From: Loktanella sp. PT4BL
GTDB lineage: Bacteria; Pseudomonadota; Alphaproteobacteria; Rhodobacterales; Rhodobacteraceae
Assembly: GCF_003201935.1 (NCBI RefSeq)
Contig: NZ_QJJL01000002.1
Span: 372,001 to 436,000, forward strand
Direction: 5' to 3'
Length of the DNA stretch: 64,000 nucleotides
The position numbers were made by a program, and so were the translations under genes. The notes beneath the pieces are model-generated. The model worked only from the letters and a program-made list of their open reading frames with translations, searched no databases and was not told the DNA's origin. Positions within the stretch are counted from its first letter, which is position 1; every line of letters starts with the position of its first letter. Shown in pieces: positions 1-64,000 of this stretch.

Positions 1-364
1 CGATAGACCCGCCCGAAACCGGCAGCGGGATCACGACAGACAGCAGATGCAGCGCGGTATGCACACGCATGTGACGCAGACGGCGGTCCCAGTTCAGGAC
101 CTGCGTCACCTCCTGGCCAACGCCCGGCATACCGGCAGGTTCGGCGGGGATGAGCACAACATCATCACCGTCACCTTTGACAGTGGTGGCGATCTCGATC
201 TCGCCGCCTCTCCAGCGCAGTGCCCCGCTATCCCCCGGCTGCCCACCCGAGGTGGGGTAAAAGAGTGTCCCATCCAGCACGATACCGCCTTCCGTCGTGA
301 TGGCTTTGACCGTGCCAATCGCTTCGCGGGCATAGGCATCTTTACGGAACAGCAGTTCGGTCAT
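1..364 (-). CDS. AlaX-type alanyl-tRNA editing protein (partial, cut by left edge)
   Basis: Members of this family hydrolyse Ser or Gly mischarged on tRNA-Ala in trans, and resemble the free-standing editing domain of AlaRS. About 121 N-terminal residues are visible; the C-terminus lies beyond the window. The translation contains FYPTSGGQPGDSG, typical of the AlaX/AlaRS editing fold, and HMRVHTALHLL, which carries the HxxxH zinc-binding pair. The start is the ATG at 364-362, which overlaps the stop of the upstream channel gene as ATGA, so translation is probably coupled. It appears to be the last visible gene of a trgA-trgB-cysK-mscS-alaX run. The full alanyl-tRNA synthetase lies elsewhere in this window (52.7-55.4 kb), so this is a supplementary proofreading enzyme. 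Confidence 0.85.
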   Translation of the reverse strand, partial: MTELLFRKDAYAREAIGTVKAITTEGGIVLDGTLFYPTSGGQPGDSGALRWRGGEIEIATTVKGDGDDVVLIPAEPAGMPGVGQEVTQVLNWDRRLRHMRVHTALHLLSVVIPLPVSGGSI

Positions 365-2766
365 GTTGTCTTGGTCTCCTTCAAAACTTCGGGGTTCCGC
401 AGCCATATATCACGCTGGGCAAAGGGAATTTCGATGCCTTCTTCGGCAAAGGCCTTGGCAATCGCGTGGTTCATTTCAGATTTGACGACCACGACATAGT
501 TTACGTCTCGCAGGATCGCACGGATCTCGAAATCAAGGGAGTCCGCACCGAAACCCATAAACAAGACGGCAGGTGGCGGTGTCATAATGACCTGAGGATG
601 CGCCTCTGCGATGCCGCGCAGGATGTCCGACACTTTGTTAGTATCCGTGCCGTAGGCCACGCCGACAGGTACAATCACGCGCCCCACCAGATTGCCACGG
701 GTCCAGTTCGTCACCTGCCCGCTGACCAGATCGGCATTGGGAATGATGACATCGGTCCGGTCGAATGTCTCGATCCGCGTAGACCGCACGGAAATCGACC
801 GCACATAGCCCATTTGATTGCCGACCTCGATCCAGTCACCCTCACTGACAGGACGTTCAATCAGCAGGATAATTCCGGACACGAAATTCGACACGATATT
901 CTGCAGGCCAAAACCGATCCCGACCGACAAGGCACCGGCCACAATCGCAAAATTCGACAGATCAATCCCCGCTGTAGAGATCGCCACAAGCGCCGCCAGC
1001 ATGATACCAACATACCCAAAACCGGCGACAATGGCGTTCTGCCCGCCGAGATCCAGCCGCGTGCGCGGCAATACCGTGCGCCGTAAAGTGCCTTGAATAA
1101 AGCGCGTCAACAGATAGCCCACCGCAAAAACAATCGCGAAGGTCAGGAAATCGGTTGGCGAAATGCGGGTCTCGCCAATCGCGAAACCTTCACGGAAACG
1201 GGCCCAAATCTCGATCAGGTCATCAACCCGCGCGCCCCAGATCAGCGCAAAAACAGGCAGGCTGAGCATATAGAGAACAAAACTCACCATGACGGGGATC
1301 AGCGCGTGAAGGCCACGCACATCTTCACCGTTATCGGGCGGTTGCGTCAGTTCGCTGACGATCTGTTGCAACAGAAACAGCAAGGAGACGAGTGCGACCG
1401 AAACTATCGAGGGTCCCAGAATAGCAATCGCGGCAGAAATATATCCGAACCCCGCGATTACAGGAGCGACAATCGCGACGATGGTTGCAAAACGCCCAAG
1501 CAGATTGCGCAAGCGCCCCGCCGACACGACAGTATCTTCCCTTTGTTCAGGTTTGGTCCGGATGACACGGCCAAGCCGCCAGAAAAGTAGGCCCAGAACA
1601 ACAAGCACGGGCCATGCGAAAGCTGCCGCGGCGCCCTGAGACATTTCCAAAGTCCGAAACCCCGCCTGCGCCAATGTCCCGAAAGCCATGACCCATGCAA
1701 GCGCGCTACTGGCCCGCCGTCCTGCGGCACGGGTTTGCGCATCATAGCCAAGATAACCCGGGTGTTCGCCCAAAGGGAAAACAAGGCGCGACAGCCACCA
1801 GCCAAAAATCACATAGAACCCGGCCTGCGGGATAGCCTCCAGAATATCTCCTCCGCGCAAGCCAAAGATATCAAGCGCCTGCAACGCTTCGGTCATTGCC
1901 AAAAGCCCCAGCATGGGCACCGCAATCTGGATCAGTGACGCCACAAATAGCGTCAGGGGACGCCAACGTCCCTGTCGTGTCGTCAAAGACATGCGCCAGC
2001 GCGTCACGATACCCCGCCCGACACTCAGCAACGCAACCCCAATAACCAGAAGCAGCACCACACGCGGCAAATCGCGGGCTAGCTCGCCGCTTTCACGCCG
2101 GACGTTAAAACCGGCCACAATCTCGATCCCGACGACATCCACAAGCTGCCAGAGGGCTGTAACAGCCTCAGCAATATTTGAGGGATTGAGCGGAGATGGC
2201 CCCCGCACCGACAATTCAGCAGTCTGCTGCTGCAAGGACATCGCGTCGAATTCACCGATCAGGCCATTCGCGCGGGCAAAAGACTCCTGCGCGAGCAAAC
2301 GAGGTGCCTCGAGCGCATTGCGCTGGGCGACCAATGCGGCGCGGCGGGCGGCAACGGCAGGGGCTTCCTCGCCGCTTTCGGGCACAACGCCGAGCGCTGC
2401 AATCTGTGCGTCAACCGTGGCGATCCGCCCGGAATTGACGTTGGTTTGTTCTAAAAAACGATCACGCCAGACGACAAGTTCAGCGCGCAACCTACTGATA
2501 CCAAACATAGAAACATCATCACGACCGGCAAGCTCTTCTGCGCGCTGCGCCAGTCTTTCAAAACTGGCCATGTCTTCTGAAACCGCATCGACCGGACTAT
2601 CGGCAGGCAAGGGAGACTGCGCAACAGGTGCCGTCTCGACCGGTGGAACATCGCTTTCGGTTTCAGCCGGCGCATCGGCCTGCGACGTCTCCTGCGCAAT
2701 GGCAGTTGCTGGCTGCAAGACAGCAAAGAGCCCGATCAGAAAGAATGCCGCGAGGACCCGTGTCAT
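361..2766 (-). CDS. MscS-family mechanosensitive channel, large DUF3772-type
   Basis: This is a predicted inner-membrane channel that releases solutes on hypo-osmotic shock. The 801-residue product begins with a cleavable-looking signal peptide (residues 1-25, ending AIAQ) followed by an acidic, Pro-rich linker. A periplasmic helical domain of the DUF3772 type follows, then about ten hydrophobic segments. The pore-lining helix is near residues 605-635 (Gly/Ala-rich, with GIGFGLQNIVSNF), followed by the MscS beta domain (SEGDWIEVG) and a C-terminal alpha/beta domain ending near 790. This is far longer than classical MscS (about 286 residues) and resembles the large MscK/YbdG-like forms. The start ATG overlaps the cysK stop (ATGA), and its own stop overlaps the AlaX start. 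Confidence 0.88.
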   Translation of the reverse strand: MTRVLAAFFLIGLFAVLQPATAIAQETSQADAPAETESDVPPVETAPVAQSPLPADSPVDAVSEDMASFERLAQRAEELAGRDDVSMFGISRLRAELVVWRDRFLEQTNVNSGRIATVDAQIAALGVVPESGEEAPAVAARRAALVAQRNALEAPRLLAQESFARANGLIGEFDAMSLQQQTAELSVRGPSPLNPSNIAEAVTALWQLVDVVGIEIVAGFNVRRESGELARDLPRVVLLLVIGVALLSVGRGIVTRWRMSLTTRQGRWRPLTLFVASLIQIAVPMLGLLAMTEALQALDIFGLRGGDILEAIPQAGFYVIFGWWLSRLVFPLGEHPGYLGYDAQTRAAGRRASSALAWVMAFGTLAQAGFRTLEMSQGAAAAFAWPVLVVLGLLFWRLGRVIRTKPEQREDTVVSAGRLRNLLGRFATIVAIVAPVIAGFGYISAAIAILGPSIVSVALVSLLFLLQQIVSELTQPPDNGEDVRGLHALIPVMVSFVLYMLSLPVFALIWGARVDDLIEIWARFREGFAIGETRISPTDFLTFAIVFAVGYLLTRFIQGTLRRTVLPRTRLDLGGQNAIVAGFGYVGIMLAALVAISTAGIDLSNFAIVAGALSVGIGFGLQNIVSNFVSGIILLIERPVSEGDWIEVGNQMGYVRSISVRSTRIETFDRTDVIIPNADLVSGQVTNWTRGNLVGRVIVPVGVAYGTDTNKVSDILRGIAEAHPQVIMTPPPAVLFMGFGADSLDFEIRAILRDVNYVVVVKSEMNHAIAKAFAEEGIEIPFAQRDIWLRNPEVLKETKTT

Positions 2767-3791
2767 ACAGCTTCAAACACCTCGGGCACATTTACCTCCT
2801 GCTCCATCCATGCCGGAAACGGAAGGCCCTTGCCACGCAGGAAGCTGGGGTTGAAAATCTTGGACTGATAGCGCGTGCCATAGTCACACAGGATCGTCAC
2901 GATCGTATGCCCCGGCCCCATTTCGCGCGCGAGCCGGATCGCACCCGCGATATTGATACCGGTGGAACCACCCATGCACAGCCCTTCGTGCTGCAAGAGA
3001 TCAAAAACAATCGGCAGCGCCTCGGAGTCAGGGATCTTATACGCAAAATCAGGGGTAAAGCCCTCGAGGTTTGCGGTGATCCGCCCCTGCCCGATCCCTT
3101 CTGTAATGGAATCGCCTGCCGGAGGAACCTGACCTGTGTAAAGCTTGTAGAGCCCCGATCCATCCGGATCAGAGAGGCCGACCTTGACCCCTTTGGCCTG
3201 CAACACCTGCGCGACACCCGCCAATGTGCCGCCGGAACCGCAGGCGCAGGTAAACCCGTCAACCTTGCCGTCAGTCTGGTCCCAGATTTCGGGCGCCGTC
3301 GTTTCGATGTGGGCCTGCCGGTTGGCGGTATTGTCAAACTGGTTGGCCCAGACAGCACCATTGGGTTCGGTTTCATTCAACGCGGCAGCCAGACGGGCCG
3401 AATATTTCACATAGTTGTTGGGGTTCGCATAAGGCACCGCCGGCACTTCGACCAGTTGCGCGCCGGCCACGCGGATCATGTCCTTCTTTTCCTGACTCTG
3501 TGTTTCAGGAATAACAATCACGGTCTTGAACCCCATCGAAGCACCCACAAGCGCAAGACCGATGCCTGTATTCCCTGCGGTTCCCTCGACAATCGTGCCA
3601 CCGGGTTTCAGATCACCGCGCGCAATCGCATCCTTGATCATGAAAAGGGCGGCGCGGTCTTTGACCGATTGGCCGGGGTTCAGAAATTCGGCCTTGCCCA
3701 GAATGGTGCATCCCGTCGCCTCAGAGGCGGCCCGGAGTTTGATCAGGGGCGTGTTCCCTACGGCATCTGCGAGATCGGTCTTAATTGTCAT
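2763..3791 (-). CDS. cysK: cysteine synthase A (O-acetylserine sulfhydrylase)
   Basis: This is a cytoplasmic PLP enzyme that makes L-cysteine from O-acetylserine and sulfide. The 342-residue product has the fold-type II signature: SVKDRAA with the PLP lysine at about residue 44, the substrate loop EGTAGNTGIG and the phosphate-binding Gly-rich loop CGSGGTLAG. It is slightly longer than the usual 310-320 residues, through its C-terminal tail. It lies downstream of trgA-trgB, the arrangement described for the Rhodobacter sphaeroides tellurite-resistance locus. Its TGA stop overlaps the channel-gene ATG. A cystathionine beta-synthase-like role cannot be excluded by eye, but there is no regulatory domain. 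Confidence 0.9.
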   Translation of the reverse strand: MTIKTDLADAVGNTPLIKLRAASEATGCTILGKAEFLNPGQSVKDRAALFMIKDAIARGDLKPGGTIVEGTAGNTGIGLALVGASMGFKTVIVIPETQSQEKKDMIRVAGAQLVEVPAVPYANPNNYVKYSARLAAALNETEPNGAVWANQFDNTANRQAHIETTAPEIWDQTDGKVDGFTCACGSGGTLAGVAQVLQAKGVKVGLSDPDGSGLYKLYTGQVPPAGDSITEGIGQGRITANLEGFTPDFAYKIPDSEALPIVFDLLQHEGLCMGGSTGINIAGAIRLAREMGPGHTIVTILCDYGTRYQSKIFNPSFLRGKGLPFPAWMEQEVNVPEVFEAV

Positions 3792-3859
3792 TCCACGGCC
3801 CTTTCATCTGTTCCTCTCTGTGTAGGCCTGCAAGGGCCTAACATCAAGCAAACTCAAGG

Positions 3860-4975
3860 TCAGGCAGCACCCTGCAGGCGCGCTTTGTGGCGCAAGATCC
3901 AGTAGAGCAGAAAGAGCGCCGGACCTGTTGCGATTTCCCCGCTGTCAGCAAGGGCCAGCGCATCGTCGAATGCCATCGGATGCAGCCTGAGGTCCTCCGC
4001 CTCATCGTCCAACCCGCCCAGATAAGCCTCTGTTTGCGGCAGATCGCACAGCCCGACATAGGTATAGAAATAATCCGTGCTGGCCCCGGGTGAGACATAA
4101 AACGCCCCCGCCTCTTCCAGCCTGGTGACGACCACACCCGCCTCTTCCTTGCATTCACGCAGCGCCGCCGCCTGCGGCGTCTCGCGCGCATCGACGATGC
4201 CTGCGACAGGTTCTAACATCCACGGGTTCGCGTCATGGCGCAAACGCGGCCCCAGACGTGCCTGTTCGACCAACAGTACCTTGTCACGCACCGGATCGTA
4301 AGGCAGGACAACGGCAGCATCTGTCCCGATAAACCCCTCGCGCACCAAAACGTCCGACTGTCCGCCTGTAAATTTGCGATGCCTGACATCGACGCTTTCG
4401 AAGCGAAAGAAACGCCCCTGCGGAGTGCGCGCGCCTGTAATCTGGAAATCCGCAGGTTCAGGCACGAAACGACGCGTGGCAGGGGCTGCTTTGGCACGAT
4501 GCTTGGACCACGCCCGCGCCTCGATCATCGGCCACATCCCGCGTGCCGCCGCAAACGACGGCAGCGGGTCGTAGGAAAACAGCTCTGTTGCGGCAAGCAC
4601 GGCAGGTGCGAGGTGATCCGCCTCCCACACGTCCAGCGACCAAGCGCCGACACCGGGTGCGGCCCCATCGGGTGGAAGATAGCACTGGACGGTACGCGGC
4701 CCCGCCGCTGTGGCCACGTCAACCGTTGCGACACGATAGCCGAACGCACCCTCATAAAGATCAAGACGCGCTATTTGCTGATCGTCGAGATCTTCGTAGA
4801 CCAACCCCTGCGCCGTCGCGCCACTCTGCGGCGCGATGAAAGGGACCACATTTCCGTCCACAGGAAAGACGCCATACCCCGAAAGCTCTGCCGGCACAGC
4901 GCAACGCACTGTACCACCGGCGACAGCCGCCATCAACTTCTGGGACCGCAATGTCCCGTAAACAAAAAGATCCAT
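3860..4975 (-). CDS. trgB: TrgB: gamma-glutamylcyclotransferase-like domain fused to a Nudix hydrolase
   Basis: The 371-residue product has two domains. Residues 1-130 are AIG2/GGCT-like (MDLFVYGTLRS opening and a Tyr-Gly-Thr-Leu turn). Residues 185-365 are a Nudix hydrolase of the ADP-ribose pyrophosphatase type. The Nudix box at about residues 259-281 fits GX5EX7REX2EEXG exactly, so hydrolase activity is expected. The same fusion is known as TrgB in Rhodobacter, where trgAB with cysK contributes to tellurite resistance; that link is established knowledge, not visible here. It starts 3 bases after the trgA stop. About 70 bases separate it from cysK, with a short TAGGCC/GGCCTA inverted repeat at 3823-3840. 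Confidence 0.85.
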   Translation of the reverse strand: MDLFVYGTLRSQKLMAAVAGGTVRCAVPAELSGYGVFPVDGNVVPFIAPQSGATAQGLVYEDLDDQQIARLDLYEGAFGYRVATVDVATAAGPRTVQCYLPPDGAAPGVGAWSLDVWEADHLAPAVLAATELFSYDPLPSFAAARGMWPMIEARAWSKHRAKAAPATRRFVPEPADFQITGARTPQGRFFRFESVDVRHRKFTGGQSDVLVREGFIGTDAAVVLPYDPVRDKVLLVEQARLGPRLRHDANPWMLEPVAGIVDARETPQAAALRECKEEAGVVVTRLEEAGAFYVSPGASTDYFYTYVGLCDLPQTEAYLGGLDDEAEDLRLHPMAFDDALALADSGEIATGPALFLLYWILRHKARLQGAA

Positions 4976-4978
4976 GTG

Positions 4979-5422
4979 CTAGGGAAAACGCTGACCGAAG
5001 AATTCGGTAATCCATGCACAAACAATTCCGCCGATCAGGACTGTGGCAATCAGGGTCACATCAGTGAACATAATTGCGTACTCGATCATCTGGTTGAAGA
5101 TATCGATGACCGCTTCCATCGTTCCGTCGTTGTAGCGGTTGCGCAGCGCATTCGAGATCATCTTATTGAACGAAAGAGCGAAAATCGCGCAAAAAGCAAT
5201 CGTCGCACCACTGGTAAGCCCGATGCCTACCGCTGGGTTGTAGCCGTGTCCGGCGCGGCTTCCACAGACCCGCCATCCCACGACAAGGCCGATAAAGCTG
5301 ACCACCGGAAGCCAGAACGTGGGCGCGTTCGCCTCGGGAAAGAACGGGATCGTCAGGCCCGCAAGGTACCAACCAAACAAAGCAAAAATGACTGCACCGG
5401 CAAGACGTCCAGCAGTTGGCAT
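4979..5422 (-). CDS. trgA: TrgA-family membrane protein (tellurium resistance locus)
   Basis: This is a 147-residue integral membrane protein with four hydrophobic segments at about residues 7-27, 37-52, 67-85 and 112-137. The opening MPTAGRLAGA and the YNPAVGIGLTSG stretch match my memory of Rhodobacter TrgA. Its function is unknown beyond genetic association with tellurite resistance. It is the first gene of the trgA-trgB-cysK-mscS-alaX run and is separated from trgB by only 3 bases. An AGGA-like ribosome site lies 8-9 bases before the ATG. The gene upstream (cfa) ends 38 bases away on the same strand, so readthrough from cfa is possible. Confidence 0.82.
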   Translation of the reverse strand: MPTAGRLAGAVIFALFGWYLAGLTIPFFPEANAPTFWLPVVSFIGLVVGWRVCGSRAGHGYNPAVGIGLTSGATIAFCAIFALSFNKMISNALRNRYNDGTMEAVIDIFNQMIEYAIMFTDVTLIATVLIGGIVCAWITEFFGQRFP

Positions 5423-5459
5423 GTCATGCGTCCTCTCTCTTGACGCGCACGACCCTGCG

Positions 5460-6668
5460 TTAGCCTGGCCGCGTCACGGTAATCTGCGTTACGTCGCAGT
5501 TTCTGCTATCAAATGTCGCGGCACAAGAGGTCAGATAAAAATCCCACATCCGTTTGAAACGCGCGTCAAACCCCAAAGCGGCCACCTGATCCCACTTTTC
5601 GTTGAATGTCTCGTGCCAGCGGCGCAGGGTCAGCGCGTAGCTCTTGCCGAATTCAATCGAGCCTTTGACATTTAATCCCGCTTTTTCAACCTCTTGGCGC
5701 AAAACAGTCGGGCTTGGCAGCATACCTCCGGGGAAGATATATTTCTGGATAAAGTCAACGCCCTTGCGGTAACTCTCCCAGCGCTCGTCTTTGACGGTGA
5801 TGATCTGAAGTGTTGCGTGTTTGCCCGGTTTGAGACGTTCACGCACCGTTTCAAAGTACTTGGGCCAGTATTGTTCACCCACGGCTTCGAACATTTCGAT
5901 GCTGGCGATCCCGTCGTAAAGACCTGTTTCGTCGCGGTAATCCTGCATTTTGATCTCGACCATGTCGGACAGACCCGCCTTGGCCATCCGCGCCACTGCA
6001 TAGTCATGCTGTTCCTGACTGATCGTCAGGCCCGTCACCTTGATGCCGCGTTCCTTGGCGGCATATTCGGCAAATCCGCCCCAGCCACAGCCGATCTCAA
6101 GCACATGGTCGCCCGCCTTGGCCCCCATCTGATCGACCATGCTGGCGTATTTGGCAATCTGGGCGGCTTCCGTGCTTTCCTGACCTGTCTCGAAGATCGC
6201 CGAGGAATAGGTCATCGTATCGTCAAGCCAGAGCCCGTAAAAATCATTCCCAAGATCGTAATGATAGCTGATGTTCTTGCGTGCCTGTGTTTTCGAGTTC
6301 CGCTGCATCCAGAAGCGGACGCGCTCATAAAAGCGGATCAGTCTTTGTGCGGGGAACCCATCGTAAATATGATCGGCCTCATCATGCATGAAATCCATCA
6401 CCGCCATCAGATCGGGGGTGGTCCACCAGCCATCCATATAGGCCTCGGAGAACCCCATATCGCCTTCGCGCACCGTCCGCGCGAAAAGGTCGGGATTGTG
6501 CACATGCACCTCGGCAACATAACCGGGTTTCGCGCCCTCGGCACGGAAATGGCGCCCATCGGGCAAAATGATATCAACGCGGCCTTTCTGGAGGTCTTTG
6601 ACCTGATCAAATACCCGCGCAAAATAGCGGGGCAGACCGGTTTGGCCGTCTGTACTCGTTAAGATCAT
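5460..6668 (-). CDS. cfa: cyclopropane-fatty-acyl-phospholipid synthase
   Basis: The enzyme transfers a methylene group from S-adenosylmethionine to cis double bonds of membrane phospholipid acyl chains. The 402-residue product has the SAM-binding motif VLEIGCGWGGFAEYA at about residues 189-203, the upstream family block YHYDLGNDFYGLWLD and a downstream EMFEAVGEQYWP segment. I chose the ATG at 6668 because AGGAAGA lies about 6 bases before it and the protein then begins MILTSTDGQ. A longer open frame extends to 6767 without a ribosome site. In Rhodobacter sphaeroides, cfaA and photolyase belong to the singlet-oxygen sigma-E regulon, and here cfa lies next to a photolyase. I could not find a convincing sigma-E promoter. 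Confidence 0.92.
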   Translation of the reverse strand: MILTSTDGQTGLPRYFARVFDQVKDLQKGRVDIILPDGRHFRAEGAKPGYVAEVHVHNPDLFARTVREGDMGFSEAYMDGWWTTPDLMAVMDFMHDEADHIYDGFPAQRLIRFYERVRFWMQRNSKTQARKNISYHYDLGNDFYGLWLDDTMTYSSAIFETGQESTEAAQIAKYASMVDQMGAKAGDHVLEIGCGWGGFAEYAAKERGIKVTGLTISQEQHDYAVARMAKAGLSDMVEIKMQDYRDETGLYDGIASIEMFEAVGEQYWPKYFETVRERLKPGKHATLQIITVKDERWESYRKGVDFIQKYIFPGGMLPSPTVLRQEVEKAGLNVKGSIEFGKSYALTLRRWHETFNEKWDQVAALGFDARFKRMWDFYLTSCAATFDSRNCDVTQITVTRPG

Positions 6669-6793
6669 ATTTTCTTCCTGTCGTCGTCTTCGGCACTCGG
6701 GCAGTTTGCGCGGCCTGTCTGTACCCAAATTAACCTTTGATACGGTGAAGTCACGGAGAACGTTCAAAAAAGTTTCAACTGACCTCGGGGCAA

Positions 6794-8212
6794 TCAGAAG
6801 CCGCGGCTTTGATAGGCATCAAGCGCACGCTTTCGACCCACATCTGCCGGAACAATCGGATCAGGGTAGCGGTCCTGCGCTGTCATGCCCCAACTGAGAG
6901 GTATCATATCATAATAGGACAAAGCTGTCGCGCTCGGGCTTTTGGTGCCCTCGGCAATCCATTTCTTGACGTATGCGCGATCCTTGTCGAATTTGTCCAG
7001 CTGCGTCACCGGATTGAACACGCGGAAATAGGGCGTCGCATCCGGCCCAGACCCTGCCGACCACTGCCAGCCCATTGCATTGCTGCACGGGTCCCAGTCG
7101 ATCAGGCAATCGGCAAACCAATCCAGCCCGATCTTCCAGTGACACAAAAGGTGCTTTGTCAGATAGGATGCCACAATCATCCGGCCACGGTTGTGCATCC
7201 GCCCGGTCACATACATCTCGCGCATGGCGGCATCGACAAAAAGAATACCAGTGCGCCCTTGCTTCCAGGCCTTAACCTCCGCCAGCCGTTCGTCCGTGTT
7301 CCATGGAAAGGCGTCCCAGTCTTCTTTCCAGTTGTCCGATATGATCCGCGGCGTGTGGAAGGCCAAATGATAGGCAAACTCGCGCCAGACCAGTTCTTTC
7401 AGGAATGTCTCGGCATCGCCCTTGCCGTCATGCAGCGCGCGCCAGCCCGCGTGCCAGCATTTGCGCGGGCTGATTTCGCCGTAGGTCAGGTTTTCCGACA
7501 GCCCCGAGGTACCGTCCACGGCAGGCAGATCACGGTTCTTGACGTAATTGGCGACGTGATTGGCGATAAAGGCCCCCAAACGATGCGATGCGGCCGTTTC
7601 CCCCACGGTGCAATGCGATGTTAGAATTTCCGCACCACGCCGCATGGCAGCGCCCATGCGCCAGTCTGCCAGATCATCAGAGGCGGGCCAGCTGTCAGGC
7701 GCGGGGATCGTGGCGGGGGTTGGCAGCGCGTCGGGCACTTCATTGTCGCGCACGGATTTCCACATCGGCGTATAGACTTTGTAGAACCCGCCGGTCTTCG
7801 TCTCGACCGTCCAGGGCTCGAACAGCACATGACCTTTGAAGCTCTGCGCCTCGACTCCGTCTTCTTTCAGTGCCGCTTTCACCGCGGTATCGCGCGCGCG
7901 GTGCTCCGGATCATACATCCGCGACCAGTAGACAGCCCCTGCCCCTGTCTCGGCAATCAGATCGCGCAACACCGTCAGCGCCTCCCCACGGCGCAAAATC
8001 AAACGGCTGCCTTTTTCCTGCAACGATTTCGTCAGATCACCCATCGACAGCCCCAACCGCATCTTTGGCGCAGCACCAAGTGTCTCTGTCAGTTCGTCAT
8101 AAATGAAAACCGGAATAACCGGATGACCTGTGGCCACAGCAGCCGACAGCGCTTCATGATCGCCAAGGCGCAGATCGCGCCGGAACCACATCAGAATGGG
8201 GGATTTGCTCAT
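6794..8212 (-). CDS. phrB: deoxyribodipyrimidine photo-lyase (class I CPD photolyase)
   Basis: This is a light-driven flavoprotein that splits cyclobutane pyrimidine dimers. The 472-residue product opens with the antenna-domain signature WFRRDLRLGDHEAL. Its C-terminal half carries the FAD-binding and DNA-binding signatures (GRMIVASYLTKHLL, DWFADCLIDWDP, NAMGWQWSAGSGPD). The start ATG at 8212 follows GGAGG by 4 bases. Its length matches class I photolyases. A cryptochrome role cannot be ruled out from sequence alone. Between this gene and cfa are 125 bases with no gene. Confidence 0.93.
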   Translation of the reverse strand: MSKSPILMWFRRDLRLGDHEALSAAVATGHPVIPVFIYDELTETLGAAPKMRLGLSMGDLTKSLQEKGSRLILRRGEALTVLRDLIAETGAGAVYWSRMYDPEHRARDTAVKAALKEDGVEAQSFKGHVLFEPWTVETKTGGFYKVYTPMWKSVRDNEVPDALPTPATIPAPDSWPASDDLADWRMGAAMRRGAEILTSHCTVGETAASHRLGAFIANHVANYVKNRDLPAVDGTSGLSENLTYGEISPRKCWHAGWRALHDGKGDAETFLKELVWREFAYHLAFHTPRIISDNWKEDWDAFPWNTDERLAEVKAWKQGRTGILFVDAAMREMYVTGRMHNRGRMIVASYLTKHLLCHWKIGLDWFADCLIDWDPCSNAMGWQWSAGSGPDATPYFRVFNPVTQLDKFDKDRAYVKKWIAEGTKSPSATALSYYDMIPLSWGMTAQDRYPDPIVPADVGRKRALDAYQSRGF

Positions 8213-8242
8213 CAGACCTCCGCGCAGGACGGCTTGCCTGCT

Positions 8243-9460
8243 TTATAGCACCTGATCTAGCGCCCCCATCAGCGCGTCAACCTCATCTTTGGTGGTGTAA
8301 TGTACGAAACTGACGCGCAACACGCCTTTCGCAGGGTCCACACCGACTGCGGACAACGGACGCTGCGCGTAGAAATCACCGCCACCGGCCATAATCCCAT
8401 GCGGCGCTAGTTTCGCTGCTGTCTCTTCAGCATCCGCTTCGAGTGACAGCGCAACGGTGGGTGCGCGGCGCAGAGCGTCCGCAGGACCGATAAGCCGTAC
8501 CGAGTTTTTCGCCGAGACGTAATCCAGCAAGGGCTGCAACAGGGCCACCTCTTGCGCGCGCATCAGATCATGGGATTTGCGCGCAGCCGCAGCCCCAGTG
8601 CCGCCGCCATGATGCACGGACAAGGCCTCGAAATAATCGGCCATCCCCGCACTGGCTGCGACCTGCGCATGATCAGGACCCGCAGGTGTAAACCGCTTGT
8701 AAAGGCTATCACCGTTAAAATGGTGTCCCTGATTGGGCAGCTCCATGCCCCAGTCCTCACGGATCACCATGATGCCTTGATGGGGCCCGTAGGTTTTATA
8801 TGCACTGAACAGATAGACATCGCATCCCAGCGCGCCCACATCCGCGAAACCATGCGGCGCATAGGATACGCCATCCACACAGGTCCGCGCGCCCGCAGAT
8901 TTCGCCAAGGCGCAGATGCCGGCCACATCATTGATCGCACCCACAACATTCGAGCAATGCGGGAACACCACAAGCGCCACATCCTGCTCCAAGAGCTTGG
9001 CAAGGTCCTCCGGGTGCAACTCGCCCGTCTCGGGATCAATCTGCCACTCAAGGATATTGATGCCATCCTCAGCCAACCGCCGCCACGGGCCGCTATTGGC
9101 CTCGTGGTCCTGATTGGTCACGACAATGCTCTGGCCCGGCTTGATCCATTTGCGCACCGCTTGTGCCAGCACATAGGTATTCTGCGTGGTCGAGGGCCCA
9201 AAGGACACTTCATGCGTGGCAACCCCCAGCATTTCCGCCAAGCGCCTGCGCGCTTCGTCCATCTCTTCGCCACCCAGGCGCGACGCCGCATAGGGCGCAT
9301 AGGGCTGCACTTTGCGTTCGGTGTAGAAGCGGTACAGGCGGTCTATGACCTGACGGCAGGTATAGGACCCGCCAGCGTTTTCAAAAAAGGCCTGCCCCTG
9401 CAATGAAGGCTGGTCAAAGGCGGGGAATTGGGCGCGCACCCATGCGATATCTAGTGTCAT
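8243..9460 (-). CDS. cysteine-desulfurase-like PLP enzyme (class V aminotransferase fold, VC1184-type)
   Basis: A PLP-dependent enzyme of fold type I. The 405-residue product has N-terminal FFENAGGSY, a His in the cofactor pocket (NQDHEANSGPWR) and the Schiff-base lysine in SAYKTYGPHQG. The order of motifs fits the cysteine-desulfurase-like VC1184 subfamily rather than IscS/SufS, because the characteristic catalytic-Cys loop is not evident. The substrate is unknown. Start is uncertain: the ATGs at 9460 and 9466 both lack a clear ribosome site, and an upstream extension to 9499 would run into the terminator of the BCCT gene. The photolyase gene begins 30 bases after its stop. Confidence 0.8.
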   Translation of the reverse strand: MTLDIAWVRAQFPAFDQPSLQGQAFFENAGGSYTCRQVIDRLYRFYTERKVQPYAPYAASRLGGEEMDEARRRLAEMLGVATHEVSFGPSTTQNTYVLAQAVRKWIKPGQSIVVTNQDHEANSGPWRRLAEDGINILEWQIDPETGELHPEDLAKLLEQDVALVVFPHCSNVVGAINDVAGICALAKSAGARTCVDGVSYAPHGFADVGALGCDVYLFSAYKTYGPHQGIMVIREDWGMELPNQGHHFNGDSLYKRFTPAGPDHAQVAASAGMADYFEALSVHHGGGTGAAAARKSHDLMRAQEVALLQPLLDYVSAKNSVRLIGPADALRRAPTVALSLEADAEETAAKLAPHGIMAGGGDFYAQRPLSAVGVDPAKGVLRVSFVHYTTKDEVDALMGALDQVL

Positions 9461-9475
9461 GCGCATATGGATACG

Positions 9476-9506
9476 AAAAAGGCCCCGATGCGCAAGCACC
9501 GGGACC
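9476..9506 (-). terminator. rho-independent terminator of the BCCT transporter gene
   Basis: On the minus strand a 10-base-pair stem (9506-9497 with 9490-9481, two wobble pairs) encloses a 6-base loop and is followed by TTTTT (9480-9476). It lies 24 bases after the BCCT stop codon. Confidence 0.85.
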
Positions 9507-9529
9507 CATCATTTTCGCATTAAGCCGTG

Positions 9530-11185
9530 TCAGGCCCTCAGTTCGCTTTGCAAGCCACGGAAGATGGCAAAACACATCAAAAGAAGGACAATTGTAAACG
9601 GCAGTCCGGTTGAAATCACCATCGCCTGCAGCGACCCGAGGCCACCCCCGATCAACAGCGCAATCGCCACCAGACCCTCAAAGGTACACCAGAACACACG
9701 CTGCGGCACAGGCGCGTCGATCTTGCCACCGGCCGTGATCGTATCAATCACAAGGCTGCCGCTGTCAGAGGACGTCACAAAGAACACAATGACCAGTACA
9801 ATCCCAAGGGTCGATGTAATCGATGCCAACGGCAGGCTCTCCAGCATCGCAAAGAGCGACAGTTCCGGACTATAGCTGTCAATCACATTGGCCTTTACCG
9901 CGCTGACATCGACATTAGCGATCATATCGTTGATCGCCGTGCCACCAAAGACAGTCATCCAGAAGATGCACACCAGTGACGGGATGATCAAAACGCAGGT
10001 CAGGAACTCACGCACGGTGCGTCCGCGGGATACACGCGCGATGAACATGCCGACAAATGGTGACCAACTGATCCACCACGCCCAGTAGAACGCCGTCCAG
10101 CCCTCACGATAACCGTCATCAGACCGCCCGATCGGATTGGAGAGCGGCAGGATTTCCTGACCGTAGGCCATTAGCGTCGCAAAGAAGTCGGTAAAGATAC
10201 CAACCGCACCGGCGGTGAACAGCACAAAGAGCAATAGCCCGATGGCCAGCACCATATTGATCTCGGACAGGACTTTCACCCCGCCATCAAGACCACGGAT
10301 CACGGAAATCAACGCCAGTAGCGTGATCAAAACGATCAGGACAACCTGCGCCGTGACGCTGCTGGGAATGCCATAAACGAACTCAAGACCGGCATTCGCC
10401 TGCTGCGCACCCAAGCCAAGCGATGTCGCAAGACCAAAGAGCGTGGCAAAAACGGCAACGATGTCGATCACATGGCCCCACCAGCCCCAGACACGCTCGC
10501 CAAGGATCGGATAGAAGGCCGAACGGATCGAAAGCGGCAGGCCCTTGTTATAGCTGAATAGCGCAAGTGCGAGGGCCACAACCGCGTAAATCGCCCAAGG
10601 ATGCAATGCCCAGTGATAGGACGTGGCCGCCAGCGCCATGCGCTTGGCTTCGTCCACATTGGCGGCAATCAGCGTGCCGTCTTCTGCAAATGGCCGCACC
10701 GCGCCCAAAGGTTCGTCGCCCCAGGGCGTACCAAAATAATAGGCAGGCTCAAGTACACCAAAGAACATCAGGCCAATGCCCATGCCGGCCGCAAAAAGCA
10801 TCGCAAACCAACCCAGATAGCCGTAGTCGGGCGTGGCGTCTGCACCGCCCAAACGGACCGATCCGTAAGGCGACACGATCAGCAGCAAACAGAAGATCAC
10901 AAAGATATTCGCCGCCGTCAGGAAAAACCCGTCAAACGTCGATGTCAAAGCGGGCCGCAGCCAGCCAAAGAACTCTGCGGCCTGGTTCGGGGCAATCAGC
11001 GCGTAAAGCACAAAGATCACCACCGAGAGCCCCGAAATCAGAAAGACGGGGTTGTGAATATCAAGCCCGAATGGCCCGATCTGCGTTTCAATATTGTCCT
11101 GACCGATCGTGTAATCGGTCTCAATCATATCCGAGGCGCCTTCCGGTAACGGAATGCCCATATCGGTTTCGTCTTGTGTGGCCAT
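9530..11185 (-). CDS. BCCT-family transporter (betaine/choline/carnitine type; DMSP candidate)
   Basis: This is an inner-membrane secondary transporter for quaternary-ammonium or sulfonium compounds. The 551-residue product has about twelve hydrophobic segments. It carries the GMGIGLMFFG segment of the sodium- or proton-coupling helix and the family Trp-box, AFYWAWWISWSPFVGMFIAR. A ribosome site, AAGGAAG, lies 8 bases before the ATG. It follows a UspA gene by 48 bases on the same strand and ends in a strong terminator. The substrate cannot be read from sequence. Its position about 2 kb from dmdA-acuI makes DMSP or glycine betaine the leading guesses, as BCCT carriers of the DddT type are known in DMSP clusters. 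Confidence 0.92.
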   Translation of the reverse strand: MATQDETDMGIPLPEGASDMIETDYTIGQDNIETQIGPFGLDIHNPVFLISGLSVVIFVLYALIAPNQAAEFFGWLRPALTSTFDGFFLTAANIFVIFCLLLIVSPYGSVRLGGADATPDYGYLGWFAMLFAAGMGIGLMFFGVLEPAYYFGTPWGDEPLGAVRPFAEDGTLIAANVDEAKRMALAATSYHWALHPWAIYAVVALALALFSYNKGLPLSIRSAFYPILGERVWGWWGHVIDIVAVFATLFGLATSLGLGAQQANAGLEFVYGIPSSVTAQVVLIVLITLLALISVIRGLDGGVKVLSEINMVLAIGLLLFVLFTAGAVGIFTDFFATLMAYGQEILPLSNPIGRSDDGYREGWTAFYWAWWISWSPFVGMFIARVSRGRTVREFLTCVLIIPSLVCIFWMTVFGGTAINDMIANVDVSAVKANVIDSYSPELSLFAMLESLPLASITSTLGIVLVIVFFVTSSDSGSLVIDTITAGGKIDAPVPQRVFWCTFEGLVAIALLIGGGLGSLQAMVISTGLPFTIVLLLMCFAIFRGLQSELRA

Positions 11186-11233
11186 AACTTGGCTTCCTTC
11201 TTATTGTTCGGTCTGATTGTTGCGGGCGCCGGC

Positions 11234-11656
11234 CTAGGCAGGCGCGCGGACAAGGCAAACAGATGCCTTGGTGCGGCGGGCCAGATTGCCGCCGTTCGAA
11301 GCCCAGATGCGGTCGCCGATGTGCGGCACATGCGTCGCCATCACAACCAGATCGGCATCCATTTCATCGACAGCCTTCACCAGATCGTCGTCCAGCGTGG
11401 CGGTCGGGTCATGGGACAGGATCATGTGGGTCGTGACATCCTGGCCATGCGCCTGCGCCTCTTTCAGCGCAAAAGCCGCGAGCTTCTCTTTGTATTCCTC
11501 TGGGGAATGCGCAACCGACGACGGCGTTGGTGTTGTCGCCCCCAGATAACAGACGGTTGCACCGTAAAGCTTCGCCAGATCAGCCGCCATGGTGATCGCG
11601 CCTTCCATCCGGTCCGCATGTGCCAAATCAATCGGCACAACGATTTTTCTATACAT
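11234..11656 (-). CDS. UspA-family universal stress protein
   Basis: This is a 140-residue single-domain Usp. It opens MYRKIVVPIDLAH, the usual first strand and Asp. The C-terminal part has the GNLARRTKASVCLVR stretch, but the classical ATP loop GX2GX9GS/T appears degraded here. I chose the ATG at 11656, which is preceded by AAGGAGGGG; an open frame extends to 11686. Usp proteins are known partners of osmolyte transporters (TeaD with the ectoine TRAP carrier), and this one is the first gene of a two-gene unit with the BCCT carrier. A regulatory role on uptake is inference. Confidence 0.88.
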   Translation of the reverse strand: MYRKIVVPIDLAHADRMEGAITMAADLAKLYGATVCYLGATTPTPSSVAHSPEEYKEKLAAFALKEAQAHGQDVTTHMILSHDPTATLDDDLVKAVDEMDADLVVMATHVPHIGDRIWASNGGNLARRTKASVCLVRAPA

Positions 11657-11865
11657 CGTCCCCTCCTTTTCCGGGCGTTGACACACGCACCATCACGCAG
11701 GCAAACGGCCCGAATATTCATCTTCAAAGACAGGGTTTTGGCCCCCGTTCTTACCCCATGCCTAACAAGCCGCCTGCCCAAGAAACAACCGGATGACCGC
11801 AAATTCAGCCCAATTTGGCCACCATATCTTGCCAAAACATGCTTCAAGCCCCTGCCATGAAACAC

Positions 11866-11895
11866 AAAAAAGCCGCCGAAGTTTTTTTCGGCGGC
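11866..11895 (-). terminator. rho-independent terminator after acuI
   Basis: On the minus strand a perfect 9-base-pair stem (11895-11887 with 11880-11872, GCCGCCGAA arm) with a 6-base loop is followed by TTTTTT. It lies 31 bases after the acuI stop and closes the DUF2182-to-acuI run. The 209 bases between it and the uspA start hold no gene and should contain the uspA promoter. Confidence 0.9.
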
Positions 11896-11925
11896 CTTGC
11901 AGATTTCTGGTTTTTCAGGGCGGGA

Positions 11926-12909
11926 TCAGGCGTTCACATCAACCACAACACGGCCTTTGACCTGCCCTTGCAAGATGCCCGCCCCAAGTGCTGGCAGGTC
12001 TGACAGCGTCGCGGGCTGGATCATCGCCTCGAGTTTATCCATCGGCAAATCCTTGGCAATGCGCGCCCAGGCGCGGACGCGGTTCTCATAGGGTTGCATC
12101 ACGCTGTCGATCCCCAAAAGGTTCACACCGCGCAGCAGGAACGGGATGACAGATGCAGGCAACCCGGCCCCGCCCGCCAGACCCACAGCAGAGACAGAGG
12201 CACCATATTTCATCTGCCCCAAGACACGCGCCAGCATCTCGCCACCCACCGCGTCAACACAACCGCCCCATGTCTCGGCTTCGAGCGGGCGACGGGTGAT
12301 TGCATTGATCTCTTCGCGGGGCACGATCTGTGTCGCACCAAGGGATTTGAGATAATCGGCCGTCTCGGGCCGTCCTGTTACCGCCGCCACCTCATGCCCC
12401 AGATTGGCCAGGATCGCTGTCGCAACGGACCCAACACCACCTGCCGCACCTGTGACGAGGACCGGACCATCCTTGATCCCGTGATCCTCAAGCGCCATCA
12501 CCGCCAGCATCGCCGTAAAGCCCGCTGTGCCCACCGCCATCGCCTGACGTGTATCAAGACCTTCTGGCAGTGGTACCAGCCAATCGGCTTTCACCCGCGC
12601 CTTTTGGGAATACCCGCCCCAATAGGCCTCGCCCACGCGCCATCCGGTCAGCACAACCTTGTCTCCGGGCTGATAGCGCGGATCATCCGACGCCTCGACT
12701 GTGCCCGCCATATCAATGCCCGGCACATGAGGGTAATTGCGTACCAACCCACCGCCCGGCCCGATGCAAAGCCCGTCCTTGTAGTTCACGGTCGAATATT
12801 CCACTGCAACCGTCACATCACCTTCGGGCAACTGCTCCAGCGACAGCTCTTGCACAGATGCGCTGGTTTTTCCCTCTGCATCTTTCTCGACCATCAAAGC
12901 CTTAAACAT
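11926..12909 (-). CDS. acuI: acrylyl-CoA reductase AcuI (YhdH/YhfP-type MDR oxidoreductase)
   Basis: AcuI reduces acryloyl-CoA to propionyl-CoA with NADPH, removing a toxic product of DMSP breakdown. The 327-residue product is a zinc-free medium-chain reductase: an N-terminal catalytic domain (STVNYKDGLCIGPGGG, PHVPGIDMAGTV) and a Rossmann domain with VLVTGAAGGVGSVA. The ATG at 12909 follows AAAGGAA by 8 bases and gives the typical MFKAL opening; the longer frame to 12960 is not supported. It sits directly downstream of dmdA, the arrangement known from Ruegeria pomeroyi. The 102-base spacer holds competing hairpins and a dispersed repeat. A terminator follows. Confidence 0.9.
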   Translation of the reverse strand: MFKALMVEKDAEGKTSASVQELSLEQLPEGDVTVAVEYSTVNYKDGLCIGPGGGLVRNYPHVPGIDMAGTVEASDDPRYQPGDKVVLTGWRVGEAYWGGYSQKARVKADWLVPLPEGLDTRQAMAVGTAGFTAMLAVMALEDHGIKDGPVLVTGAAGGVGSVATAILANLGHEVAAVTGRPETADYLKSLGATQIVPREEINAITRRPLEAETWGGCVDAVGGEMLARVLGQMKYGASVSAVGLAGGAGLPASVIPFLLRGVNLLGIDSVMQPYENRVRAWARIAKDLPMDKLEAMIQPATLSDLPALGAGILQGQVKGRVVVDVNA

Positions 12910-12927
12910 CGTCATTCCTTTCATTTC

Positions 12928-13008
12928 GGGGCCTCTCATTTCGGTGGCTGAGGCCCCCACTTTCCATGTCTCTTCAAACTTCCGCCGGAGGCTCCGACGC
13001 AGCCACCG
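12928..13008 (-). promoter_or_regulatory. Competing inverted repeats in the dmdA-acuI spacer
   Basis: Two inverted repeats overlap. One pairs GGGGCCTC at 12928-12935 with GAGGCCCC at 12950-12957. The other pairs CGGTGGCTG at 12942-12950 with CAGCCACCG at 13000-13008. Both cannot form at once because they compete for base 12950, and the arms are interleaved. They lie between the dmdA stop and the acuI ribosome site. An attenuator-like or mRNA-stability role is inference. Confidence 0.4.
12959..12992 (+). repeat. Dispersed 34-base repeat, copy 1
   Basis: This 34-base stretch matches the one at 55446-55479 at 31 positions. Shared blocks are ACTTTCCATGTC and TCAAACTTCCGCCGGAGGC. Both copies are intergenic, here inside the outer hairpin of the dmdA-acuI spacer. 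It looks like a Rhodobacterales REP-like element. Confidence 0.6.
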
Positions 13009-13011
13009 GAC

Positions 13012-14112
13012 CTAGATCCAGAATTTCTCGTGCACGGTGGCCACGCGCGGGCCATCCTGCGTCTGCACCTCAAGCTGGGTGCCTTCGTCCCAATGGGTCA
13101 TCCGGACCATGCCAATGGCGACGTTGGTCCCGTAATCCGGCGATGCCGCAGCGGACGTGATCTGGCCCACCTTCTTGCCCTTGGCGATCAATGGCCAAAC
13201 CTGATTGCATACCGGAATATCACCCTCAATCGCGATTGCGCGGATCTGCTGCGTGGGCCCCTCTTTGGCCACCCGCAAAAGCGCATCGCGCCCCACGCAG
13301 CCAATCGCGGTCTGTGTCGAACAGAACCGGCCAAGCCCGCATTCATGCGGCGTGTTCTCGCGGGTCATATCATTGCCATAGGACAAAAGCCCACCTTCGA
13401 TACGCTCGATCAGATTGGGGCAACCTGCGTGTACATCAAGGTCCTTACCCGCCTCGAAAAGTGCATTCCACAACGGCATCCCGTTCTTTGTACCGTCAAC
13501 GTAAATCTCGAACCCGCCCTGCTTGGAATAGCCCGAGCGTGCTACCGCCATGCTGACCCCGTTAAAATCAAACCAGCCAAAGCGGAAAAACTTGATCGCG
13601 CGCACGGCGTCCCCGAAGACCCGCGCCATCAGATCATCGGCCAGCGGGCCCTGCACCGCCAGAGGCGAAATATCAGGCTCATCCACCAAAACATCCAGAC
13701 GATAGCCATAGGCCAGGGCCTTGACCCAAAACAGCAGATCACTATCCGCAATCGAAATCCACCAGCGGTCCTCGGTCAGTTTCAGTGCGACCGGATCATT
13801 GAGCATCCCGCCGGTTTCATCCACGATCGGCACATAGAAACACTGCCCCGGCAACATGCCGCGCAAATCGCGTGGCGTCAGCATCTGCATCAGGCGTGCG
13901 GCATCCGGGCCGCGCAATTCCACCTGCCGCTCACAGGCCACATCCCATACCTGCACGGCAGCCTTCAGGTGGTGATAATCCTCCACCACGCTGCGAAACA
14001 CCGTGGGCAGCAGCATATGGTTATAGACGGTATATCCCTTGACCCCGGCCGCTTCGACGCCATCGCTAAAGGGGGTGCGCCGAACACGGCGCGAAGGTGC
14101 AATCACAGCCAT
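13012..14112 (-). CDS. dmdA: Dimethylsulfoniopropionate demethylase DmdA
   Basis: DmdA transfers a methyl group from DMSP to tetrahydrofolate, giving methylmercaptopropionate and 5-methyl-THF. The 366-residue product has the GcvT fold. It opens SRRVRRTPFSDGVEAAGVKG followed by YTVYNHMLLPTVF, a block I recognise from roseobacter DmdA and not from glycine-cleavage T proteins. ARSGYSKQGGFEIYVDG and the YGNDMTRENTPHECGLG segment also agree. The ATG at 14112 shares its A with the DinB stop (TGATG) and follows GAGG by about 9 bases. acuI follows on the same strand. A DmdA-like paralogue with another methyl donor is the main alternative. Confidence 0.87.
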   Translation of the reverse strand: MAVIAPSRRVRRTPFSDGVEAAGVKGYTVYNHMLLPTVFRSVVEDYHHLKAAVQVWDVACERQVELRGPDAARLMQMLTPRDLRGMLPGQCFYVPIVDETGGMLNDPVALKLTEDRWWISIADSDLLFWVKALAYGYRLDVLVDEPDISPLAVQGPLADDLMARVFGDAVRAIKFFRFGWFDFNGVSMAVARSGYSKQGGFEIYVDGTKNGMPLWNALFEAGKDLDVHAGCPNLIERIEGGLLSYGNDMTRENTPHECGLGRFCSTQTAIGCVGRDALLRVAKEGPTQQIRAIAIEGDIPVCNQVWPLIAKGKKVGQITSAAASPDYGTNVAIGMVRMTHWDEGTQLEVQTQDGPRVATVHEKFWI

Positions 14113-14618
14113 CAAATATCCTCAGGCATAAAGGGAAGATCGGTGTCGGGCAGTTTGTGCCCTGCCGCGGTCATCATCGCATGGACCTGCCCGCGATGAT
14201 GGGTTTGATGGTTGAACATTTGCATGACACACAGCGCCATCGGCTTGGACATCTGTCTGCCCAAAGCGCCAGAGTACCAGTCCAGATTGCCAACCAAATC
14301 AATTGCTTGGACGCTTTGCGCCCAAAGCGCAATCCGCGCATCCATCCGGAACCGATCAGCAGCCCAGACAGCGGGCGTCACCGCCATATCCACGCTCTCC
14401 TTAAGCGTCACATCCGTGCCGGTCCCGCCGTCAAAACGACTGATCCACAAGGTATCGCCCCACAGCAGATGATTCAGCGTGCCCATGATCGAGCCAAAGA
14501 ACGCCCCGCGATCCTTGCGCAACTCGGCCTTGTCCATCGTCAAGACAATCTCGCGCAAAGCAGAATTCTGCCACGCATTATAGCGCGCCATCGTCCGGCA
14601 ATACTCTGGCGTGATCAA
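14112..14618 (-). CDS. DinB-family four-helix-bundle protein
   Basis: The DinB/YfiT superfamily includes metal-dependent thiol-transferases and damage-inducible proteins of unknown role. The 168-residue product has the three expected metal-ligand histidines: one in LNHLLWGD (about residue 49) and two in MFNHQTHHRGQ (about residues 136-140). The start is read as TTG at 14618, overlapping the DUF1326 stop as TTGA, with AAAGG about 9 bases upstream. The protein then begins MITPEYCRTMARYN, typical of the family. It overlaps dmdA by one base, so the three genes are tightly coupled. Members act with bacillithiol, mycothiol or glutathione, so a thiol-linked role next to DMSP demethylation (which leads to methanethiol) is possible but unproven. 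Confidence 0.85.
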   Translation of the reverse strand: MITPEYCRTMARYNAWQNSALREIVLTMDKAELRKDRGAFFGSIMGTLNHLLWGDTLWISRFDGGTGTDVTLKESVDMAVTPAVWAADRFRMDARIALWAQSVQAIDLVGNLDWYSGALGRQMSKPMALCVMQMFNHQTHHRGQVHAMMTAAGHKLPDTDLPFMPEDI

Positions 14619-15325
14619 GGCTTGGGACCTTTCCAGTCAATCGGGCAAATCTCGGCGGATTTGCCGCCAAAATCCCAGACACGGCCATAGTCGCGGACCT
14701 TGGACTTCGTGCCTGTAGCGGCGATGATATCCGGCCCCATCCAGTATTTGGAATTGCTGACCATAACCGGATGATCGGGGGATTTGCCCGCCATCATTTC
14801 GATCTCGCCCTGAATTTTGCGGCCGATATAGATGCCACGCTTGGTGCCTTCACGGACGATCTCGACCTTTTCACGCTCGGCGCCGATGATTTCGGAGACA
14901 AGCATGGTGAACAGACCCGTGGTGCCCCCGGCCTGCCCGCTGAATATCTTCAGAATGCCATTGTAGGCTTTCTGTGTTGACCGCTCATCCACATAGGCGG
15001 CCACTTTCCAGTTGCCTTCGGCCATCCGGCCCGGAATATCGACGAGCAGACCGACGTTCAGACCGGACAGGTCCTCGCCCTCGAAGTGCCCCTCATCAAT
15101 GGCAATGGCCATCCACGCATGGCAATGTCCCTCGGTCGGCGGGTGCGCACCAAGGCTGACGACGCAGGGACAAAAGACCGTGCATGAGCAGTTGAGGAAC
15201 AACTCGCCCTTGATCGCCCATTCAGTGGGTTTCATCTTGCGGCGCAGCGGATTGCTGTCCATCCGTTGATCGATACGCTGCGAAATCGGCAGCCGATCTG
15301 CTGGGGCCCGTGTCTTGTCAGCCAT
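14615..15325 (-). CDS. DUF1326 domain protein with a Cys cluster
   Basis: A 236-residue protein of unknown function. The DUF1326 domain begins near residue 31 and carries LNCSCTVFCPCVVS, a CxCx3CxC cluster, followed by a further Cys-His pair in GHCHAW, which suggests metal or iron-sulfur binding. A 30-residue charged N-terminal extension precedes the domain. The ATG at 15325 is supported by AGGGA about 8 bases upstream. It follows the DUF2182 gene by 14 bases and overlaps the DinB start by 4. DUF1326 and DUF2182 genes are commonly adjacent in proteobacteria; their joint role is unknown. Confidence 0.82.
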   Translation of the reverse strand: MADKTRAPADRLPISQRIDQRMDSNPLRRKMKPTEWAIKGELFLNCSCTVFCPCVVSLGAHPPTEGHCHAWMAIAIDEGHFEGEDLSGLNVGLLVDIPGRMAEGNWKVAAYVDERSTQKAYNGILKIFSGQAGGTTGLFTMLVSEIIGAEREKVEIVREGTKRGIYIGRKIQGEIEMMAGKSPDHPVMVSNSKYWMGPDIIAATGTKSKVRDYGRVWDFGGKSAEICPIDWKGPKP

Positions 15326-15339
15326 CTCTCGTCCCTTCT

Positions 15340-16107
15340 TTAAAGAATTGCCAAGCCAAGGCCGGCAGCAATCAAGACCACGCCGACAGGCTTGATCACA
15401 CGATGCCCGATTTCGGGCAGTTTTTCAAAAACCATGAGCAGCGTTGCCAACCCCATCCAGGCAAGGCTCATCACGCCGCCCACAAATCCGAGCGCCATAT
15501 AGCCCCAGCAACAGACCACACAAAATGCGCCCAGCCCGATCCCCATACGCAAACCACCAGAGAAACCGGTTTTCCAGTGTCCGAGAAAATAGGTCATCGG
15601 GGCATGACACACGCCGTGGCAGACCTCCTTGATGCGGGTAAACTGGAATGCCCCCACGATGACCAGCAAGGCAGCGGAGAACCAGACCGGCGCAATTCCC
15701 AACATATTGATGATGCCGCCAAAGAGCAGCGCCAACTGAAGTGCGGCGATCACGGCAGCAAAGCCCACCCAGACAATGAAATAGCCCAGTAACAGACCGA
15801 CCCACCCTGCCCGTGTGCCATCGGCACTGACCATCAGTTTTTCATAAGTTGTCAGCGTAGGCACCAAGGTGGGCAGCATCATCGCGGCCATCATTACAGC
15901 CCACATCGCAAAGAGCGGGCCGAAACGTGCCATCGGCATATCCATCGGCATGCGCGGGTCCATCTCGGCCATCGCCTGCCCCATCGGCCCCGGACGGCCC
16001 AGCAGATCAAGGTCCATATCGACCGCCATCATATAGAGCATCAGCCAGGACAACAGGATCGTGCCGAAAAAGAGCAGCCAAAGCGATGATCTGATCAAAT
16101 GCGACAA
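15340..16107 (-). CDS. DUF2182 integral membrane protein (predicted metal-binding)
   Basis: A 255-residue protein with about seven hydrophobic segments. Candidate metal ligands are a Met-rich stretch (MDPRMPMDMPMARF), the CHGVCHAPMTYF loop and a Cys trio in FCVVCCWGYMAL. The reading frame is open well upstream, into the GntR gene on the other strand, so the start must be chosen. I take TTG at 16107 because GGGAG lies about 8 bases before it and the first helix starts immediately after; no ATG lies nearby. It is the first gene of the run ending in acuI and is divergent from the GntR gene, with operator-like repeats between them. Function unknown. Confidence 0.75.
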   Translation of the reverse strand: MSHLIRSSLWLLFFGTILLSWLMLYMMAVDMDLDLLGRPGPMGQAMAEMDPRMPMDMPMARFGPLFAMWAVMMAAMMLPTLVPTLTTYEKLMVSADGTRAGWVGLLLGYFIVWVGFAAVIAALQLALLFGGIINMLGIAPVWFSAALLVIVGAFQFTRIKEVCHGVCHAPMTYFLGHWKTGFSGGLRMGIGLGAFCVVCCWGYMALGFVGGVMSLAWMGLATLLMVFEKLPEIGHRVIKPVGVVLIAAGLGLAIL

Positions 16108-16154
16108 GCGGCTCTCCCGAAGACCAGTTTGCGACTCAAGACTTGCACAAAGAT

Positions 16155-16180
16155 ATGTCAGACGTTTAATTGTCTGACAA
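16155..16180. promoter_or_regulatory. Two operator-like sites between DUF2182 and gntR
   Basis: TTGTCTGACAA at 16170-16180 is a perfect 5+1+5 palindrome of the FadR-subfamily GntR type and touches the gntR start codon. ATGTCAGACGT at 16155-16165 repeats the TGTC-N-GAC core. Together they form an inverted repeat with arms TGTCAGAC (16156-16163) and GTCTGACA (16172-16179). The location suits autoregulation and control of the divergent run. The binding protein is inferred. Confidence 0.65.
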
Positions 16181-16915
16181 ATGAAAATTGATCCGCACAA
16201 CCCCGCAGATCTCTCTGCCCAGATCGCCAAGGCTATCCGCGACGCGATCATCTCTGGCGCTTTGCCGGTGGACGAGCGTCTGCCGTCAGAGGCGGAGATG
16301 GCCGAACAGTTCGATGTATCCCGACCCACCGTGCGCGAGGCGCTGAAACGGCTGGCCGCACAATCGCTGATCCGCACGCAGCGCGGGGCAACCGGCGGGG
16401 CCTTTGTGAACCGGTTGCGGTTTGAAGACGCCTACGGGCAACAGATTACCACATCAACATTGCTGCTTTCGATGAATGACGTCAGCTTTGCGACTGCCTG
16501 CGAGGCGCGCTATGCGCTGGAGCGCGCCTGCGCACCGCTTTCGGCATCACGGCGCAGCGCCGACCACCTTGCGACCATGCGGGCGGAAGCCCACCGCCAG
16601 TTGCAGCCCGGTTTGACGGATGAGGCCTTTTGCGCCTCGGATGTCGCGTTTCATCGCGCCCTCGTTGATGCGGCGGGCAATCCTGTTTTGTCCTACCAGC
16701 TGGCCGGCGCCGTCGAGGCGATGCAGCCGTTGATGAATATGATCACCTTCAGCGCGCGGTCACGGGAAAAGATCGTCGCACTGCATACGTCCATCGCCGA
16801 TGCGATCGAAGCGCAGGACGCGCAAGCCGCAGACGCCCATCTGGCGGCATTGGCGACCTATACACAGGAGCTGGCACAGAATGTGATTGCCGAAAGGCAG
16901 TCCAAGCGTGGTTAG
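16181..16915 (+). CDS. FadR-subfamily GntR transcriptional regulator
   Basis: A 244-residue DNA-binding repressor type. Residues 10-75 form the GntR winged helix (DERLPSEAEMAEQFDVSRPT followed by VREALKRL). The C-terminal half is an FCD ligand domain with the expected metal-binding His/Asp pattern (CASDVAFHRALVDAAGN and ALHTSIADAIE). The ATG at 16181 immediately follows the palindrome TTGTCTGACAA and has no clear Shine-Dalgarno, so the messenger may be leaderless or very short-leadered. It is divergent from the DUF2182-DUF1326-DinB-dmdA-acuI run. In other roseobacters a GntR regulator adjoins dmdA-acuI, so this is the likely DMSP/acrylate-responsive regulator; the ligand is inferred. Confidence 0.9.
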   Translation: MKIDPHNPADLSAQIAKAIRDAIISGALPVDERLPSEAEMAEQFDVSRPTVREALKRLAAQSLIRTQRGATGGAFVNRLRFEDAYGQQITTSTLLLSMNDVSFATACEARYALERACAPLSASRRSADHLATMRAEAHRQLQPGLTDEAFCASDVAFHRALVDAAGNPVLSYQLAGAVEAMQPLMNMITFSARSREKIVALHTSIADAIEAQDAQAADAHLAALATYTQELAQNVIAERQSKRG

Positions 16916-16918
16916 GGT

Positions 16919-16940
16919 AAGGTGGATCTTGATCCACCTT
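16919..16940. repeat. 22-base near-perfect palindrome after gntR
   Basis: Ten-base arms (AAGGTGGATC and its complement) flank a TT centre directly after the gntR stop codon. There is no adjacent T tract, so it is either a weak terminator or a protein-binding site. Confidence 0.5.
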
Positions 16941-17059
16941 ACTGCCCTGATCACACCGTTTTTTGATCATGCCTTGCACGATCTATGGCTGTCCATCCAA
17001 GACAAACGCAGGTAAGCACGGCTCCAAAATACGAAAGCCCGCCATCACCGGAGGATTTG

Positions 17060-17662
17060 ATGAAAGCCGCGATCTTCGGAACAGTCACACTGGCCGCCGC
17101 TGCCGCACTTGGCGTTTATGCATGGCAGTCACAAAACACACCTGCCCCCTGTGGCGACACTGCTGTCGCAGGCAGCGCCATTGGCGGGCCGTTCGAGCTG
17201 GTGTCCGAAACCGGCGAAACGGTGACGGATGCCGATGTGATCACCAAACCGACACTGGTCTATTTCGGCTACACATTCTGCCCCGATGTTTGCCCGCTGG
17301 ATTCCGCGCGGAATGCACAGGCCGCCTATATCCTGGAAGAGCAAGGGCTTGATCTGGGAACCATCTTTATCTCGGTTGACCCACAGCGCGACACGGTCGA
17401 GGTCGTGCGCGATTTCACTGACAACTTCCACGAAGACATGATCGGACTGACCGGATCACCTGAGCAGGTCAAGGCGGCCAGCCAGGCCTACAAGACCTAC
17501 TACCGCGCGGTTGAGGGTGACCCCGAATACTATCTCGTCGACCACTCGACGCAGACCTACCTGATGTTCCCCGAAACAGGGTTCGCGACCTTCTTCCGGC
17601 GCGACACACCCGCAGAAGCGGTCGCAGAAATCTCGGCCTGTTTCATGGCGCAAAACAGCTAG
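17060..17662 (+). CDS. SCO1/SenC-family copper chaperone or thiol reductase
   Basis: SCO proteins deliver copper to the CuA site of cytochrome c oxidase or act as periplasmic thiol reductases. The 200-residue product starts with an N-terminal membrane anchor (residues 3-22). It has the CxxxC copper motif in GYTFCPDVCPLD and the conserved His near the C-terminus in LVDHSTQTYL. The ATG at 17060 follows GGAGG by 5 bases; a longer frame from 16985 lacks support. Its neighbours are gntR upstream and hemN downstream, both on the same strand. The Rhodobacter homologue is PrrC. No oxidase subunit gene is present in the window. Confidence 0.9.
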   Translation: MKAAIFGTVTLAAAAALGVYAWQSQNTPAPCGDTAVAGSAIGGPFELVSETGETVTDADVITKPTLVYFGYTFCPDVCPLDSARNAQAAYILEEQGLDLGTIFISVDPQRDTVEVVRDFTDNFHEDMIGLTGSPEQVKAASQAYKTYYRAVEGDPEYYLVDHSTQTYLMFPETGFATFFRRDTPAEAVAEISACFMAQNS

Positions 17663-17676
17663 AAAAAACGCGCCAC

Positions 17677-17690
17677 TTGATCTGGCGCAA
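17677..17690 (+). promoter_or_regulatory. Candidate FnrL box upstream of hemN
   Basis: TTGATCTGGCGCAA matches the FNR consensus TTGAT-N4-ATCAA at 8 of 10 defined positions and lies about 35 bases before the hemN start. FnrL control of hemN is known in Rhodobacter. The second half-site is weak, and the site also lies in a GCGCCA/TGGCGC hairpin. Confidence 0.4.
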
Positions 17691-17724
17691 CAAAAGCTGA
17701 CGGGCGATGGGCGAAAAGAGGTGT

Positions 17725-19074
17725 ATGACACATCTCGATACCCTCCGCCGCATGGGCCTTTTTGACGCCCGCGTGCCCCGCTACACCAGCTATCCGCCGG
17801 CGACTGCGTTCACCCCTGCGCAAGGGGCTGACTTTCAGGTCAGTTGCCTGCAAGCGCTTGATCCTGCAGCGCCTGTCTCGGTCTATATCCATATCCCCTT
17901 TTGCGAACGGCTTTGCTGGTTTTGTGCCTGCCGGACCCAAGGCACAAGCACGCTCAAACCCGTGGCGCATTACCTTGAGGTCGTGAAGGACGAGCTTGCT
18001 TTGCTGCGCGCGACCCTGCCTGCGGGCGTGACTATGGGCCAGATGCACTGGGGTGGTGGCACGCCCACGATCCTGCCGCCCGAGATGATCCGCGACCTCG
18101 CGCAGGCAGTCAAAGACGTGATCCCCCCTGCGCCCGATTTCAGTTTCTCTGTCGAGATTGACCCCACGTTGGTGGACGACGCCAAGATCGCAGCGCTGGC
18201 CGAGATGGGCATGACCCGCGCAAGCATCGGCATTCAGGATTTCGCCCGTGACGTCCAGGAGGCGATCGGACGCATGCAAAGCTTTGCCCAGACCCGCGCC
18301 TGCGTGGACAGCCTGCGCGCGGCCGGGATCACATCGCTGAATGCGGACCTCGTGTATGGGCTGCCGTTTCAGACCGCAGCCAAGCTCGCCGCGACCATCG
18401 CAAAGGTGCGCGCGCTTGATCCTGATCGCATCGCACTTTTCGGCTATGCCCATGTGCCCAGCTTTTCCAAGCGCCAGAAACTGATCCCCGATGCGGCCCT
18501 GCCCGGCGAAGAAGACCGCTATCATCTGGCACGCCAGGCCGCAGCCGCCTTTGGGGGAAGCGGATACGAGGCCATCGGGATCGACCATTTCGCAAAACCC
18601 GCAGACAGCCTTGCCATTGCGGCAAAGACAGGCCACCTGCGCCGCAACTTCCAGGGCTACACAGACGACACCTGCCCCACCCTGATCGGGATCGGGGCCT
18701 CGTCGATTTCGCAATTCGCGCAAGGCTATGTGCAGAACGCCTCGGCCACCGCCGCCTATATCGAACGTGTTGCGGCAGGCCAGCTTGCAGGGCATCGCGG
18801 CTATGAAATGACAGCAGCGGACCGTCTGCGCGCCACCGCGATCAACATGCTGATGTGCGACTTCGCAATTGATCTGGAGCGGCTTGCGCAGCACGCAGGT
18901 GCAGCAGAACTCGCCCCGATCCATGACACCATTTTGCAGGATTTCGCGGGCATGGTTGTCAAAGACGCGGGGCACATCCGCATTACACCCGCAGGGCGCG
19001 CACTCACCCGCATTATTGCCCAACGCTATGACGGTTTTGCGGGGATCGCAGCACAGTATTCGCAGGCCTCCTAG
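17725..19074 (+). CDS. hemN: Oxygen-independent coproporphyrinogen III oxidase
   Basis: This is a radical SAM enzyme that decarboxylates coproporphyrinogen III to protoporphyrinogen IX in anaerobic haem and bacteriochlorophyll synthesis. The 449-residue product has the 4Fe-4S ligands in FCERLCWFCAC (Cys60, 64, 67, plus Cys69). It also has RYTSYPPA, a true-HemN signature, and the SAM-binding HWGGGTPTIL. These separate it from HemW-like proteins. I chose the ATG at 17725, though AGAGG is only 3 bases away; an alternative ATG at 17707 has no ribosome site. A partial FnrL-like box lies upstream, suiting oxygen control. Confidence 0.93.
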   Translation: MTHLDTLRRMGLFDARVPRYTSYPPATAFTPAQGADFQVSCLQALDPAAPVSVYIHIPFCERLCWFCACRTQGTSTLKPVAHYLEVVKDELALLRATLPAGVTMGQMHWGGGTPTILPPEMIRDLAQAVKDVIPPAPDFSFSVEIDPTLVDDAKIAALAEMGMTRASIGIQDFARDVQEAIGRMQSFAQTRACVDSLRAAGITSLNADLVYGLPFQTAAKLAATIAKVRALDPDRIALFGYAHVPSFSKRQKLIPDAALPGEEDRYHLARQAAAAFGGSGYEAIGIDHFAKPADSLAIAAKTGHLRRNFQGYTDDTCPTLIGIGASSISQFAQGYVQNASATAAYIERVAAGQLAGHRGYEMTAADRLRATAINMLMCDFAIDLERLAQHAGAAELAPIHDTILQDFAGMVVKDAGHIRITPAGRALTRIIAQRYDGFAGIAAQYSQAS

Positions 19075-19139
19075 CTTTTGCGGTTGAAGTTGCGGTCCAC
19101 TGCGCCACTTTGAAACAGAATTGAACTGAAAGCAGCGCC

Positions 19140-19487
19140 ATGGACATCCTCAATATCATCTTTGCCATCCTCAGCATCGGTCTGGGCTGCTTTGGCTGGC
19201 TGGCCCCGCGCTATACGATGGGTGCCCTCGACCTGAAGGGCGGCGAGACCACGATGGGCATGTCCGAGGTGCGCGCCTCGGCCGGTGCGCTGTTTGTGGG
19301 CATGGGCGCAGGTGCGCTGTGGCTCGGCACGCCCGAGGCCTACCTGATGCTCGGCTTTTGCTGGACAGGAGCCGCCATGGGGCGGTTGACGTCACTGGTG
19401 CTGGACGGCGCGACACGGCAGAAATGGACGTATTTCGCAGTGGAAGCTGTGGTTGGACTGGCTGCGATTGGTTTGAATTTGGGATAG
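19140..19487 (+). CDS. Small DUF4345-like membrane protein
   Basis: A 115-residue protein with four hydrophobic segments (about residues 4-24, 45-62, 67-85 and 97-113). The central MSEVRASAGALFVGMGAGAL block resembles DUF4345 proteins. Function unknown. It follows hemN by 65 bases on the same strand and may be co-transcribed. The 277 bases downstream hold no gene apart from the terminator of the convergent lipoprotein gene. Confidence 0.7.
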   Translation: MDILNIIFAILSIGLGCFGWLAPRYTMGALDLKGGETTMGMSEVRASAGALFVGMGAGALWLGTPEAYLMLGFCWTGAAMGRLTSLVLDGATRQKWTYFAVEAVVGLAAIGLNLG

Positions 19488-19638
19488 GGTGTTTGGGAGC
19501 GGGAATTTGCCTTGTAGCCACCGCATTCGAACCATCTGCATCAATCATTTCAGGCCCATTATAAGTCGGATGTGACAGACCGCGACAAAGATGTTTCAGT
19601 AGTTGAAACGGGCGTGGTCGCTCCAAATCAGAACCTTC

Positions 19639-19676
19639 AAAAAGAATTACCGCGTCATCAAAGCGATGACGCGGTA
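19639..19676 (-). terminator. rho-independent terminator of the TbpB-like lipoprotein gene
   Basis: On the minus strand a perfect 12-base-pair stem (arm TACCGCGTCATC) with a 5-base loop is followed by ATTCTTTTTG. It lies about 90 bases after the lipoprotein stop. Confidence 0.85.
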
Positions 19677-19764
19677 TCAATGCTCCGCTCTCTTCTACGT
19701 GTGTCCAAGATGCTCTCTCCGTGTTTACAGCAATCCCACACCAGAGCGGATCGGCGAGCTATGC

Positions 19765-20415
19765 TCAGTCCACAGCGTAGTAAAGACCGCCAAAGGTATC
19801 GAGGGGCGCGTCCGTTCCGATGGTTGCATCAGAGTCAAGCCGGCCTTCAAAGCTGCCAATGGTTTCACCACCCTGCGCAAACACACCCTGAAGGTCCGCA
19901 CTGATATCAAAGGTCTGGCTGGGGTCTGCGCCATATTCAACAATAATGTCTCCGCTCAGACCGCCAGAGTAATAGCCGGCTTCTACAGCTCCAAGAACTG
20001 TGTCTCCCCTGAATTCACCCGAAATCCCTGTCGGATCGTTCGGGCCGCCAGTCACTGCGGTTGGCACGAACACAGCTTCAACACTCGTCGAAGCGCCGTT
20101 TACGGTAAGCGTCGAATCACCAGTAATCAGAGCACCTGCATCATCCAGTTGGAAACCGAATGTACCGCTATAGATAGAGTCTCCTGTGGGCGCCGCGTCT
20201 ACCAACCCGGTCTCATTCACGCGTTCAAGATTGTTGAAAGTCTCAAGAAAAGGTGTTCCTGCCAACTGCTCCGCGATGTCTGCCGGATACTCAAGTTGCA
20301 AAAGGCCGTCCGATACAATCAGGTCCTCGCCGCCATTGTCGCTCCCGCCGCCACACGCCGCGAGCATTAATATACAAACGCCGGCGATCGGCTTTACCAT
20401 CATTCTCATTCTCAT
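19765..20415 (-). CDS. TbpB-like beta-barrel lipoprotein (paralogue 1)
   Basis: A 216-residue predicted outer-membrane or surface lipoprotein. The signal peptide ends in a lipobox (MLAAC, Cys about residue 21), followed by a short Gly/Asp/Asn linker. The rest is rich in alternating beta-strand patterns with glycine turns (GTFGFQLDDAGAL, ISGEFRGDTVLGAVEAGYYS), as in the handle and barrel domains of transferrin-binding protein B. The ATG at 20415 is chosen because GGAG lies 4 bases upstream. A longer paralogue lies at 48.9-49.8 kb. No TbpA-type receptor is nearby, so iron or haem binding is only a family-level guess. Confidence 0.65.
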   Translation of the reverse strand: MRMRMMVKPIAGVCILMLAACGGGSDNGGEDLIVSDGLLQLEYPADIAEQLAGTPFLETFNNLERVNETGLVDAAPTGDSIYSGTFGFQLDDAGALITGDSTLTVNGASTSVEAVFVPTAVTGGPNDPTGISGEFRGDTVLGAVEAGYYSGGLSGDIIVEYGADPSQTFDISADLQGVFAQGGETIGSFEGRLDSDATIGTDAPLDTFGGLYYAVD

Positions 20416-20552
20416 TGGTCTCCATAGCATTTTCTATTCTGCAGATGCTTGAGAGCCCCTTTCGCCACCTTCTGTGGACGCGCAAAATTCATTGCCTTGC
20501 CTGGATTCCCAAGCACTGATCATCTTTAGGGCGAAGAGCTATCAACCACACA

Positions 20553-20607
20553 AACACCTAAAAGGCGGCGGCTGGTTTCGATCAATCTATCGAAAGCGAT
20601 AGGTGTT
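20553..20607. repeat. Nested hairpin after the luxR gene
   Basis: An outer AACACCTA/TAGGTGTT stem (20553-20560 with 20600-20607) encloses an inner TTTCGAT/ATCGAAA stem (20576-20582 with 20589-20595). It begins 7 bases after the luxR stop. No strong T tract follows, so its role as a terminator is uncertain. The rest of 20416-20613 shows no gene and should hold the lipoprotein promoter. Confidence 0.5.
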
Positions 20608-20613
20608 CTGGAG

Positions 20614-21390
20614 TTACGCTGAAATGAGGTTCCGAACCAAAGCAAGCGCAATGGCCTGAGCGCGTGTTGTCGCACCCATGCGCTTACGCGCATTCGTCGT
20701 ATGCATCCGCACGGTTACTTCCGAAATACCCATGTGATGCGCGATTTGCGCATTGTTCATACCCTTTGCAAGGCAGGTGAGGATATCCTTCTCCCGAGGT
20801 GTCAGAAAGTCGTATAGTAATGGGACCTTGCCGACCGATTGGTTCGGCGTTGGCGGACCGTTATAGACCGCAAACAGGTTCGCGATAACGGCCAGCAGAT
20901 CAATTCCCACCTTAAACTCTTCTGCGACAGTAGCTGTACATGCGAACACGACAAGCACCTCTGCGCCGTCATCAAGATTGTCGTTCAGGCGAAATGTAAT
21001 GTAGTCTGACTGTCCATACTTGAGAAGGTGCTCATAGCATTCACGTGTTTTCTCTGACAGTTCCAATTCTTCCATCTGCTGAAGCAGCGAGATGTGGTCG
21101 ACATCTTTCATGGTGCCTTCTGCCCAGCTGACCAAGATGGGATCAACGCTCATGTAGTCGTTGGCGATATATTCTTCCATCCCGCCGCGCTCATGTGTCG
21201 AGACACGAAACCAAACCGGCATAGGGTTACCCGCTTGGTACCTGATGACATTCAGCGCATCTGCACCTATGTCCCTCGCGATCTTGACGCTGGTTTGCCA
21301 AACATCGTTCTGGTTTTCACCCGCTGCAAGTTGGTTCAGGATATCAACGAGAATTTCCGGTTTCCTGATCCGAGTTGTGACTTTTTCCAT
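20614..21390 (-). CDS. LuxR-family autoinducer-binding regulator (solo)
   Basis: A 258-residue two-domain regulator. Residues 15-175 form the autoinducer-binding domain and residues 190-258 the GerE-type helix-turn-helix (LTPREKDILTCLAKGMNNAQ, then EVTVRMHTTNARKRMGATTR). The ATG at 21390 follows GGGAG by 6 bases. No luxI-type synthase is in the window, so it is a solo. Aligned on the conserved Asp-Pro (VDPILV) and preceding Tyr, the position equal to Trp57 of TraR is Gly, and the Trp85 position is also not Trp. The ligand may therefore not be a standard acyl-homoserine lactone. DNA-binding residues look normal. Confidence 0.88.
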   Translation of the reverse strand: MEKVTTRIRKPEILVDILNQLAAGENQNDVWQTSVKIARDIGADALNVIRYQAGNPMPVWFRVSTHERGGMEEYIANDYMSVDPILVSWAEGTMKDVDHISLLQQMEELELSEKTRECYEHLLKYGQSDYITFRLNDNLDDGAEVLVVFACTATVAEEFKVGIDLLAVIANLFAVYNGPPTPNQSVGKVPLLYDFLTPREKDILTCLAKGMNNAQIAHHMGISEVTVRMHTTNARKRMGATTRAQAIALALVRNLISA

Positions 21391-21578
21391 CTTTGCTCCC
21401 TTTGCAATCATCACGCTCTATTTTGGTCAAAAAAGAAGGAATTTGTCTATAATGTGATAGGGTTGGCTGACTCGTCTGAGTGCGGCGATGGCGGCATCGT
21501 TCATCATATGAAGGTCGGCTGTTTGCTTTGTAGCGCGACCTTTTGACAGGTGGAAAGAACGTCCACCCTCACCGCCCC

Positions 21579-22217
21579 CTAAACCGCCCCCTCCACAACC
21601 TCCAGCCCGTCATCCGCGAAGGGCCTTTGCAGTTTGAGCGCGGCCTCCACGGGGGCGTCCAGCCAGTGGGCCATGGCCTCGGGGCTGCGCAGGATCACGG
21701 GCATGGCTTTGGGGTGGATGGGGGCCACCACGCTGTTGGGCTCCACAGTCAGAAAGGCAAAGAGGTTATTGGTCGTCTCGCCCTCTTTCAGCGTCCGGAC
21801 CGAGGTCCATTCCGTCCAGATCCCTGCAAAGAACAGCGTCTTTTGCGGGCCTGTGGGCGCAAACCAGACGGCTCTGGGCTTTTCGCCCTTCACGGTCTGG
21901 TATTCCGAAAAGCTGGTGAAGGGCACAACACAGCGGTGCGCAGGGCCCAGCCAGCGGCGCCAATGGGGTGAGGCGGTGTTGCGCACATTGGTCACGCCCT
22001 TGTCGGTTTTCTTGCCTTTCAGGACGAACGCGGGCGACGGCATCCCCCAGCGCATCATCTGCATCACACGGCCTTCGGGCGTCTGCGTGATCACGGGTGC
22101 GGGATAGTCTGGGTAAATGCCCGTCAAGGCAGGCAAATTGCCTGTGTCATCGCGCCACAAATTGACCAAATCCGCGATCGCGGATTGCGCAGTGGTGAGA
22201 GAATAAAGGTTACACAT
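21579..22217 (-). CDS. SRAP family protein (YedK/HMCES-like abasic-site shield)
   Basis: SRAP proteins crosslink through Cys2 to abasic sites in single-stranded DNA. The 212-residue product begins Met-Cys-Asn, giving the catalytic Cys2. It has an Asn-Arg motif (TNVRNTASP), a Glu in FTSFSEY at the position of the catalytic glutamate, and a His in PIHPKAMPVIL. These match the active-site set, so it should be functional. The motif usually reads NxRxE; here the Glu is replaced by Thr, a small deviation. The gene is monocistronic between luxR and ssrA. I found no LexA box before it, although the family is often SOS-linked. Confidence 0.9.
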   Translation of the reverse strand: MCNLYSLTTAQSAIADLVNLWRDDTGNLPALTGIYPDYPAPVITQTPEGRVMQMMRWGMPSPAFVLKGKKTDKGVTNVRNTASPHWRRWLGPAHRCVVPFTSFSEYQTVKGEKPRAVWFAPTGPQKTLFFAGIWTEWTSVRTLKEGETTNNLFAFLTVEPNSVVAPIHPKAMPVILRSPEAMAHWLDAPVEAALKLQRPFADDGLEVVEGAV

Positions 22218-22265
22218 GCGCCGATCTTACGGTGCAAATCCGGACGGGCGCAATGCATCACCCCC

Positions 22266-22294
22266 TTGCAGGACGGGTGTCTGAGGCCTATGTG
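22266..22294 (+). promoter_or_regulatory. Candidate ssrA promoter
   Basis: A TTGCAG -35-like element (22266-22271) and CTATGT or TATGTG -10-like element (22288-22294) are spaced 16-17 bases apart, directly upstream of the folded tmRNA sequence. Confidence 0.45.
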
Positions 22295-22299
22295 TAGGA

Positions 22300-22625
22300 C
22301 GTCCTTCGGGACTATGGACATAAACGCGCTCGTAATAAGCGGATCGGACCCGGGGGCGGTACCCGGCGTCTCCACCAAAACCTGCTCATTTGGCAGCAAT
22401 GGGGACGAAATAGGATCGACGAACGTCTAAAGGGGTTTTGCTTTGTCCCGGTGAGTTACCACCGTTATCGGTACAATAAAGCTAGTTGCAAATGACAACA
22501 AAGCACCGATGGCACTCGCAGCGTAAGCTGTGCGTAATATCGAAACCTTAAGCCCTATGGTTTTGCGACCATAGGCGGGGTCCGCAGGTACCTGGCAACA
22601 GAAACCTGCACCTTCCCCCCTTTTT
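22300..22625 (+). ncRNA. ssrA: Two-piece (circularly permuted) transfer-messenger RNA
   Basis: tmRNA rescues stalled ribosomes and tags the nascent peptide for proteolysis. The gene is permuted as in alphaproteobacteria. The acceptor piece comes first: a GTCC-TTCG-GGAC hairpin near 22300, then a T-arm-like segment ending GTCTCC-A-CCA at 22377. After a 23-base intervening segment, the coding piece starts at 22401 with GGGGACGAAATAGGATCGAC; its GGGGAC pairs with GTCTCC. The tag frame at 22488-22526 reads ANDNKAPMALAA then TAA. Further hairpins (CCTATGG/CCATAGG and GCAGGT/ACCTGC) and a T run close the gene. Both outer ends are approximate. Confidence 0.93.
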
Positions 22626-22685
22626 GAGGCCGCTGCGCGATCTTGTCACTTGCATTGACCGGTGGCTCTGCGCACGATCCCACCT

Positions 22686-23336
22686 ATGATCCGGTTTGTC
22701 TTTGCGTCCCTTATCTCCACCCTGCCCGTCACAGCACAGGCTTGCGATACGGCGCTGATCCTGACCATGGATGTCTCGAATTCAATCGACAGCGCCGAAT
22801 ACCGGCTGCAAACCGACGGCTTGGCCGACGCCCTGCGCGACCCCGAGATTGTGGAAACGATGGTGGCCGGGGAAAATTATCTCACGGTCGTGCAATGGTC
22901 CGGTGTTGACCGGCAAGCGGTCTCAATCCCATGGACCCAGATGCGCACCGCCCTGGATGTCGAGAGTTTCGCCCAGAAGGCGCGGATGATGGAACGCGCA
23001 TTCATCCTGTCCGATACCGCGCCAGCCGAAGCAGTTTTCTTTTCCCTGCGGCTTTTCGATCAGGTGCCGAATTGCGCCCGCAAGGTCATTGATATTTCTG
23101 GGGACGGCACGCCGAACGGCGGCTCGGATGTGCGCGCCGCGCGCACCGCGGCTGAACGTGCCGGTGTGACGATCAACGGCATAGCCATCGAATCCATGGG
23201 TCTTGCGATCACCAATTTTTTCCGCGGTGCCGTGATTACCCGCGACGGCTTTGTCATGACCGCACGCACCCACCGCGAATATCCCGCAACGATCCGCGCG
23301 AAGATCCTGCGCGAGATCAGCCGCATTTTTGGCTAG
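22686..23336 (+). CDS. DUF1194 secreted VWA-like protein
   Basis: A 216-residue protein with a signal peptide (about residues 1-18, ending AQA). The mature part has a von Willebrand A-like fold with a MIDAS-type DVSNSID loop near the start and an ISGDGTPNGG turn. Function unknown; family members are conserved in Rhodobacterales. I chose the ATG at 22686 because the signal peptide then begins at the first residue; a frame opening at 22662 adds eight residues. The chromate transporter gene follows after 16 bases and may share the transcript. Confidence 0.82.
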   Translation: MIRFVFASLISTLPVTAQACDTALILTMDVSNSIDSAEYRLQTDGLADALRDPEIVETMVAGENYLTVVQWSGVDRQAVSIPWTQMRTALDVESFAQKARMMERAFILSDTAPAEAVFFSLRLFDQVPNCARKVIDISGDGTPNGGSDVRAARTAAERAGVTINGIAIESMGLAITNFFRGAVITRDGFVMTARTHREYPATIRAKILREISRIFG

Positions 23337-23352
23337 GGGTGGACCTGCGCGC

Positions 23353-24606
23353 ATGACCTCTGAGCTCGTCACAGTCTTCGGGCGCATCGGCCTGCTGTCC
23401 TTTGGTGGGCCTGCCGCACAGATTGCCCTGATGCACAAAGAACTTGTCGAGAAACGCGACTGGCTGAGCGAAGAGCAATTCCTGCGCGCGCTGTCGTTTT
23501 GCATGTTGTTGCCGGGCCCCGAGGCGATGCAGCTGGCCACCTATGCCGGATGGAAGCGGCAGGGAATGATCGGCGGGCTGATCGGGGGCGGGCTTTTTGT
23601 GTTGCCGGGCGCGCTGGTGATCATGGTGCTGGCCTTGGCCTATGGCGCTTACGGCAACCTGCCCGTCGTGCAGGCGCTGTTTCTGGGCGTCAAGGCGACC
23701 GTTGTGATCATCGTTATCGAAGCGCTGTTGAAGATCGCGCGGCGGGCGCTGGTTAAGCGGGCGCATCTCTTTCTTGCCGTTGCGGCCTTTGTCGCACTGT
23801 TCTTCTTTGCCCTCCCATTTCCCTTGGTCATCGCCCTTGCCGCATTGATCGGCGCGTTGGGCCAGACTGGTGCCGTCACAACACCGACCATCCGTACCGG
23901 CAGTTTACGCAACAGCCTGTCGGTCTTGCTCATTGGCGGTTTGATCTGGGCGGCACCCTTTGGCCTGATCGCCCTTTCCGGCAACGCGTTTCTTCTGGAT
24001 GTCGGCATCTTCTTTTCGACCCTTGCGGTGGTCACCTTCGGCGGGGCCTATGCGGTGCTTGCCTATATGACCCAAGAGGTCGTGGTGTCCTTTGGCTGGC
24101 TTAGCACTGCCCAGATGATGGATGCTTTGGGACTGGCGGAAACAACGCCGGGTCCGCTGATCCTTGTGACGCAATTTGTGGGCATGATCGCAGGCATGGC
24201 CGAAGGCGGCGCGGCGATGGCGTTACTGGCTGGCATACTCACACTTTGGGTCACCTTTGTGCCCTGCTTTATCTGGATCTTCGCGGGCGCGCCCCTGATC
24301 GACTGGCTGGACGGGCGGCCACGGCTGCGTGGCGCCCTGGCTGCAATTACAGCGGCGGTTGTCGGGGTCATCGCCAATCTGTCGCTCTGGTTCGCCCTGC
24401 ATGTGGTCTTTAGTCAGGTTGATACAGTCTTTTTTGGCCCTTTGCAGTTCATCTGGCCTGCCCTCAACACGCTGCAACCGCTGGCCCTTGGCCTTGCCGC
24501 GATCACAGGGCTGCTTTTGCTCTGGCGTCACTGGCCGCTGCCGCTTGTCTTGCTCATTTCGGCAGCACTTAGCCTTGGTGCGGCAGGTATCAGCGGCACA
24601 ATCTGA
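23353..24606 (+). CDS. chrA: Chromate transporter ChrA (two-domain form)
   Basis: Members of the CHR family export chromate or act on related anions. The 417-residue product has two homologous halves, each starting with an FGRIGLLSFGGPAAQI-like block (the second is FFSTLAVVTFGGAYAVLAYM). The first half also has MLLPGPEAMQLATYAGW and the second AETTPGPLILVTQFVG. About ten hydrophobic segments are present. ATG at 23353 is preferred over an in-frame TTG at 23329 that would overlap the DUF1194 stop. No chrB regulator is nearby, so the physiological substrate is open. Confidence 0.9.
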   Translation: MTSELVTVFGRIGLLSFGGPAAQIALMHKELVEKRDWLSEEQFLRALSFCMLLPGPEAMQLATYAGWKRQGMIGGLIGGGLFVLPGALVIMVLALAYGAYGNLPVVQALFLGVKATVVIIVIEALLKIARRALVKRAHLFLAVAAFVALFFFALPFPLVIALAALIGALGQTGAVTTPTIRTGSLRNSLSVLLIGGLIWAAPFGLIALSGNAFLLDVGIFFSTLAVVTFGGAYAVLAYMTQEVVVSFGWLSTAQMMDALGLAETTPGPLILVTQFVGMIAGMAEGGAAMALLAGILTLWVTFVPCFIWIFAGAPLIDWLDGRPRLRGALAAITAAVVGVIANLSLWFALHVVFSQVDTVFFGPLQFIWPALNTLQPLALGLAAITGLLLLWRHWPLPLVLLISAALSLGAAGISGTI

Positions 24607-24672
24607 CAGCCCCCCTTTCAACCCGCATCGAATCCCGTATGCTAGTGAGCAGACCGCAAGGAGAGCACAGCC

Positions 24673-25143
24673 GTGACGACGACGATCGACTATGGAAATC
24701 TGATGCACCGCGCCATGCGCGGGTTGATCCAAGAGGTCCTGATGGATGTGCAGAAAAAGGGGCTTCCGGGTGAGCACCATTTCTTCATCACCTTTGACAC
24801 GATGCACCCTGACGTGGAAATCGCCGATTGGCTGTCAGACCGCTATCCCGGCGAAATGACCGTGGTGATCCAGCACTGGTTTGACAATCTGGACGTCACC
24901 GATGAGGGCTTTACGATCACGCTGAACTTCGGGGATAACCCCGAGACTCTTTACATCCCTTATGATGCGATCAAGACCTTCGTGGACCCGTCCGTCGAAT
25001 TCGGCCTGCGGTTTGAGACGCAAAACGAAGACGACACCCCCGATGAGGTGGCAGAGGCGCCGATGGACGAAATGGTCGAACCGGAAGATGACAAAGCGCC
25101 CAAAGAGGCCGAAGTCGTCAGCCTTGATCAATTTCGCAAGTAA
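24673..25143 (+). CDS. sspB: SspB-alpha family ClpXP adaptor
   Basis: SspB binds the ssrA tag and delivers tagged proteins to ClpXP. The 156-residue product has the SspB-alpha core (HHFFITFDTMHPDVEIADWL, then YPGEMTVVIQHWFDNLDV) and an acidic linker. It ends in a short conserved tail, VVSLDQFRK, the likely ClpX-binding motif. The start is GTG at 24673, with AAGGAG about 9 bases upstream. It lies 2 kb downstream of ssrA, whose ANDN-containing tag is the expected ligand. Fumarase follows on the same strand after 85 bases. Confidence 0.9.
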   Translation: MTTTIDYGNLMHRAMRGLIQEVLMDVQKKGLPGEHHFFITFDTMHPDVEIADWLSDRYPGEMTVVIQHWFDNLDVTDEGFTITLNFGDNPETLYIPYDAIKTFVDPSVEFGLRFETQNEDDTPDEVAEAPMDEMVEPEDDKAPKEAEVVSLDQFRK

Positions 25144-25228
25144 TCACCCGCCCCTGGCGGTGATGCGATATTGCGCAAGCGCCCCCTGCTGCCTATAGGT
25201 CAGATGCGAAAAGCCTAAGGGGAACATC

Positions 25229-26620
25229 ATGACCGATACACGTACAGAAACCGACAGTTTTGGCCCGCTGGAGGTTCCCAGCGACCGCTATTGGGGCGCG
25301 CAAACGCAGCGCTCGATCATGAATTTCCCTATCGGCTGGGAAAAGCAGCCGGTTGCCATCGTGCGCGGTTTGGGTGTGATCAAACAGGCCTGTGCCATGG
25401 CCAACAAAGAGCGCGGCAAACTGGACCCCGCACTGGCCGATGCGATTATTGCGGCCGCCGCCGAAGTGGTGGCAGGCAAGCTCGATGATCATTTTCCTCT
25501 GGTGGTCTGGCAGACGGGATCGGGCACGCAATCGAACATGAATGCCAACGAGGTGGTGTCAAACCGCGCTATTGAAATGCTCGGCGGTGTGATCGGATCG
25601 AAAGACCCCGTGCACCCCAATGATCACTGCAACATGGGCCAGTCGTCCAACGATACCTTCCCCACCGCAATGCATATCGCCGTGGCGATGACAGCCCGCG
25701 ACGTGCTGCTGCCGGGTCTCGAGAAGCTCCACGCGGCTCTGGCGGCAAAACAGGCGGAATTTGATGATATCATCAAGATCGGCCGCACACATACGATGGA
25801 TGCCACGCCACTGACACTGGGTCAGGAATTTTCGGGTTACACCCATCAGGTCGCCATGGGCATCCGCCGGATCAAGGCCGCCCTGCCCGCGATTTATGAG
25901 CTGGCACAAGGTGGCACCGCTGTGGGCACGGGCCTGAATACGCCCAAAGGCTGGGGTGAAACCGTCGCCGCGCATATGGCCGGGATCACCGGCCTGCCCT
26001 TCGTCACAGCCCCCAACAAATTCGAAGCCTTGGCCGCACATGACGCGCTTGTCGAAATGTCGGGTGCGTTGAAAACCGTCGCTGCCAGCCTTTACAAGAT
26101 CGCGGCCGATATCCGCATGCTGGGCTCTGGCCCGCGCTGTGGTCTGGGCGAGTTGATGCTGCCAGAGAATGAGCCCGGCTCATCCATCATGCCTGGCAAG
26201 GTGAACCCGACACAGGTCGAGGCGCTGACGCAGGTTTGCGCGCATGTCATGGGCAATGATGCCGCCGTTGGCTTTGCAGGCTCTCAGGGGCATTTTGAGC
26301 TGAACGTCATGAAACCAATGATGGCCTATAACGTGTTGCAATCCATGCAGCTTTTGGGTGACGCATCCGTCACATTCACCGATAACTGCGTTGTCGGCAT
26401 CCGCGCCGACCGGACACGGATCGAAAAACTGATGCGGGAATCGCTGATGCTGGTCACAGCTTTGGCCCCCACCATCGGCTATGACAACGCCACGACGGTC
26501 GCCAAAACCGCGCATAAGAACGGCACGACGCTGAAAGAAGAAGCGATCAAGCTGGGCTTTGTGGATGAAGCGACCTTTGACAAGGTCGTGCGCCCCGAGG
26601 ACATGATCGGGCCAAAATGA
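25229..26620 (+). CDS. fumC: Class II fumarate hydratase
   Basis: The TCA-cycle enzyme that interconverts fumarate and malate, iron-independent. The 463-residue product has the superfamily signature [11 protein letters not shown] and the active-site blocks [14 protein letters not shown] and [16 protein letters not shown]. Its length is normal. AAGGGG lies about 8 bases before the ATG. Its stop overlaps the DUF4169 ATG (ATGA), and a ribbon-helix-helix gene overlaps in turn, so the three are translated as a coupled unit. Confidence 0.95.
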
Positions 26621-26793
26621 AGCCTGTGAACCTCAATCAGGTGCGCAAGGCGAAAACGCGGGCCGAGGCGAAGGCCAAAGCGGACGAAAATGCCGTCCGC
26701 TTTGGGCGCACGAAGGCCGAGAAAGTACTGGACGCCACCCGCGCTCAGCACGCCAGTAAGCGCCTCGACCAACTCAAGTTCGAAGACGAGTGA
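26617..26793 (+). CDS. DUF4169 small basic protein
   Basis: A 58-residue Lys/Arg/Ala-rich helical protein ([20 protein letters not shown] onward) with no hydrophobic segment. It matches the short DUF4169 family found next to fumC in Rhodobacterales. It overlaps fumC by 4 bases and the next gene by one base (TGATG). Function unknown; the charge suggests nucleic-acid contact, but this is only a guess. Confidence 0.78.
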
Positions 26794-27014
26794 TGGATCA
26801 CCGGCGCCCTGTCAAACGGTCTTTGACCCTGCGCGGGCACCGCACCAGCGTATCCCTTGAAGATATCTTCTGGGATGCGTTCCGCCGCTATGCAGAACAG
26901 GATGGCGATACAATCAATGGGCTGGCTGCTAGAATAGATGAAGCCCGAGGTGATCTCGGGCTTGCCTCTGCGATACGGATTTTTGTGCTGGAGCGCGCGC
27001 TCGCGAACGACTAG
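26793..27014 (+). CDS. Ribbon-helix-helix domain protein (RHH_4 type)
   Basis: A 73-residue protein with the pattern KRSLTLRGHRTSVSLEDIFW followed by an acidic amphipathic helix and a C-terminal LASAIRIFVLERA, matching the RHH_4 family of putative DNA-binding proteins. The ATG at 26793 shares its A with the DUF4169 stop. The stop codon lies in a CTAG shared with the stop of the convergent small gene. Target unknown; autoregulation of the fumC unit is an inference. Confidence 0.8.
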   Translation: MDHRRPVKRSLTLRGHRTSVSLEDIFWDAFRRYAEQDGDTINGLAARIDEARGDLGLASAIRIFVLERALAND

Positions 27015-27253
27015 TTCTTCGAGTAAAGCGCGCCACGCAGGCTGGACAGTTGTTCACTTGCACTCAACTCGCCTTCGCTCAGCTTCGCTGGCTTGACCGG
27101 CTTTGCCGTCCGGGCCTGCTTATCAAACAGCTTCGCGATTTGCGTACCATCCAGCTGCTTCTTAGCAGTCGGACGCTTTGCAGCAGTTTCAGTGTTGCGC
27201 TTGAACAGGCCTGTGAGACCTTTTCTAGACGAACCTGGCAGCGAAATAGTCAT
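27011..27253 (-). CDS. Small basic protein of unknown function
   Basis: An 80-residue Lys/Ala/Ser-rich product starting MTISLPGSSRKGLTGLFKRN, with no hydrophobic segment or recognisable domain. A GGGG ribosome-site-like stretch lies 9 bases before the ATG at 27253. Its stop (TAG) overlaps that of the convergent RHH gene in a shared CTAG. The AT-rich 243-base region upstream (27254-27496) holds no gene and should contain its promoter. I do not recognise the family; it could be specific to this lineage. Confidence 0.55.
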   Translation of the reverse strand: MTISLPGSSRKGLTGLFKRNTETAAKRPTAKKQLDGTQIAKLFDKQARTAKPVKPAKLSEGELSASEQLSSLRGALYSKN

Positions 27254-27496
27254 GACATCGATCCCCCTAAATAATCCACACTCTTTATTTATCCGAGGAT
27301 GGCACAATGTAGGCAACACGGCAAATGTCCGTTGCAATGCCATATTTAGATAACATCACTTAAAGCATTGTTTTTAAATGCGTATTACAAAAACGGGCGC
27401 TTAACCTTCAGATAATTTTGCCATAATCGCTGCACCACCTGCCGACAAAACCGCCCAAATTGCCCAATTTGTAAGCAAAATCGCAACAATGCATCC

Positions 27497-28849
27497 CTAG
27501 CGCGATCTGATTCGCAGCCAAATACCTGCCGTCGAACGCACCGTCAGATGCGCGACGGGAACAGGTATACGTCCTTCAACCGTCGTAAACTCATAGGCCT
27601 TTAGCAAACGCGCCAGAACCACGACCCCTTCGATCAGTGCAAACCCCGCACCCGAACAGATGCGCGGCCCAGCCGAAAACGGGACATAGGCATCACGCGC
27701 GCAGGATTTGCCGTTCTCGGTCTCCCAACGTGAGGGATCAAATCCATCCGGATTGTCCCAAAGCCGCGTGTGCCGGTGCAGATGCCAAGGCGACAAGACA
27801 ATCTGCGCACCGCGTTTGATTGTGCGGCCGCGAAACTCTTGCGCCTCGGATGCTTCCCGCACCATCATGGGCACCGCCGGATAAAGACGCAGAGTTTCGC
27901 GGAACACATCACGGGTGTGTTTCAGCTTTGACAGATCGGCGAACGCACCGCCAAAGCTGTCGGCCTCCTCGCGCAGTTTGTCTTGCCATTCAGGGTACAG
28001 CGCCAAAAGATAGAGCGCCCAAGCGAGGACAGCTGCACTGGTCTCATGCCCTGCCAGAAAAAAGATCGCCACCTGATCAATCATCTCGTCTCGTGAAAAC
28101 ACATCGCCCGTCACGGGGTCCTTGGTCGTGAGGATCTTTGTCGCCAGATCATCCGGCGCTTTGCCTGCCGCAATCAGGTCAAGCCGGTCTTCGGTCAGCT
28201 TTGTTATCAGTACGCGAATGTGGCGTGCGTTACGCCGCGTTTCAGAGCGGAAAAACCGCGGCATCCACGCGGGACCACGCACAAAGGCTGCAAGGTTCAG
28301 GATCGGCTGTGTGCGTTGATAGGCCCGAAACGCATGAAACACCTCTTGCGCGGTCTCGTCCTCGATCGGGATCGAAAACAGGGTGCGAAAGATCACATCC
28401 GCTGCGATATGGCTGGTGATCGCCTCGATCTCTTGCGGCACATCGGGCGGCAGGCCTGCAAGCCGCGCCACGCCCGCATCGGCCGCGTCACATATCCCCG
28501 GATAGGTATCGCGCAACCGACCGCCCTCGAACGCAGGGTCGATAATGCGCCGCTGGCGTTTCCACGTCTCGCCATTTGTCAGAAAGACACTGTTGCCCAG
28601 CAAGGGGCGCAACCCCGCACCGATGCGGTCCGACTTTGGAAAGGCATCAGGATTGCGCACCAGCACCTCTTTTACGAGGTCGGGATCATTGACCAGATAG
28701 CTGCGAAAGAAGGGTGTGCGAAATTCGGCCATCCATGCGCGGTAAAGCCTGGCAGGCTGTGCGGAGAGAATATCCTTGCGGAACAAACGCATATACTGCC
28801 AAAGCGATGTCTTCTCAGCCCGCGACGGTGGTTTGGGCGGCAACTGCAT
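27497..28849 (-). CDS. Cytochrome P450
   Basis: A 450-residue haem monooxygenase with all core motifs: I-helix AGHETSA, K-helix ETLR, and the haem loop FSAGPRICSGAG with the thiolate Cys near residue 398. The start lacks a transmembrane anchor, so it is probably cytosolic. The ATG at 28849 shares its A with the stop of the preceding lipase-like gene (TGATG), which suggests a common pathway. The substrate is unknown; sequence layout resembles fatty-acid or carotenoid-type bacterial P450s. No ferredoxin or reductase gene is adjacent. Confidence 0.92.
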   Translation of the reverse strand: MQLPPKPPSRAEKTSLWQYMRLFRKDILSAQPARLYRAWMAEFRTPFFRSYLVNDPDLVKEVLVRNPDAFPKSDRIGAGLRPLLGNSVFLTNGETWKRQRRIIDPAFEGGRLRDTYPGICDAADAGVARLAGLPPDVPQEIEAITSHIAADVIFRTLFSIPIEDETAQEVFHAFRAYQRTQPILNLAAFVRGPAWMPRFFRSETRRNARHIRVLITKLTEDRLDLIAAGKAPDDLATKILTTKDPVTGDVFSRDEMIDQVAIFFLAGHETSAAVLAWALYLLALYPEWQDKLREEADSFGGAFADLSKLKHTRDVFRETLRLYPAVPMMVREASEAQEFRGRTIKRGAQIVLSPWHLHRHTRLWDNPDGFDPSRWETENGKSCARDAYVPFSAGPRICSGAGFALIEGVVVLARLLKAYEFTTVEGRIPVPVAHLTVRSTAGIWLRIRSR

Positions 28850-30123
28850 CACGATGCCTGCGCGGTATATTTGGACACAGGTACATCAATCCGAGACCCT
28901 GACGGTTTGCGCCCCGCATAGCGCGCCCCGAGCGTCATTGGGCCCGCTGTGATCTGGAAATAGTCGTAATCCTTGGGCCGATCAAAGGCACAAAGATACT
29001 GGAAATGAAGCCGGAAAAACCGCCAGCGCAGGGCTTTCCACCGTGCAGGCGTCAGGCTTTGGGTGAAGGCTGCCGATATCACCAAAGGCCAGCGTTTGTT
29101 GTCAGGGGCAACGCCCGACACCGCCACCGGATCGCACAAGGCAAAACAGCAACCATCGCCGGGGGCCGACACATCAACCCATGTCAGCTTATCGCTGGCG
29201 GACAAGACCGCCAGATCGCGCCTGAGTTCACGGGCGCGTGGCAGGAATGACACCATTGGCACCACCTGCCCCAGTGACAGAAACGCCAGGGCAGGCCCAC
29301 CCTTGGGCACCCGCCCAGAACGCAGCAAATCGGCAAGGATCGACACCGCCAGATGCGCGCCCGATGAATGCCCGACGACAAGCACCTCGTCCACATCCTC
29401 GGCCAACGCGGCCGCAATGAGCGTTTGGAACTCTTTCATACGTGCCGCGAGGGCGGGCGGTGTTTGCCCCCGCAATTGCGCCGAATAGGCGTAGTCGTGC
29501 ATGAGGTAATAGGCAAAAAGCCTGTTATCACGCGCCTTGAACCAGCGCAGGATCGCCACCACGACCACCGCCATCACAAGCCAGCCCAAGGCCCAGAGGC
29601 CCCATATAATGCCTGTGAAAACCGCGCCTTCGGGAAAGCCGATCGAGGCAAGACCGCCCTGCCCGACAGATTCTACAAACCCGCCAAGCCATGATCCGAT
29701 TCCGATCGCCAGCGCCAGTTGTGACAGCAGCATCACCGCCGGATAAAGCGCTGCGATCACAGGCCCTTTGCGCATCCACATCAGACGGCGCAGCGTGCCG
29801 GTGCTGATATAGGTCCATGCGGTTTGCACCAGTTGCAGGTAGGTTGCCGGAATGGATTGCGCCATGCTGTCCCGCACGATGTCGGACCAGACCAAGACAT
29901 CGATTTGAGACATGACAGGCTGCCCTGCGATCCGTGCACCGACGGTCCAGCGGAACGAGGTCTCGGATGTCTCTGCTTTCACACCGATTTCATAGCCGCT
30001 GATCTTGGCCTGTGCGGCCCCCTCAGTCCGGTAAAGCTCGCGGTAGCGGCGTGGATGAAAAGGGTCATAGCCGGGGATATGGAATACCCGCCGTTTCCTG
30101 ACCTGTCCTGCCTGCGCGTTCAT
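28849..30123 (-). CDS. Membrane-anchored alpha/beta-hydrolase-like protein
   Basis: A 424-residue protein of unrecognised family. The N-terminus begins RVFHIPGYDPFHPRRYRELY, and two long hydrophobic segments lie at about residues 123-147 and 168-190. The C-terminal half carries a nucleophile elbow, VVGHSSGAHLAVS, typical of serine hydrolases and lipases. A membrane-proximal lipid or ester substrate is plausible. It overlaps the downstream P450 gene by one base, so the two probably act on one substrate. The opening HIPGYDPF block may be a family signature worth searching. Confidence 0.7.
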   Translation of the reverse strand: MNAQAGQVRKRRVFHIPGYDPFHPRRYRELYRTEGAAQAKISGYEIGVKAETSETSFRWTVGARIAGQPVMSQIDVLVWSDIVRDSMAQSIPATYLQLVQTAWTYISTGTLRRLMWMRKGPVIAALYPAVMLLSQLALAIGIGSWLGGFVESVGQGGLASIGFPEGAVFTGIIWGLWALGWLVMAVVVVAILRWFKARDNRLFAYYLMHDYAYSAQLRGQTPPALAARMKEFQTLIAAALAEDVDEVLVVGHSSGAHLAVSILADLLRSGRVPKGGPALAFLSLGQVVPMVSFLPRARELRRDLAVLSASDKLTWVDVSAPGDGCCFALCDPVAVSGVAPDNKRWPLVISAAFTQSLTPARWKALRWRFFRLHFQYLCAFDRPKDYDYFQITAGPMTLGARYAGRKPSGSRIDVPVSKYTAQAS

Positions 30124-30196
30124 CCCTGCCCCTCTTGGCTTATCGACCGCAGGTTAGCGGGTTCTGCAAGAAAGGATAAGAGCCAAGGGTCAGGAC

Positions 30197-30952
30197 CTAG
30201 CCAATCAAGGCAAGCGCGGGGAACCGCTCAAGCAGCCAGAAGCTGAAGGCGGCGAATTGGCCGGTCATCATCATCAGGCCCACGGTCCACAACAGCAGGC
30301 CCGAAATCTTTTCGATCCGCTCCATACGGCGCTTCATATAGCCCATGACCCCTTTGAGGCGCGGAAAGAACGCCGCGACAAGCAGGAAAGGAATGCCCAG
30401 ACCGAAGGCATAGACCGCCAACAGAACAGTCCCGCGTCCAACATCCGCCTCGGAGGCCGCAAGGCTGAGGATTGCGCCAAGGATCGGCCCGAGGCACGGC
30501 GTCCAGCCAAAGGCAAAGGCAAGACCCAAAAGATAGGCGCCGAAAGCTGAACCACCTTTGTCACCCGCGTCAACGCGCAATTCGCGGTCAAGAAATCCGA
30601 TCCGATAGACGCCGATAAAATGTGCGCCAAGGATCATGATCATCGCGCCAGAGACGACGATAAACCAGTCTTGTGCCTGCAACAGCATCCGCCCCATGGT
30701 GGAAAACGCGAGGCCCAACAGCAGAAAGATGGTCGAGAGCCCCAGCACAAAGAAAACAGCCGAAACAAAGACGCGCTTGCGCGCGGCACTTGTCTCCTCC
30801 ATTTCGCTGACCGACACACCGCCCATATATGCAAGATAGGGCGGCACGACAGGCAGGACACAGGGGCTGAGGAACGACAGGATGCCCGCCAGCATGGCGA
30901 TCAACATTGCAGGCAGCAAAGCCGCGTCAAAAATCAGGGCAGTGTCGAGCAT
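30197..30952 (-). CDS. ccdA: CcdA/DsbD-like thiol-disulfide membrane transporter
   Basis: CcdA moves reducing equivalents across the inner membrane for cytochrome c maturation. The 251-residue product has six hydrophobic segments and the two redox cysteines in FLSPCVLPVVPPY and GWTPCLGPILG. AAAGGA lies a few bases before the ATG. It is transcribed away from a TusA-like sulfurtransferase gene across about 100 bases, a pairing that hints at a shared sulfur or thiol role. Confidence 0.9.
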   Translation of the reverse strand: MLDTALIFDAALLPAMLIAMLAGILSFLSPCVLPVVPPYLAYMGGVSVSEMEETSAARKRVFVSAVFFVLGLSTIFLLLGLAFSTMGRMLLQAQDWFIVVSGAMIMILGAHFIGVYRIGFLDRELRVDAGDKGGSAFGAYLLGLAFAFGWTPCLGPILGAILSLAASEADVGRGTVLLAVYAFGLGIPFLLVAAFFPRLKGVMGYMKRRMERIEKISGLLLWTVGLMMMTGQFAAFSFWLLERFPALALIG

Positions 30953-31055
30953 TTCATTTCCTTTGCCCCTGCTTAAGCGAGCTTTCGTACAAGGTCACGG
31001 TCCAAGTTGTCACAAGTTGGTGGACAAATTGAAACATCGCGCCTACCTCCACGCT

Positions 31056-31283
31056 ATGACATACGATGCCGACCTTGATGCCAAAGGGCTGCTGTGCCCA
31101 CTGCCCGTGCTGAAAGCACGTAAACGCTTGCAAGCTCTGGCATCTGGTCAGGTGCTGCGTATGCTCGCCGATGATCCGGCGGCGATCGTAGACGTCCCGC
31201 ACTTTTGCGCCGAGGCAGGCCATGCCTTGGTTGCGACAGAAGACACGACCGACGGGCAGCTTTATTTCATCAAAAAGGCCTGA
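31056..31283 (+). CDS. TusA-family sulfur carrier
   Basis: A 75-residue protein with the TusA signature: the persulfide Cys in the CPxP motif (GLLCPLPVLKARKRL) and a beta-alpha-beta-alpha-beta pattern. Members carry sulfur for tRNA thiolation or sulfur oxidation, or accompany membrane thiosulfate importers. The ATG at 31056 is chosen because MTYDADLDAKG is a normal family opening; the longer frame from 30882 would overlap ccdA. It is divergent from ccdA. The 175 bases downstream hold no clear gene. Confidence 0.85.
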   Translation: MTYDADLDAKGLLCPLPVLKARKRLQALASGQVLRMLADDPAAIVDVPHFCAEAGHALVATEDTTDGQLYFIKKA

Positions 31284-31458
31284 TTGGGGATTGCGGTAAG
31301 GCCGTAGCCAGAAGCCTGAGCCACGTGCCGACATTGGCGATCATGTGTTGATCAGGTTTCAGTTCAGTCAGATCAACGGCGATATCGTGGGCTGCGTACA
31401 TGTGACCGACAGCACCGCACCTTTGTGCGGGCCGGTCTGATATATTGGTCCATGACGC

Positions 31459-31486
31459 AAAAAGGCGCTGCCCATCAGACAGCGCC
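31459..31486 (-). terminator. rho-independent terminator of rne
   Basis: A GGCGCTG/CAGCGCC stem with a 9-base loop is followed on the minus strand by TTTTT. On the plus strand a weaker T stretch follows, so it may also stop transcripts from the TusA side. The remaining bases of 31284-31565 show no convincing gene. Confidence 0.8.
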
Positions 31487-31565
31487 AATCTAGTTTTTGC
31501 GTTCTGCATTCCAAATGCCGCATCCAAAAAACCGAAGTCTTTTGCGATGACGACACTTGCGGACA

Positions 31566-34217
31566 TCAGCCGCCGAGCGACCACCACCCCTTGCGCTTGG
31601 GCTTTGCCTTCTCCGGCGTCCCCTCTTCCGCTGTTGCAGGCACAGGTTCCGGTTTGGCTTCCGGCGCGGGTTGTTCAGCTTCCTGCGCAGAAGCAGGCTC
31701 CGGAGCGGGCGCAGGTGCGGGCTCAACCGCCGGCTCTTGCGCCGCAGGTTGCGCCGTTTCCTTCGGCTTTGGTTTCGGTTTGGCGCGGCTCCGGCTTTTG
31801 GGCTTTTCCGCGACCGCTACGGCCTCACCCTCTGGCGCCGCGTCAGTAGAAGATGCTTCTGAATCCACATCCGCCTTCTTGCGGGAAGTCGTCCGTTTTT
31901 TCGGTGCAGGCTTTTCCTTGGCAGCATCCTCGGCAGATTTGTCCTCAACCGGTGCCGCTTCGCCCTCAGCTTCAGTCTCCAAAGGCTTCTTGCTCCGACT
32001 CCGCGTGCGCTTGGGCTTCGCCTCCGGCGCAGGTGCGTTTTCGGTTGGCGCGGCATCTGCCTCCTGCTGTGAAGCATCGGCCGTGTTGTCTTCGTTTTCC
32101 TCATCGCCGTTCTGATGATCACCATTCTGGTTCTCACCGTTGTTGCCGCTGCCACTGCGACGACGCCGACGCCTGCGGCGCTTGCGCTTGGGCTTGTCTT
32201 CACCATCGCCTGTATGCGTGCCCGTATCGCCTTCTTCGTCACTGTCGATGATGATATTTGCATCGGCGACGACATCGTCATCATCCATCATGACCGCTGA
32301 TGCGACGATCGGCGCAGCATCGGGAACCACACGTGTGGCTGTCTTGAACTTCTCAATCGCAAAGTCAGGCGACACGAGTGTCGGATCACATTCGATCCGG
32401 ACAGACATGCCATAGCGCGCTTCGATATCGGCGATATGTTCGCGTTTGCCGTTCATCAGGAAGTTGGCAATCGAGATCGGCGCCTTGATCAGCACCTCTT
32501 TGGACCGTCCGCGCACGCCCTCTTCTTCAAGTGCGCGCAGGATGGAAAGCGCCACGTTGTCGTCCGAACGCAGCAGGCCGGTCCCATGACAATGCGGACA
32601 CATCTGGGTTGTGGCCTCAAGCATACCGGGGCGCAGACGCTGACGGGACATTTCCATCAGTCCAAAGCCAGAAATCCGGCCCACCTGAATGCGCGCGCGG
32701 TCGGTCTTGAGCTTGTCTTTGAACCGCTTTTCAACAGCGGCGTTGTTGCGACGTTCGTCCATGTCGATAAAGTCGATCACGATCAGACCGGCCAGATCGC
32801 GCAGGCGCAACTGGCGCGCAACCTCATCAGCGGCCTCAAGGTTCGTCTTCAGCGCGGTCTGTTCAATCGAGCCTTCTTTGGTCGCGCGACCAGAGTTGAC
32901 GTCGATGGCCACCAGCGCCTCGGTGATCCCGATCACGATATAGCCGCCAGACGGCAGTTGGACCGTCGGGTTGAACATGCCGTTGAGGTATCCCTCAACC
33001 TGATACCGCGCATAAAGCGGCATCTGTTCGGCATAGTATTTCACGTTTTTGGCATGGGACGGCATGATCATCTTCATGAAGTCCTTGGCCGTGCGGTACC
33101 CTGCCTCGCCCGCAACGATTACTTCGTCGATCTCTTTGGAATAGAGATCGCGGATCGACCGTTTGATCAGATCGCCTTCTTCATAGATCTTCGCGGGCGC
33201 AGTCGATTTCAGCGTCAATTCGCGGATCTGTTCCCACATACGTTGCAGGTATTCGTAATCGCGCTTGATCTCAGCCTTGGTGCGTTGCGAACCAGCCGTA
33301 CGAATGATCAGACCCGCGCCTTCCGGCACGGTCATGTCATTGGCGATTTCTTTCAGCTTCTTGCGGTCGGCAGCATTGGTGATCTTGCGGCTGATACCGC
33401 CACCGCGCGCGGTGTTGGGCATCAGCACACAATAGCGGCCAGCCAGCGAAAGGTAGGTGGTCAGCGCCGCACCCTTATTGCCGCGCTCTTCTTTTACGAC
33501 CTGGATCAAAAGGATTTGACGTACCTTGATCACTTCTTGAATTTTATAGCGCTTCGGGCGCGGCTTGCGCACAGGGCGCACCTCGTCCGTGTCGTCCTCT
33601 TCCGCTACGCTCTCGATGGTGTCGTCTTTGCTCTCTGCGTCTGCACGGTCACCATCCTCGTCATCATCGAGGTCTTCGTCAGCGGCAGGCGTATCGACAG
33701 GCGTTTCACCGACCAGCTCCATAGGTGAGCTGCCCTCTTCGCTGTCACCCAGATCAATGGTTTCCATGCCCGCGATATCGCCGGATGTCTCTTCCTCGTC
33801 GGTTTCCACCTCGGATGTGATGACCGCGTCATCGCTGGCTGTTTTTGCCGCGGCCGATCTGCTGCGGCGGCGGCGCGTCGGTTTTGGCTTTTCGTCCTCT
33901 GCCTCTGCTTCGGCTTTCAGGCTTTCGGCATAGGCTTTTTCTTCGGCGATCAGTGCCTCGCGGTCCGCAATCGGGATCTGGTAGTAATCGGGATGGATCT
34001 CCGAGAACGCAAGAAAACCATGGCGATTACCGCCATAGTCTACAAACGCTGCCTGCAGCGATGGTTCAACCCGTGTTACCTTTGCGAGGTAGATGTTGCC
34101 GGCAAGCTGGCGCTTGAACTGGCTTTCAAAATCAAATTCTTCGACTTTGTTTCCGTCGACCACAACAACGCGGGTTTCTTCCGCGTGTGTGGCATCTATT
34201 AGCATTTTCTTTGGCAT
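31566..34217 (-). CDS. rne: Ribonuclease E
   Basis: This is the essential endonuclease of mRNA turnover and rRNA processing, and the degradosome scaffold. The 883-residue product has an S1 domain split by a highly acidic insertion (about residues 85-225). The catalytic DNase I-like domain follows, with the metal aspartates in AIDVNSG and VIDFIDMDERR and the Zn-link CPHCHGTG. The C-terminal part (about 640-883) is low-complexity, Arg/Lys/Glu/Pro/Ala-rich and probably disordered. MPKKMLIDATHAEETR is the usual alphaproteobacterial start, so ATG 34217 is preferred over GTG 34232. The leader region upstream is long, which suits autoregulation as known in E. coli. Confidence 0.95.
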   Translation of the reverse strand: MPKKMLIDATHAEETRVVVVDGNKVEEFDFESQFKRQLAGNIYLAKVTRVEPSLQAAFVDYGGNRHGFLAFSEIHPDYYQIPIADREALIAEEKAYAESLKAEAEAEDEKPKPTRRRRSRSAAAKTASDDAVITSEVETDEEETSGDIAGMETIDLGDSEEGSSPMELVGETPVDTPAADEDLDDDEDGDRADAESKDDTIESVAEEDDTDEVRPVRKPRPKRYKIQEVIKVRQILLIQVVKEERGNKGAALTTYLSLAGRYCVLMPNTARGGGISRKITNAADRKKLKEIANDMTVPEGAGLIIRTAGSQRTKAEIKRDYEYLQRMWEQIRELTLKSTAPAKIYEEGDLIKRSIRDLYSKEIDEVIVAGEAGYRTAKDFMKMIMPSHAKNVKYYAEQMPLYARYQVEGYLNGMFNPTVQLPSGGYIVIGITEALVAIDVNSGRATKEGSIEQTALKTNLEAADEVARQLRLRDLAGLIVIDFIDMDERRNNAAVEKRFKDKLKTDRARIQVGRISGFGLMEMSRQRLRPGMLEATTQMCPHCHGTGLLRSDDNVALSILRALEEEGVRGRSKEVLIKAPISIANFLMNGKREHIADIEARYGMSVRIECDPTLVSPDFAIEKFKTATRVVPDAAPIVASAVMMDDDDVVADANIIIDSDEEGDTGTHTGDGEDKPKRKRRRRRRRRSGSGNNGENQNGDHQNGDEENEDNTADASQQEADAAPTENAPAPEAKPKRTRSRSKKPLETEAEGEAAPVEDKSAEDAAKEKPAPKKRTTSRKKADVDSEASSTDAAPEGEAVAVAEKPKSRSRAKPKPKPKETAQPAAQEPAVEPAPAPAPEPASAQEAEQPAPEAKPEPVPATAEEGTPEKAKPKRKGWWSLGG

Positions 34218-34637
34218 TTTGTCCGTTCGCACATAACCGCGGTGGCGCCCCTGGGGGTGCCGGGCTCCGTGTTATATGTCTGATTATGGCGATCTGCGCG
34301 CGGGCTGTGCCAGCGCCCCTTGGGGCGGCTGCATCTTGCCTGCATGTTTGCGCGCTTTGCATCGCGTTTCTTCTCCGACCCCGCATAAGCGCGGCCCGTT
34401 CATGGCCCAGTCGGCGTTATCGCACGAACCGTGGCGTTCTCCTGACCCCGGGGGATCAAATCAGCTGTCTTGTTTTGATGTGTGGTCAAAAAACAAAAAC
34501 AGAGAATCTCTATCGGCTGTCACCGCGCAACTGTCGCGCGAGCATCCGTAACCAATACATAAGGGACGAACGGCCCCCAACACAAGTGCCTGTGTGCAGG
34601 GTGCCTCAAATCATCGTGGATTTATCGCAGCTTGGCC
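34218..34637 (-). other. 420-base gene-free region: rne leader and promoter
   Basis: No supported gene lies between rne and dctD. A small open frame on the plus strand has no ribosome site or recognisable product. The region should hold the rne promoter and a long 5' leader; I see no clear terminator for dctD. Confidence 0.6.
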
Positions 34638-35969
34638 CTAAAGATAGTCAGACCGCTGCAGCCCGTACTTCGCCATCTTCTCGTTCAGCGTCCGGCGCGG
34701 CAGGCAAAGCTCGTCCATCACCGCCACGATCGACCCCTTGTGCCGCCGCATGGTATTGTCGATTAGCATCCGCTCGAACGCTTCGACAAACTCCTTGAGC
34801 GGTTTGCCTTCGGTGGTCATTGCGGGTTTGGTCTCATCCGTGTCCGCCATCAAAAGCGACGCAATCGACCCCGATCCACGGCGGTTCTGGAGCACTGCGC
34901 GCTCGGCCACATTGATCAGCTGGCGCACATTGCCCGGCCATGGGGCCTGCAAAAGCTGTGCTGCTTCCTGCGCGCTGACCTCGGGGGCGTCGCAGCCGTA
35001 TTCATCGGCGAACTGCTCACCCAGACGGGTAAAGAGCGTCAGGATATCCTCGCCGCGCTGGCGCAGGGGCGGCACTGTGATGCGCAAGGCGGCAAGGCGG
35101 TAAAAGAGGTCGGGCCGCAGCACGCTTTCGCAGGTCTGGTCCTGTTCTTGCAGGTTACAGATCGCAACGATGCGGGTTTCGGCAGGTGTGCCCTGATTGT
35201 TGATTGCCGTCAGCAAACGCGCCTGCAACGAGTGGCTCAGCGCCTCGATGTCTTCAAGCACCAGCGTGCCACCGCGCGCTTCTTCCATCGCCGGGATCGG
35301 TTCGTCATCATTGGCAGGCCCAAAGATAATCCGGCCCAGCGTCTCTTCGTCATAGGCCGAACAGCTGAGCAGCACGAACTTCTTGTTGGCCCGTGCTCCC
35401 ACTGCATGCAGCGCATGGGCGACAAGCGTTTTGCCGGTCCCCGTCTCACCCTCGACCAGCACATGCCCGTCCGCCTGCCCCAGATCGAGGATATCCTCTT
35501 TCAGCCGCTCCATAGGGGCCGACTGGCCGATCAGTTTCTTGATCAGCGCGGAGCCATCGGACAGTTCGCGGCGCAGCGCACGGTTATCAAGGGTCAAACG
35601 ACGTGCAGTGGTGGCCTTCTTCGCCAGTTCGGTCATGCGATCGGGGTTGAAGGGTTTTTCAAGAAAATCGAATGCACCAATGCGCATTGCCTCAACCGCC
35701 ATGGGCACGTCACCGTGGCCTGTGATCATGATCACAGGCAGTGAGCTATCAACGCCCTTGAGCTTTTTGAGAAACTGCATGCCGTCCATCCCCGGCATCT
35801 TGATGTCGCTGACAACAATGCCGGGATAGTCGTTTCCCAGACCCCGCAGCGCCTCTTCTGCAGAGGCGAATGTTTCGGTGTCAAAACCAGACAGTGCCAA
35901 CCACTGTGAAATCGACTGCCGCATATCTTTCTCGTCATCGACAATCGCAATCTTCATGACTTTGCTCAT
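34638..35969 (-). CDS. dctD: DctD-like response regulator with degenerate sigma-54 activation domain
   Basis: This is the response regulator of the C4-dicarboxylate two-component system. The 443-residue product has a receiver domain (phospho-acceptor Asp in VVSDIKMPGMDG), an AAA+ domain with Walker A GETGTGKT, and a Fis-type helix-turn-helix at the end. The GAFTGA loop that contacts sigma-54 is absent: the segment after LSCSAYDEETLGRIIFG goes straight on without it. Walker B reads TLVLED where TLFLDE is usual. It therefore probably works with the sigma-70 holoenzyme, as NtrC of Rhodobacter capsulatus does. AAGGAAAAG precedes the ATG; dctB ends 10 bases upstream. No dctPQM carrier is in the window. 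Confidence 0.85.
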   Translation of the reverse strand: MSKVMKIAIVDDEKDMRQSISQWLALSGFDTETFASAEEALRGLGNDYPGIVVSDIKMPGMDGMQFLKKLKGVDSSLPVIMITGHGDVPMAVEAMRIGAFDFLEKPFNPDRMTELAKKATTARRLTLDNRALRRELSDGSALIKKLIGQSAPMERLKEDILDLGQADGHVLVEGETGTGKTLVAHALHAVGARANKKFVLLSCSAYDEETLGRIIFGPANDDEPIPAMEEARGGTLVLEDIEALSHSLQARLLTAINNQGTPAETRIVAICNLQEQDQTCESVLRPDLFYRLAALRITVPPLRQRGEDILTLFTRLGEQFADEYGCDAPEVSAQEAAQLLQAPWPGNVRQLINVAERAVLQNRRGSGSIASLLMADTDETKPAMTTEGKPLKEFVEAFERMLIDNTMRRHKGSIVAVMDELCLPRRTLNEKMAKYGLQRSDYL

Positions 35970-35979
35970 GGTCTTTTCC

Positions 35980-37734
35980 TTACTCTGCCGCGGCGACATC
36001 CTGCCTTAACGTCGGCAGTTGCACCTCGAATATAGCCCCGCCATCAACTGCATTGCGCGCAGTCAGGCGCCCGCCCAAGTCGTTGACGATCCCGGAGGAG
36101 ATGGCAAGCCCGAGACCCACCCCATCACCAGGTTGTTTGGTCGTGTAGAATGGCTCGAATAATTCGTCGAGATTGTCGATCCCCGCGCCGTTGTCACGGA
36201 TTTGCAGGCTGACCGTATCACCGGCTGCAAGCAGGATTTCGATGGTCGGATTGGCCGATAGTTTGGTGGCATCCAGCGCGTTGCGCAGCAGGTTGATAAT
36301 GACCTGTTCCAGCCGCAGACGATCGCCCAAAATCATGACCGGTTCGTTGGGCAATGTGCGGATGATATTGACCGCCCGCGTTTTGAGTTGCGGCTCCATC
36401 AGAGACAGCGCCGTCGACACTGCAGCCCTTGTATCTACTGGCTCAAACGCCTCCGCGCCCTTACGGGCATAAGACTTCAACTGACGCGTTATCGCCCCCA
36501 TCCGTTCCAGCAGATCATCAATGCGCTGGAACGATGACAACGCCTCTTCGGGGCGGTCGCGCTGCAGCAAGAGACGCGCGCCGGCGAGGTAGGTTTTCAT
36601 CGCCGCCAAGGGCTGGTTCAACTCATGGCTCACGGCTGCCGACATCTCGCCCAAAGCGGCCAGTTTGGACGACTGCGCGATGGTCTGTTCGGCCACCTGC
36701 AAGGTCTTCTCGACCTTCTCGCGCTCGGCGATTTCCCGCTGCAAGCGGCGGTTCAATGCGCGAAGCTCTGCTGACTCGCGCTGGAAGAAAACCAGACGTG
36801 ACGCCGTGCGCCGTGAACTGCCCCAGAATAAGAGCGCCAGAAGGATCGCGAATCCCATGACCTCGAGCGCAAGAATCCCGTTCACCCGCTCGCGCACCGA
36901 AGCATAGGTCGTATAGCTGACCATCCGCCAACCCTGATGCGGCACCCGCATTTCACGCCGCAAGACCGCCTCGCCGCGCAAATACGCATCAGCCGGCAAG
37001 GCACCCCAGCCTTGGGTTGCGCGGATGGCACGCTCGATGGCCGAGGGCGCGGATTGGCGCGCTAGGGCCTCTTCTTCATTCAAACCACGCCAACGCGGTT
37101 CGGTGGCCATGATGATCGTGCCTTCGCTGTCCATCACCAGCACTGCGTCAGACACCCCTGCCCAACCGGTTTCAAGCCGTTGGCCGTTGACCTCGACCAT
37201 AATCACACCCAGCAGCGTACCCGCCAATTCAACACGCCGAGAGTAAATATAGGCAAATCCGCCTTCATCACGCTGGAATGTGGTGTAAACGGTCTGGTTG
37301 CTGCGCAACGCATCTACAAAATAGGGGTTTTGCCGATGGTCTGTCCCGATCCGGTTGCGATCGGTTGCGGCCACTGCGCGCCCGTCGCGATCCAAAAGCG
37401 TCAAAGATGCCGCACCGATTTCATCCACGAAAGACAAAAGCCGTGCCGTCGAGAGCGAATAATCCTTGTCTTCCAGCGCCTTGATCAAATCGGGGTCACG
37501 CGACAAAAGCTGCGGTACAACCGAATTGCGCTGCAACTCGTTCATCAGGTTGGTCACATAGAGCGCCAGCCGCACATCAGAGCGGTTGCTGATGGTCTCG
37601 GTAAAACGCTGTGTCAGAAGCTGGTTGGAGACATAGATCACGATCACGCCAAACAGGCAAACGACCAGCACAGCCAGCCGCAAGTACCATTTGCCGCGGC
37701 GTCGGCCGCTGCCGAGATCAGTCATACGCAACAT
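35980..37734 (-). CDS. dctB: DctB-like sensor histidine kinase
   Basis: A 584-residue membrane kinase. Helices at about residues 17-38 and 290-310 flank a periplasmic PAS/Cache-like sensor domain (TNLMNELQRNSVVPQLL, then RNRIGTDHRQNPYF). A coiled coil follows, then the H-box AVSHELNQPLAAMKTYL and an HATPase domain with N, G1 (DNGAGI) and G2 (GVGLGLAI) boxes. The layout matches DctB, which senses C4-dicarboxylates. Start choice is between ATGs at 37734 and 37725; neither has a strong ribosome site. Its partner dctD follows after 10 bases. Confidence 0.9.
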   Translation of the reverse strand: MLRMTDLGSGRRRGKWYLRLAVLVVCLFGVIVIYVSNQLLTQRFTETISNRSDVRLALYVTNLMNELQRNSVVPQLLSRDPDLIKALEDKDYSLSTARLLSFVDEIGAASLTLLDRDGRAVAATDRNRIGTDHRQNPYFVDALRSNQTVYTTFQRDEGGFAYIYSRRVELAGTLLGVIMVEVNGQRLETGWAGVSDAVLVMDSEGTIIMATEPRWRGLNEEEALARQSAPSAIERAIRATQGWGALPADAYLRGEAVLRREMRVPHQGWRMVSYTTYASVRERVNGILALEVMGFAILLALLFWGSSRRTASRLVFFQRESAELRALNRRLQREIAEREKVEKTLQVAEQTIAQSSKLAALGEMSAAVSHELNQPLAAMKTYLAGARLLLQRDRPEEALSSFQRIDDLLERMGAITRQLKSYARKGAEAFEPVDTRAAVSTALSLMEPQLKTRAVNIIRTLPNEPVMILGDRLRLEQVIINLLRNALDATKLSANPTIEILLAAGDTVSLQIRDNGAGIDNLDELFEPFYTTKQPGDGVGLGLAISSGIVNDLGGRLTARNAVDGGAIFEVQLPTLRQDVAAAE

Positions 37735-37778
37735 GTATCGAGTTTAGAGCCACAGCCCCAACGCGGCAAGCGAGCAGA

Positions 37779-38447
37779 TCACGCTTGGGCAAATTGCCCC
37801 ACCAACCCGCGGAAAAGCGCCTGCCCGTCGGTGCCGCCGTGGCCCGCATCCACTGCGCGTTCGGGGTGTGGCATCATGCCAAGCACACGGCGGTTTGCAG
37901 AAAGCACGCCTGCGATGTTGTTGATCGACCCGTTGGGGTTGTCTGCATAGGTGAACGCGATGCGATCCTCGGCGACAAGCGCGGCCAGACCCTCTGGATC
38001 GACAGTGTAATTGCCGTCATGGTGTGCCACGGGGAATGCCACGCTGTCACCGGCGTTGTAGCCCTCGGTGAAGGCCGAGTCTGATGTTTCCACTTTCAAA
38101 CCAACGGTTTTGCAGATGAACTTCAGGTTCGCGTTGCGCATCAGCGCACCCGGCAAAAGCCCTGTTTCTGTCAAAACCTGAAACCCGTTGCACACGCCCA
38201 GCACATACCCGCCACGGTCGGCATGGGCAACTACGGCCTTACAGATCGGGGATTGCGCCGCAATCGCACCGCAACGCAGGTAGTCGCCAAAGGAAAAACC
38301 GCCGGGGATGGCAACAAGATCGACATTGTCAGGCAGGTTCGCGTCCTTGTGCCAGACCATGCTGACATCCGCACCAGCCGCCTTCAGCGCAACCGCCATG
38401 TCGCGATCGCAATTGGACCCGGGAAAAACGATGACCGCTGCGCGCAT
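37779..38447 (-). CDS. purQ: Phosphoribosylformylglycinamidine synthase, glutaminase subunit
   Basis: This is the glutamine amidotransferase subunit of FGAM synthase in purine synthesis. The 222-residue product has the class I nucleophile Cys in VLGVCNGFQ and the His-x-Glu of the triad in [10 protein letters not shown]. The ATG at 38447 shares its A with the purS stop (TGATG). The large subunit purL is not in this window. Confidence 0.96.
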
Positions 38448-38677
38448 CAGACCACCTCGACGCTGAAGCTTTCGATCACGGTGTTCGCGAGCAGCTTTTC
38501 GCACATCTCGTTGATCGTGGCCTCTGATGTGCCATCGGCCAGATCAAGCTCGATGACCTTACCTTGGCGCACACCGTTGACCCCGTCAAAGCCGAGTGTT
38601 CCAAGCGCGTGGCGGACTGCCTCGCCTTGTGGGTCCAGCACACCGTTTTTGAGCATGACATGTACGCGGGCTTTCAT
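38447..38677 (-). CDS. purS: Phosphoribosylformylglycinamidine synthase, PurS subunit
   Basis: A 76-residue small subunit that bridges PurQ and PurL. It opens [20 protein letters not shown], the standard PurS start, and keeps the beta-alpha-beta-beta-alpha-beta pattern. It lies between purC and purQ, overlapping purQ by one base and starting 32 bases after the purC stop. Confidence 0.95.
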
Positions 38678-38709
38678 GGGCAGGTCCTTTGTTCGCTAGG
38701 GTCGCAAGA

Positions 38710-39474
38710 TTAGTTGATCAATGTGGGTTTATTGGGTGTGTGGGTGACGTTTGACGGCATCACACCAAGACGCTTTGCGACTTCGGTATAGGCGTCTGTC
38801 AGACTCCCGAGGTCACGGCGGAAGACGTCCTTGTCGAGTTTCTGGCCTGTTTCGATATCCCAAAGACGGCAGCTGTCGGGACTGATCTCATCCGCCAGAA
38901 TAAGGCGCTGGAATTCATTGTCCCAGACACGGCCGATCTCGATCTTGAAATCAATCAGCTTGATGCCGACGCCATACATGACGCCCGACATCCAGTCGTT
39001 CACGCGCAAGGCAAGGCTGACGATATCGTCCATTTCCTGCTGTGACGCCCAGCCGAATGCGATGATGTATTCCTCGGGCACAAGCGGGTCACCCAGTTTG
39101 TCGTCCTTGTAGGAGAACTCGACAATGGGGCGCGGCAGCGGCGTGCCTTCTTCGATACCCATACGCTTGGCCATCGACCCCGCAGCAAAGTTGCGCACGA
39201 TCACCTCAAGCGGGATAATCTCGGCCTGACGGATCAACTGCTCGCGCATATTGAGACGTTTGATGAAATGTGTGGGTATCCCGATCTGGCCGAGACCGGT
39301 CATGAAATACTCGGACAGGCGGTTGTTCAACACGCCCTTCCCTTCGATCACGGCCTTCTTCTCGGCGTTGAAGGCGGTGGCATCGTCCTTGAAATACTGC
39401 ACAAAAGTGCCCGGCTCGGGGCCTTCATAAAGAACCTTTGCCTTGCCTTCATAAATCTTTTTACGACGTGACAT
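38710..39474 (-). CDS. purC: SAICAR synthase
   Basis: The enzyme joins aspartate to CAIR with ATP in purine synthesis. The 254-residue product has [12 protein letters not shown] at the start, the ATP-site [13 protein letters not shown], and [10 protein letters not shown] and LIDFKIEIG, all typical. AGGGG lies about 5 bases before the ATG at 39474. It is the first gene of purC-purS-purQ. Confidence 0.96.
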
Positions 39475-39606
39475 GCTGACCCCTTGCCCCATTCCGGCCC
39501 GGCGTGGACCGCATCATCTGCGCGTCATAGTGCAAGCCCCCCTTGCGGGCAAGCACCGTGAGAGGCATATCATAAGCAAGATCTTCCAAATCAAGAGGCC
39601 AAATCC

Positions 39607-39921
39607 ATGACAACCTTCGATGATCGCGAGAATGCGTTTGAAAACAAGTTCGCCCATGATGCCGAAATGCAATTCAAAGCCGAAGCGCGCGGCAACAAAT
39701 TGCTAGGTCTGTGGGCTGCAGAACTGCTGGGCAAAACGGGTGAGGAAGCCGCTGAATACGCCAAAGAGGTCGTCAAGTCCGACTTCGAGGAAGCAGGGCA
39801 CGAAGATGTTTATCGCAAGGTGTCCGGCGATCTGGGCGACAAGGCCGATGAGGCCACCATCCGCACCAAGATGGTCGAATTTCTGGCCGAGGCCAAAGCG
39901 CAATTGATGAAAGAAGTGTAG
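39607..39921 (+). CDS. DUF1476 ATPase inhibitor subunit zeta
   Basis: A 104-residue alpha-helical protein. The zeta subunit of alphaproteobacterial F1Fo-ATP synthase (first described in Paracoccus) blocks ATP hydrolysis by F1. The opening MTTFDDRENAFENKFAHDAE and LLGLWAAELLGKTGEEA are the family hallmarks; the N-terminal segment is the inhibitory region. It is divergent from purC. The methyltransferase gene follows 155 bases downstream. Confidence 0.9.
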   Translation: MTTFDDRENAFENKFAHDAEMQFKAEARGNKLLGLWAAELLGKTGEEAAEYAKEVVKSDFEEAGHEDVYRKVSGDLGDKADEATIRTKMVEFLAEAKAQLMKEV

Positions 39922-40076
39922 GCCGGACTGCGGCCTTGCCAAACGTCCCCTGACCGCGCCATCAACCGGCGCGGTTTTATCATTTCTTGCATAAAGACCA
40001 TGCATTCTTTGAATTTGCATCTGATGCACAGACATGACACCGCACAGAAAAACCCTTGCGCAAGCCGGAGCCCCCT

Positions 40077-41093
40077 ATGACCAATGCCCTCTCAAAGCTT
40101 CTTGAAACCAACGACTGGCTGATGGCCGACGGGGCGACAGGGACAAATCTGTTCAACATGGGTCTGATGTCGGGCGATGCGCCCGAGATGTGGAATATCG
40201 ACGAAACCGCCAAGATCACAGCCCTTTACAAAGGTGCGGCGGATGCGGGCAGCGATATTTTCCTGACCAACAGCTTCGGAGGCAATGCATCACGTCTGAA
40301 ACTGCACGGTGCCGAGGGCCGCGTGCGCGAGTTGAACAAAGCTGCCGCCGAACTGGGCCGTGAGGTCGCTGATGCATCAGGCCGTACCATCGTTGTTGCA
40401 GGTTCGGTTGGCCCTACGGGCGAGATTATGGCCCCGATGGGTAGCCTGACCCATGAAATCGCAGTCGAGATGTTCCACGAGCAGGCCGAGGGCCTGAAAG
40501 AAGGCGGCGCAGATGTGCTCTGGGTCGAGACGATCAGCGCACCCGAAGAATACGCCGCAGCGGCCGAGGCCTTTGCGCTGGCCGATATGCCGTGGTGCGG
40601 CACGATGAGTTTTGACACCGCAGGGCGTACGATGATGGGTCTGACATCGGCCGATATGGTCAAGAAGGTCGGCAAGCTCGCGCATCAGCCGCTGGCCTTT
40701 GGCGCGAACTGCGGTGTTGGTGCGTCAGACCTGTTGCGGACGGTGCTGGGGTTTACCGCCGCCCACCCGACGCTGCCCATTATCGCCAAGGGCAATGCGG
40801 GTATTCCAAAGTACCACGACGGGCACATCCACTATGATGGCACGCCTGAATTGATGGCCGATTATGCCGTCCTTGCACGCGACTGTGGCGCCACAATTAT
40901 TGGCGGCTGTTGTGGCACGACACCCGAGCACCTGCGCGCGATGCGCGCCGCACTTGAGACGCGTCCGAAAGGTGAGCTGCCGACGCTGGAGCAGATTACC
41001 GCGGCCTTGGGCGGGTTTTCTTCGGAATCCGATGGCACAGACGGGGCCGGTCCGGAAGCATCGCCACGGCGCGGACGGCGGCGGCGCAGCTAG
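40077..41093 (+). CDS. Homocysteine S-methyltransferase (MetH N-terminal/BHMT-like)
   Basis: A 338-residue zinc-dependent homocysteine methyltransferase domain. It has the opening LMADGATGTNLFNMG, the zinc Cys in FGANCGVG and the paired Cys in IIGGCCGTTPEHL. It covers only the homocysteine module of methionine synthase. A separate corrinoid protein gene lies 1.3 kb downstream on the same strand, so the two probably form a split cobalamin-dependent synthase rather than a stand-alone betaine enzyme. ATG 40077 follows CGGAG by about 6 bases. The C-terminal tail is Arg-rich. Confidence 0.87.
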   Translation: MTNALSKLLETNDWLMADGATGTNLFNMGLMSGDAPEMWNIDETAKITALYKGAADAGSDIFLTNSFGGNASRLKLHGAEGRVRELNKAAAELGREVADASGRTIVVAGSVGPTGEIMAPMGSLTHEIAVEMFHEQAEGLKEGGADVLWVETISAPEEYAAAAEAFALADMPWCGTMSFDTAGRTMMGLTSADMVKKVGKLAHQPLAFGANCGVGASDLLRTVLGFTAAHPTLPIIAKGNAGIPKYHDGHIHYDGTPELMADYAVLARDCGATIIGGCCGTTPEHLRAMRAALETRPKGELPTLEQITAALGGFSSESDGTDGAGPEASPRRGRRRRS

Positions 41094-41106
41094 GGGCGCT
41101 GCCCCC

Positions 41107-41140
41107 GGCCACCTGCGGTGGCCTCCCCCGGGATATTTTC
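41107..41140. repeat. Hairpin and REP-like segment between convergent genes
   Basis: A GGCCACC/GGTGGCC stem with a 3-base loop is followed by a CCCGGG-ATATTTT-CGGG stretch. It resembles the CCTCCCCCGG-ATATTTT elements that I recall as common in Rhodobacterales intergenic regions, and it probably stops both flanking transcripts. Confidence 0.5.
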
Positions 41141-41164
41141 GGGCCAGTAATAACGGGATTTGCA

Positions 41165-42247
41165 TCAGAAAAGCGAAAGCTGGTCGCCACTTTGTGCGGG
41201 GCGGGCGAAGAGATCGGTCCGCAAGGGTGGCAGGCTGCGGTCGAGGTTCAGTTTGCGGGTGGCGAGCTTGAAACGTTGCTGCATCATCTTGGCCCACGGG
41301 CCCTGCCCGACCATGCGTTTGCCAAATTCAGGGTCATAGTCCTTGCCACCATGCAATTCCCGCACGCGTCCCATGATGCGCGCTGCACGGTCCGGATAAT
41401 GGGCGGCCAGCCAATCGCGAAACAGCATGGCCACTTCGCGTGGCAGGCGCAGAACGATGGAAGAGGCCGCAACGGCGCCCGCGTCTTTGGCGGCTTGCAG
41501 GATCGCCTCAAGTTCATGTTCGGTCAGCGCGGGGATAACCGGCGACACCATCACGCGCACGGGAATGCCTGCGTCGGTCAATTGGCGGATCGTCCGCAGT
41601 CTGGCCGCCGGCGCAGGCACGCGGGGTTCCAATGCACGGGATGTTTTGGGATCAAGCGTCGTGATCGAAATGCCAACCCTGACAAGCCCCTTGGCCGCCA
41701 TACGTGCCAGAATATCGCTATCGCGTGTGATCAGGGTGCCTTTCGTGACAATCGCGACTGGATGGTTGAATGCGTCCAGCACTTCCAAGATCTGGCGCAT
41801 GATTTCACGGGATTTTTCAACCGGTTGATAGGGGTCTGTGTTGGTCCCGATTGCAATGGTTTTCGGTGTATAGCGCGGGTTTGAAAGTTCTTTGTGCAAC
41901 TGTGCGGCCGCATTAGGGCGTGCGACAAGCCTGGTTTCAAAATCCAACCCCGGCGACATGCCGAGAAACGCATGGCTGGGGCGTGCAAAGCAATAGATGC
42001 AGCCATGCTCGCAGCCGCGATAGGGATTGATTGAACGGTCGAAGGACAAATCAGGCGATGTATTGCGCGTGATCACTTTGCGGGCCACCTCATCGGTGAT
42101 TTCCGTGCGCAACACCGGCAGGTCGTGCTCTGGCGCCCAGCCGTCATCAACCGCCTCGGCGTGCAATCTGTCATACCGGTTGTCCGGATTTGAAAGTGCT
42201 GCACGACCAGGCGTCAGGTGTGATTTCTGAACTGGCAAATCTTCCAT
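41165..42247 (-). CDS. PA0069-family radical SAM protein (SplB-like)
   Basis: A 360-residue radical SAM enzyme related to spore photoproduct lyase. The cluster Cys residues are at 79, 83 and 86 (GCEHGCIYCFARPSH). A TNTDPYQPVEK block and an IVTKGTLITRD segment are typical of the PA0069 family. No function has been shown for the family; DNA or nucleotide repair is a common guess. A perfect alphaproteobacterial LexA box lies 12 bases upstream of the start, supporting a DNA-damage role. It sits antisense between two genes of the split methionine synthase. Confidence 0.88.
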   Translation of the reverse strand: MEDLPVQKSHLTPGRAALSNPDNRYDRLHAEAVDDGWAPEHDLPVLRTEITDEVARKVITRNTSPDLSFDRSINPYRGCEHGCIYCFARPSHAFLGMSPGLDFETRLVARPNAAAQLHKELSNPRYTPKTIAIGTNTDPYQPVEKSREIMRQILEVLDAFNHPVAIVTKGTLITRDSDILARMAAKGLVRVGISITTLDPKTSRALEPRVPAPAARLRTIRQLTDAGIPVRVMVSPVIPALTEHELEAILQAAKDAGAVAASSIVLRLPREVAMLFRDWLAAHYPDRAARIMGRVRELHGGKDYDPEFGKRMVGQGPWAKMMQQRFKLATRKLNLDRSLPPLRTDLFARPAQSGDQLSLF

Positions 42248-42258
42248 AATCTTTATTA

Positions 42259-42273
42259 GAACAATTCACGAAC
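42259..42273 (-). promoter_or_regulatory. LexA (SOS) box before the radical SAM gene
   Basis: GAAC at 42259-42262 and GAAC at 42270-42273 are separated by exactly 7 bases, a perfect match to the alphaproteobacterial LexA site (GTTC-N7-GTTC on the other strand). It lies 12 bases upstream of the radical SAM ATG. It is about 108 bases from the corrinoid gene on the opposite side. Confidence 0.75.
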
Positions 42274-42380
42274 ATCAGCAACACAAGGTCGGTCATGTTC
42301 TTGGACATGTCGGAAAACAACCGCTAGAATTTTCCAATCCGGCGCAATACTGCGGTGTAAACTCATACAAAGGCTTGGCC

Positions 42381-43088
42381 ATGTCCGACGAAGAAGATGA
42401 CATCATCCTGTCCGAACTCAATGACGAAGATCTCGTCGCCCAGATGTTCGATGACCTTTACGATGGAATGAAGGAAGAGATCGAGGAAGGGGTGAATATC
42501 CTTATCGAACGTGGTTGGGAGCCTTACCGCGTACTGACCGAGGCGCTCGTGGGCGGCATGACCATTGTCGGCAACGACTTCCGCGATGGTATTCTGTTTG
42601 TGCCTGAGGTGCTGCTGGCGGCCAATGCCATGAAGGGCGGGATGTTTATTCTTAAACCTCTGCTTGCCGAAACTGGCGCGCCGCGTGTGGGCAAGATGGT
42701 GATCGGAACCGTCAAGGGCGACATCCATGATATCGGCAAGAACCTTGTGTCCATGATGATGGAAGGTGCGGGTTTCGAGGTTGTCGATCTGGGGATCAAC
42801 AATGCGGTCGAATCCTATCTTGACGCGTTGGAAAGCGAAAAACCCGATATCCTTGGCATGTCCGCCCTGCTGACCACCACGATGCCCTATATGAAGGTCG
42901 TGATCGACACGATGGTCGAAAAGGGTATGCGCGACGATTATGTCGTCCTTGTTGGTGGCGCCCCGCTGAACGAAGAGTTCGGCAAGGCAATCGGTGCTGA
43001 TGCCTATTGCCGTGATGCGGCGGTCGCGGTGGAAACGGCCAAGACCTTTATGGCGCGCAAGCATAATCAGGCTGCTGCGGCAGTCTGA
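42381..43088 (+). CDS. Corrinoid (cobalamin-binding) methyltransferase protein
   Basis: A 235-residue protein with an acidic N-terminal tail, a helical cap domain (about residues 20-100) and a cobalamin-binding Rossmann domain. The DxHxxG cobalt-ligand motif is present in KGDIHDIGKNLV, followed by SALLTTTM and the VGGAPL loop. It corresponds to the B12 module of MetH or MtbC-like proteins. With the homocysteine methyltransferase upstream and DUF1638 downstream it makes a split methionine synthase; the pterin-binding domain is not in this window. AAAGG lies about 8 bases before the ATG. Confidence 0.88.
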   Translation: MSDEEDDIILSELNDEDLVAQMFDDLYDGMKEEIEEGVNILIERGWEPYRVLTEALVGGMTIVGNDFRDGILFVPEVLLAANAMKGGMFILKPLLAETGAPRVGKMVIGTVKGDIHDIGKNLVSMMMEGAGFEVVDLGINNAVESYLDALESEKPDILGMSALLTTTMPYMKVVIDTMVEKGMRDDYVVLVGGAPLNEEFGKAIGADAYCRDAAVAVETAKTFMARKHNQAAAAV

Positions 43089-43103
43089 CCTTTCAAAGCG
43101 GGT

Positions 43104-43140
43104 ATGTCGTTCTTATCTGCGAAGTGTAGGAGAACGACAT
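43104..43140 (+). promoter_or_regulatory. Inverted repeat covering a ribosome site and start codon
   Basis: A perfect 10-base inverted repeat (ATGTCGTTCT at 43104-43113 and its complement at 43131-43140) spans the AGGAG and the first two bases of the ATG of the following 62-residue gene. Folding would hide the start; release by an upstream ribosome is one possible mechanism. Confidence 0.5.
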
Positions 43141-43327
43141 GCCCGTTGAACGACTGATCTTTATACTTGTGTTTGTCATGGCTGCGGCTGCAGCCACCAT
43201 TGCTGTCGCGTTTGCTGCATTGGACGGCCTGCAAGCAGCCCCTGTGACGGGTTTGGCCACTCTTAGCCTGATTGCACTCTGCGCGGCGTATCTGTGGCGC
43301 AGGTACAGTGACCGAAATGACAACTGA
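43139..43327 (+). CDS. Small two-helix membrane protein
   Basis: A 62-residue protein with two hydrophobic segments (about residues 6-28 and 36-53) and a basic end (YLWRRYSDRNDN). AGGAG lies 6 bases before the ATG. It sits between the corrinoid gene and DUF1638 and overlaps the latter by 11 bases, so it belongs to the same transcript. I do not recognise the family. The start is masked by an inverted repeat, suggesting translational control. Confidence 0.65.
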   Translation: MPVERLIFILVFVMAAAAATIAVAFAALDGLQAAPVTGLATLSLIALCAAYLWRRYSDRNDN

Positions 43328-43943
43328 TGCCATCCTGACCACCCAAGGAATCGCACCCAAAGGACAGGGGCGCGTGCTTTTGATCGCCTGCGGTGCACTG
43401 GCACGCGAGATACTGGCAATCAAAGCGGCAAACGGCCTTGATCACCTTGATCTCCAATGCCTGCCAGCGATCCTGCACAACCATCCTGAAAAAATCGTCC
43501 CTGCGGTCCGCGAAACCGTGGCGAAATATCGCGATGCTTACGAGACGTTCTTCGTCGTTTACGCGGATTGCGGCACCGGCGGCCAATTACAGGCCGCTTG
43601 CGCCGAGTTGGGGATCGGCATGGTTGCGGGGCCACATTGCTATTCGTTTTTCGAAGGTAATGAGGTGTTTGCAGCTCATGACGAGATCACCGCGTTCTAC
43701 CTGACTGACTTTCTGGTGCGCCAGTTTGATGCTTTTGTATGGGAGCCCCTTGGGCTTGGCCGCCACCCTGAACTGCGTGACATGTATTTCGGGAATTACG
43801 AAAAACTGGTCTATCAGGCGCAGACGGATGATCCGGAATTAACCACAAAAGCAGAGGCTTGCGCGGCAAAGCTCGGGCTGCAATTCGAGCGGCACTTTAC
43901 CGGCTATGGCGATCTGACGCCAACGCTGACGGCAATCGCCTAG
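43317..43943 (+). CDS. DUF1638 protein
   Basis: A 208-residue protein of the DUF1638 family. Visible Cys residues are in LLIACGALAREI, VVYADCGTGGQL and AGPHCYSFFEG, which may bind a metal. As I recall, family members occur beside corrinoid methyltransferases in Rhodobacterales and methanogens, where a role in corrinoid methyl transfer or reactivation has been suggested. Its position here as the last gene of the split methionine-synthase run fits. ATG 43317 is used; GTG at 43308 is possible. The stop shares a CTAG with that of the convergent sufE-like gene. Confidence 0.8.
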   Translation: MTTDAILTTQGIAPKGQGRVLLIACGALAREILAIKAANGLDHLDLQCLPAILHNHPEKIVPAVRETVAKYRDAYETFFVVYADCGTGGQLQAACAELGIGMVAGPHCYSFFEGNEVFAAHDEITAFYLTDFLVRQFDAFVWEPLGLGRHPELRDMYFGNYEKLVYQAQTDDPELTTKAEACAAKLGLQFERHFTGYGDLTPTLTAIA

Positions 43944-44350
43944 GCTGCGGCCGCCGCGGTTTCACGAATACGCTCGACCATGGCACGCAGCCCGTTCGAG
44001 CGTTGCGCGGACAAATGATCGTTCAGGCCCAGACGGCCCAACTCGGCCGCTGCATCAATTTTCATCACGTCACCGACCGGTTGTTCGTTGTATAGCGCTG
44101 AAAGCACCGCAATCAGGCCGCGCACGATCATCGCGTCGCTTTCACCACGGAAGGTAAAGACGTTGTCCTCGATCTTGGGGACCAGCCAGACCTGACTGGC
44201 GCAACCGTCCACTTTGGTGGCAGGCACTTTCAGCGCGTCTTCGAGCGGCGGCATCGCCTTGCCCATGTCGATCACGTGGCGATAGCGGTCTTCCCAGTCG
44301 TCGAGAAATTCGAAGGTCTCGACAAGGTCTTCAAAGTCAGGGTTCGCCAT
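43940..44350 (-). CDS. SufE-family sulfur acceptor
   Basis: SufE accepts persulfide sulfur from the desulfurase SufS for iron-sulfur cluster assembly. The 136-residue product has the acceptor Cys in KVDGCASQVWL (about residue 51) and the usual helical C-terminal part. It is not next to suf genes here. It converges with DUF1638, sharing the CTAG at its stop. rnd lies upstream on the same strand. Confidence 0.92.
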   Translation of the reverse strand: MANPDFEDLVETFEFLDDWEDRYRHVIDMGKAMPPLEDALKVPATKVDGCASQVWLVPKIEDNVFTFRGESDAMIVRGLIAVLSALYNEQPVGDVMKIDAAAELGRLGLNDHLSAQRSNGLRAMVERIRETAAAAA

Positions 44351-44410
44351 GGTTTTCCCTTTGGTTCGGTTCTGGGGCAGATGTAGGTCCGCGCCCCTGC
44401 GTCGTCCAGA

Positions 44411-45568
44411 TCAGAGTGCGACGGTGATGACCTTCTGACCTTTCACAGCCAATCCGACGCGGCCTTCGCATAGCTCCAGCGCGTCATTGCCAAACACGTC
44501 GCGCCGCCAGCCGCGCAGGGCTGCAACATCACGCTCGCCTGCGGCCAGCGCATCAAGGTCGGCGGAAGTTGCAATCAGCTTTGTGGCAACTTCAGCATCG
44601 TCGGTCTTGGCCTTCAACAGCACGCGCAGCATATCCGCCAAGGCGGGGTTCACCTGCAGTTTCGCACGCGCGCCATCAACCTTGGGCATGTCCTTGGGTG
44701 CAACGGCCATACCTGCCTTGATTGCAGCCAAGATGCCATTGGCGATGTCGCCCTTGCGGGCCTCACGCAGCAACAAACGGGACCGGCCCAGATCGTTTTC
44801 CGAAAGCGGTTTGGTCGACGCGAGTTCAACCAGCGCGTCATCCTTGAACACGCGGTTGCGCGGGATGTCCCGGCTTTGCGCGTATTCTTCACGGAAGCGT
44901 GCCAGTTCCCGCACGATCGCCAGAAACTTGCCTGATTGTGTGCGCGTCTTTACGCGCTTCCATGCATCTTCGGGGTCTGATTGATAGGTGGCGGGGTCTT
45001 TCAGAACTGCCATTTCTTCGGCAACCCATTTGCTGCGGCCTGATTTGGCCAGACGCGCCGACAGATACTCGTAAATGTCACGCAGGTGCGTCACATCAGC
45101 CAGCGCATATGTTGCCTGCGCATCCGTCAGCGGACGGCGCGACCAATCCGTAAAGCGCGAGGATTTATCCAGATCGGATTTCGCAATTTTGCGCACCAGC
45201 GTCTCATAGCCGACCTGTTCACCAAAACCGCAGACCATGGCCGCGACCTGGGTGTCGAACAGTGGCTCTGGGATCACGCCCGCATCAACATAGAAAATTT
45301 CAAGGTCCTGTCGCGCCGCGTGAAACACTTTCACACAGCCCTGGTCGCGGAAAAGCGCATAGAGCGGCTCAAGCGACAGCCCTTCAATAAGTGGGTCGAC
45401 AAGTGCGGCATCCGAGCCTTTCTCATCCTGATAAGCCAGCTGGACGAGGCAGAGCTTGGAATAATAGGTGCGCTCGCGCAGAAACTCGGTATCGACGGTT
45501 ACATAAGGGCGTTTTGCAGCCTCTTGGCAGAACGCTGCCAAGTCCTCGGTCGTTGTGATTGTCTTCAT
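44411..45568 (-). CDS. rnd: Ribonuclease D
   Basis: This is a 3'-5' exoribonuclease in tRNA maturation. The 385-residue product has the DEDD motifs: TVDTEFLRERTYY (Exo I), KVFHAARQDLEIFY (Exo II) and an Exo III Tyr/Asp pair in ATYALADVTHLRDIYEYL. An HRDC-like helical domain follows. ATG 45568 is preferred over an in-frame TTG twelve bases upstream. It has typical length. Confidence 0.94.
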   Translation of the reverse strand: MKTITTTEDLAAFCQEAAKRPYVTVDTEFLRERTYYSKLCLVQLAYQDEKGSDAALVDPLIEGLSLEPLYALFRDQGCVKVFHAARQDLEIFYVDAGVIPEPLFDTQVAAMVCGFGEQVGYETLVRKIAKSDLDKSSRFTDWSRRPLTDAQATYALADVTHLRDIYEYLSARLAKSGRSKWVAEEMAVLKDPATYQSDPEDAWKRVKTRTQSGKFLAIVRELARFREEYAQSRDIPRNRVFKDDALVELASTKPLSENDLGRSRLLLREARKGDIANGILAAIKAGMAVAPKDMPKVDGARAKLQVNPALADMLRVLLKAKTDDAEVATKLIATSADLDALAAGERDVAALRGWRRDVFGNDALELCEGRVGLAVKGQKVITVAL

Positions 45569-45644
45569 TTCTGCCCGCAAACCGCACTTTCAATTATCGT
45601 TCGTTCACTGATAAGCGAAAGCCTGGGCGATGAAAAGTGCAGCT

Positions 45645-46241
45645 TCACCCGTCCAGATTGATAGGGGTCCTATCACCTGCCGCGAAGCGCCGCAGGACAG
45701 CAACGTAAAGCGCGTGCTCCAGCGGGAGCAGACGGGTCGCCAATGTCTCAGGCGTGTCCCCCGCATGGACAGTGATCCGCGCCTGCCCCAGGATCGGGCC
45801 ATCATCCAGTGCGGCGGTCACTTCATGCACCGAACATCCATGTTCGCTGTCGCCGGCCTCAAGCGCGCGCGCGTGGGTGTGCAGCCCTTTGTATTTGGGC
45901 AAGAGCGACGGGTGGATATTCAGCATCCGCCCTTCCCATTTCGCGGTAAATTCCGGCGTCAGGATGCGCATAAACCCGGCAAGGCAGATGATGTCAGGCT
46001 TGGCCGTCTCAAGAGCCTTTTGCAAAGCCGCTTCAAACGCGGCACGGTCCTTGCCGTAGGGTTTGTGATCAATCGCCAAAGTCGGGATATTCATCGCCCG
46101 CGCTTTGGCAAGACCACCGGCCTGCGGATCATTGGACATCACCAAGACGGGCCGCGCGGGGTGATCCCCTTGCATAGATTGCGCGAGCGCGACCATATTC
46201 GACCCGCCCCCCGAAATCAGTATCGCAACCCTTTTGGTCAC
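45645..46241 (-). CDS. purN: Phosphoribosylglycinamide formyltransferase
   Basis: The enzyme transfers formyl from 10-formyl-THF to GAR. The 198-residue product has [10 protein letters not shown] at the start and the catalytic Asn-His-Asp set ([14 protein letters not shown] and [14 protein letters not shown]). It begins with GTG at 46241, overlapping the purM stop by GTGA. Confidence 0.95.
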
Positions 46242-47281
46242 AAAAGCGCGCCTGTGTAGCGCACGCCCTCACCCGCCGTGACTGTGCCCAGTTGATGGAC
46301 GGTCTCGCCCGCGTCGGTCAAAACTGTGGTGATTTTCGCAACCTCGTTTGCATCAACCGCCAGCACCATGCCGATGCCAGCATTGAAGGTCTTCAACATC
46401 TCGGCCTCGGCCATGCCGCCCTTTTGCGCCAGCCACTGAAACACCGGTGGCAATTCCCACGCGTTCAGACCAATGTCGGCGCCCGTGCCCTCGGGCAGCA
46501 CGCGTGGCAGGTTCTCGGTCAGGCCACCGCCGGTGATATGGGCCAGCGCATGCACGCCCCCTGCCCGCACAGCCGCCAGCGCCTGTTTGACGTAAAGCCG
46601 CGTCGGTGCCAGCAGCGCTGCGCCGAGCGTGTCATCCGCGAATGGCGCGGGATCGTCCCATCCCAGACCGGACACCTCGACAATGCGGCGCACCAGCGAA
46701 TAGCCGTTGGAATGCACCCCGTTTGATGCAAGCCCCAACAGAACATCGCCCTCTTGCACAGCAGCAGGCAGTTCCGCGCCCCGTTCCAACGCACCCACGG
46801 CAAAACCTGCCAGATCAAAATCACCGGCGTGATACATGCCGGGCATTTCCGCGGTTTCGCCACCGATCAGCGCGCAACCGGAGGCTTCGCAGCCTGCAGC
46901 GATGCCTTCGATAATGCGGGTCGCCTGATCGAGTTCGAGTTTGCCGGTGGCAAAATAATCAAGGAAAAACAGAGGCTCGGCCCCTTGGCAGACCAGATCG
47001 TTGACGCACATCGCCACCAGATCAATGCCGATCGTGTCCACATTGCCGGTATCAATCGCGATCCGCAGTTTCGTGCCAACCCCGTCGGTTGCAGCCACCA
47101 GCACAGGATCGGTGTAGCCCGCAGCCTTGAGATCAAAAAGCGCGCCAAAGCCGCCCAGCCCCGCCATCACGCCCGACCGTGCAGTGCGTTTGGCGGCGGG
47201 TTTGATCCGCTCGACCAAGGTGTTTCCGGCGTCAATATCGACCCCTGCATCAGCATAGGTCAGGCCATTCTTCTTGGTCAT
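46238..47281 (-). CDS. purM: Phosphoribosylformylglycinamidine cyclo-ligase
   Basis: AIR synthetase of purine synthesis. The 347-residue product opens [20 protein letters not shown] and has [21 protein letters not shown] and [14 protein letters not shown] lies about 8 bases before the ATG at 47281; a frame extending to 47452 is not supported. purM and purN are translationally coupled, 7 kb away from purCSQ. Confidence 0.96.
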
Positions 47282-47437
47282 AGCGGGGCTCCTGTCGTGT
47301 TTGGCGTTCGTTACCGCATCATTTCGGCAAATGGAACAACAATTGGCGCGCGGACCGGCGGTGGCCCTGTGGCACGGAATTTTCAATTGCTGCCGCTTGA
47401 CCCACCCGTCCAGTCTGCTACTCCAATCTTCACGAGG

Positions 47438-47514
47438 GGGCCTGTAGCTCAATTGGTTAGAGCAGAGCGCTCATAACGCTTTGGTTGCGGGTTCAAGTCC
47501 TGCCGGGCCTACCA
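47438..47514 (+). tRNA. tRNA with CAT anticodon, probably tRNA-Ile2 (lysidine type)
   Basis: The 77-base cloverleaf has a 7-base-pair acceptor stem (GGGCCTG with CGGGCCT), an encoded CCA and a CAT anticodon at 47472-47474. It is not the initiator, since 1-72 is a G-U pair. The C4-G69 and C5-G68 pairs, discriminator A and GGTTCAAGTCC T-arm resemble E. coli tRNA-Ile2, the TilS substrate. An elongator tRNA-Met is the alternative. Confidence 0.9.
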
Positions 47515-47610
47515 TCTCCCCAAACAGTATGCGAATGCATACCGGGGCTTCCCGTGTGACGCATGATACGCTATGGCTGCAGCAGATTAACCGCGCCACG
47601 GAGACACATT

Positions 47611-48819
47611 ATGTCAAAGATTAAGGTAGAAAACCCCATCGTCGAACTCGACGGTGACGAGATGACCCGCATCATGTGGGACTTTATCAAGCAAAAGCTG
47701 ATCCTGCCCTATCTGGATATCGACCTGCTCTACTACGATCTTGCGATGGAGGTCCGCGACGAGACCAACGACCAGATCACGATTGATGCCGCCGAAAAGA
47801 TCAAGGAAATCGGCGTTGGTGTGAAATGTGCAACCATCACGCCCGATGAAGATCGGGTTGAGGAATTCGGCCTCAAGAAAATGTGGCGCTCGCCCAATGG
47901 CACGATCCGCAACATTCTGGGCGGTGTGGTGTTCCGCGCGCCAATCATCTGCAAGAACGTGCCGCGTCTTGTACCGGGCTGGACCGACCCGATTGTGATC
48001 GGGCGGCATGCCTTTGGCGACCAGTATAAAGCCACCGATTTCCTGATGCCCGGCCCCGGCAAGCTAACCATGAAATTCGTGGGCGACGATGGCACCGTGA
48101 TTGAAAAAGAGGTCTTCGACAGCCCCGGCGCAGGTGTGGCGATGGGCATGTACAATCTCGACGATTCGATCATCGATTTCGCCCGTGCCTCATTCAACTA
48201 TGGTCTGAACCTTGGCTGGCCGGTCTATCTTTCGACCAAGAATACAATCCTCAAGGCCTATGACGGACGGTTCAAAGACCTCTTCCAAGAGGTGTTTGAC
48301 ACGGAATTCAAAGACAAGTTCGCGCAAGCCGGGATTGAGTACCAGCACCGCCTAATCGACGACATGGTCGCCTCAGCGATGAAATGGTCGGGCAAATTCG
48401 TCTGGGCCTGCAAGAACTATGACGGCGATGTGCAGTCCGACACTGTGGCGCAAGGGTTCGGGTCGTTGGGCCTGATGACCAGCCAGTTGATGACCCCCGA
48501 TGGCAAGATCGTCGAGGCCGAAGCCGCCCACGGCACTGTCACGCGCCACTACCGCCAGCATCAGGCGGGGCAAGCGACCTCGACAAACTCTATCGCGTCG
48601 ATTTTCGCCTGGACCGGCGGGCTCAAGCACCGCGCGAAGCTGGATGACAATGCGCAACTGATGAATTTTGCAGAAACCTTGGAAAAGGTTGTCGTGGACA
48701 CTGTGGAAAGCGGCTTCATGACCAAGGATCTGGCGCTGCTGGTCGGCCCCGATCAGGGGTGGCTGACAACCATGGGGTTCCTTGAAAAGATCGACGAGAA
48801 CCTGAACAAGGCGCTTTAA
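47611..48819 (+). CDS. icd: NADP-dependent isocitrate dehydrogenase
   Basis: The TCA-cycle enzyme that oxidises isocitrate to 2-oxoglutarate. The 402-residue product is the eukaryote-like (type II) dimeric form: [31 protein letters not shown] and the NADP/metal segment [24 protein letters not shown] lies about 8 bases before the ATG at 47611. A bidirectional terminator follows. Confidence 0.96.
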
Positions 48820-48830
48820 GGCAAAAATAT

Positions 48831-48860
48831 AAAGAGCCGCGTGGGTCGCGCGGCTCTTTT
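48831..48860. terminator. Bidirectional terminator between icd and the lipoprotein gene
   Basis: A stem of AAAGAGCCGCG and its complement with a short loop is flanked by A and T runs, so it can stop transcripts from both sides. It lies 12 bases after icd. Confidence 0.85.
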
Positions 48861-48883
48861 GCCTTGATGATGAGGTCTTCGGT

Positions 48884-49792
48884 CTATTCCGCTGGCAGGA
48901 TGAACCTTCCCACCCCGTCATAGGCCCCGACACCAGTCACCGTTATATCTATGGCGAGCACACCGCCCAGTTCATCCGCGTTGGGGCCATAGAAGGTTGC
49001 GTCAATCTCTGATCCGTTGTTCACACATCCCGTGGTGCATGTCAGACCGCCTGCAAAGCCGTTTCCGGCCAAGCCGAGCGAGCCGCCCATGTCGACATTT
49101 CCTGCGCCATTCACCTGGCCATCCAGTGCAACACTGGCATTGCCTGTGCCTGTAAAGTCGACGTCGAAGATCATGCCGCCTGCATATTCCGTGTCGGAAT
49201 TTGGCGCGCCCGACAGAGATCCAAAAGATTGAAACGCGCCGGTGTAGGTCACTGTTCCGCCGCTCCGCGCCGCAATCGTCGCAGGATCGGTTTCAAAACC
49301 GAAAACATAGGCGGCTTCGCCGTTGATGCCGTTCAAGCTACCGACGGAAGCCTCGATTGCGGCTGCATAGGCGCCTGTGCGATTTGGTTCATAGGTGAGT
49401 GTCACGGTCTCGCCGCTTGCCAGAACGCCCTGACCGTTCGTGATGGTGATTGGCGCTGAGTTACCAAAAATCGTGATTGTCCCATCAAGATTGGGCGTGT
49501 CGCCCTGAAAGAACCCTGCATCAACCGTGATCCTCGCATTTTCAATAGTCGGAGCACCGCCTGACTGAAAGCTTGCGCTGCGCATGGTGATTGCCTGATC
49601 CACGGCGTCATCTGGCAGCGTCTGCCCCACCGCACCAAATGGCAGGCCGTTCGACCCTGGCGTTGGGTCAACGCCCCCACCACCTCCGCCGGAGCCACCA
49701 CCGCTATCGTCACCACCGCCGCCACCGCCGCCACAGGCGGACAGTGTTAAAAATGTGACGAAAGACAGAGGCTTCACGAGATGAGAAATCAT
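48884..49792 (-). CDS. TbpB-like beta-barrel lipoprotein (paralogue 2)
   Basis: A 302-residue surface lipoprotein. The signal peptide ends LTLSAC (lipobox), followed by an unusually long Gly/Asp/Ser linker. The rest is a beta-rich domain with a TbpB-type second half (GGMIFDVDFTGTGNASVALD, then a GLAGNGFAGGL turn) and a small Cys pair in LTCTTGCVNNG. The ATG at 49792 has AGGA 8-10 bases upstream. Related to the shorter protein at 19.8-20.4 kb. Family members bind host iron proteins or haem; in a marine bacterium the ligand is unknown. Confidence 0.65.
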   Translation of the reverse strand: MISHLVKPLSFVTFLTLSACGGGGGGGDDSGGGSGGGGGGVDPTPGSNGLPFGAVGQTLPDDAVDQAITMRSASFQSGGAPTIENARITVDAGFFQGDTPNLDGTITIFGNSAPITITNGQGVLASGETVTLTYEPNRTGAYAAAIEASVGSLNGINGEAAYVFGFETDPATIAARSGGTVTYTGAFQSFGSLSGAPNSDTEYAGGMIFDVDFTGTGNASVALDGQVNGAGNVDMGGSLGLAGNGFAGGLTCTTGCVNNGSEIDATFYGPNADELGGVLAIDITVTGVGAYDGVGRFILPAE

Positions 49793-50082
49793 ATAGTCAT
49801 TCCTAAAGTCTATTTGCGCCCAAACAGGCCTGAAACACATTTCTTTTCGGCATCTTAAATAACTATGTGGCCAAATCTTGGCGGCCCTCCCATCCTTATT
49901 TCAGTGCAGGCAATTTTTCGCAATACAGCAGGTTTCCGGTGCGGCTTGCGACGGCTTTGACGGCCTATATGCCACGAAAACGGAACGTTGCGGCCGGCGA
50001 AAAGAGGATTGCGACAATAAGGGGTAGCTTTTGCTGCAATTGCACGGTATCCGCGCGGCAACTTCCGCACAAAGGCAGACCA

Positions 50083-51900
<1,818 letters not shown>

Positions 51901-51905
51901 CTGAC

Positions 51906-52382
51906 TTAAGGTGACGCGGGTTCCACCGCGTCACCGACACGTACAACGCCCGGCTTGGTGACACTGGCATACCAGCCGCCATGGCCGCGCATCGCGTTAT
52001 ATCCGCCCGGTCCCAGTGCCTTCTCCATGCGTGAACAGGGCGGGCACGGCCCCTCGATTTCCAAAATCACATTACCCAGGCGGAGCAGCCCCTTGCGTAG
52101 CGCAAGCAGGTTAAGCCCCGACACCACCAGATTACGCCGAAGCACCTCTGGCGCGATCTCGCACAGGTTGGAAAACGCGGCGATGACCGGCAGATGCTCT
52201 GCCTGTATCAGTGTCACCGCCCGCTTGCCTGCGCGTCCGTGATCACCCAGCAGACCTGCCATGGTGACTTCAACACTTTGCACAACTTCCACCGGATCGT
52301 AGCGCGCGTTGCGCAGCCCGATCCACTCCAGACGGCCCACCCGCGCGTGGCGGGCCATCATGTCGCCAAGCTGGCCTTTCAA
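51906..52382 (-). CDS. MOSC-domain protein
   Basis: A 158-residue single MOSC (MoCo sulfurase C-terminal) domain. The conserved Cys lies in EGPCPPCSRMEKALG, followed by GYNAMRGHGGWYASV. Members carry sulfur or metal for molybdenum enzymes; the substrate is unknown. The start is unsure: TTG at 52382 overlaps the DUF1330 stop (TTGA), while ATGs lie at 52361 and 52358. Its last codons hold a perfect 10-base-pair hairpin. It ends 5 bases from the convergent typA. Confidence 0.82.
   Translation of the reverse strand: MKGQLGDMMARHARVGRLEWIGLRNARYDPVEVVQSVEVTMAGLLGDHGRAGKRAVTLIQAEHLPVIAAFSNLCEIAPEVLRRNLVVSGLNLLALRKGLLRLGNVILEIEGPCPPCSRMEKALGPGGYNAMRGHGGWYASVTKPGVVRVGDAVEPASP
51910..51935. terminator. 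GC-rich hairpin at the convergent typA/MOSC ends
   Basis: A perfect 10-base-pair stem (arm GGTGACGCGG) with a 6-base loop covers the final codons of the MOSC gene. There is no T tract, so it may act as a pause or a bidirectional weak terminator. Confidence 0.5.
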
Positions 52383-52666
52383 GCGATCTCTTGGACGATG
52401 CTCAATTCACGCTGGCTGGCACCTTTGGCAAAGCTCAGCGCCTCTTGGTAAGCGTCCGAGTAATAGCAGTCATGGGCGGCCTGCAGGCTGGGAAAGCGGG
52501 CAACCACGTTGCGCGGGCGATCAGGCCCTTCCAACTGCTCATAAGCACCGCCACGGGCCAGAAAGACGCCGCCGTGCGCGGCAATCGCACCTGTCGCGCG
52601 CTTGGCATATTCACCATAAGCGGCCTCGTCCGTGACCTTCACATGGGCAATCCAGAGTGCGCTCAT
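52379..52666 (-). CDS. DUF1330 protein
   Basis: A 95-residue ferredoxin-like-fold protein (dimeric alpha/beta-barrel type). It starts [20 protein letters not shown] and has a conserved [20 protein letters not shown] segment, as in DUF1330. Function unknown. It overlaps alaS upstream (ATGA) and the MOSC gene downstream, so it belongs to the alaS transcript. Confidence 0.88.
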
Positions 52667-55362
52667 TTCAATCCCTCCAAAACAGTCTTTGCCGCCGCAA
52701 TCGCAGCATCAGCATTTTCAACCGAAGCACCACCGCCCTGCGCCATATCAGGACGGCCACCCCCGCCTTTACCGCCCAGTTCAGGCGTGACAGCCCGCAG
52801 AATATCCACCGCCGAGACACGGTCGGTCAGATCCGCTGTGACACCAACCGCAACAGCAGCCTTGCCACCCGCATCGGCGATCAACACAACGGCACCGCTC
52901 TCCATTGATGCCTTCATCTCGTCGATCAACGCGGGCAGGTCCTTGCCGGTCACACCGCTGAGCACCTGTGCCTGAAACGCGATACCATTGATCACCTCGG
53001 CGGGTGCTGCCTCTTTCGCCCCCCCGCCCATCGCCACCTCACGGCGCAGTTGCGCCACTTCGTTGGCAAGCGCCTTGCGTTCATCCATCAACGCCTTGAT
53101 CCGGTCAGCAACCTCTGATGCCGGCGCTTTCAACACAGCCGCCGCCTGGTTCAGGCGGGCATCCTGCGCGCGCAGGTAATCCAGTGCCGCCTGCCCTGTC
53201 AGCGCTTCGATCCGGCGGACACCGGCACTTGATGCGCTATCGCCCAGGGTCACAAAGGCCCCGATTTCACCCAGTTGCTTCACATGCGTCCCGCCGCAAA
53301 GTTCCAGTGAATAGGTATTCCCGTCAGCGCCCTTGCCCGAACCCACCTGCCGGCCCATCGACACGACACGCACCTCGTCGCCATACTTCTCGCCAAAGAG
53401 CGCCTGAGCACCCATGGCGCGGGCATCATCCGGTGTCATGATACGTGTCTCGACAGGGGTGTTCTGACGGATGATCGCATTCACATCATGTTCGACCTGC
53501 GCCAGTTCTTCGGCGCTCAAAGCTTTGGTATGACTGAAATCAAACCGCAGGCGATCGGGGGCGTTCAACGACCCGCGCTGTGCGATATGATCGCCCAGCA
53601 CCTCGCGCAGTGCCTCGTTCAGCAGGTGCGTCGCCGAGTGGTTTGCGCGGATCTTCCCCCGATTGATGTGATCCACCTCGAGGCGGACAGGCTCGCCTAC
53701 AGAGAGTTCACCGTGATCAACCGTCAGATAATGGGCAAAGACACCGCCCGGCATCTTCTTGACGTCCGAGACGTGGCCTGAAAACTGAGGCGCCTGCGCG
53801 TTGGGGTCACCAACGAGTGCACGCACATAGCCCTGATCGCCCACCTGACCGCCGCTTTCCGCGTAGAAAGGTGTCTGGTTCACGACGACCCAGCCCGCAG
53901 CACCTTTCGCGCTCAGCGCATCAATGCTCTGGCCTGCTTCATCAACAATCGCCACGACCTGCCCTTCGGCAGTCTCGGTCTCATACCCAAGAAAATCTGT
54001 CGCGCCATGCGCATCCGCAATATCGAACCAGATTGCACTATCGGCAGCTTCACCCGTGCCGGACCAAGCGGCGCGCGCCTTGGCTTTCTGCTCTGCCATA
54101 GCGGCATCGAACCCGGCTGTATCAACCGCGCGTCCCTTTTCGCGCAGGGCGTCCTGCGTCAGATCAAGCGGGAAACCGTAGGTGTCATAAAGCTTGAACG
54201 CCGCGGCACCGGGCAATGCCGCACCTTCGGCCAGCCCGCTGATTTCGTCGTCAAGCAGCTTCAAACCCCGATCCAGCGTTTGTTTAAAACGCACTTCCTC
54301 GTTCAGCAGCGTTTCTTCAATCAGACGCTGGCCGATCCCCAGTTCAGGATAGGCCCCGCCCATCTGCTGGATGAGCGCAGGCACAAGTTTGTGCATCACG
54401 GGGTCTTTGCCACCCAGTTGATGGGCATGGCGCATCGCGCGCCGCATAATGCGGCGCAGCACATAGCCACGCCCCTCGTTCGATGGCAGCACGCCTTCGG
54501 CAATCAGGAAGGACGTGGACCGCAGGTGGTCTGCGATCACGCGGTGGTGCGTGTTGCCCGGACCATCCGGGTCGGTCGAGGTCACATGCGCCGAGGCCTC
54601 GATCAGTGCGCGCATCAGATCGGTATCATAGTTGTCATGTTTGCCTTGCAGCAAAGCGCCAATACGCTCCAGCCCCATGCCGGTGTCGATTGACTGCATT
54701 TCAAGCGGTTTGAGCGTGCCGTCCTCGAACTGTTCGTTCTGCATAAAAACGATGTTCCAGATCTCGATGAACCGGTCGCCGTCCTCTTCCGGTGATCCCG
54801 GAGGGCCACCCCAGATATGATCGCCGTGATCGTAGAAAATCTCTGTGCAGGGCCCGCAGGGGCCAGTCGGGCCCATGCGCCAAAAGTTGTCATCGGTCGG
54901 AATGCGAATGATCTTGTCATCCGAGAAACCGGCCACTTTCTTCCAGATCGCGGCGGCCTCGTCATCGGTGTGATAGACGGTGACCAACAGGCGGTCCTTG
55001 TCGATGCCGAATTCCCGCGTCAGCAATTCCCAGGCATAGGGGATCGCCTCTTCCTTGAAATAATCACCGAAACTGAAATTGCCCAGCATCTCGAAAAACG
55101 TGTGATGGCGCGCTGTGTAACCCACATTATCAAGATCATTGTGCTTGCCGCCGGCACGCACACATTTCTGGCTGGTGGTGGCACGCGTATAATCGCGGGT
55201 CTCCACACCCGTGAACAGGTTCTTGAACTGCACCATACCCGAGTTGGCGAACATCAGGGTCGGGTCATTGCGCGGCACCAACGGGCTTGAGGCCACGATC
55301 TCATGATCCTGAGAACCAAAGTAATTCAGAAAGGTCGAACGGATGTCGGCAAGACTGGTCAT
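52663..55362 (-). CDS. alaS: Alanyl-tRNA synthetase
   Basis: This enzyme charges tRNA-Ala and edits mischarged Ser/Gly. The 899-residue product has the class II catalytic core ([31 protein letters not shown]), the editing domain zinc motifs ([11 protein letters not shown] and CGGTHVKQ) and a C-Ala coiled domain ending in a DHHA1-like [12 protein letters not shown]. It is slightly longer than E. coli AlaRS (876). Its stop overlaps DUF1330. recA lies 179 bases upstream on the same strand, after a terminator. Confidence 0.97.
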
Positions 55363-55445
55363 AGCGCACTTTCAAGCAAATATGTCTGTTAGCCCGCAGA
55401 AATAGCCCCGCCTCTTGGCACTGTCCACCAACAAACGGGGGTGAT

Positions 55446-55479
55446 ACTTTCCATGTCCAATCAAACTTCCGCCGGAGGC
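55446..55479 (+). repeat. Dispersed 34-base repeat, copy 2
   Basis: Matches 12959-12992 at 31 of 34 positions. It lies between alaS and the recA terminator. Confidence 0.6.
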
Positions 55480-55486
55480 AGCCATC

Positions 55487-55514
55487 AAAAAAGGGCACCG
55501 CTGCAGCGGCACCC
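55487..55514 (-). terminator. rho-independent terminator of recA
   Basis: On the minus strand a GC-rich near-perfect stem (55514-55493, wobble pairs in the middle) is followed by TTTTTT. It lies 27 bases after the recA stop. Confidence 0.85.
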
Positions 55515-55540
55515 TTCTCAGCGTCAGTCACCTGTGGCGC

Positions 55541-56623
55541 TTAGACTTCGACAAGGTCGTCATCGCCGTCTCCATCAATCCCGTCAGCCATATCGAACTC
55601 AAGCCCGTGCGCCGCACGGATCTTATCCTCGATCTCGAGCGCAATCGCCGGATTTTCTTTCAGGAAAATCTTCGAGTTCTCACGCCCCTGCCCGATCCGC
55701 TCATCTCCATAGCTGAACCAGGCACCGGATTTCTCGACAATCCCCGCCTTCACGCCCAGATCTAGCAATTCGCCCGTCTTGGAAATGCCTTCGCCATACA
55801 TGATATCGAATTCGACCTGTTTGAACGGCGGTGCGACCTTGTTCTTCACCACTTTGACGCGGGTTGCGTTGCCCACGACTTCATCACGGTCCTTGATCGC
55901 GCCGATGCGGCGGATATCCAAACGGACAGAAGCATAGAACTTCAACGCGTTACCACCGGTCGTGGTTTCGGGCGAGCCGAACATCACACCGATCTTCATG
56001 CGAATCTGGTTGATGAAAATCACCATACAGCCGGACCGGTTGATCGAGCCTGTCAGCTTGCGCATCGCCTGAGACATCAAACGCGCGTGCACACCGACCG
56101 AACTATCGCCCATATCGCCTTCGAGTTCGGATTTCGGTGTCAGCGCCGCCACAGAGTCGACAACAACAAGGCTCACCGCTCCAGAGCGCACCAGCGTATC
56201 CACAATCTCAAGCGCCTGTTCGCCGGTATCGGGCTGTGAAATCAGCAACTCATCAAGGTTCACGCCAAGCTTCTTGGCATATTGCGGATCAAGCGCATGT
56301 TCAGCGTCGACAAAGGCGCAAACACCGCCCTTTTTCTGCTCTTCCGCGATGGAATGCAGGGTCAGCGTCGTTTTGCCCGATGATTCAGGGCCATAAATTT
56401 CAATCACACGGCCTTTGGGCAAACCGCCGATCCCCAATGCGATATCCAGCCCCAGCGAACCGGTCGATGTCGCCTCGATATCAGCCATCTGGTTCTGACC
56501 GCCCAGCTTCATGATCGAGCCTTTGCCGAACTGTCGTTCGATCTGTGCCAGCGCGCTTTCGAGTGCTTTTTCTTTGTCTGCTGTTTTCTTGTCAGTCATT
56601 TTGAGGAGTTCTGCCGTTGCCAT
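55541..56623 (-). CDS. recA: RecA recombinase
   Basis: This is the strand-exchange protein and LexA co-protease. The 360-residue product has Walker [18 protein letters not shown] (Walker B), the L2 loop region and an acidic tail ([13 protein letters not shown]). The N-terminus is set at ATG 56623, preceded by an AGGAC-type ribosome site; a frame extends to 56662. A LexA box (56674-56688) lies about 50 bases upstream. A terminator follows. Confidence 0.97.
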
Positions 56624-56673
56624 CTGTCCTGTCCTTATTTCACGCCGTCCCATGGGCGGCAATCACTGCTTTT

Positions 56674-56688
56674 GTTCTCATTGTGTTC
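56674..56688 (-). promoter_or_regulatory. LexA (SOS) box before recA
   Basis: GTTC at 56674-56677 and GTTC at 56685-56688 are separated by 7 bases, the alphaproteobacterial LexA consensus, 51 bases upstream of the recA ATG. The other side of the site faces the sulfotransferase-like gene, 130 bases away. Confidence 0.85.
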
Positions 56689-56817
56689 TCTTTGTTAATG
56701 AGATCAAAAGTAGAACATTGCAACATAAATTTTCATAGCTCACATTCAACGAATGGTGGTTAAGGAATGGTTTATGGCCTAGCATTGTTTCGGATATAGA
56801 CGAAAGACAGCGATCAA

Positions 56818-57420
56818 ATGCTTGTTTTCTGGAAAGAAAATCTGGTTCTGCTGGCAGTTCCAAAGACCGGATCAACCGCGCTCGAGGGCGCTTTGGCACC
56901 GCGTGCATCCATGGTGCTGCGTGATCCGCCGCATCTGAAGCATGCGCCGTGCTATCGCTACAAACGATTCTTGAAGCCTTTCTTCAAACAGGCTGGCGGG
57001 CAGGACCCCGAATTGATGGCCGTGGTGCGCAATCCCATCGACTGGCTGGGCAGTTGGTATCGCTACCGGACACGCCCCGATCTGATCGGACACGAAAACA
57101 GCACAGCGCACATCAGTTTCGACGATTTTGTGCTGGAATACTGCAAAGGTGATCCGGCCCCTTTTGCCAATGTCGGGTCGCAAAACAAGTTCCTGCGCAT
57201 CAATGACGGCGAGATCGGCGCTGATCACCTTTTCCAATACGAGCAATGGGATAAGGTGATTGCATATCTTGAAGAGCGGCTCGACATGACAATCAATCTG
57301 AAACACAAGAACGTCTCGCCTGTGATGGCGCTGACCCTCTCGCCCGACACCGAAGCAAAGCTGCGCGACAAACGTGCCGAAGAATTCGCAGTCTGGGAAC
57401 TGGCCCGGCGTTCGGACTAG
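56818..57420 (+). CDS. Sulfotransferase-like protein
   Basis: A 200-residue protein. It has a PAPS-binding-like N-terminal loop, [16 protein letters not shown], and a 3'-phosphate motif, [17 protein letters not shown], as in small bacterial sulfotransferases. It is shorter than most (250-350), so it may be a minimal form; I recall homologues in Rhodobacterales mislabelled as gamma-glutamyl kinase. The acceptor is unknown. Its stop shares a CTAG with the glpK stop. Confidence 0.7.
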
Positions 57421-58907
57421 CCCTGCGTCAGGGTGCGCCGCACCGCATCCTGCCAGCCTGCATAGCGGCGTTCGCGTGTGGCTTCATCCATCTGCGGCGC
57501 GAACCGCTGGTCCAGCATCCAGTTCGCGGCAAACCCTGCCTGATCTGGATAAACACCTGCCCGCATGCCTGCCAGCCACGCGACACCCAGTGCTGTGGTC
57601 TCAAGCACCGTGGGCCGATCTACCGGCGCGCCGATGATGTCGGACAGAAACTGCATCGACCAATCGGATGCGCTCATGCCCCCGTCAACCCGCAAAACGC
57701 CCGTTTTCTCAGCACCTTGCCAGTCGCTCTTCATTGCCTCCAGCAAGTCACGGGTTTGAAAACCAACACTTTCAAGGGCTGCACGCGCAAATTCGGCAGG
57801 CCCAGAATTGCGGGTCAGACCATAGATCGCCCCACGCGCATCCGCATCCCAATAAGGTGCACCGAGCCCTGTAAAGGCCGGCACCAGATAGAGCTCTTGT
57901 CCCTGATCGGCCGTCTCTGCCAGTGGCTGTGTCTCTTTTGCCTCGCGGATAATCTTCAGACCATCGCGCAGCCATTGCACCACAGCGCCTGCGATAAAGA
58001 TCGACCCTTCAAGCGCGTAGGTGGGCTTGCCATCAAATTGATAGGCAATTGTGCCCAACAGGCGTTTCTGGCTCTCAACCAGTGTGTCGCCTGTGTTGAG
58101 TAGCGCAAAACACCCTGTCCCATAGGTCGATTTCAGCATACCCGGTTCAAAACAGGCCTGCCCGATGGTCGCGGCCTGCTGGTCGCCTGCCACGCCCAGA
58201 ATTGGCAGCTCTTTGCCAAAGAGATCGGCGCGCGTGGTGCCAAAGTCGGCGGCGCAATCCAATACCTCTGGCAGCATCGCGGCAGGGATACCGAAGCGGT
58301 CACAGATCGTGGTGCTCCACCGCCCTTTGCGGATATCGTAAAGCATGGTTCGCGCGGCATTTGTGGCGTCTGTGACATGCCGCTTGCCGCCTGTCAGCTT
58401 CCAGATCAGGTAGCTGTCGACGGTGCCGAAAAGCAGCTCACCCGCCGCGGCGCGATCTTTCGCACCCTCCACTGTTTCCAGAATATACCGCAGTTTGGTG
58501 CCCGAAAAATAGGGATCAGCCAAAAGACCCGTTTTCTGCGTGATCGTCGCTTCAAACCCTTCGCGGCGCAGTTCCTCGCAAAAGGCGGCTGTCCGGCGGT
58601 CCTGCCAGACGATGGCATTATGTATCGGCTTGCCTGTCTTCTTATCCCAGACCAGCGTGGTTTCGCGCTGGTTGGTAATGCCGATTGCGGCCACATCAGC
58701 GGCTGTGATCCCCGCTTTCTCGATTGCACCACGGCAGGTCGAGGCAACAGAGGACCAGATATCGGACGGGTCATGTTCAACCCAACCCGATTTGGGGAAA
58801 TGCTGGGTGAATTCCTCTTGCGCGGTCGCTTTGATCCGCATCTCTGCGTCAAAAATAATCGCGCGGCTGGATGTCGTGCCTTGGTCGATGGCCAGAATAT
58901 AGGTCAT
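57417..58907 (-). CDS. glpK: Glycerol kinase
   Basis: The enzyme phosphorylates glycerol to sn-glycerol 3-phosphate. The 496-residue product opens [17 protein letters not shown] and has [25 protein letters not shown] and the FGGY-type GVAWLAGM block. ATG 58907 follows GGGG by about 5 bases. It is the second gene of a glpD-glpK unit, 25 bases after glpD, divergent from glpR. No glycerol facilitator gene is seen. Confidence 0.96.
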
Positions 58908-58932
58908 GGTTCCCCCCGTTTGTCTTTTTGTT

Positions 58933-60474
58933 TCAAGACGCCATGAAAGCGTCAAGGCCTGCAACTTGTTCGGGCGTCAGGCGCAGGCCCAGTTTCGAGC
59001 GCCGCCAGACAATATCTTCGGCGGTCCGCGCATATTCACGGGCCATCAGCCATTTCACCTCGGCCTCGGTCAAGGTCGCGCCGAAGTCCTGCCCAAGATC
59101 CTTTGCTGCCGATGCCTCGCCCAAGATGGCGCGCGCTTCGGTGCCGTACGCCTTGATCAGGCGCAGCGCCCAGCGGTCGGTCAGGAACGGATAGTCCGAC
59201 ATAAGATCAGCAACCAGCTTGTCACGGTCTTTGACCTTGAAATCCCCCCCGGGCAGAGCCGCATCGGCCGTCCAGGGATCGCCGCCACCAATCAGCGGGA
59301 TCAGCTTCTTGAGCGCATTCTCGGCCAGTTTGCGGTAGGTTGTGATTTTGCCACCAAAGATATTTAACAGCGGCGCGCCGTTTTCATCCAGCGACAAAAC
59401 GTAGTCACGGGTCGCCGCTGTCGCGGATTTGGCGCCGTCGTCATAAAGTGGCCGCACGCCCGAATAGGTCCAGACCACATCATCACGGGTCACGGGTTTT
59501 TCGAAATACTGCGATGCAAAGGCGCAAAGGTAATCCTGTTCGGCATCCGTGGCATAGGGTTTTTCCGACAGGTTCTCATGCTCTGCATCGGTCGTGCCGA
59601 TCAGGGTGAAATCCATTTCATAGGGGATCGCAAAGATGATCCGCCCGTCCTCGCCCTGAAAGAAATAGCTTTTGTCGTGATCAAACAGTTTCTTGGTCAC
59701 GATATGGCTGCCGCGCACCAGTCGCACGCCTTCCGATGTGTTGAGCCGCGCGACATCACGCACGATGTTTTCAACCCAAGGCCCGCCTGCATTGACCAAA
59801 GAACGCGTGGTATAGGTCTGTTGCACGCCGTCATGTTCGGTCACGATCTCCCACTGCCCATCGACACGCGCGGCGCTGATCACTTTGGTGCGCGTCATGA
59901 TCGTGGCACCGCGCGCCTCTGCATCGCGGGCGTTCAGCACGACAAGCCGCGCGTCTTCGACCCAGCAATCGGAGTATTCATAGGCTCTCTGAAACTTGCC
60001 CTTCAGCGGTTTTCCGGTGTCAGAAGTGCTCAGATCAACCGTTTTCGTGCCAGGCAAGATTTTGCGACCACCTAAATTATCATAGAGGAAAAGCCCCAGC
60101 CGGATCAGCCACGCAGGCCGCCTGCCTTTCATCCATGGCATCACTGTCGACAGCAGCTTCGACGTTGGCGTGTCATTCTCGAACCGCATGTCCTTGTGGT
60201 AAGGCAACACAAAGCGCATGGGCCAGCTGATGTGGGGCATGTTGCGCAACAGAACCTCACGCTCGACCAGCGCCTTGCGGACCAGACCGAATTCGAAAAA
60301 CTCCAGATACCGCAGGCCCCCGTGAAACAGCTTGGTCGAGGCCGATGATGTGGCCGACCCAAGATCGTTCATCTCGGCCAGACCCACTTTCAGCCCGCGT
60401 CCCGCCGCATCACGCGCGATCCCGCAGCCATTGATGCCACCACCGATGATAAAAACGTCGAAATCTGCGCTCAT
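58933..60474 (-). CDS. glpD: Glycerol-3-phosphate dehydrogenase (aerobic, FAD)
   Basis: This membrane-associated flavoenzyme oxidises glycerol 3-phosphate to DHAP and feeds electrons to quinone. The 513-residue product has the FAD motif [37 protein letters not shown], and the C-terminal DAO domain. ATG 60474 begins [13 protein letters not shown]; a frame extends to 60753 but overlaps glpR. It is the first gene of the unit, read away from glpR. Confidence 0.96.
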
Positions 60475-60560
60475 AACCTGTCTCTTTGCGATTTTTCCCG
60501 CGTTTGACGTGACAGCCCAACGGGCGCAAGGCACAACGCCGCCAGTGTTCGCCGAATGAC

Positions 60561-60579
60561 ACACGAAAACGACACGAAA
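60561..60579. promoter_or_regulatory. Direct repeats in the glpD-glpR intergenic region
   Basis: Two copies of ACACGAAA (60561-60568 and 60572-60579) are spaced 11 bases apart, one helical turn. CGAAA-type repeats suit DeoR/GlpR operators. They lie 87-105 bases from the glpD start. Confidence 0.45.
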
Positions 60580-60619
60580 GCAATTTTTGCTTTGTATATT
60601 GTGGTTTTCCGGTTTGTTC

Positions 60620-60645
60620 TGTTCGCTTTTTATCTTAAACGAACA
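60620..60645. promoter_or_regulatory. Inverted repeat before glpR
   Basis: TGTTCG at 60620-60625 and CGAACA at 60640-60645 form an inverted repeat just before the glpR ATG, consistent with autoregulation. The binding protein is inferred. Confidence 0.4.
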
Positions 60646-60646
60646 T

Positions 60647-61405
60647 ATGGACACCGAAACCCGCCTCTCCCGCATCCGCGCGCTGGCCCAAGCCGAAGGC
60701 AAGGTCATGGCCACCGCGCTGGCCCACGATCTTGACGTTGCGGTACAAACCATCCGCCGCGACCTGCGTCAGCTTTGCGCCGCAGGTCTGCTGGAGCGGA
60801 TTCATGGCGGGGCCGTCCTGCCCTCGGGTGTCAGCAACATCGGCTATGGTGACAGGCGCGCGTTGAACCGCGACAGCAAGATCAGGATCGCCCGCAGGGC
60901 GGCACAGCTTATCCCTGACAACGCCTCGCTCTTCCTCAACATCGGTACCACGACCGAGGCGGTGGCCCATGCCCTGCATGCCCACCGTAACCTGATGGTA
61001 GTGACCAATAACCTTAACGTTGCCAATATCCTTGCCAGCAACCCCAGTTGTGAAGTGGTGGTGGCGGGCGGCAGCCTGCGGCGATCGGATGGCGGGCTGG
61101 TGGGGGATCTGGCCGCGCTGGCGATCGACCGTTTCAAGGTTGATTTCGCCGTGATCGGCGCGTCGGCCATCGACCTGAGCGGCGACCTCTTGGACTTCGA
61201 CCCCGAAGAGGTGCGGGTGAGCCAACAGGTGATCAAGGCCGCGCGCGCCACGATCCTCGTGGCGGACAGCACGAAATTCACACGCAAGGCCCCTGTGAAA
61301 ATCGCGTCACTGGCGCAGGTGGACCATTTCGTGACGGATCGCGTGCCCTCGGAGGCTTTGATCAACCGGTGTGCGGATTGGGGGACCAAGGTGGCCTTGG
61401 TATAA
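60647..61405 (+). CDS. glpR: DeoR-family glycerol 3-phosphate repressor
   Basis: A 252-residue DeoR regulator. The N-terminal helix-turn-helix is clear (ATALAHDLDVAVQTIRRDLR, then RIHGGAVLPS), and the DeoRC sensor domain has IGTTTEAVAHAL and VVAGGSLRRSDGGLVG. The substrate phosphate site is intact. The ATG at 60647 is used. It is divergent from glpD-glpK, which fits a GlpR that responds to glycerol 3-phosphate. Confidence 0.9.
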   Translation: MDTETRLSRIRALAQAEGKVMATALAHDLDVAVQTIRRDLRQLCAAGLLERIHGGAVLPSGVSNIGYGDRRALNRDSKIRIARRAAQLIPDNASLFLNIGTTTEAVAHALHAHRNLMVVTNNLNVANILASNPSCEVVVAGGSLRRSDGGLVGDLAALAIDRFKVDFAVIGASAIDLSGDLLDFDPEEVRVSQQVIKAARATILVADSTKFTRKAPVKIASLAQVDHFVTDRVPSEALINRCADWGTKVALV

Positions 61406-61456
61406 AGCACCTGCAATGGAACCGCAGATATGAGCCCAACGAACCGTCAGCAAACG

Positions 61457-62041
61457 TCATGGTTTTGTTGATGCGCTATCATATGATCTTTGGTGCTTGT
61501 GATAGCCCTCTGCGTCCCCGTATTCCAAAAACTCGGGATAGTAGCGATGTACGCCTGCCATCCGTCTCGCGTGTTTGATCGGACACCAGTATTTTTCGGT
61601 GCGACCAGCGACCTCCGCAGAGTAGGCCAACAAACCGTTGCCGTAAGAGCAGTACATGCAGTTCAGTTTTTCCAGCCCGTTCAGATAGGAAAGATGCCTA
61701 CGATCGAAGGTTATGAAATCGGCGCGACGCACCTTTTCGATCCGATAAACCGGAAAACATATCGCCTGATAAAGTGTGACGAATATATCCAGCAAAACAA
61801 ACGGGATGATGACGGAATAGATGACAGGTGCGGTCACTATGACAAGAGGGCGTGCACCGGCCACATAGGACAACAGTTTTCGCTTGAGCATCTGATGCCG
61901 TTGCCGCACTTCGCGCTCGAATATGACCCGTCCCCTTTCGATATGGTAGCGAAACTCGCGACGACGGCGCTCAAGCTTTTGTTCAAGCTCTTCTTCCATG
62001 CTGCGGATACGGTCCACCAATTCGCTGATGCTATCAGTCAT
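61457..62041 (-). CDS. Conserved membrane protein with a CxxC and WCPIKH motif
   Basis: A 194-residue protein of no function known to me. An N-terminal charged coiled coil (about residues 5-55) leads into two hydrophobic segments (about 64-85 and 84-100). The C-terminal half has NCMYCSYGNGLLAY, a CxxC followed at about 25 residues by EKYWCPIKHARR, suggesting a zinc or redox site. I recall similar hypothetical proteins across proteobacteria. It converges with glpR, 52 bases away. A strong ribosome site is not obvious. Confidence 0.65.
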   Translation of the reverse strand: MTDSISELVDRIRSMEEELEQKLERRRREFRYHIERGRVIFEREVRQRHQMLKRKLLSYVAGARPLVIVTAPVIYSVIIPFVLLDIFVTLYQAICFPVYRIEKVRRADFITFDRRHLSYLNGLEKLNCMYCSYGNGLLAYSAEVAGRTEKYWCPIKHARRMAGVHRYYPEFLEYGDAEGYHKHQRSYDSASTKP

Positions 62042-62197
62042 TTTTCGCTCCCGGGGTTCAAAGAATTCATAGCTTAAGGATGTCGGCCAATTATGACCAT
62101 GACTATTGGAAACAGGCCGACAGCAGGTCAGATGGGTTTCATACGAAGACTGGCAGTTGCTTTACAAAGGCCTGCCCGGTGCCGCAACGCAGCCAAC

Positions 62198-62923
62198 CTA
62201 GGCGTCGCTGCCCTTGAACCCTGTTGCCACCACGAATTTCTCTGAACTGTCCGACCGTGATGCAGGCGGTTTGACGTTCGCAACCTTGGTGAACCGTGCT
62301 TTCAGAAGCTTTTGCAAATCGCCCTCGGCCCCGCCTGCCAGAACCTTGGCCACAAAGGTCCCGCCCTCTTCCAGCACGTCGAAGGCGAAATAGGCTGCCG
62401 CCTCGCAGAGCGCGATAATGCGGTTGTGGTCGGTCTGTTTGTGCCCCGAGGCCGAGGCCGCCATGTCGGACATCACCACATTGGCTTTGCCGCCCAGCCA
62501 TTCCTTGACCTTCACGTCGGCGTCGTCTTCCATGAAATCGAGCTGGTGGATTTCGGCCCCTGCGATCGGTTCGACCTCTTGCAGGTCCACACCCAGAACA
62601 AAGCCCTGCGCCTTGCTGGTGCGCTCACCCAGCGTATTGGCGCGTTTGACCGCCACCTGCAGCCAACCACCCGGCGCACAGCCCAGATCAACGATGCGCG
62701 CACCTGGCACGAGGAACCGGTATTTATCGTCCAGCTCAAGGATTTTATAAGCCGCCCGCCCGCGATAGCCTTCGGCCTGGGCGCGTTTCACGTAAGGATC
62801 ATTCAGTTGCCGCTGCAACCATTGGGTCGAGCTCAGCTTACGCCCGCGGGCGGTCTTTACCTTCACGTGCAGATCGCGTTGCCCGCGACCGGAGGTATTC
62901 TTTTTTGTCGGACGTTTCACCAT
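62198..62923 (-). CDS. rlmE: 23S rRNA (uridine-2552-2'-O)-methyltransferase
   Basis: The enzyme methylates U2552 of 23S rRNA, late in 50S assembly. The 241-residue product has a basic N-terminal tail, the SAM motif [11 protein letters not shown] and the K-D-K-E catalytic set ([33 protein letters not shown]). It begins 16 bases downstream of the Ppx/GppA gene, a common alphaproteobacterial pairing. Confidence 0.95.
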
Positions 62924-62938
62924 GACAGCGCCTTAACC

Positions 62939-64000
62939 CTAAAACGGGGTGTCTTCCAAGACCCCATGCGCCGACATCTGGGCATAAAGCAGCCCTTCCC
63001 GCAGGCCGCGGTCCGCCACAGACAGCCGGTCGGTGGGCCAAAGCCGCATCAGCGCCTGCAAAATCGCCGAGCCCGACATGATCAGGGCTTGCCTGTCCTT
63101 GCCAATGCGCGGGTCATTGCGGCGTCCTGCGGGTCCCAGCAAGAGGTAATCACGGATCACCGCATCAATCTGGTCTGTCGTCATGCGCAAACCGTCCACC
63201 TTGGTGCGGTCATAGCGTTTCAGGCCCAGATGGCTCGCGGCGACTGTTGTCACCGTGCCGCTGGTGCCGATGATCTGAAATCCTTCGCGCGCCTGAGCGG
63301 CTGCATAGGGCGAAAATTCTTCAAGGTTCTCTTCAAAAAACCAGCTCATCAGCGCGAAACGTGCGGCGTCGTCTTCGACATCCTGGAACTGGTCGCGCAG
63401 CGTGGCGACACCCAAAGGCACAGAAATCCAGTCCACGACCTTGGCCGCAGCGAAAGGCCCGGGATCGGATTTGAACCCCGCATGCAACCGCATGATCGCG
63501 CGCGGGCGTTCGCGCTTGGGAACATTGGTCAGATCAATCCAGACCAGTTCGGTCGACCCGCCGCCAATATCCACCACCAAAAGCTGTTCGGTGTTGACAC
63601 TGACCAGAGGCGCGCAAGAGATCACCGCAAGACGCGCTTCTTCCTCGGGTTTGATGATTTCCAGATTGAGGCCGGTCTCGCGCCGCACCTGCGCTACAAA
63701 ACTGTCGCCGTTCAGCGCACGCCGGCATGCCTCTGTGGCGACAAGACGCATATGTTCAACGCCGTGACGTTTGAGTTTCTCGCGGCAGATCCGCATCGCC
63801 GAAATCGTGCGGTTCATCGACGCGCGCGAAAGCCTGCCGGTGCTTTCCAGACCATGGCCCAATTGCACCGACTTCGAAAAACTGTCGACCACATGGAATT
63901 GACTGCCCTTGGGTTGGGCAATCAACATCCGGCAACTATTTGTGCCCAAATCCAGCGCAGCATAAAGCTGCGATGGATCAGGCGAATTCGGCGCGGGGCT
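62939..64000 (-). CDS. Ppx/GppA phosphatase (partial, cut by right edge)
   Basis: Exopolyphosphatase or pppGpp phosphohydrolase family. At least 353 residues are visible; the N-terminus lies beyond the window, as the frame is open to 64000. The visible part has LYAALDLGTNSCRML, LLVVDIGGGSTELVWID and IGTSGTVTTVAA, the ASKHA phosphate and metal loops. The 3' end abuts rlmE. Whether it acts on polyphosphate or pppGpp cannot be told here. Confidence 0.93.
   Translation of the reverse strand, partial: SPAPNSPDPSQLYAALDLGTNSCRMLIAQPKGSQFHVVDSFSKSVQLGHGLESTGRLSRASMNRTISAMRICREKLKRHGVEHMRLVATEACRRALNGDSFVAQVRRETGLNLEIIKPEEEARLAVISCAPLVSVNTEQLLVVDIGGGSTELVWIDLTNVPKRERPRAIMRLHAGFKSDPGPFAAAKVVDWISVPLGVATLRDQFQDVEDDAARFALMSWFFEENLEEFSPYAAAQAREGFQIIGTSGTVTTVAASHLGLKRYDRTKVDGLRMTTDQIDAVIRDYLLLGPAGRRNDPRIGKDRQALIMSGSAILQALMRLWPTDRLSVADRGLREGLLYAQMSAHGVLEDTPF

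Follow-up and report, generated by a model that had tools for sequence, protein, structure and literature searches.

A PpoB2-DUF1326 gene pair linked to dmdA and acuI in Rhodobacteraceae, possibly for the handling of copper

The dmdA locus of Loktanella sp. PT4BL

The window considered here, a stretch of 64,000 nucleotides from the genome of Loktanella sp. PT4BL, carries five genes that follow one another on the minus strand with operon spacing. They code for a PpoB2-family membrane protein, a DUF1326 protein, a DinB protein, the DMSP demethylase DmdA and an AcuI-like enzyme, in that order. A preliminary description had set all five on one strand, with gaps or overlaps of 14, -4, -1 and 102 bases. 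Pfam and NCBIfam profile matches together with the coordinates bear this out, and the same values are recomputed with ATG starts for dmdA and acuI: a 14 bp gap between the first two genes, an overlap (-4) between the DUF1326 and DinB genes, then -1 at the DinB-dmdA junction with the dmdA ATG at 14112 (-4 with a TTG at 14115), and 102 bp between dmdA and acuI with the acuI ATG at 12909 (51 bp with a GTG at 12960).

The product of the first gene (15340-16107, with TTG 16107 as the most likely start) matches PF09948 with 191.6 bits for a gathering cut-off of 28.7. This family, which we take to be the former DUF2182, is named by Pfam 'PpoB2, copper chaperone'. The protein is rich in sulfur amino acids, with 24 methionines and 5 cysteines in 255 residues; the cysteines (C163, C167, C196, C199 and C200) are invariant across 61 alignment rows, and methionine residues are also among the invariant positions. 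Its AF2 model (pLDDT 88.8) is mostly helical, and no fold relative appears among the listed matches (Foldseek best E 1.0; VIA-align best Z 4.5, 255 chains). The second gene (14615-15325, 236 residues) gives a PF07040 match of 170.1 bits (cut-off 25). The Cys-rich CxCx3CxC motif singled out early on is a genuine family feature: C46, C48, C52 and C54, with C68 as a fifth, are invariant in 10 diverse members. No signal peptide is visible by eye, and the protein is apparently cytosolic. The sole match in a search for a solved relative was a designed protein (E 0.64), taken as chance, while an AF2 model built from 37 close relatives was unusable (pLDDT 34). Long frames hinted at PpoB2-DUF1326 fusions; no frame has both domains, and a 633-residue frame at locus L337 holds the DUF1326 domain alone.

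The third gene (14112-14618, 168 residues) belongs to the DinB family, PF05163 (85.2 bits, cut-off 23), with 3di5 as nearest solved relative (E 8.8e-05). It does bear the histidines that had been claimed for it, H50, H137 and H141 each being kept in 90% or more of 99 aligned rows, among which the window is counted twice. Other DinB proteins are known for metal-dependent thiol transferase (S-transferase) activity. The gene is present in 33 of 84 dmdA operons and is thus an optional member, so that its place in a coupled run stands for the window and not as a rule. The fourth gene (13012-14112) codes for a protein with GCV_T and GCV_T_C domains that passes the NCBIfam equivalog NF009133 (675 bits, cut-off 410) and has 3tfh as a solved relative (367 bits); a tetrahydrofolate-dependent DMSP demethylase is predicted. 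The last product (11926-12909; ADH_N and ADH_zinc_N domains) passes TIGR02823, the acrylyl-CoA reductase subfamily, with 445.1 bits for a cut-off of 297.25, and falls just under the AcuI equivalog NF051456 (419.3 bits for 440), which is why we name it AcuI-like. The run ends at a hairpin on the same strand (11869-11898), with a 12-pair stem and a T-rich tail. It had been called a strong terminator: it has the most pairs of all 13 terminator-like sites found in a scan of 10500-17000, but its score alone is weak, since 6.4 such sites were expected there.

A divergent regulator and its candidate site

Facing the run, as had been noticed, is the plus-strand gene of a GntR/FCD transcriptional regulator (16181-16915; PF00392 67.7 bits, PF07729 67.8 bits), and between it and the first operon gene lies a tandem operator-like site, TGTCAGACA-N6-CGTCTGACA (16156-16179). 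In a genome-wide pattern search this was the sole place with fewer than two mismatches, three further places having two. We collected 130 GntR-operon intergenic regions, some of them from near relatives, where a GntR match of at least 200 bits stands no more than 600 bases from an operon gene on the opposite strand. Of these regions, 110 contain a site that fits [TC]GTCNGAC[AG] and 20 have none; after shuffling of their bases (50 rounds) a mean of 1.1 regions, and at most 4, had one. Conserved and nearly unique in its genome, the palindromic tandem site is a candidate for GntR binding. A divergent GntR gene accompanies 52 of the 84 dmdA loci.

Linkage across genomes

The sample comprised 198 genomes of the Rhodobacteraceae, one per genus, the genera being counted as independent and kinship ignored; 84 carry dmdA. 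The coupling survived this gene-order comparison: in 64 of the 84 dmdA genera a DUF1326 gene lies less than 5 kb upstream of dmdA on the same strand, and a PF09948 gene is present at all 64 of these loci. Within the dmdA operon itself, drawn in steps of 400 bp from the best dmdA match per genome, loci clipped at contig ends being kept, both genes are found in 57 of 84 cases. The full five-gene unit also occurs in Yoonia maricola (L195) and Roseobacter sp. CCS2 (L192). In the surveys of shared flanking families, of dmdA-less loci and of DUF1326 neighbours outside the family, the gene picks include antisense frames.

The pair also follows acuI. An acuI gene belongs to the dmdA operon in 54 of 59 cases with DUF1326, and in 7 of the 25 that lack it (Fisher p 1e-8, kinship ignored). 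In the same clade, 8 of 11 loci that lack dmdA have the pair ahead of acuI; the sample has 35 DUF1326-bearing genomes without dmdA, and the loci of 15 were covered. The PpoB2-DUF1326 pair therefore tracks acuI as well as dmdA. Neither the GntR gene nor the site pair was found at 9 distinct dmdA-less loci with a visible upstream side, which means that this regulator does not control the pair there; 4 other dmdA-less loci retain the GntR gene, and the site pair is present at 2 of these 4.

Elsewhere in the class, outside the family, the linked pair occurs in only 1 of 22 dmdA genomes. As 21 lack it, the pair is mostly a family add-on and no general part of demethylation, and dmdA-acuI operons without it (L107 and L150) make it dispensable. 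Of 47 further DUF1326 loci, 40 from outside the family and 7 from inside it, 41 have a PpoB2-family gene on the same strand no more than 600 bp away, which tells us that the two form a unit of their own. The neighbours of DUF1326 outside the family are very varied and share no common function. A search of viral contigs for relatives found none.

What the pair may do

DMSP demethylation sets the share of oceanic DMSP sulfur that goes to methanethiol and biomass rather than to dimethyl sulfide. The reading that we prefer, giving it a probability of about 0.4, is that the PpoB2-family and DUF1326 proteins would form a copper(I)-handling module, recruited in the Rhodobacteraceae into a DMSP/acrylate regulon beside a dedicated GntR/FCD regulator. 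PpoB2 of Marinomonas mediterranea is described as involved in the specific transfer of copper to the tyrosinase PpoB1 (PMC2855505). A copper role would thus be carried over by analogy from one organism and a tyrosinase, an enzyme that is absent from the present operon. In such a module, a Met-rich loop (about residues 30-63) and the membrane cysteines and methionines of the PpoB2-family protein might capture Cu(I), which would be exchanged with the five-Cys site of DUF1326. The need for it, one step further in conjecture, would come from DMSP catabolism upsetting the thiols that buffer cytosolic copper: acrylate or acryloyl-CoA would alkylate thiols, AcuI dealing with the acrylate side; methanethiol would bind Cu(I) where dmdA is present; and the optional three-His DinB protein could act as a metal-dependent thiol transferase on the same electrophile. 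The presence of a copper-chaperone family member in the dmdA operon of many DMSP-degrading ocean bacteria suggests that these bacteria have to manage copper when they deal with DMSP or the toxic compounds formed from it.

A metal- or thiol-handling role had been proposed for the extra proteins from the start, with methanethiol as its reason. The metal part gains from the Pfam naming of PF09948 after a copper chaperone. Methanethiol as the only rationale is weak, because the pair precedes acuI at most dmdA-less loci and acuI goes with the pair, so that demethylation is not the only setting of the unit. The acrylate side receives no help from the lyases of family PF16867, over cut-off in 81 of the 198 genomes: this family, the only one counted, has no association with DUF1326 (p = 0.29 without dmdA, 0.77 with it). 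DddP and DddD are DMSP lyases of other families. More tentatively still, and with rather less confidence than in the module itself, one may picture the pair as an undescribed kind of two-protein Cu(I) relay, a built-in DMSP/acrylate safeguard in most of the dmdA-bearing Rhodobacteraceae genera sampled, through which copper availability or stress would feed into DMSP processing.

It is also conceivable, though unlikely in our opinion, that copper is not what the pair handles here and that it serves another metal, an iron-sulfur centre, or the carriage of sulfur or thiols (for example binding or export of methanethiol or a thioester product). DUF1326 is an uncharacterised family whose cysteine pattern names no particular metal. 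A tie to acyl-CoA chemistry comes from an acyl-CoA ligase of the PRK08162 subfamily (its cut-off exceeded by all 6 ligases scanned), found in 9 of 84 dmdA operons, in 5 of these 9 between DUF1326 and dmdA, and coming after the pair at L322 and L336; the ligase in that intermediate position was considered as DmdB and set aside, with about 300 bits against the 822 needed for NF005426. Set against this, the sole studied member of the PpoB2 family is linked to copper in the account of PMC2855505, and the varied neighbours outside the family fit a general service better than a pathway step.

Less probable again is a role of the pair in maturing one particular copper enzyme of the pathway, comparable to what PpoB2 does for tyrosinase. 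The methanethiol oxidase MtoX would be the obvious candidate; it is reported as a copper enzyme with the gene of an SCO1 copper chaperone beside it (PMC5739008). Taking any PF05694 match as MtoX, some being weak or broken, this family goes with dmdA (49 of the 67 PF05694 genomes among the 198 carry it), and an SCO1/SenC gene lies within the window (16985-17662). Yet the source genome has no PF05694 match; within the 84 dmdA genomes PF05694 is found just as often whether or not the pair is linked to dmdA (37/64 with the link against 12/20 without, p = 1); SCO1 is near the unit at only 9 of 80 named loci; and the operon holds no known copper enzyme. We disfavour maturation of MtoX for these reasons. 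Slightly poorer still is the idea that the linkage is an inherited gene order of little functional meaning, the pair having by chance preceded acuI or dmdA in an ancestor and simply been passed on, for while many loci share flanking families (clusters c7-c12 and c15-c18; tmRNA), some lineages keep dmdA-acuI without the pair and the counts ignore kinship, none of the common flanking families is present at 13 of 59 DUF1326 operons (8 once the 5 clipped by contig ends are removed), the spacing is operon-like, locus L343 of another family has the row PpoB2-DUF1326-dmdA-ligase, and the pair stays with acuI without dmdA, a state for which the starred branches of the DUF1326 tree force at least three changes (a quick, poorly resolved tree, in which 37 of the 82 inner branches are open, the outgroup does not make up one side of a branch and one row, L324, is a fragment).

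If most dmdA genera of the family express the pair together with DmdA and the enzyme that detoxifies acrylate, copper and thiol status become part of how the pathway runs. Were the copper module real, it would offer a testable physiological setting for two families, DUF1326, which is uncharacterised, and PF09948, barely characterised.

Comparison with known systems

Our literature search found no published description of this arrangement, in line with the early remark that such a coupling was not known as described. The dmdA-acuI unit, by contrast, is familiar, and the mention of one in Ruegeria was right: the operon of R. pomeroyi is described as induced by acrylate and DMSP, and in 24 of the 26 dmdA-bearing strains listed there dmdA immediately precedes acuI, the two being probably co-transcribed (PMC3338564). 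The present locus shares this order. As far as that account of Roseobacter operons extends, the DUF2182, DUF1326 and DinB genes go unmentioned, and the promoter region of R. pomeroyi is described as that of dmdA-acuI (PMC3338564), whereas here three genes come before dmdA. Judging by the published operon description, R. pomeroyi, a model strain, seems to lack the pair arrangement, which may be why the arrangement went unnoticed. Another acuI operon linked to DMSP and acrylate is described in the same source (PMC3338564); it has acuI in common with our locus, with a regulator of the TetR family and the gene of a DMSP lyase in place of GntR and the copper-chaperone-like pair.

Two further systems can be compared. 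In M. mediterranea, the PpoB1-PpoB2 operon likewise joins the gene of a membrane protein of the PF09948 type to the gene that it serves (PMC2855505); there the partner is a copper tyrosinase, while here no known copper enzyme belongs to the operon and the PpoB2-family protein has the Cys-rich DUF1326 protein as its constant partner. The mtoX-SCO1/SenC-mauG cluster, as presented in PMC5739008, likewise ties a copper chaperone gene to the catabolism of DMSP sulfur, with a chaperone of another family, at another locus, and around an enzyme whose family, PF05694, is missing from our source genome.

The run and its surroundings

Five genes of the minus strand form the run in the window, and the coordinates, gaps and motifs attributed to it in the preliminary description proved correct on re-examination. 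It opens with a gene for a membrane protein of the PpoB2 family (PF09948; 15340-16107), the start codon of which is most likely the TTG at 16107. Then come genes for a DUF1326 protein (14615-15325) and a DinB-family protein (14112-14618), dmdA for DMSP demethylase (13012-14112) and an acuI-like gene of the acrylyl-CoA reductase family (11926-12909). A terminator-like hairpin closes the run on the same strand (11869-11898). A GntR/FCD gene starts divergently at 16181 on the plus strand, and the tandem site TGTCAGACA-N6-CGTCTGACA (16156-16179) separates it from the PpoB2-family gene. That dmdA adjoins acuI is established for most Roseobacters (PMC3338564, accessible portion). The accessible portions of PMC4334477 and PMC4770636 do not mention the unit, and full-text searches, from which most subscription papers are out of reach, gave no match for DUF1326, DUF2182 or their Pfam numbers.

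Several neighbours deserve a word. Past the terminator, genes for a BCCT transporter and a universal stress protein (9530-11185 and 11234-11653, minus strand) make up a pair that is found again after acuI in several genera, a candidate for DMSP or betaine uptake. Beyond lies a cysteine-desulfurase-like class V aminotransferase gene (8243-9499, minus strand), scoring under the TIGR01976 cut-off; a relative is within the fetched region of 34 of 84 dmdA loci, and at some loci devoid of dmdA. On the plus strand, the GntR gene is followed by a SCO1/SenC gene (16985-17662); of the 80 named loci kept as the best of 572 DUF1326 relatives, 9 have a relative in the stretch. Further along the plus strand is the gene for an alphaproteobacterial tmRNA (22262-22612), which at loci L178, L183 and L127 is no more than a few kb from the PpoB2 unit. 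The same genome encodes a second DmdA-like protein (contig C9, 4956-6032; 375.7 bits vs a DmdA cut-off of 410), and such sub-cut-off copies exist in many other genera.

A pair that accompanies dmdA in the Rhodobacteraceae

The coupling of DUF1326 and its membrane partner to dmdA, proposed from this single stretch, held when gene order round dmdA was compared across Rhodobacteraceae genera: the pair is at dmdA in 64 of 84 cases. In a sample of 198 genomes, one per genus, dmdA passes its cut-off in 84 and DUF1326 is present in 106; they occur together in 71 (odds ratio 12, p = 1.6e-14, kinship being ignored). Of the 84 dmdA genomes, 64 have DUF1326 upstream of dmdA in the same orientation at a distance under 5 kb, 7 have it unlinked, elsewhere in the genome, and 13 gave no DUF1326 match in the genome search. 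The regions round the best dmdA match in the 83 other genomes, together with the window, make a set of 84 loci, some of them clipped at contig ends. A PpoB2-family gene accompanies DUF1326 in the region at all 64 loci that have the latter, and none of the 84 has one without the other. Under a stricter operon rule, allowing steps of at most 400 bp between genes, the dmdA operon comprises both members of the pair at 57 loci, DUF1326 at 59, acuI at 61, DinB at 33 and an acyl-CoA ligase at 9; a divergent GntR gene is within 1.2 kb at 52. A scan of named genomes with a DUF1326 family query found relatives in Yoonia, Loktanella, Octadecabacter, Roseovarius, Sulfitobacter, Tateyamaria, Marivita, Nereida, Shimia and others. 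Of 572 confirmed relatives the best 80 were kept; by gene content, their loci, some on short contigs, include PpoB2 at 80, GntR at 75, acuI at 73, dmdA at 71 and DinB at 63.

The ligase was observed in its own right. A PRK08162-subfamily acyl-CoA ligase gene adjoins dmdA in several genera, and does so beyond the Rhodobacteraceae in other families of the Alphaproteobacteria (near dmdA at L343, L348 and L350): it stands between DUF1326 and dmdA at L109, L112, L121, L134 and L136, after dmdA at L131 and L158, and before dmdA, with no pair, at L137 and L156. Because the ligases scanned score far under the DmdB equivalog cut-off, this enzyme may be a second ligase that acts on the product of DMSP demethylation.

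The pair without dmdA

Within the family, the pair goes with acuI no less than with dmdA. The dmdA operon includes acuI at 54 of 59 loci with DUF1326 vs 7 of 25 without (p = 1e-8, kinship ignored), and GntR is at the operon at 48 of 59 vs 4 of 25. Seventeen further DUF1326 loci (L175-L191) come from dmdA-less genomes (15) or are second copies in dmdA genomes (2). Six carry a distant paralogue; the other 11, every one from a dmdA-less genome, belong to the same DUF1326 clade, and at 8 of these acuI comes after the pair in the same orientation, whether or not DinB is present. The remaining three are one cut by a contig end, one without acuI and one with acuI on the opposite strand. In the DUF1326 tree, the resolution of which is poor, dmdA-less loci are interspersed among dmdA-adjacent ones, and the starred branches force at least three changes. 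It is this retention of acuI with the pair, in dmdA operons and at dmdA-less loci alike, that places the pair as much with acuI as with dmdA.

Outside the Rhodobacteraceae, a class-wide sample of 270 genomes yielded 22 with dmdA above cut-off. DUF1326 is present in 3 of them and linked to dmdA in 1, G686, where 42 bp separate the two matches in the row PpoB2, DUF1326, dmdA, ligase. Of 47 additional DUF1326 loci, 7 of them from within the family and 40 from beyond it, 41 have a gene of the PpoB2 family no more than 600 bp away in the same orientation, DUF1326 coming first at 29 and PpoB2 at 12; the neighbours at these loci are highly diverse. With linkage to dmdA so rare there, and pairing so frequent amid diverse neighbours, the pair is an independent two-gene unit, which the Rhodobacteraceae incorporated into their DMSP operon. 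At a locus from another class (L323; genome G321, contig C51), a DUF1326-PpoB2 pair is about 5 kb from a gene, on the same strand, for a DmdA-like protein that at 335 bits falls short of the cut-off.

The regulator and its site

With up to two mismatches, the tandem pattern has four matches in the genome, only the window site having fewer than two; a reversed control pattern has no match. Of 130 GntR-operon intergenic regions, 110 contain sites of the form [TC]GTCNGAC[AG] (shuffle mean 1.1), 45 of them two or more. Neither GntR nor the site pair was found in the fetched stretch of 11 loci without dmdA, which count as 9: the upstream region of L181 is too short, and L187 and L212, on contigs of equal length, are probably one organism. 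Four dmdA-less loci keep GntR, with the site pair at L223 and L255 and without it at L260 and L191. Upstream of PpoB2 at L182, L185 and L187, where GntR is absent, there is a divergent gene for an extracellular solute-binding protein (SBP_bac_6 in Pfam, as checked at L187), the family of which is located beyond GntR at some dmdA loci. In R. pomeroyi, the dmdA-acuI operon is raised about 10- to 14-fold on DMSP or acrylate (PMC3338564, accessible portion).

Copper and thiols

What might such a pair do? Pfam names PF09948 'PpoB2, copper chaperone'. Of the 255 residues of the protein encoded in the window, 24 are Met and 5 are Cys; across a 61-row family alignment, five Cys and nine Met are invariant. 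Its AF2 model is helical and confident (pLDDT 88.8, pTM 0.82), and structure comparison found no fold relative of it. In DUF1326, five Cys are invariant across 10 diverse members; no solved relative was found, and structure prediction gave no usable model. DinB retains three His. Family, Met/Cys content and constant pairing suggest that the PpoB2-DUF1326 pair handles Cu(I). In the reading that we prefer, acrylate or acryloyl-CoA, and likewise methanethiol where dmdA is present, would upset the thiols that buffer copper, and the pair would hold Cu(I) under control. Two observations count against it: PF16867 DMSP lyase genes have no association with DUF1326, and the pair is absent from some dmdA-acuI operons (L107, L150).

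A client enzyme would be another explanation. Full-text searching finds dmdA co-mentioned with 'copper chaperone' in PMC5739008 and PMC4437653, the former, in its accessible portion, concerning SCO1 and the copper enzyme methanethiol oxidase, MtoX. That MtoX is the client of the pair is disfavoured, since PF05694, the family of MtoX, was not found in the window's own genome and, among dmdA genomes, is equally frequent where the linked pair is present (37 of 64) and where it is lacking (12 of 20).

The preferred reading, of Cu(I) kept under control while thiols are disturbed, may be set beside the PpoB2 of Marinomonas mediterranea. According to the accessible portion of PMC2855505, the one paper that a full-text search for COG5486 found (most subscription papers being out of its reach), this protein has a role in the specific transfer of copper to the tyrosinase PpoB1, and is presented as the first protein of COG5486 to be assigned a role.
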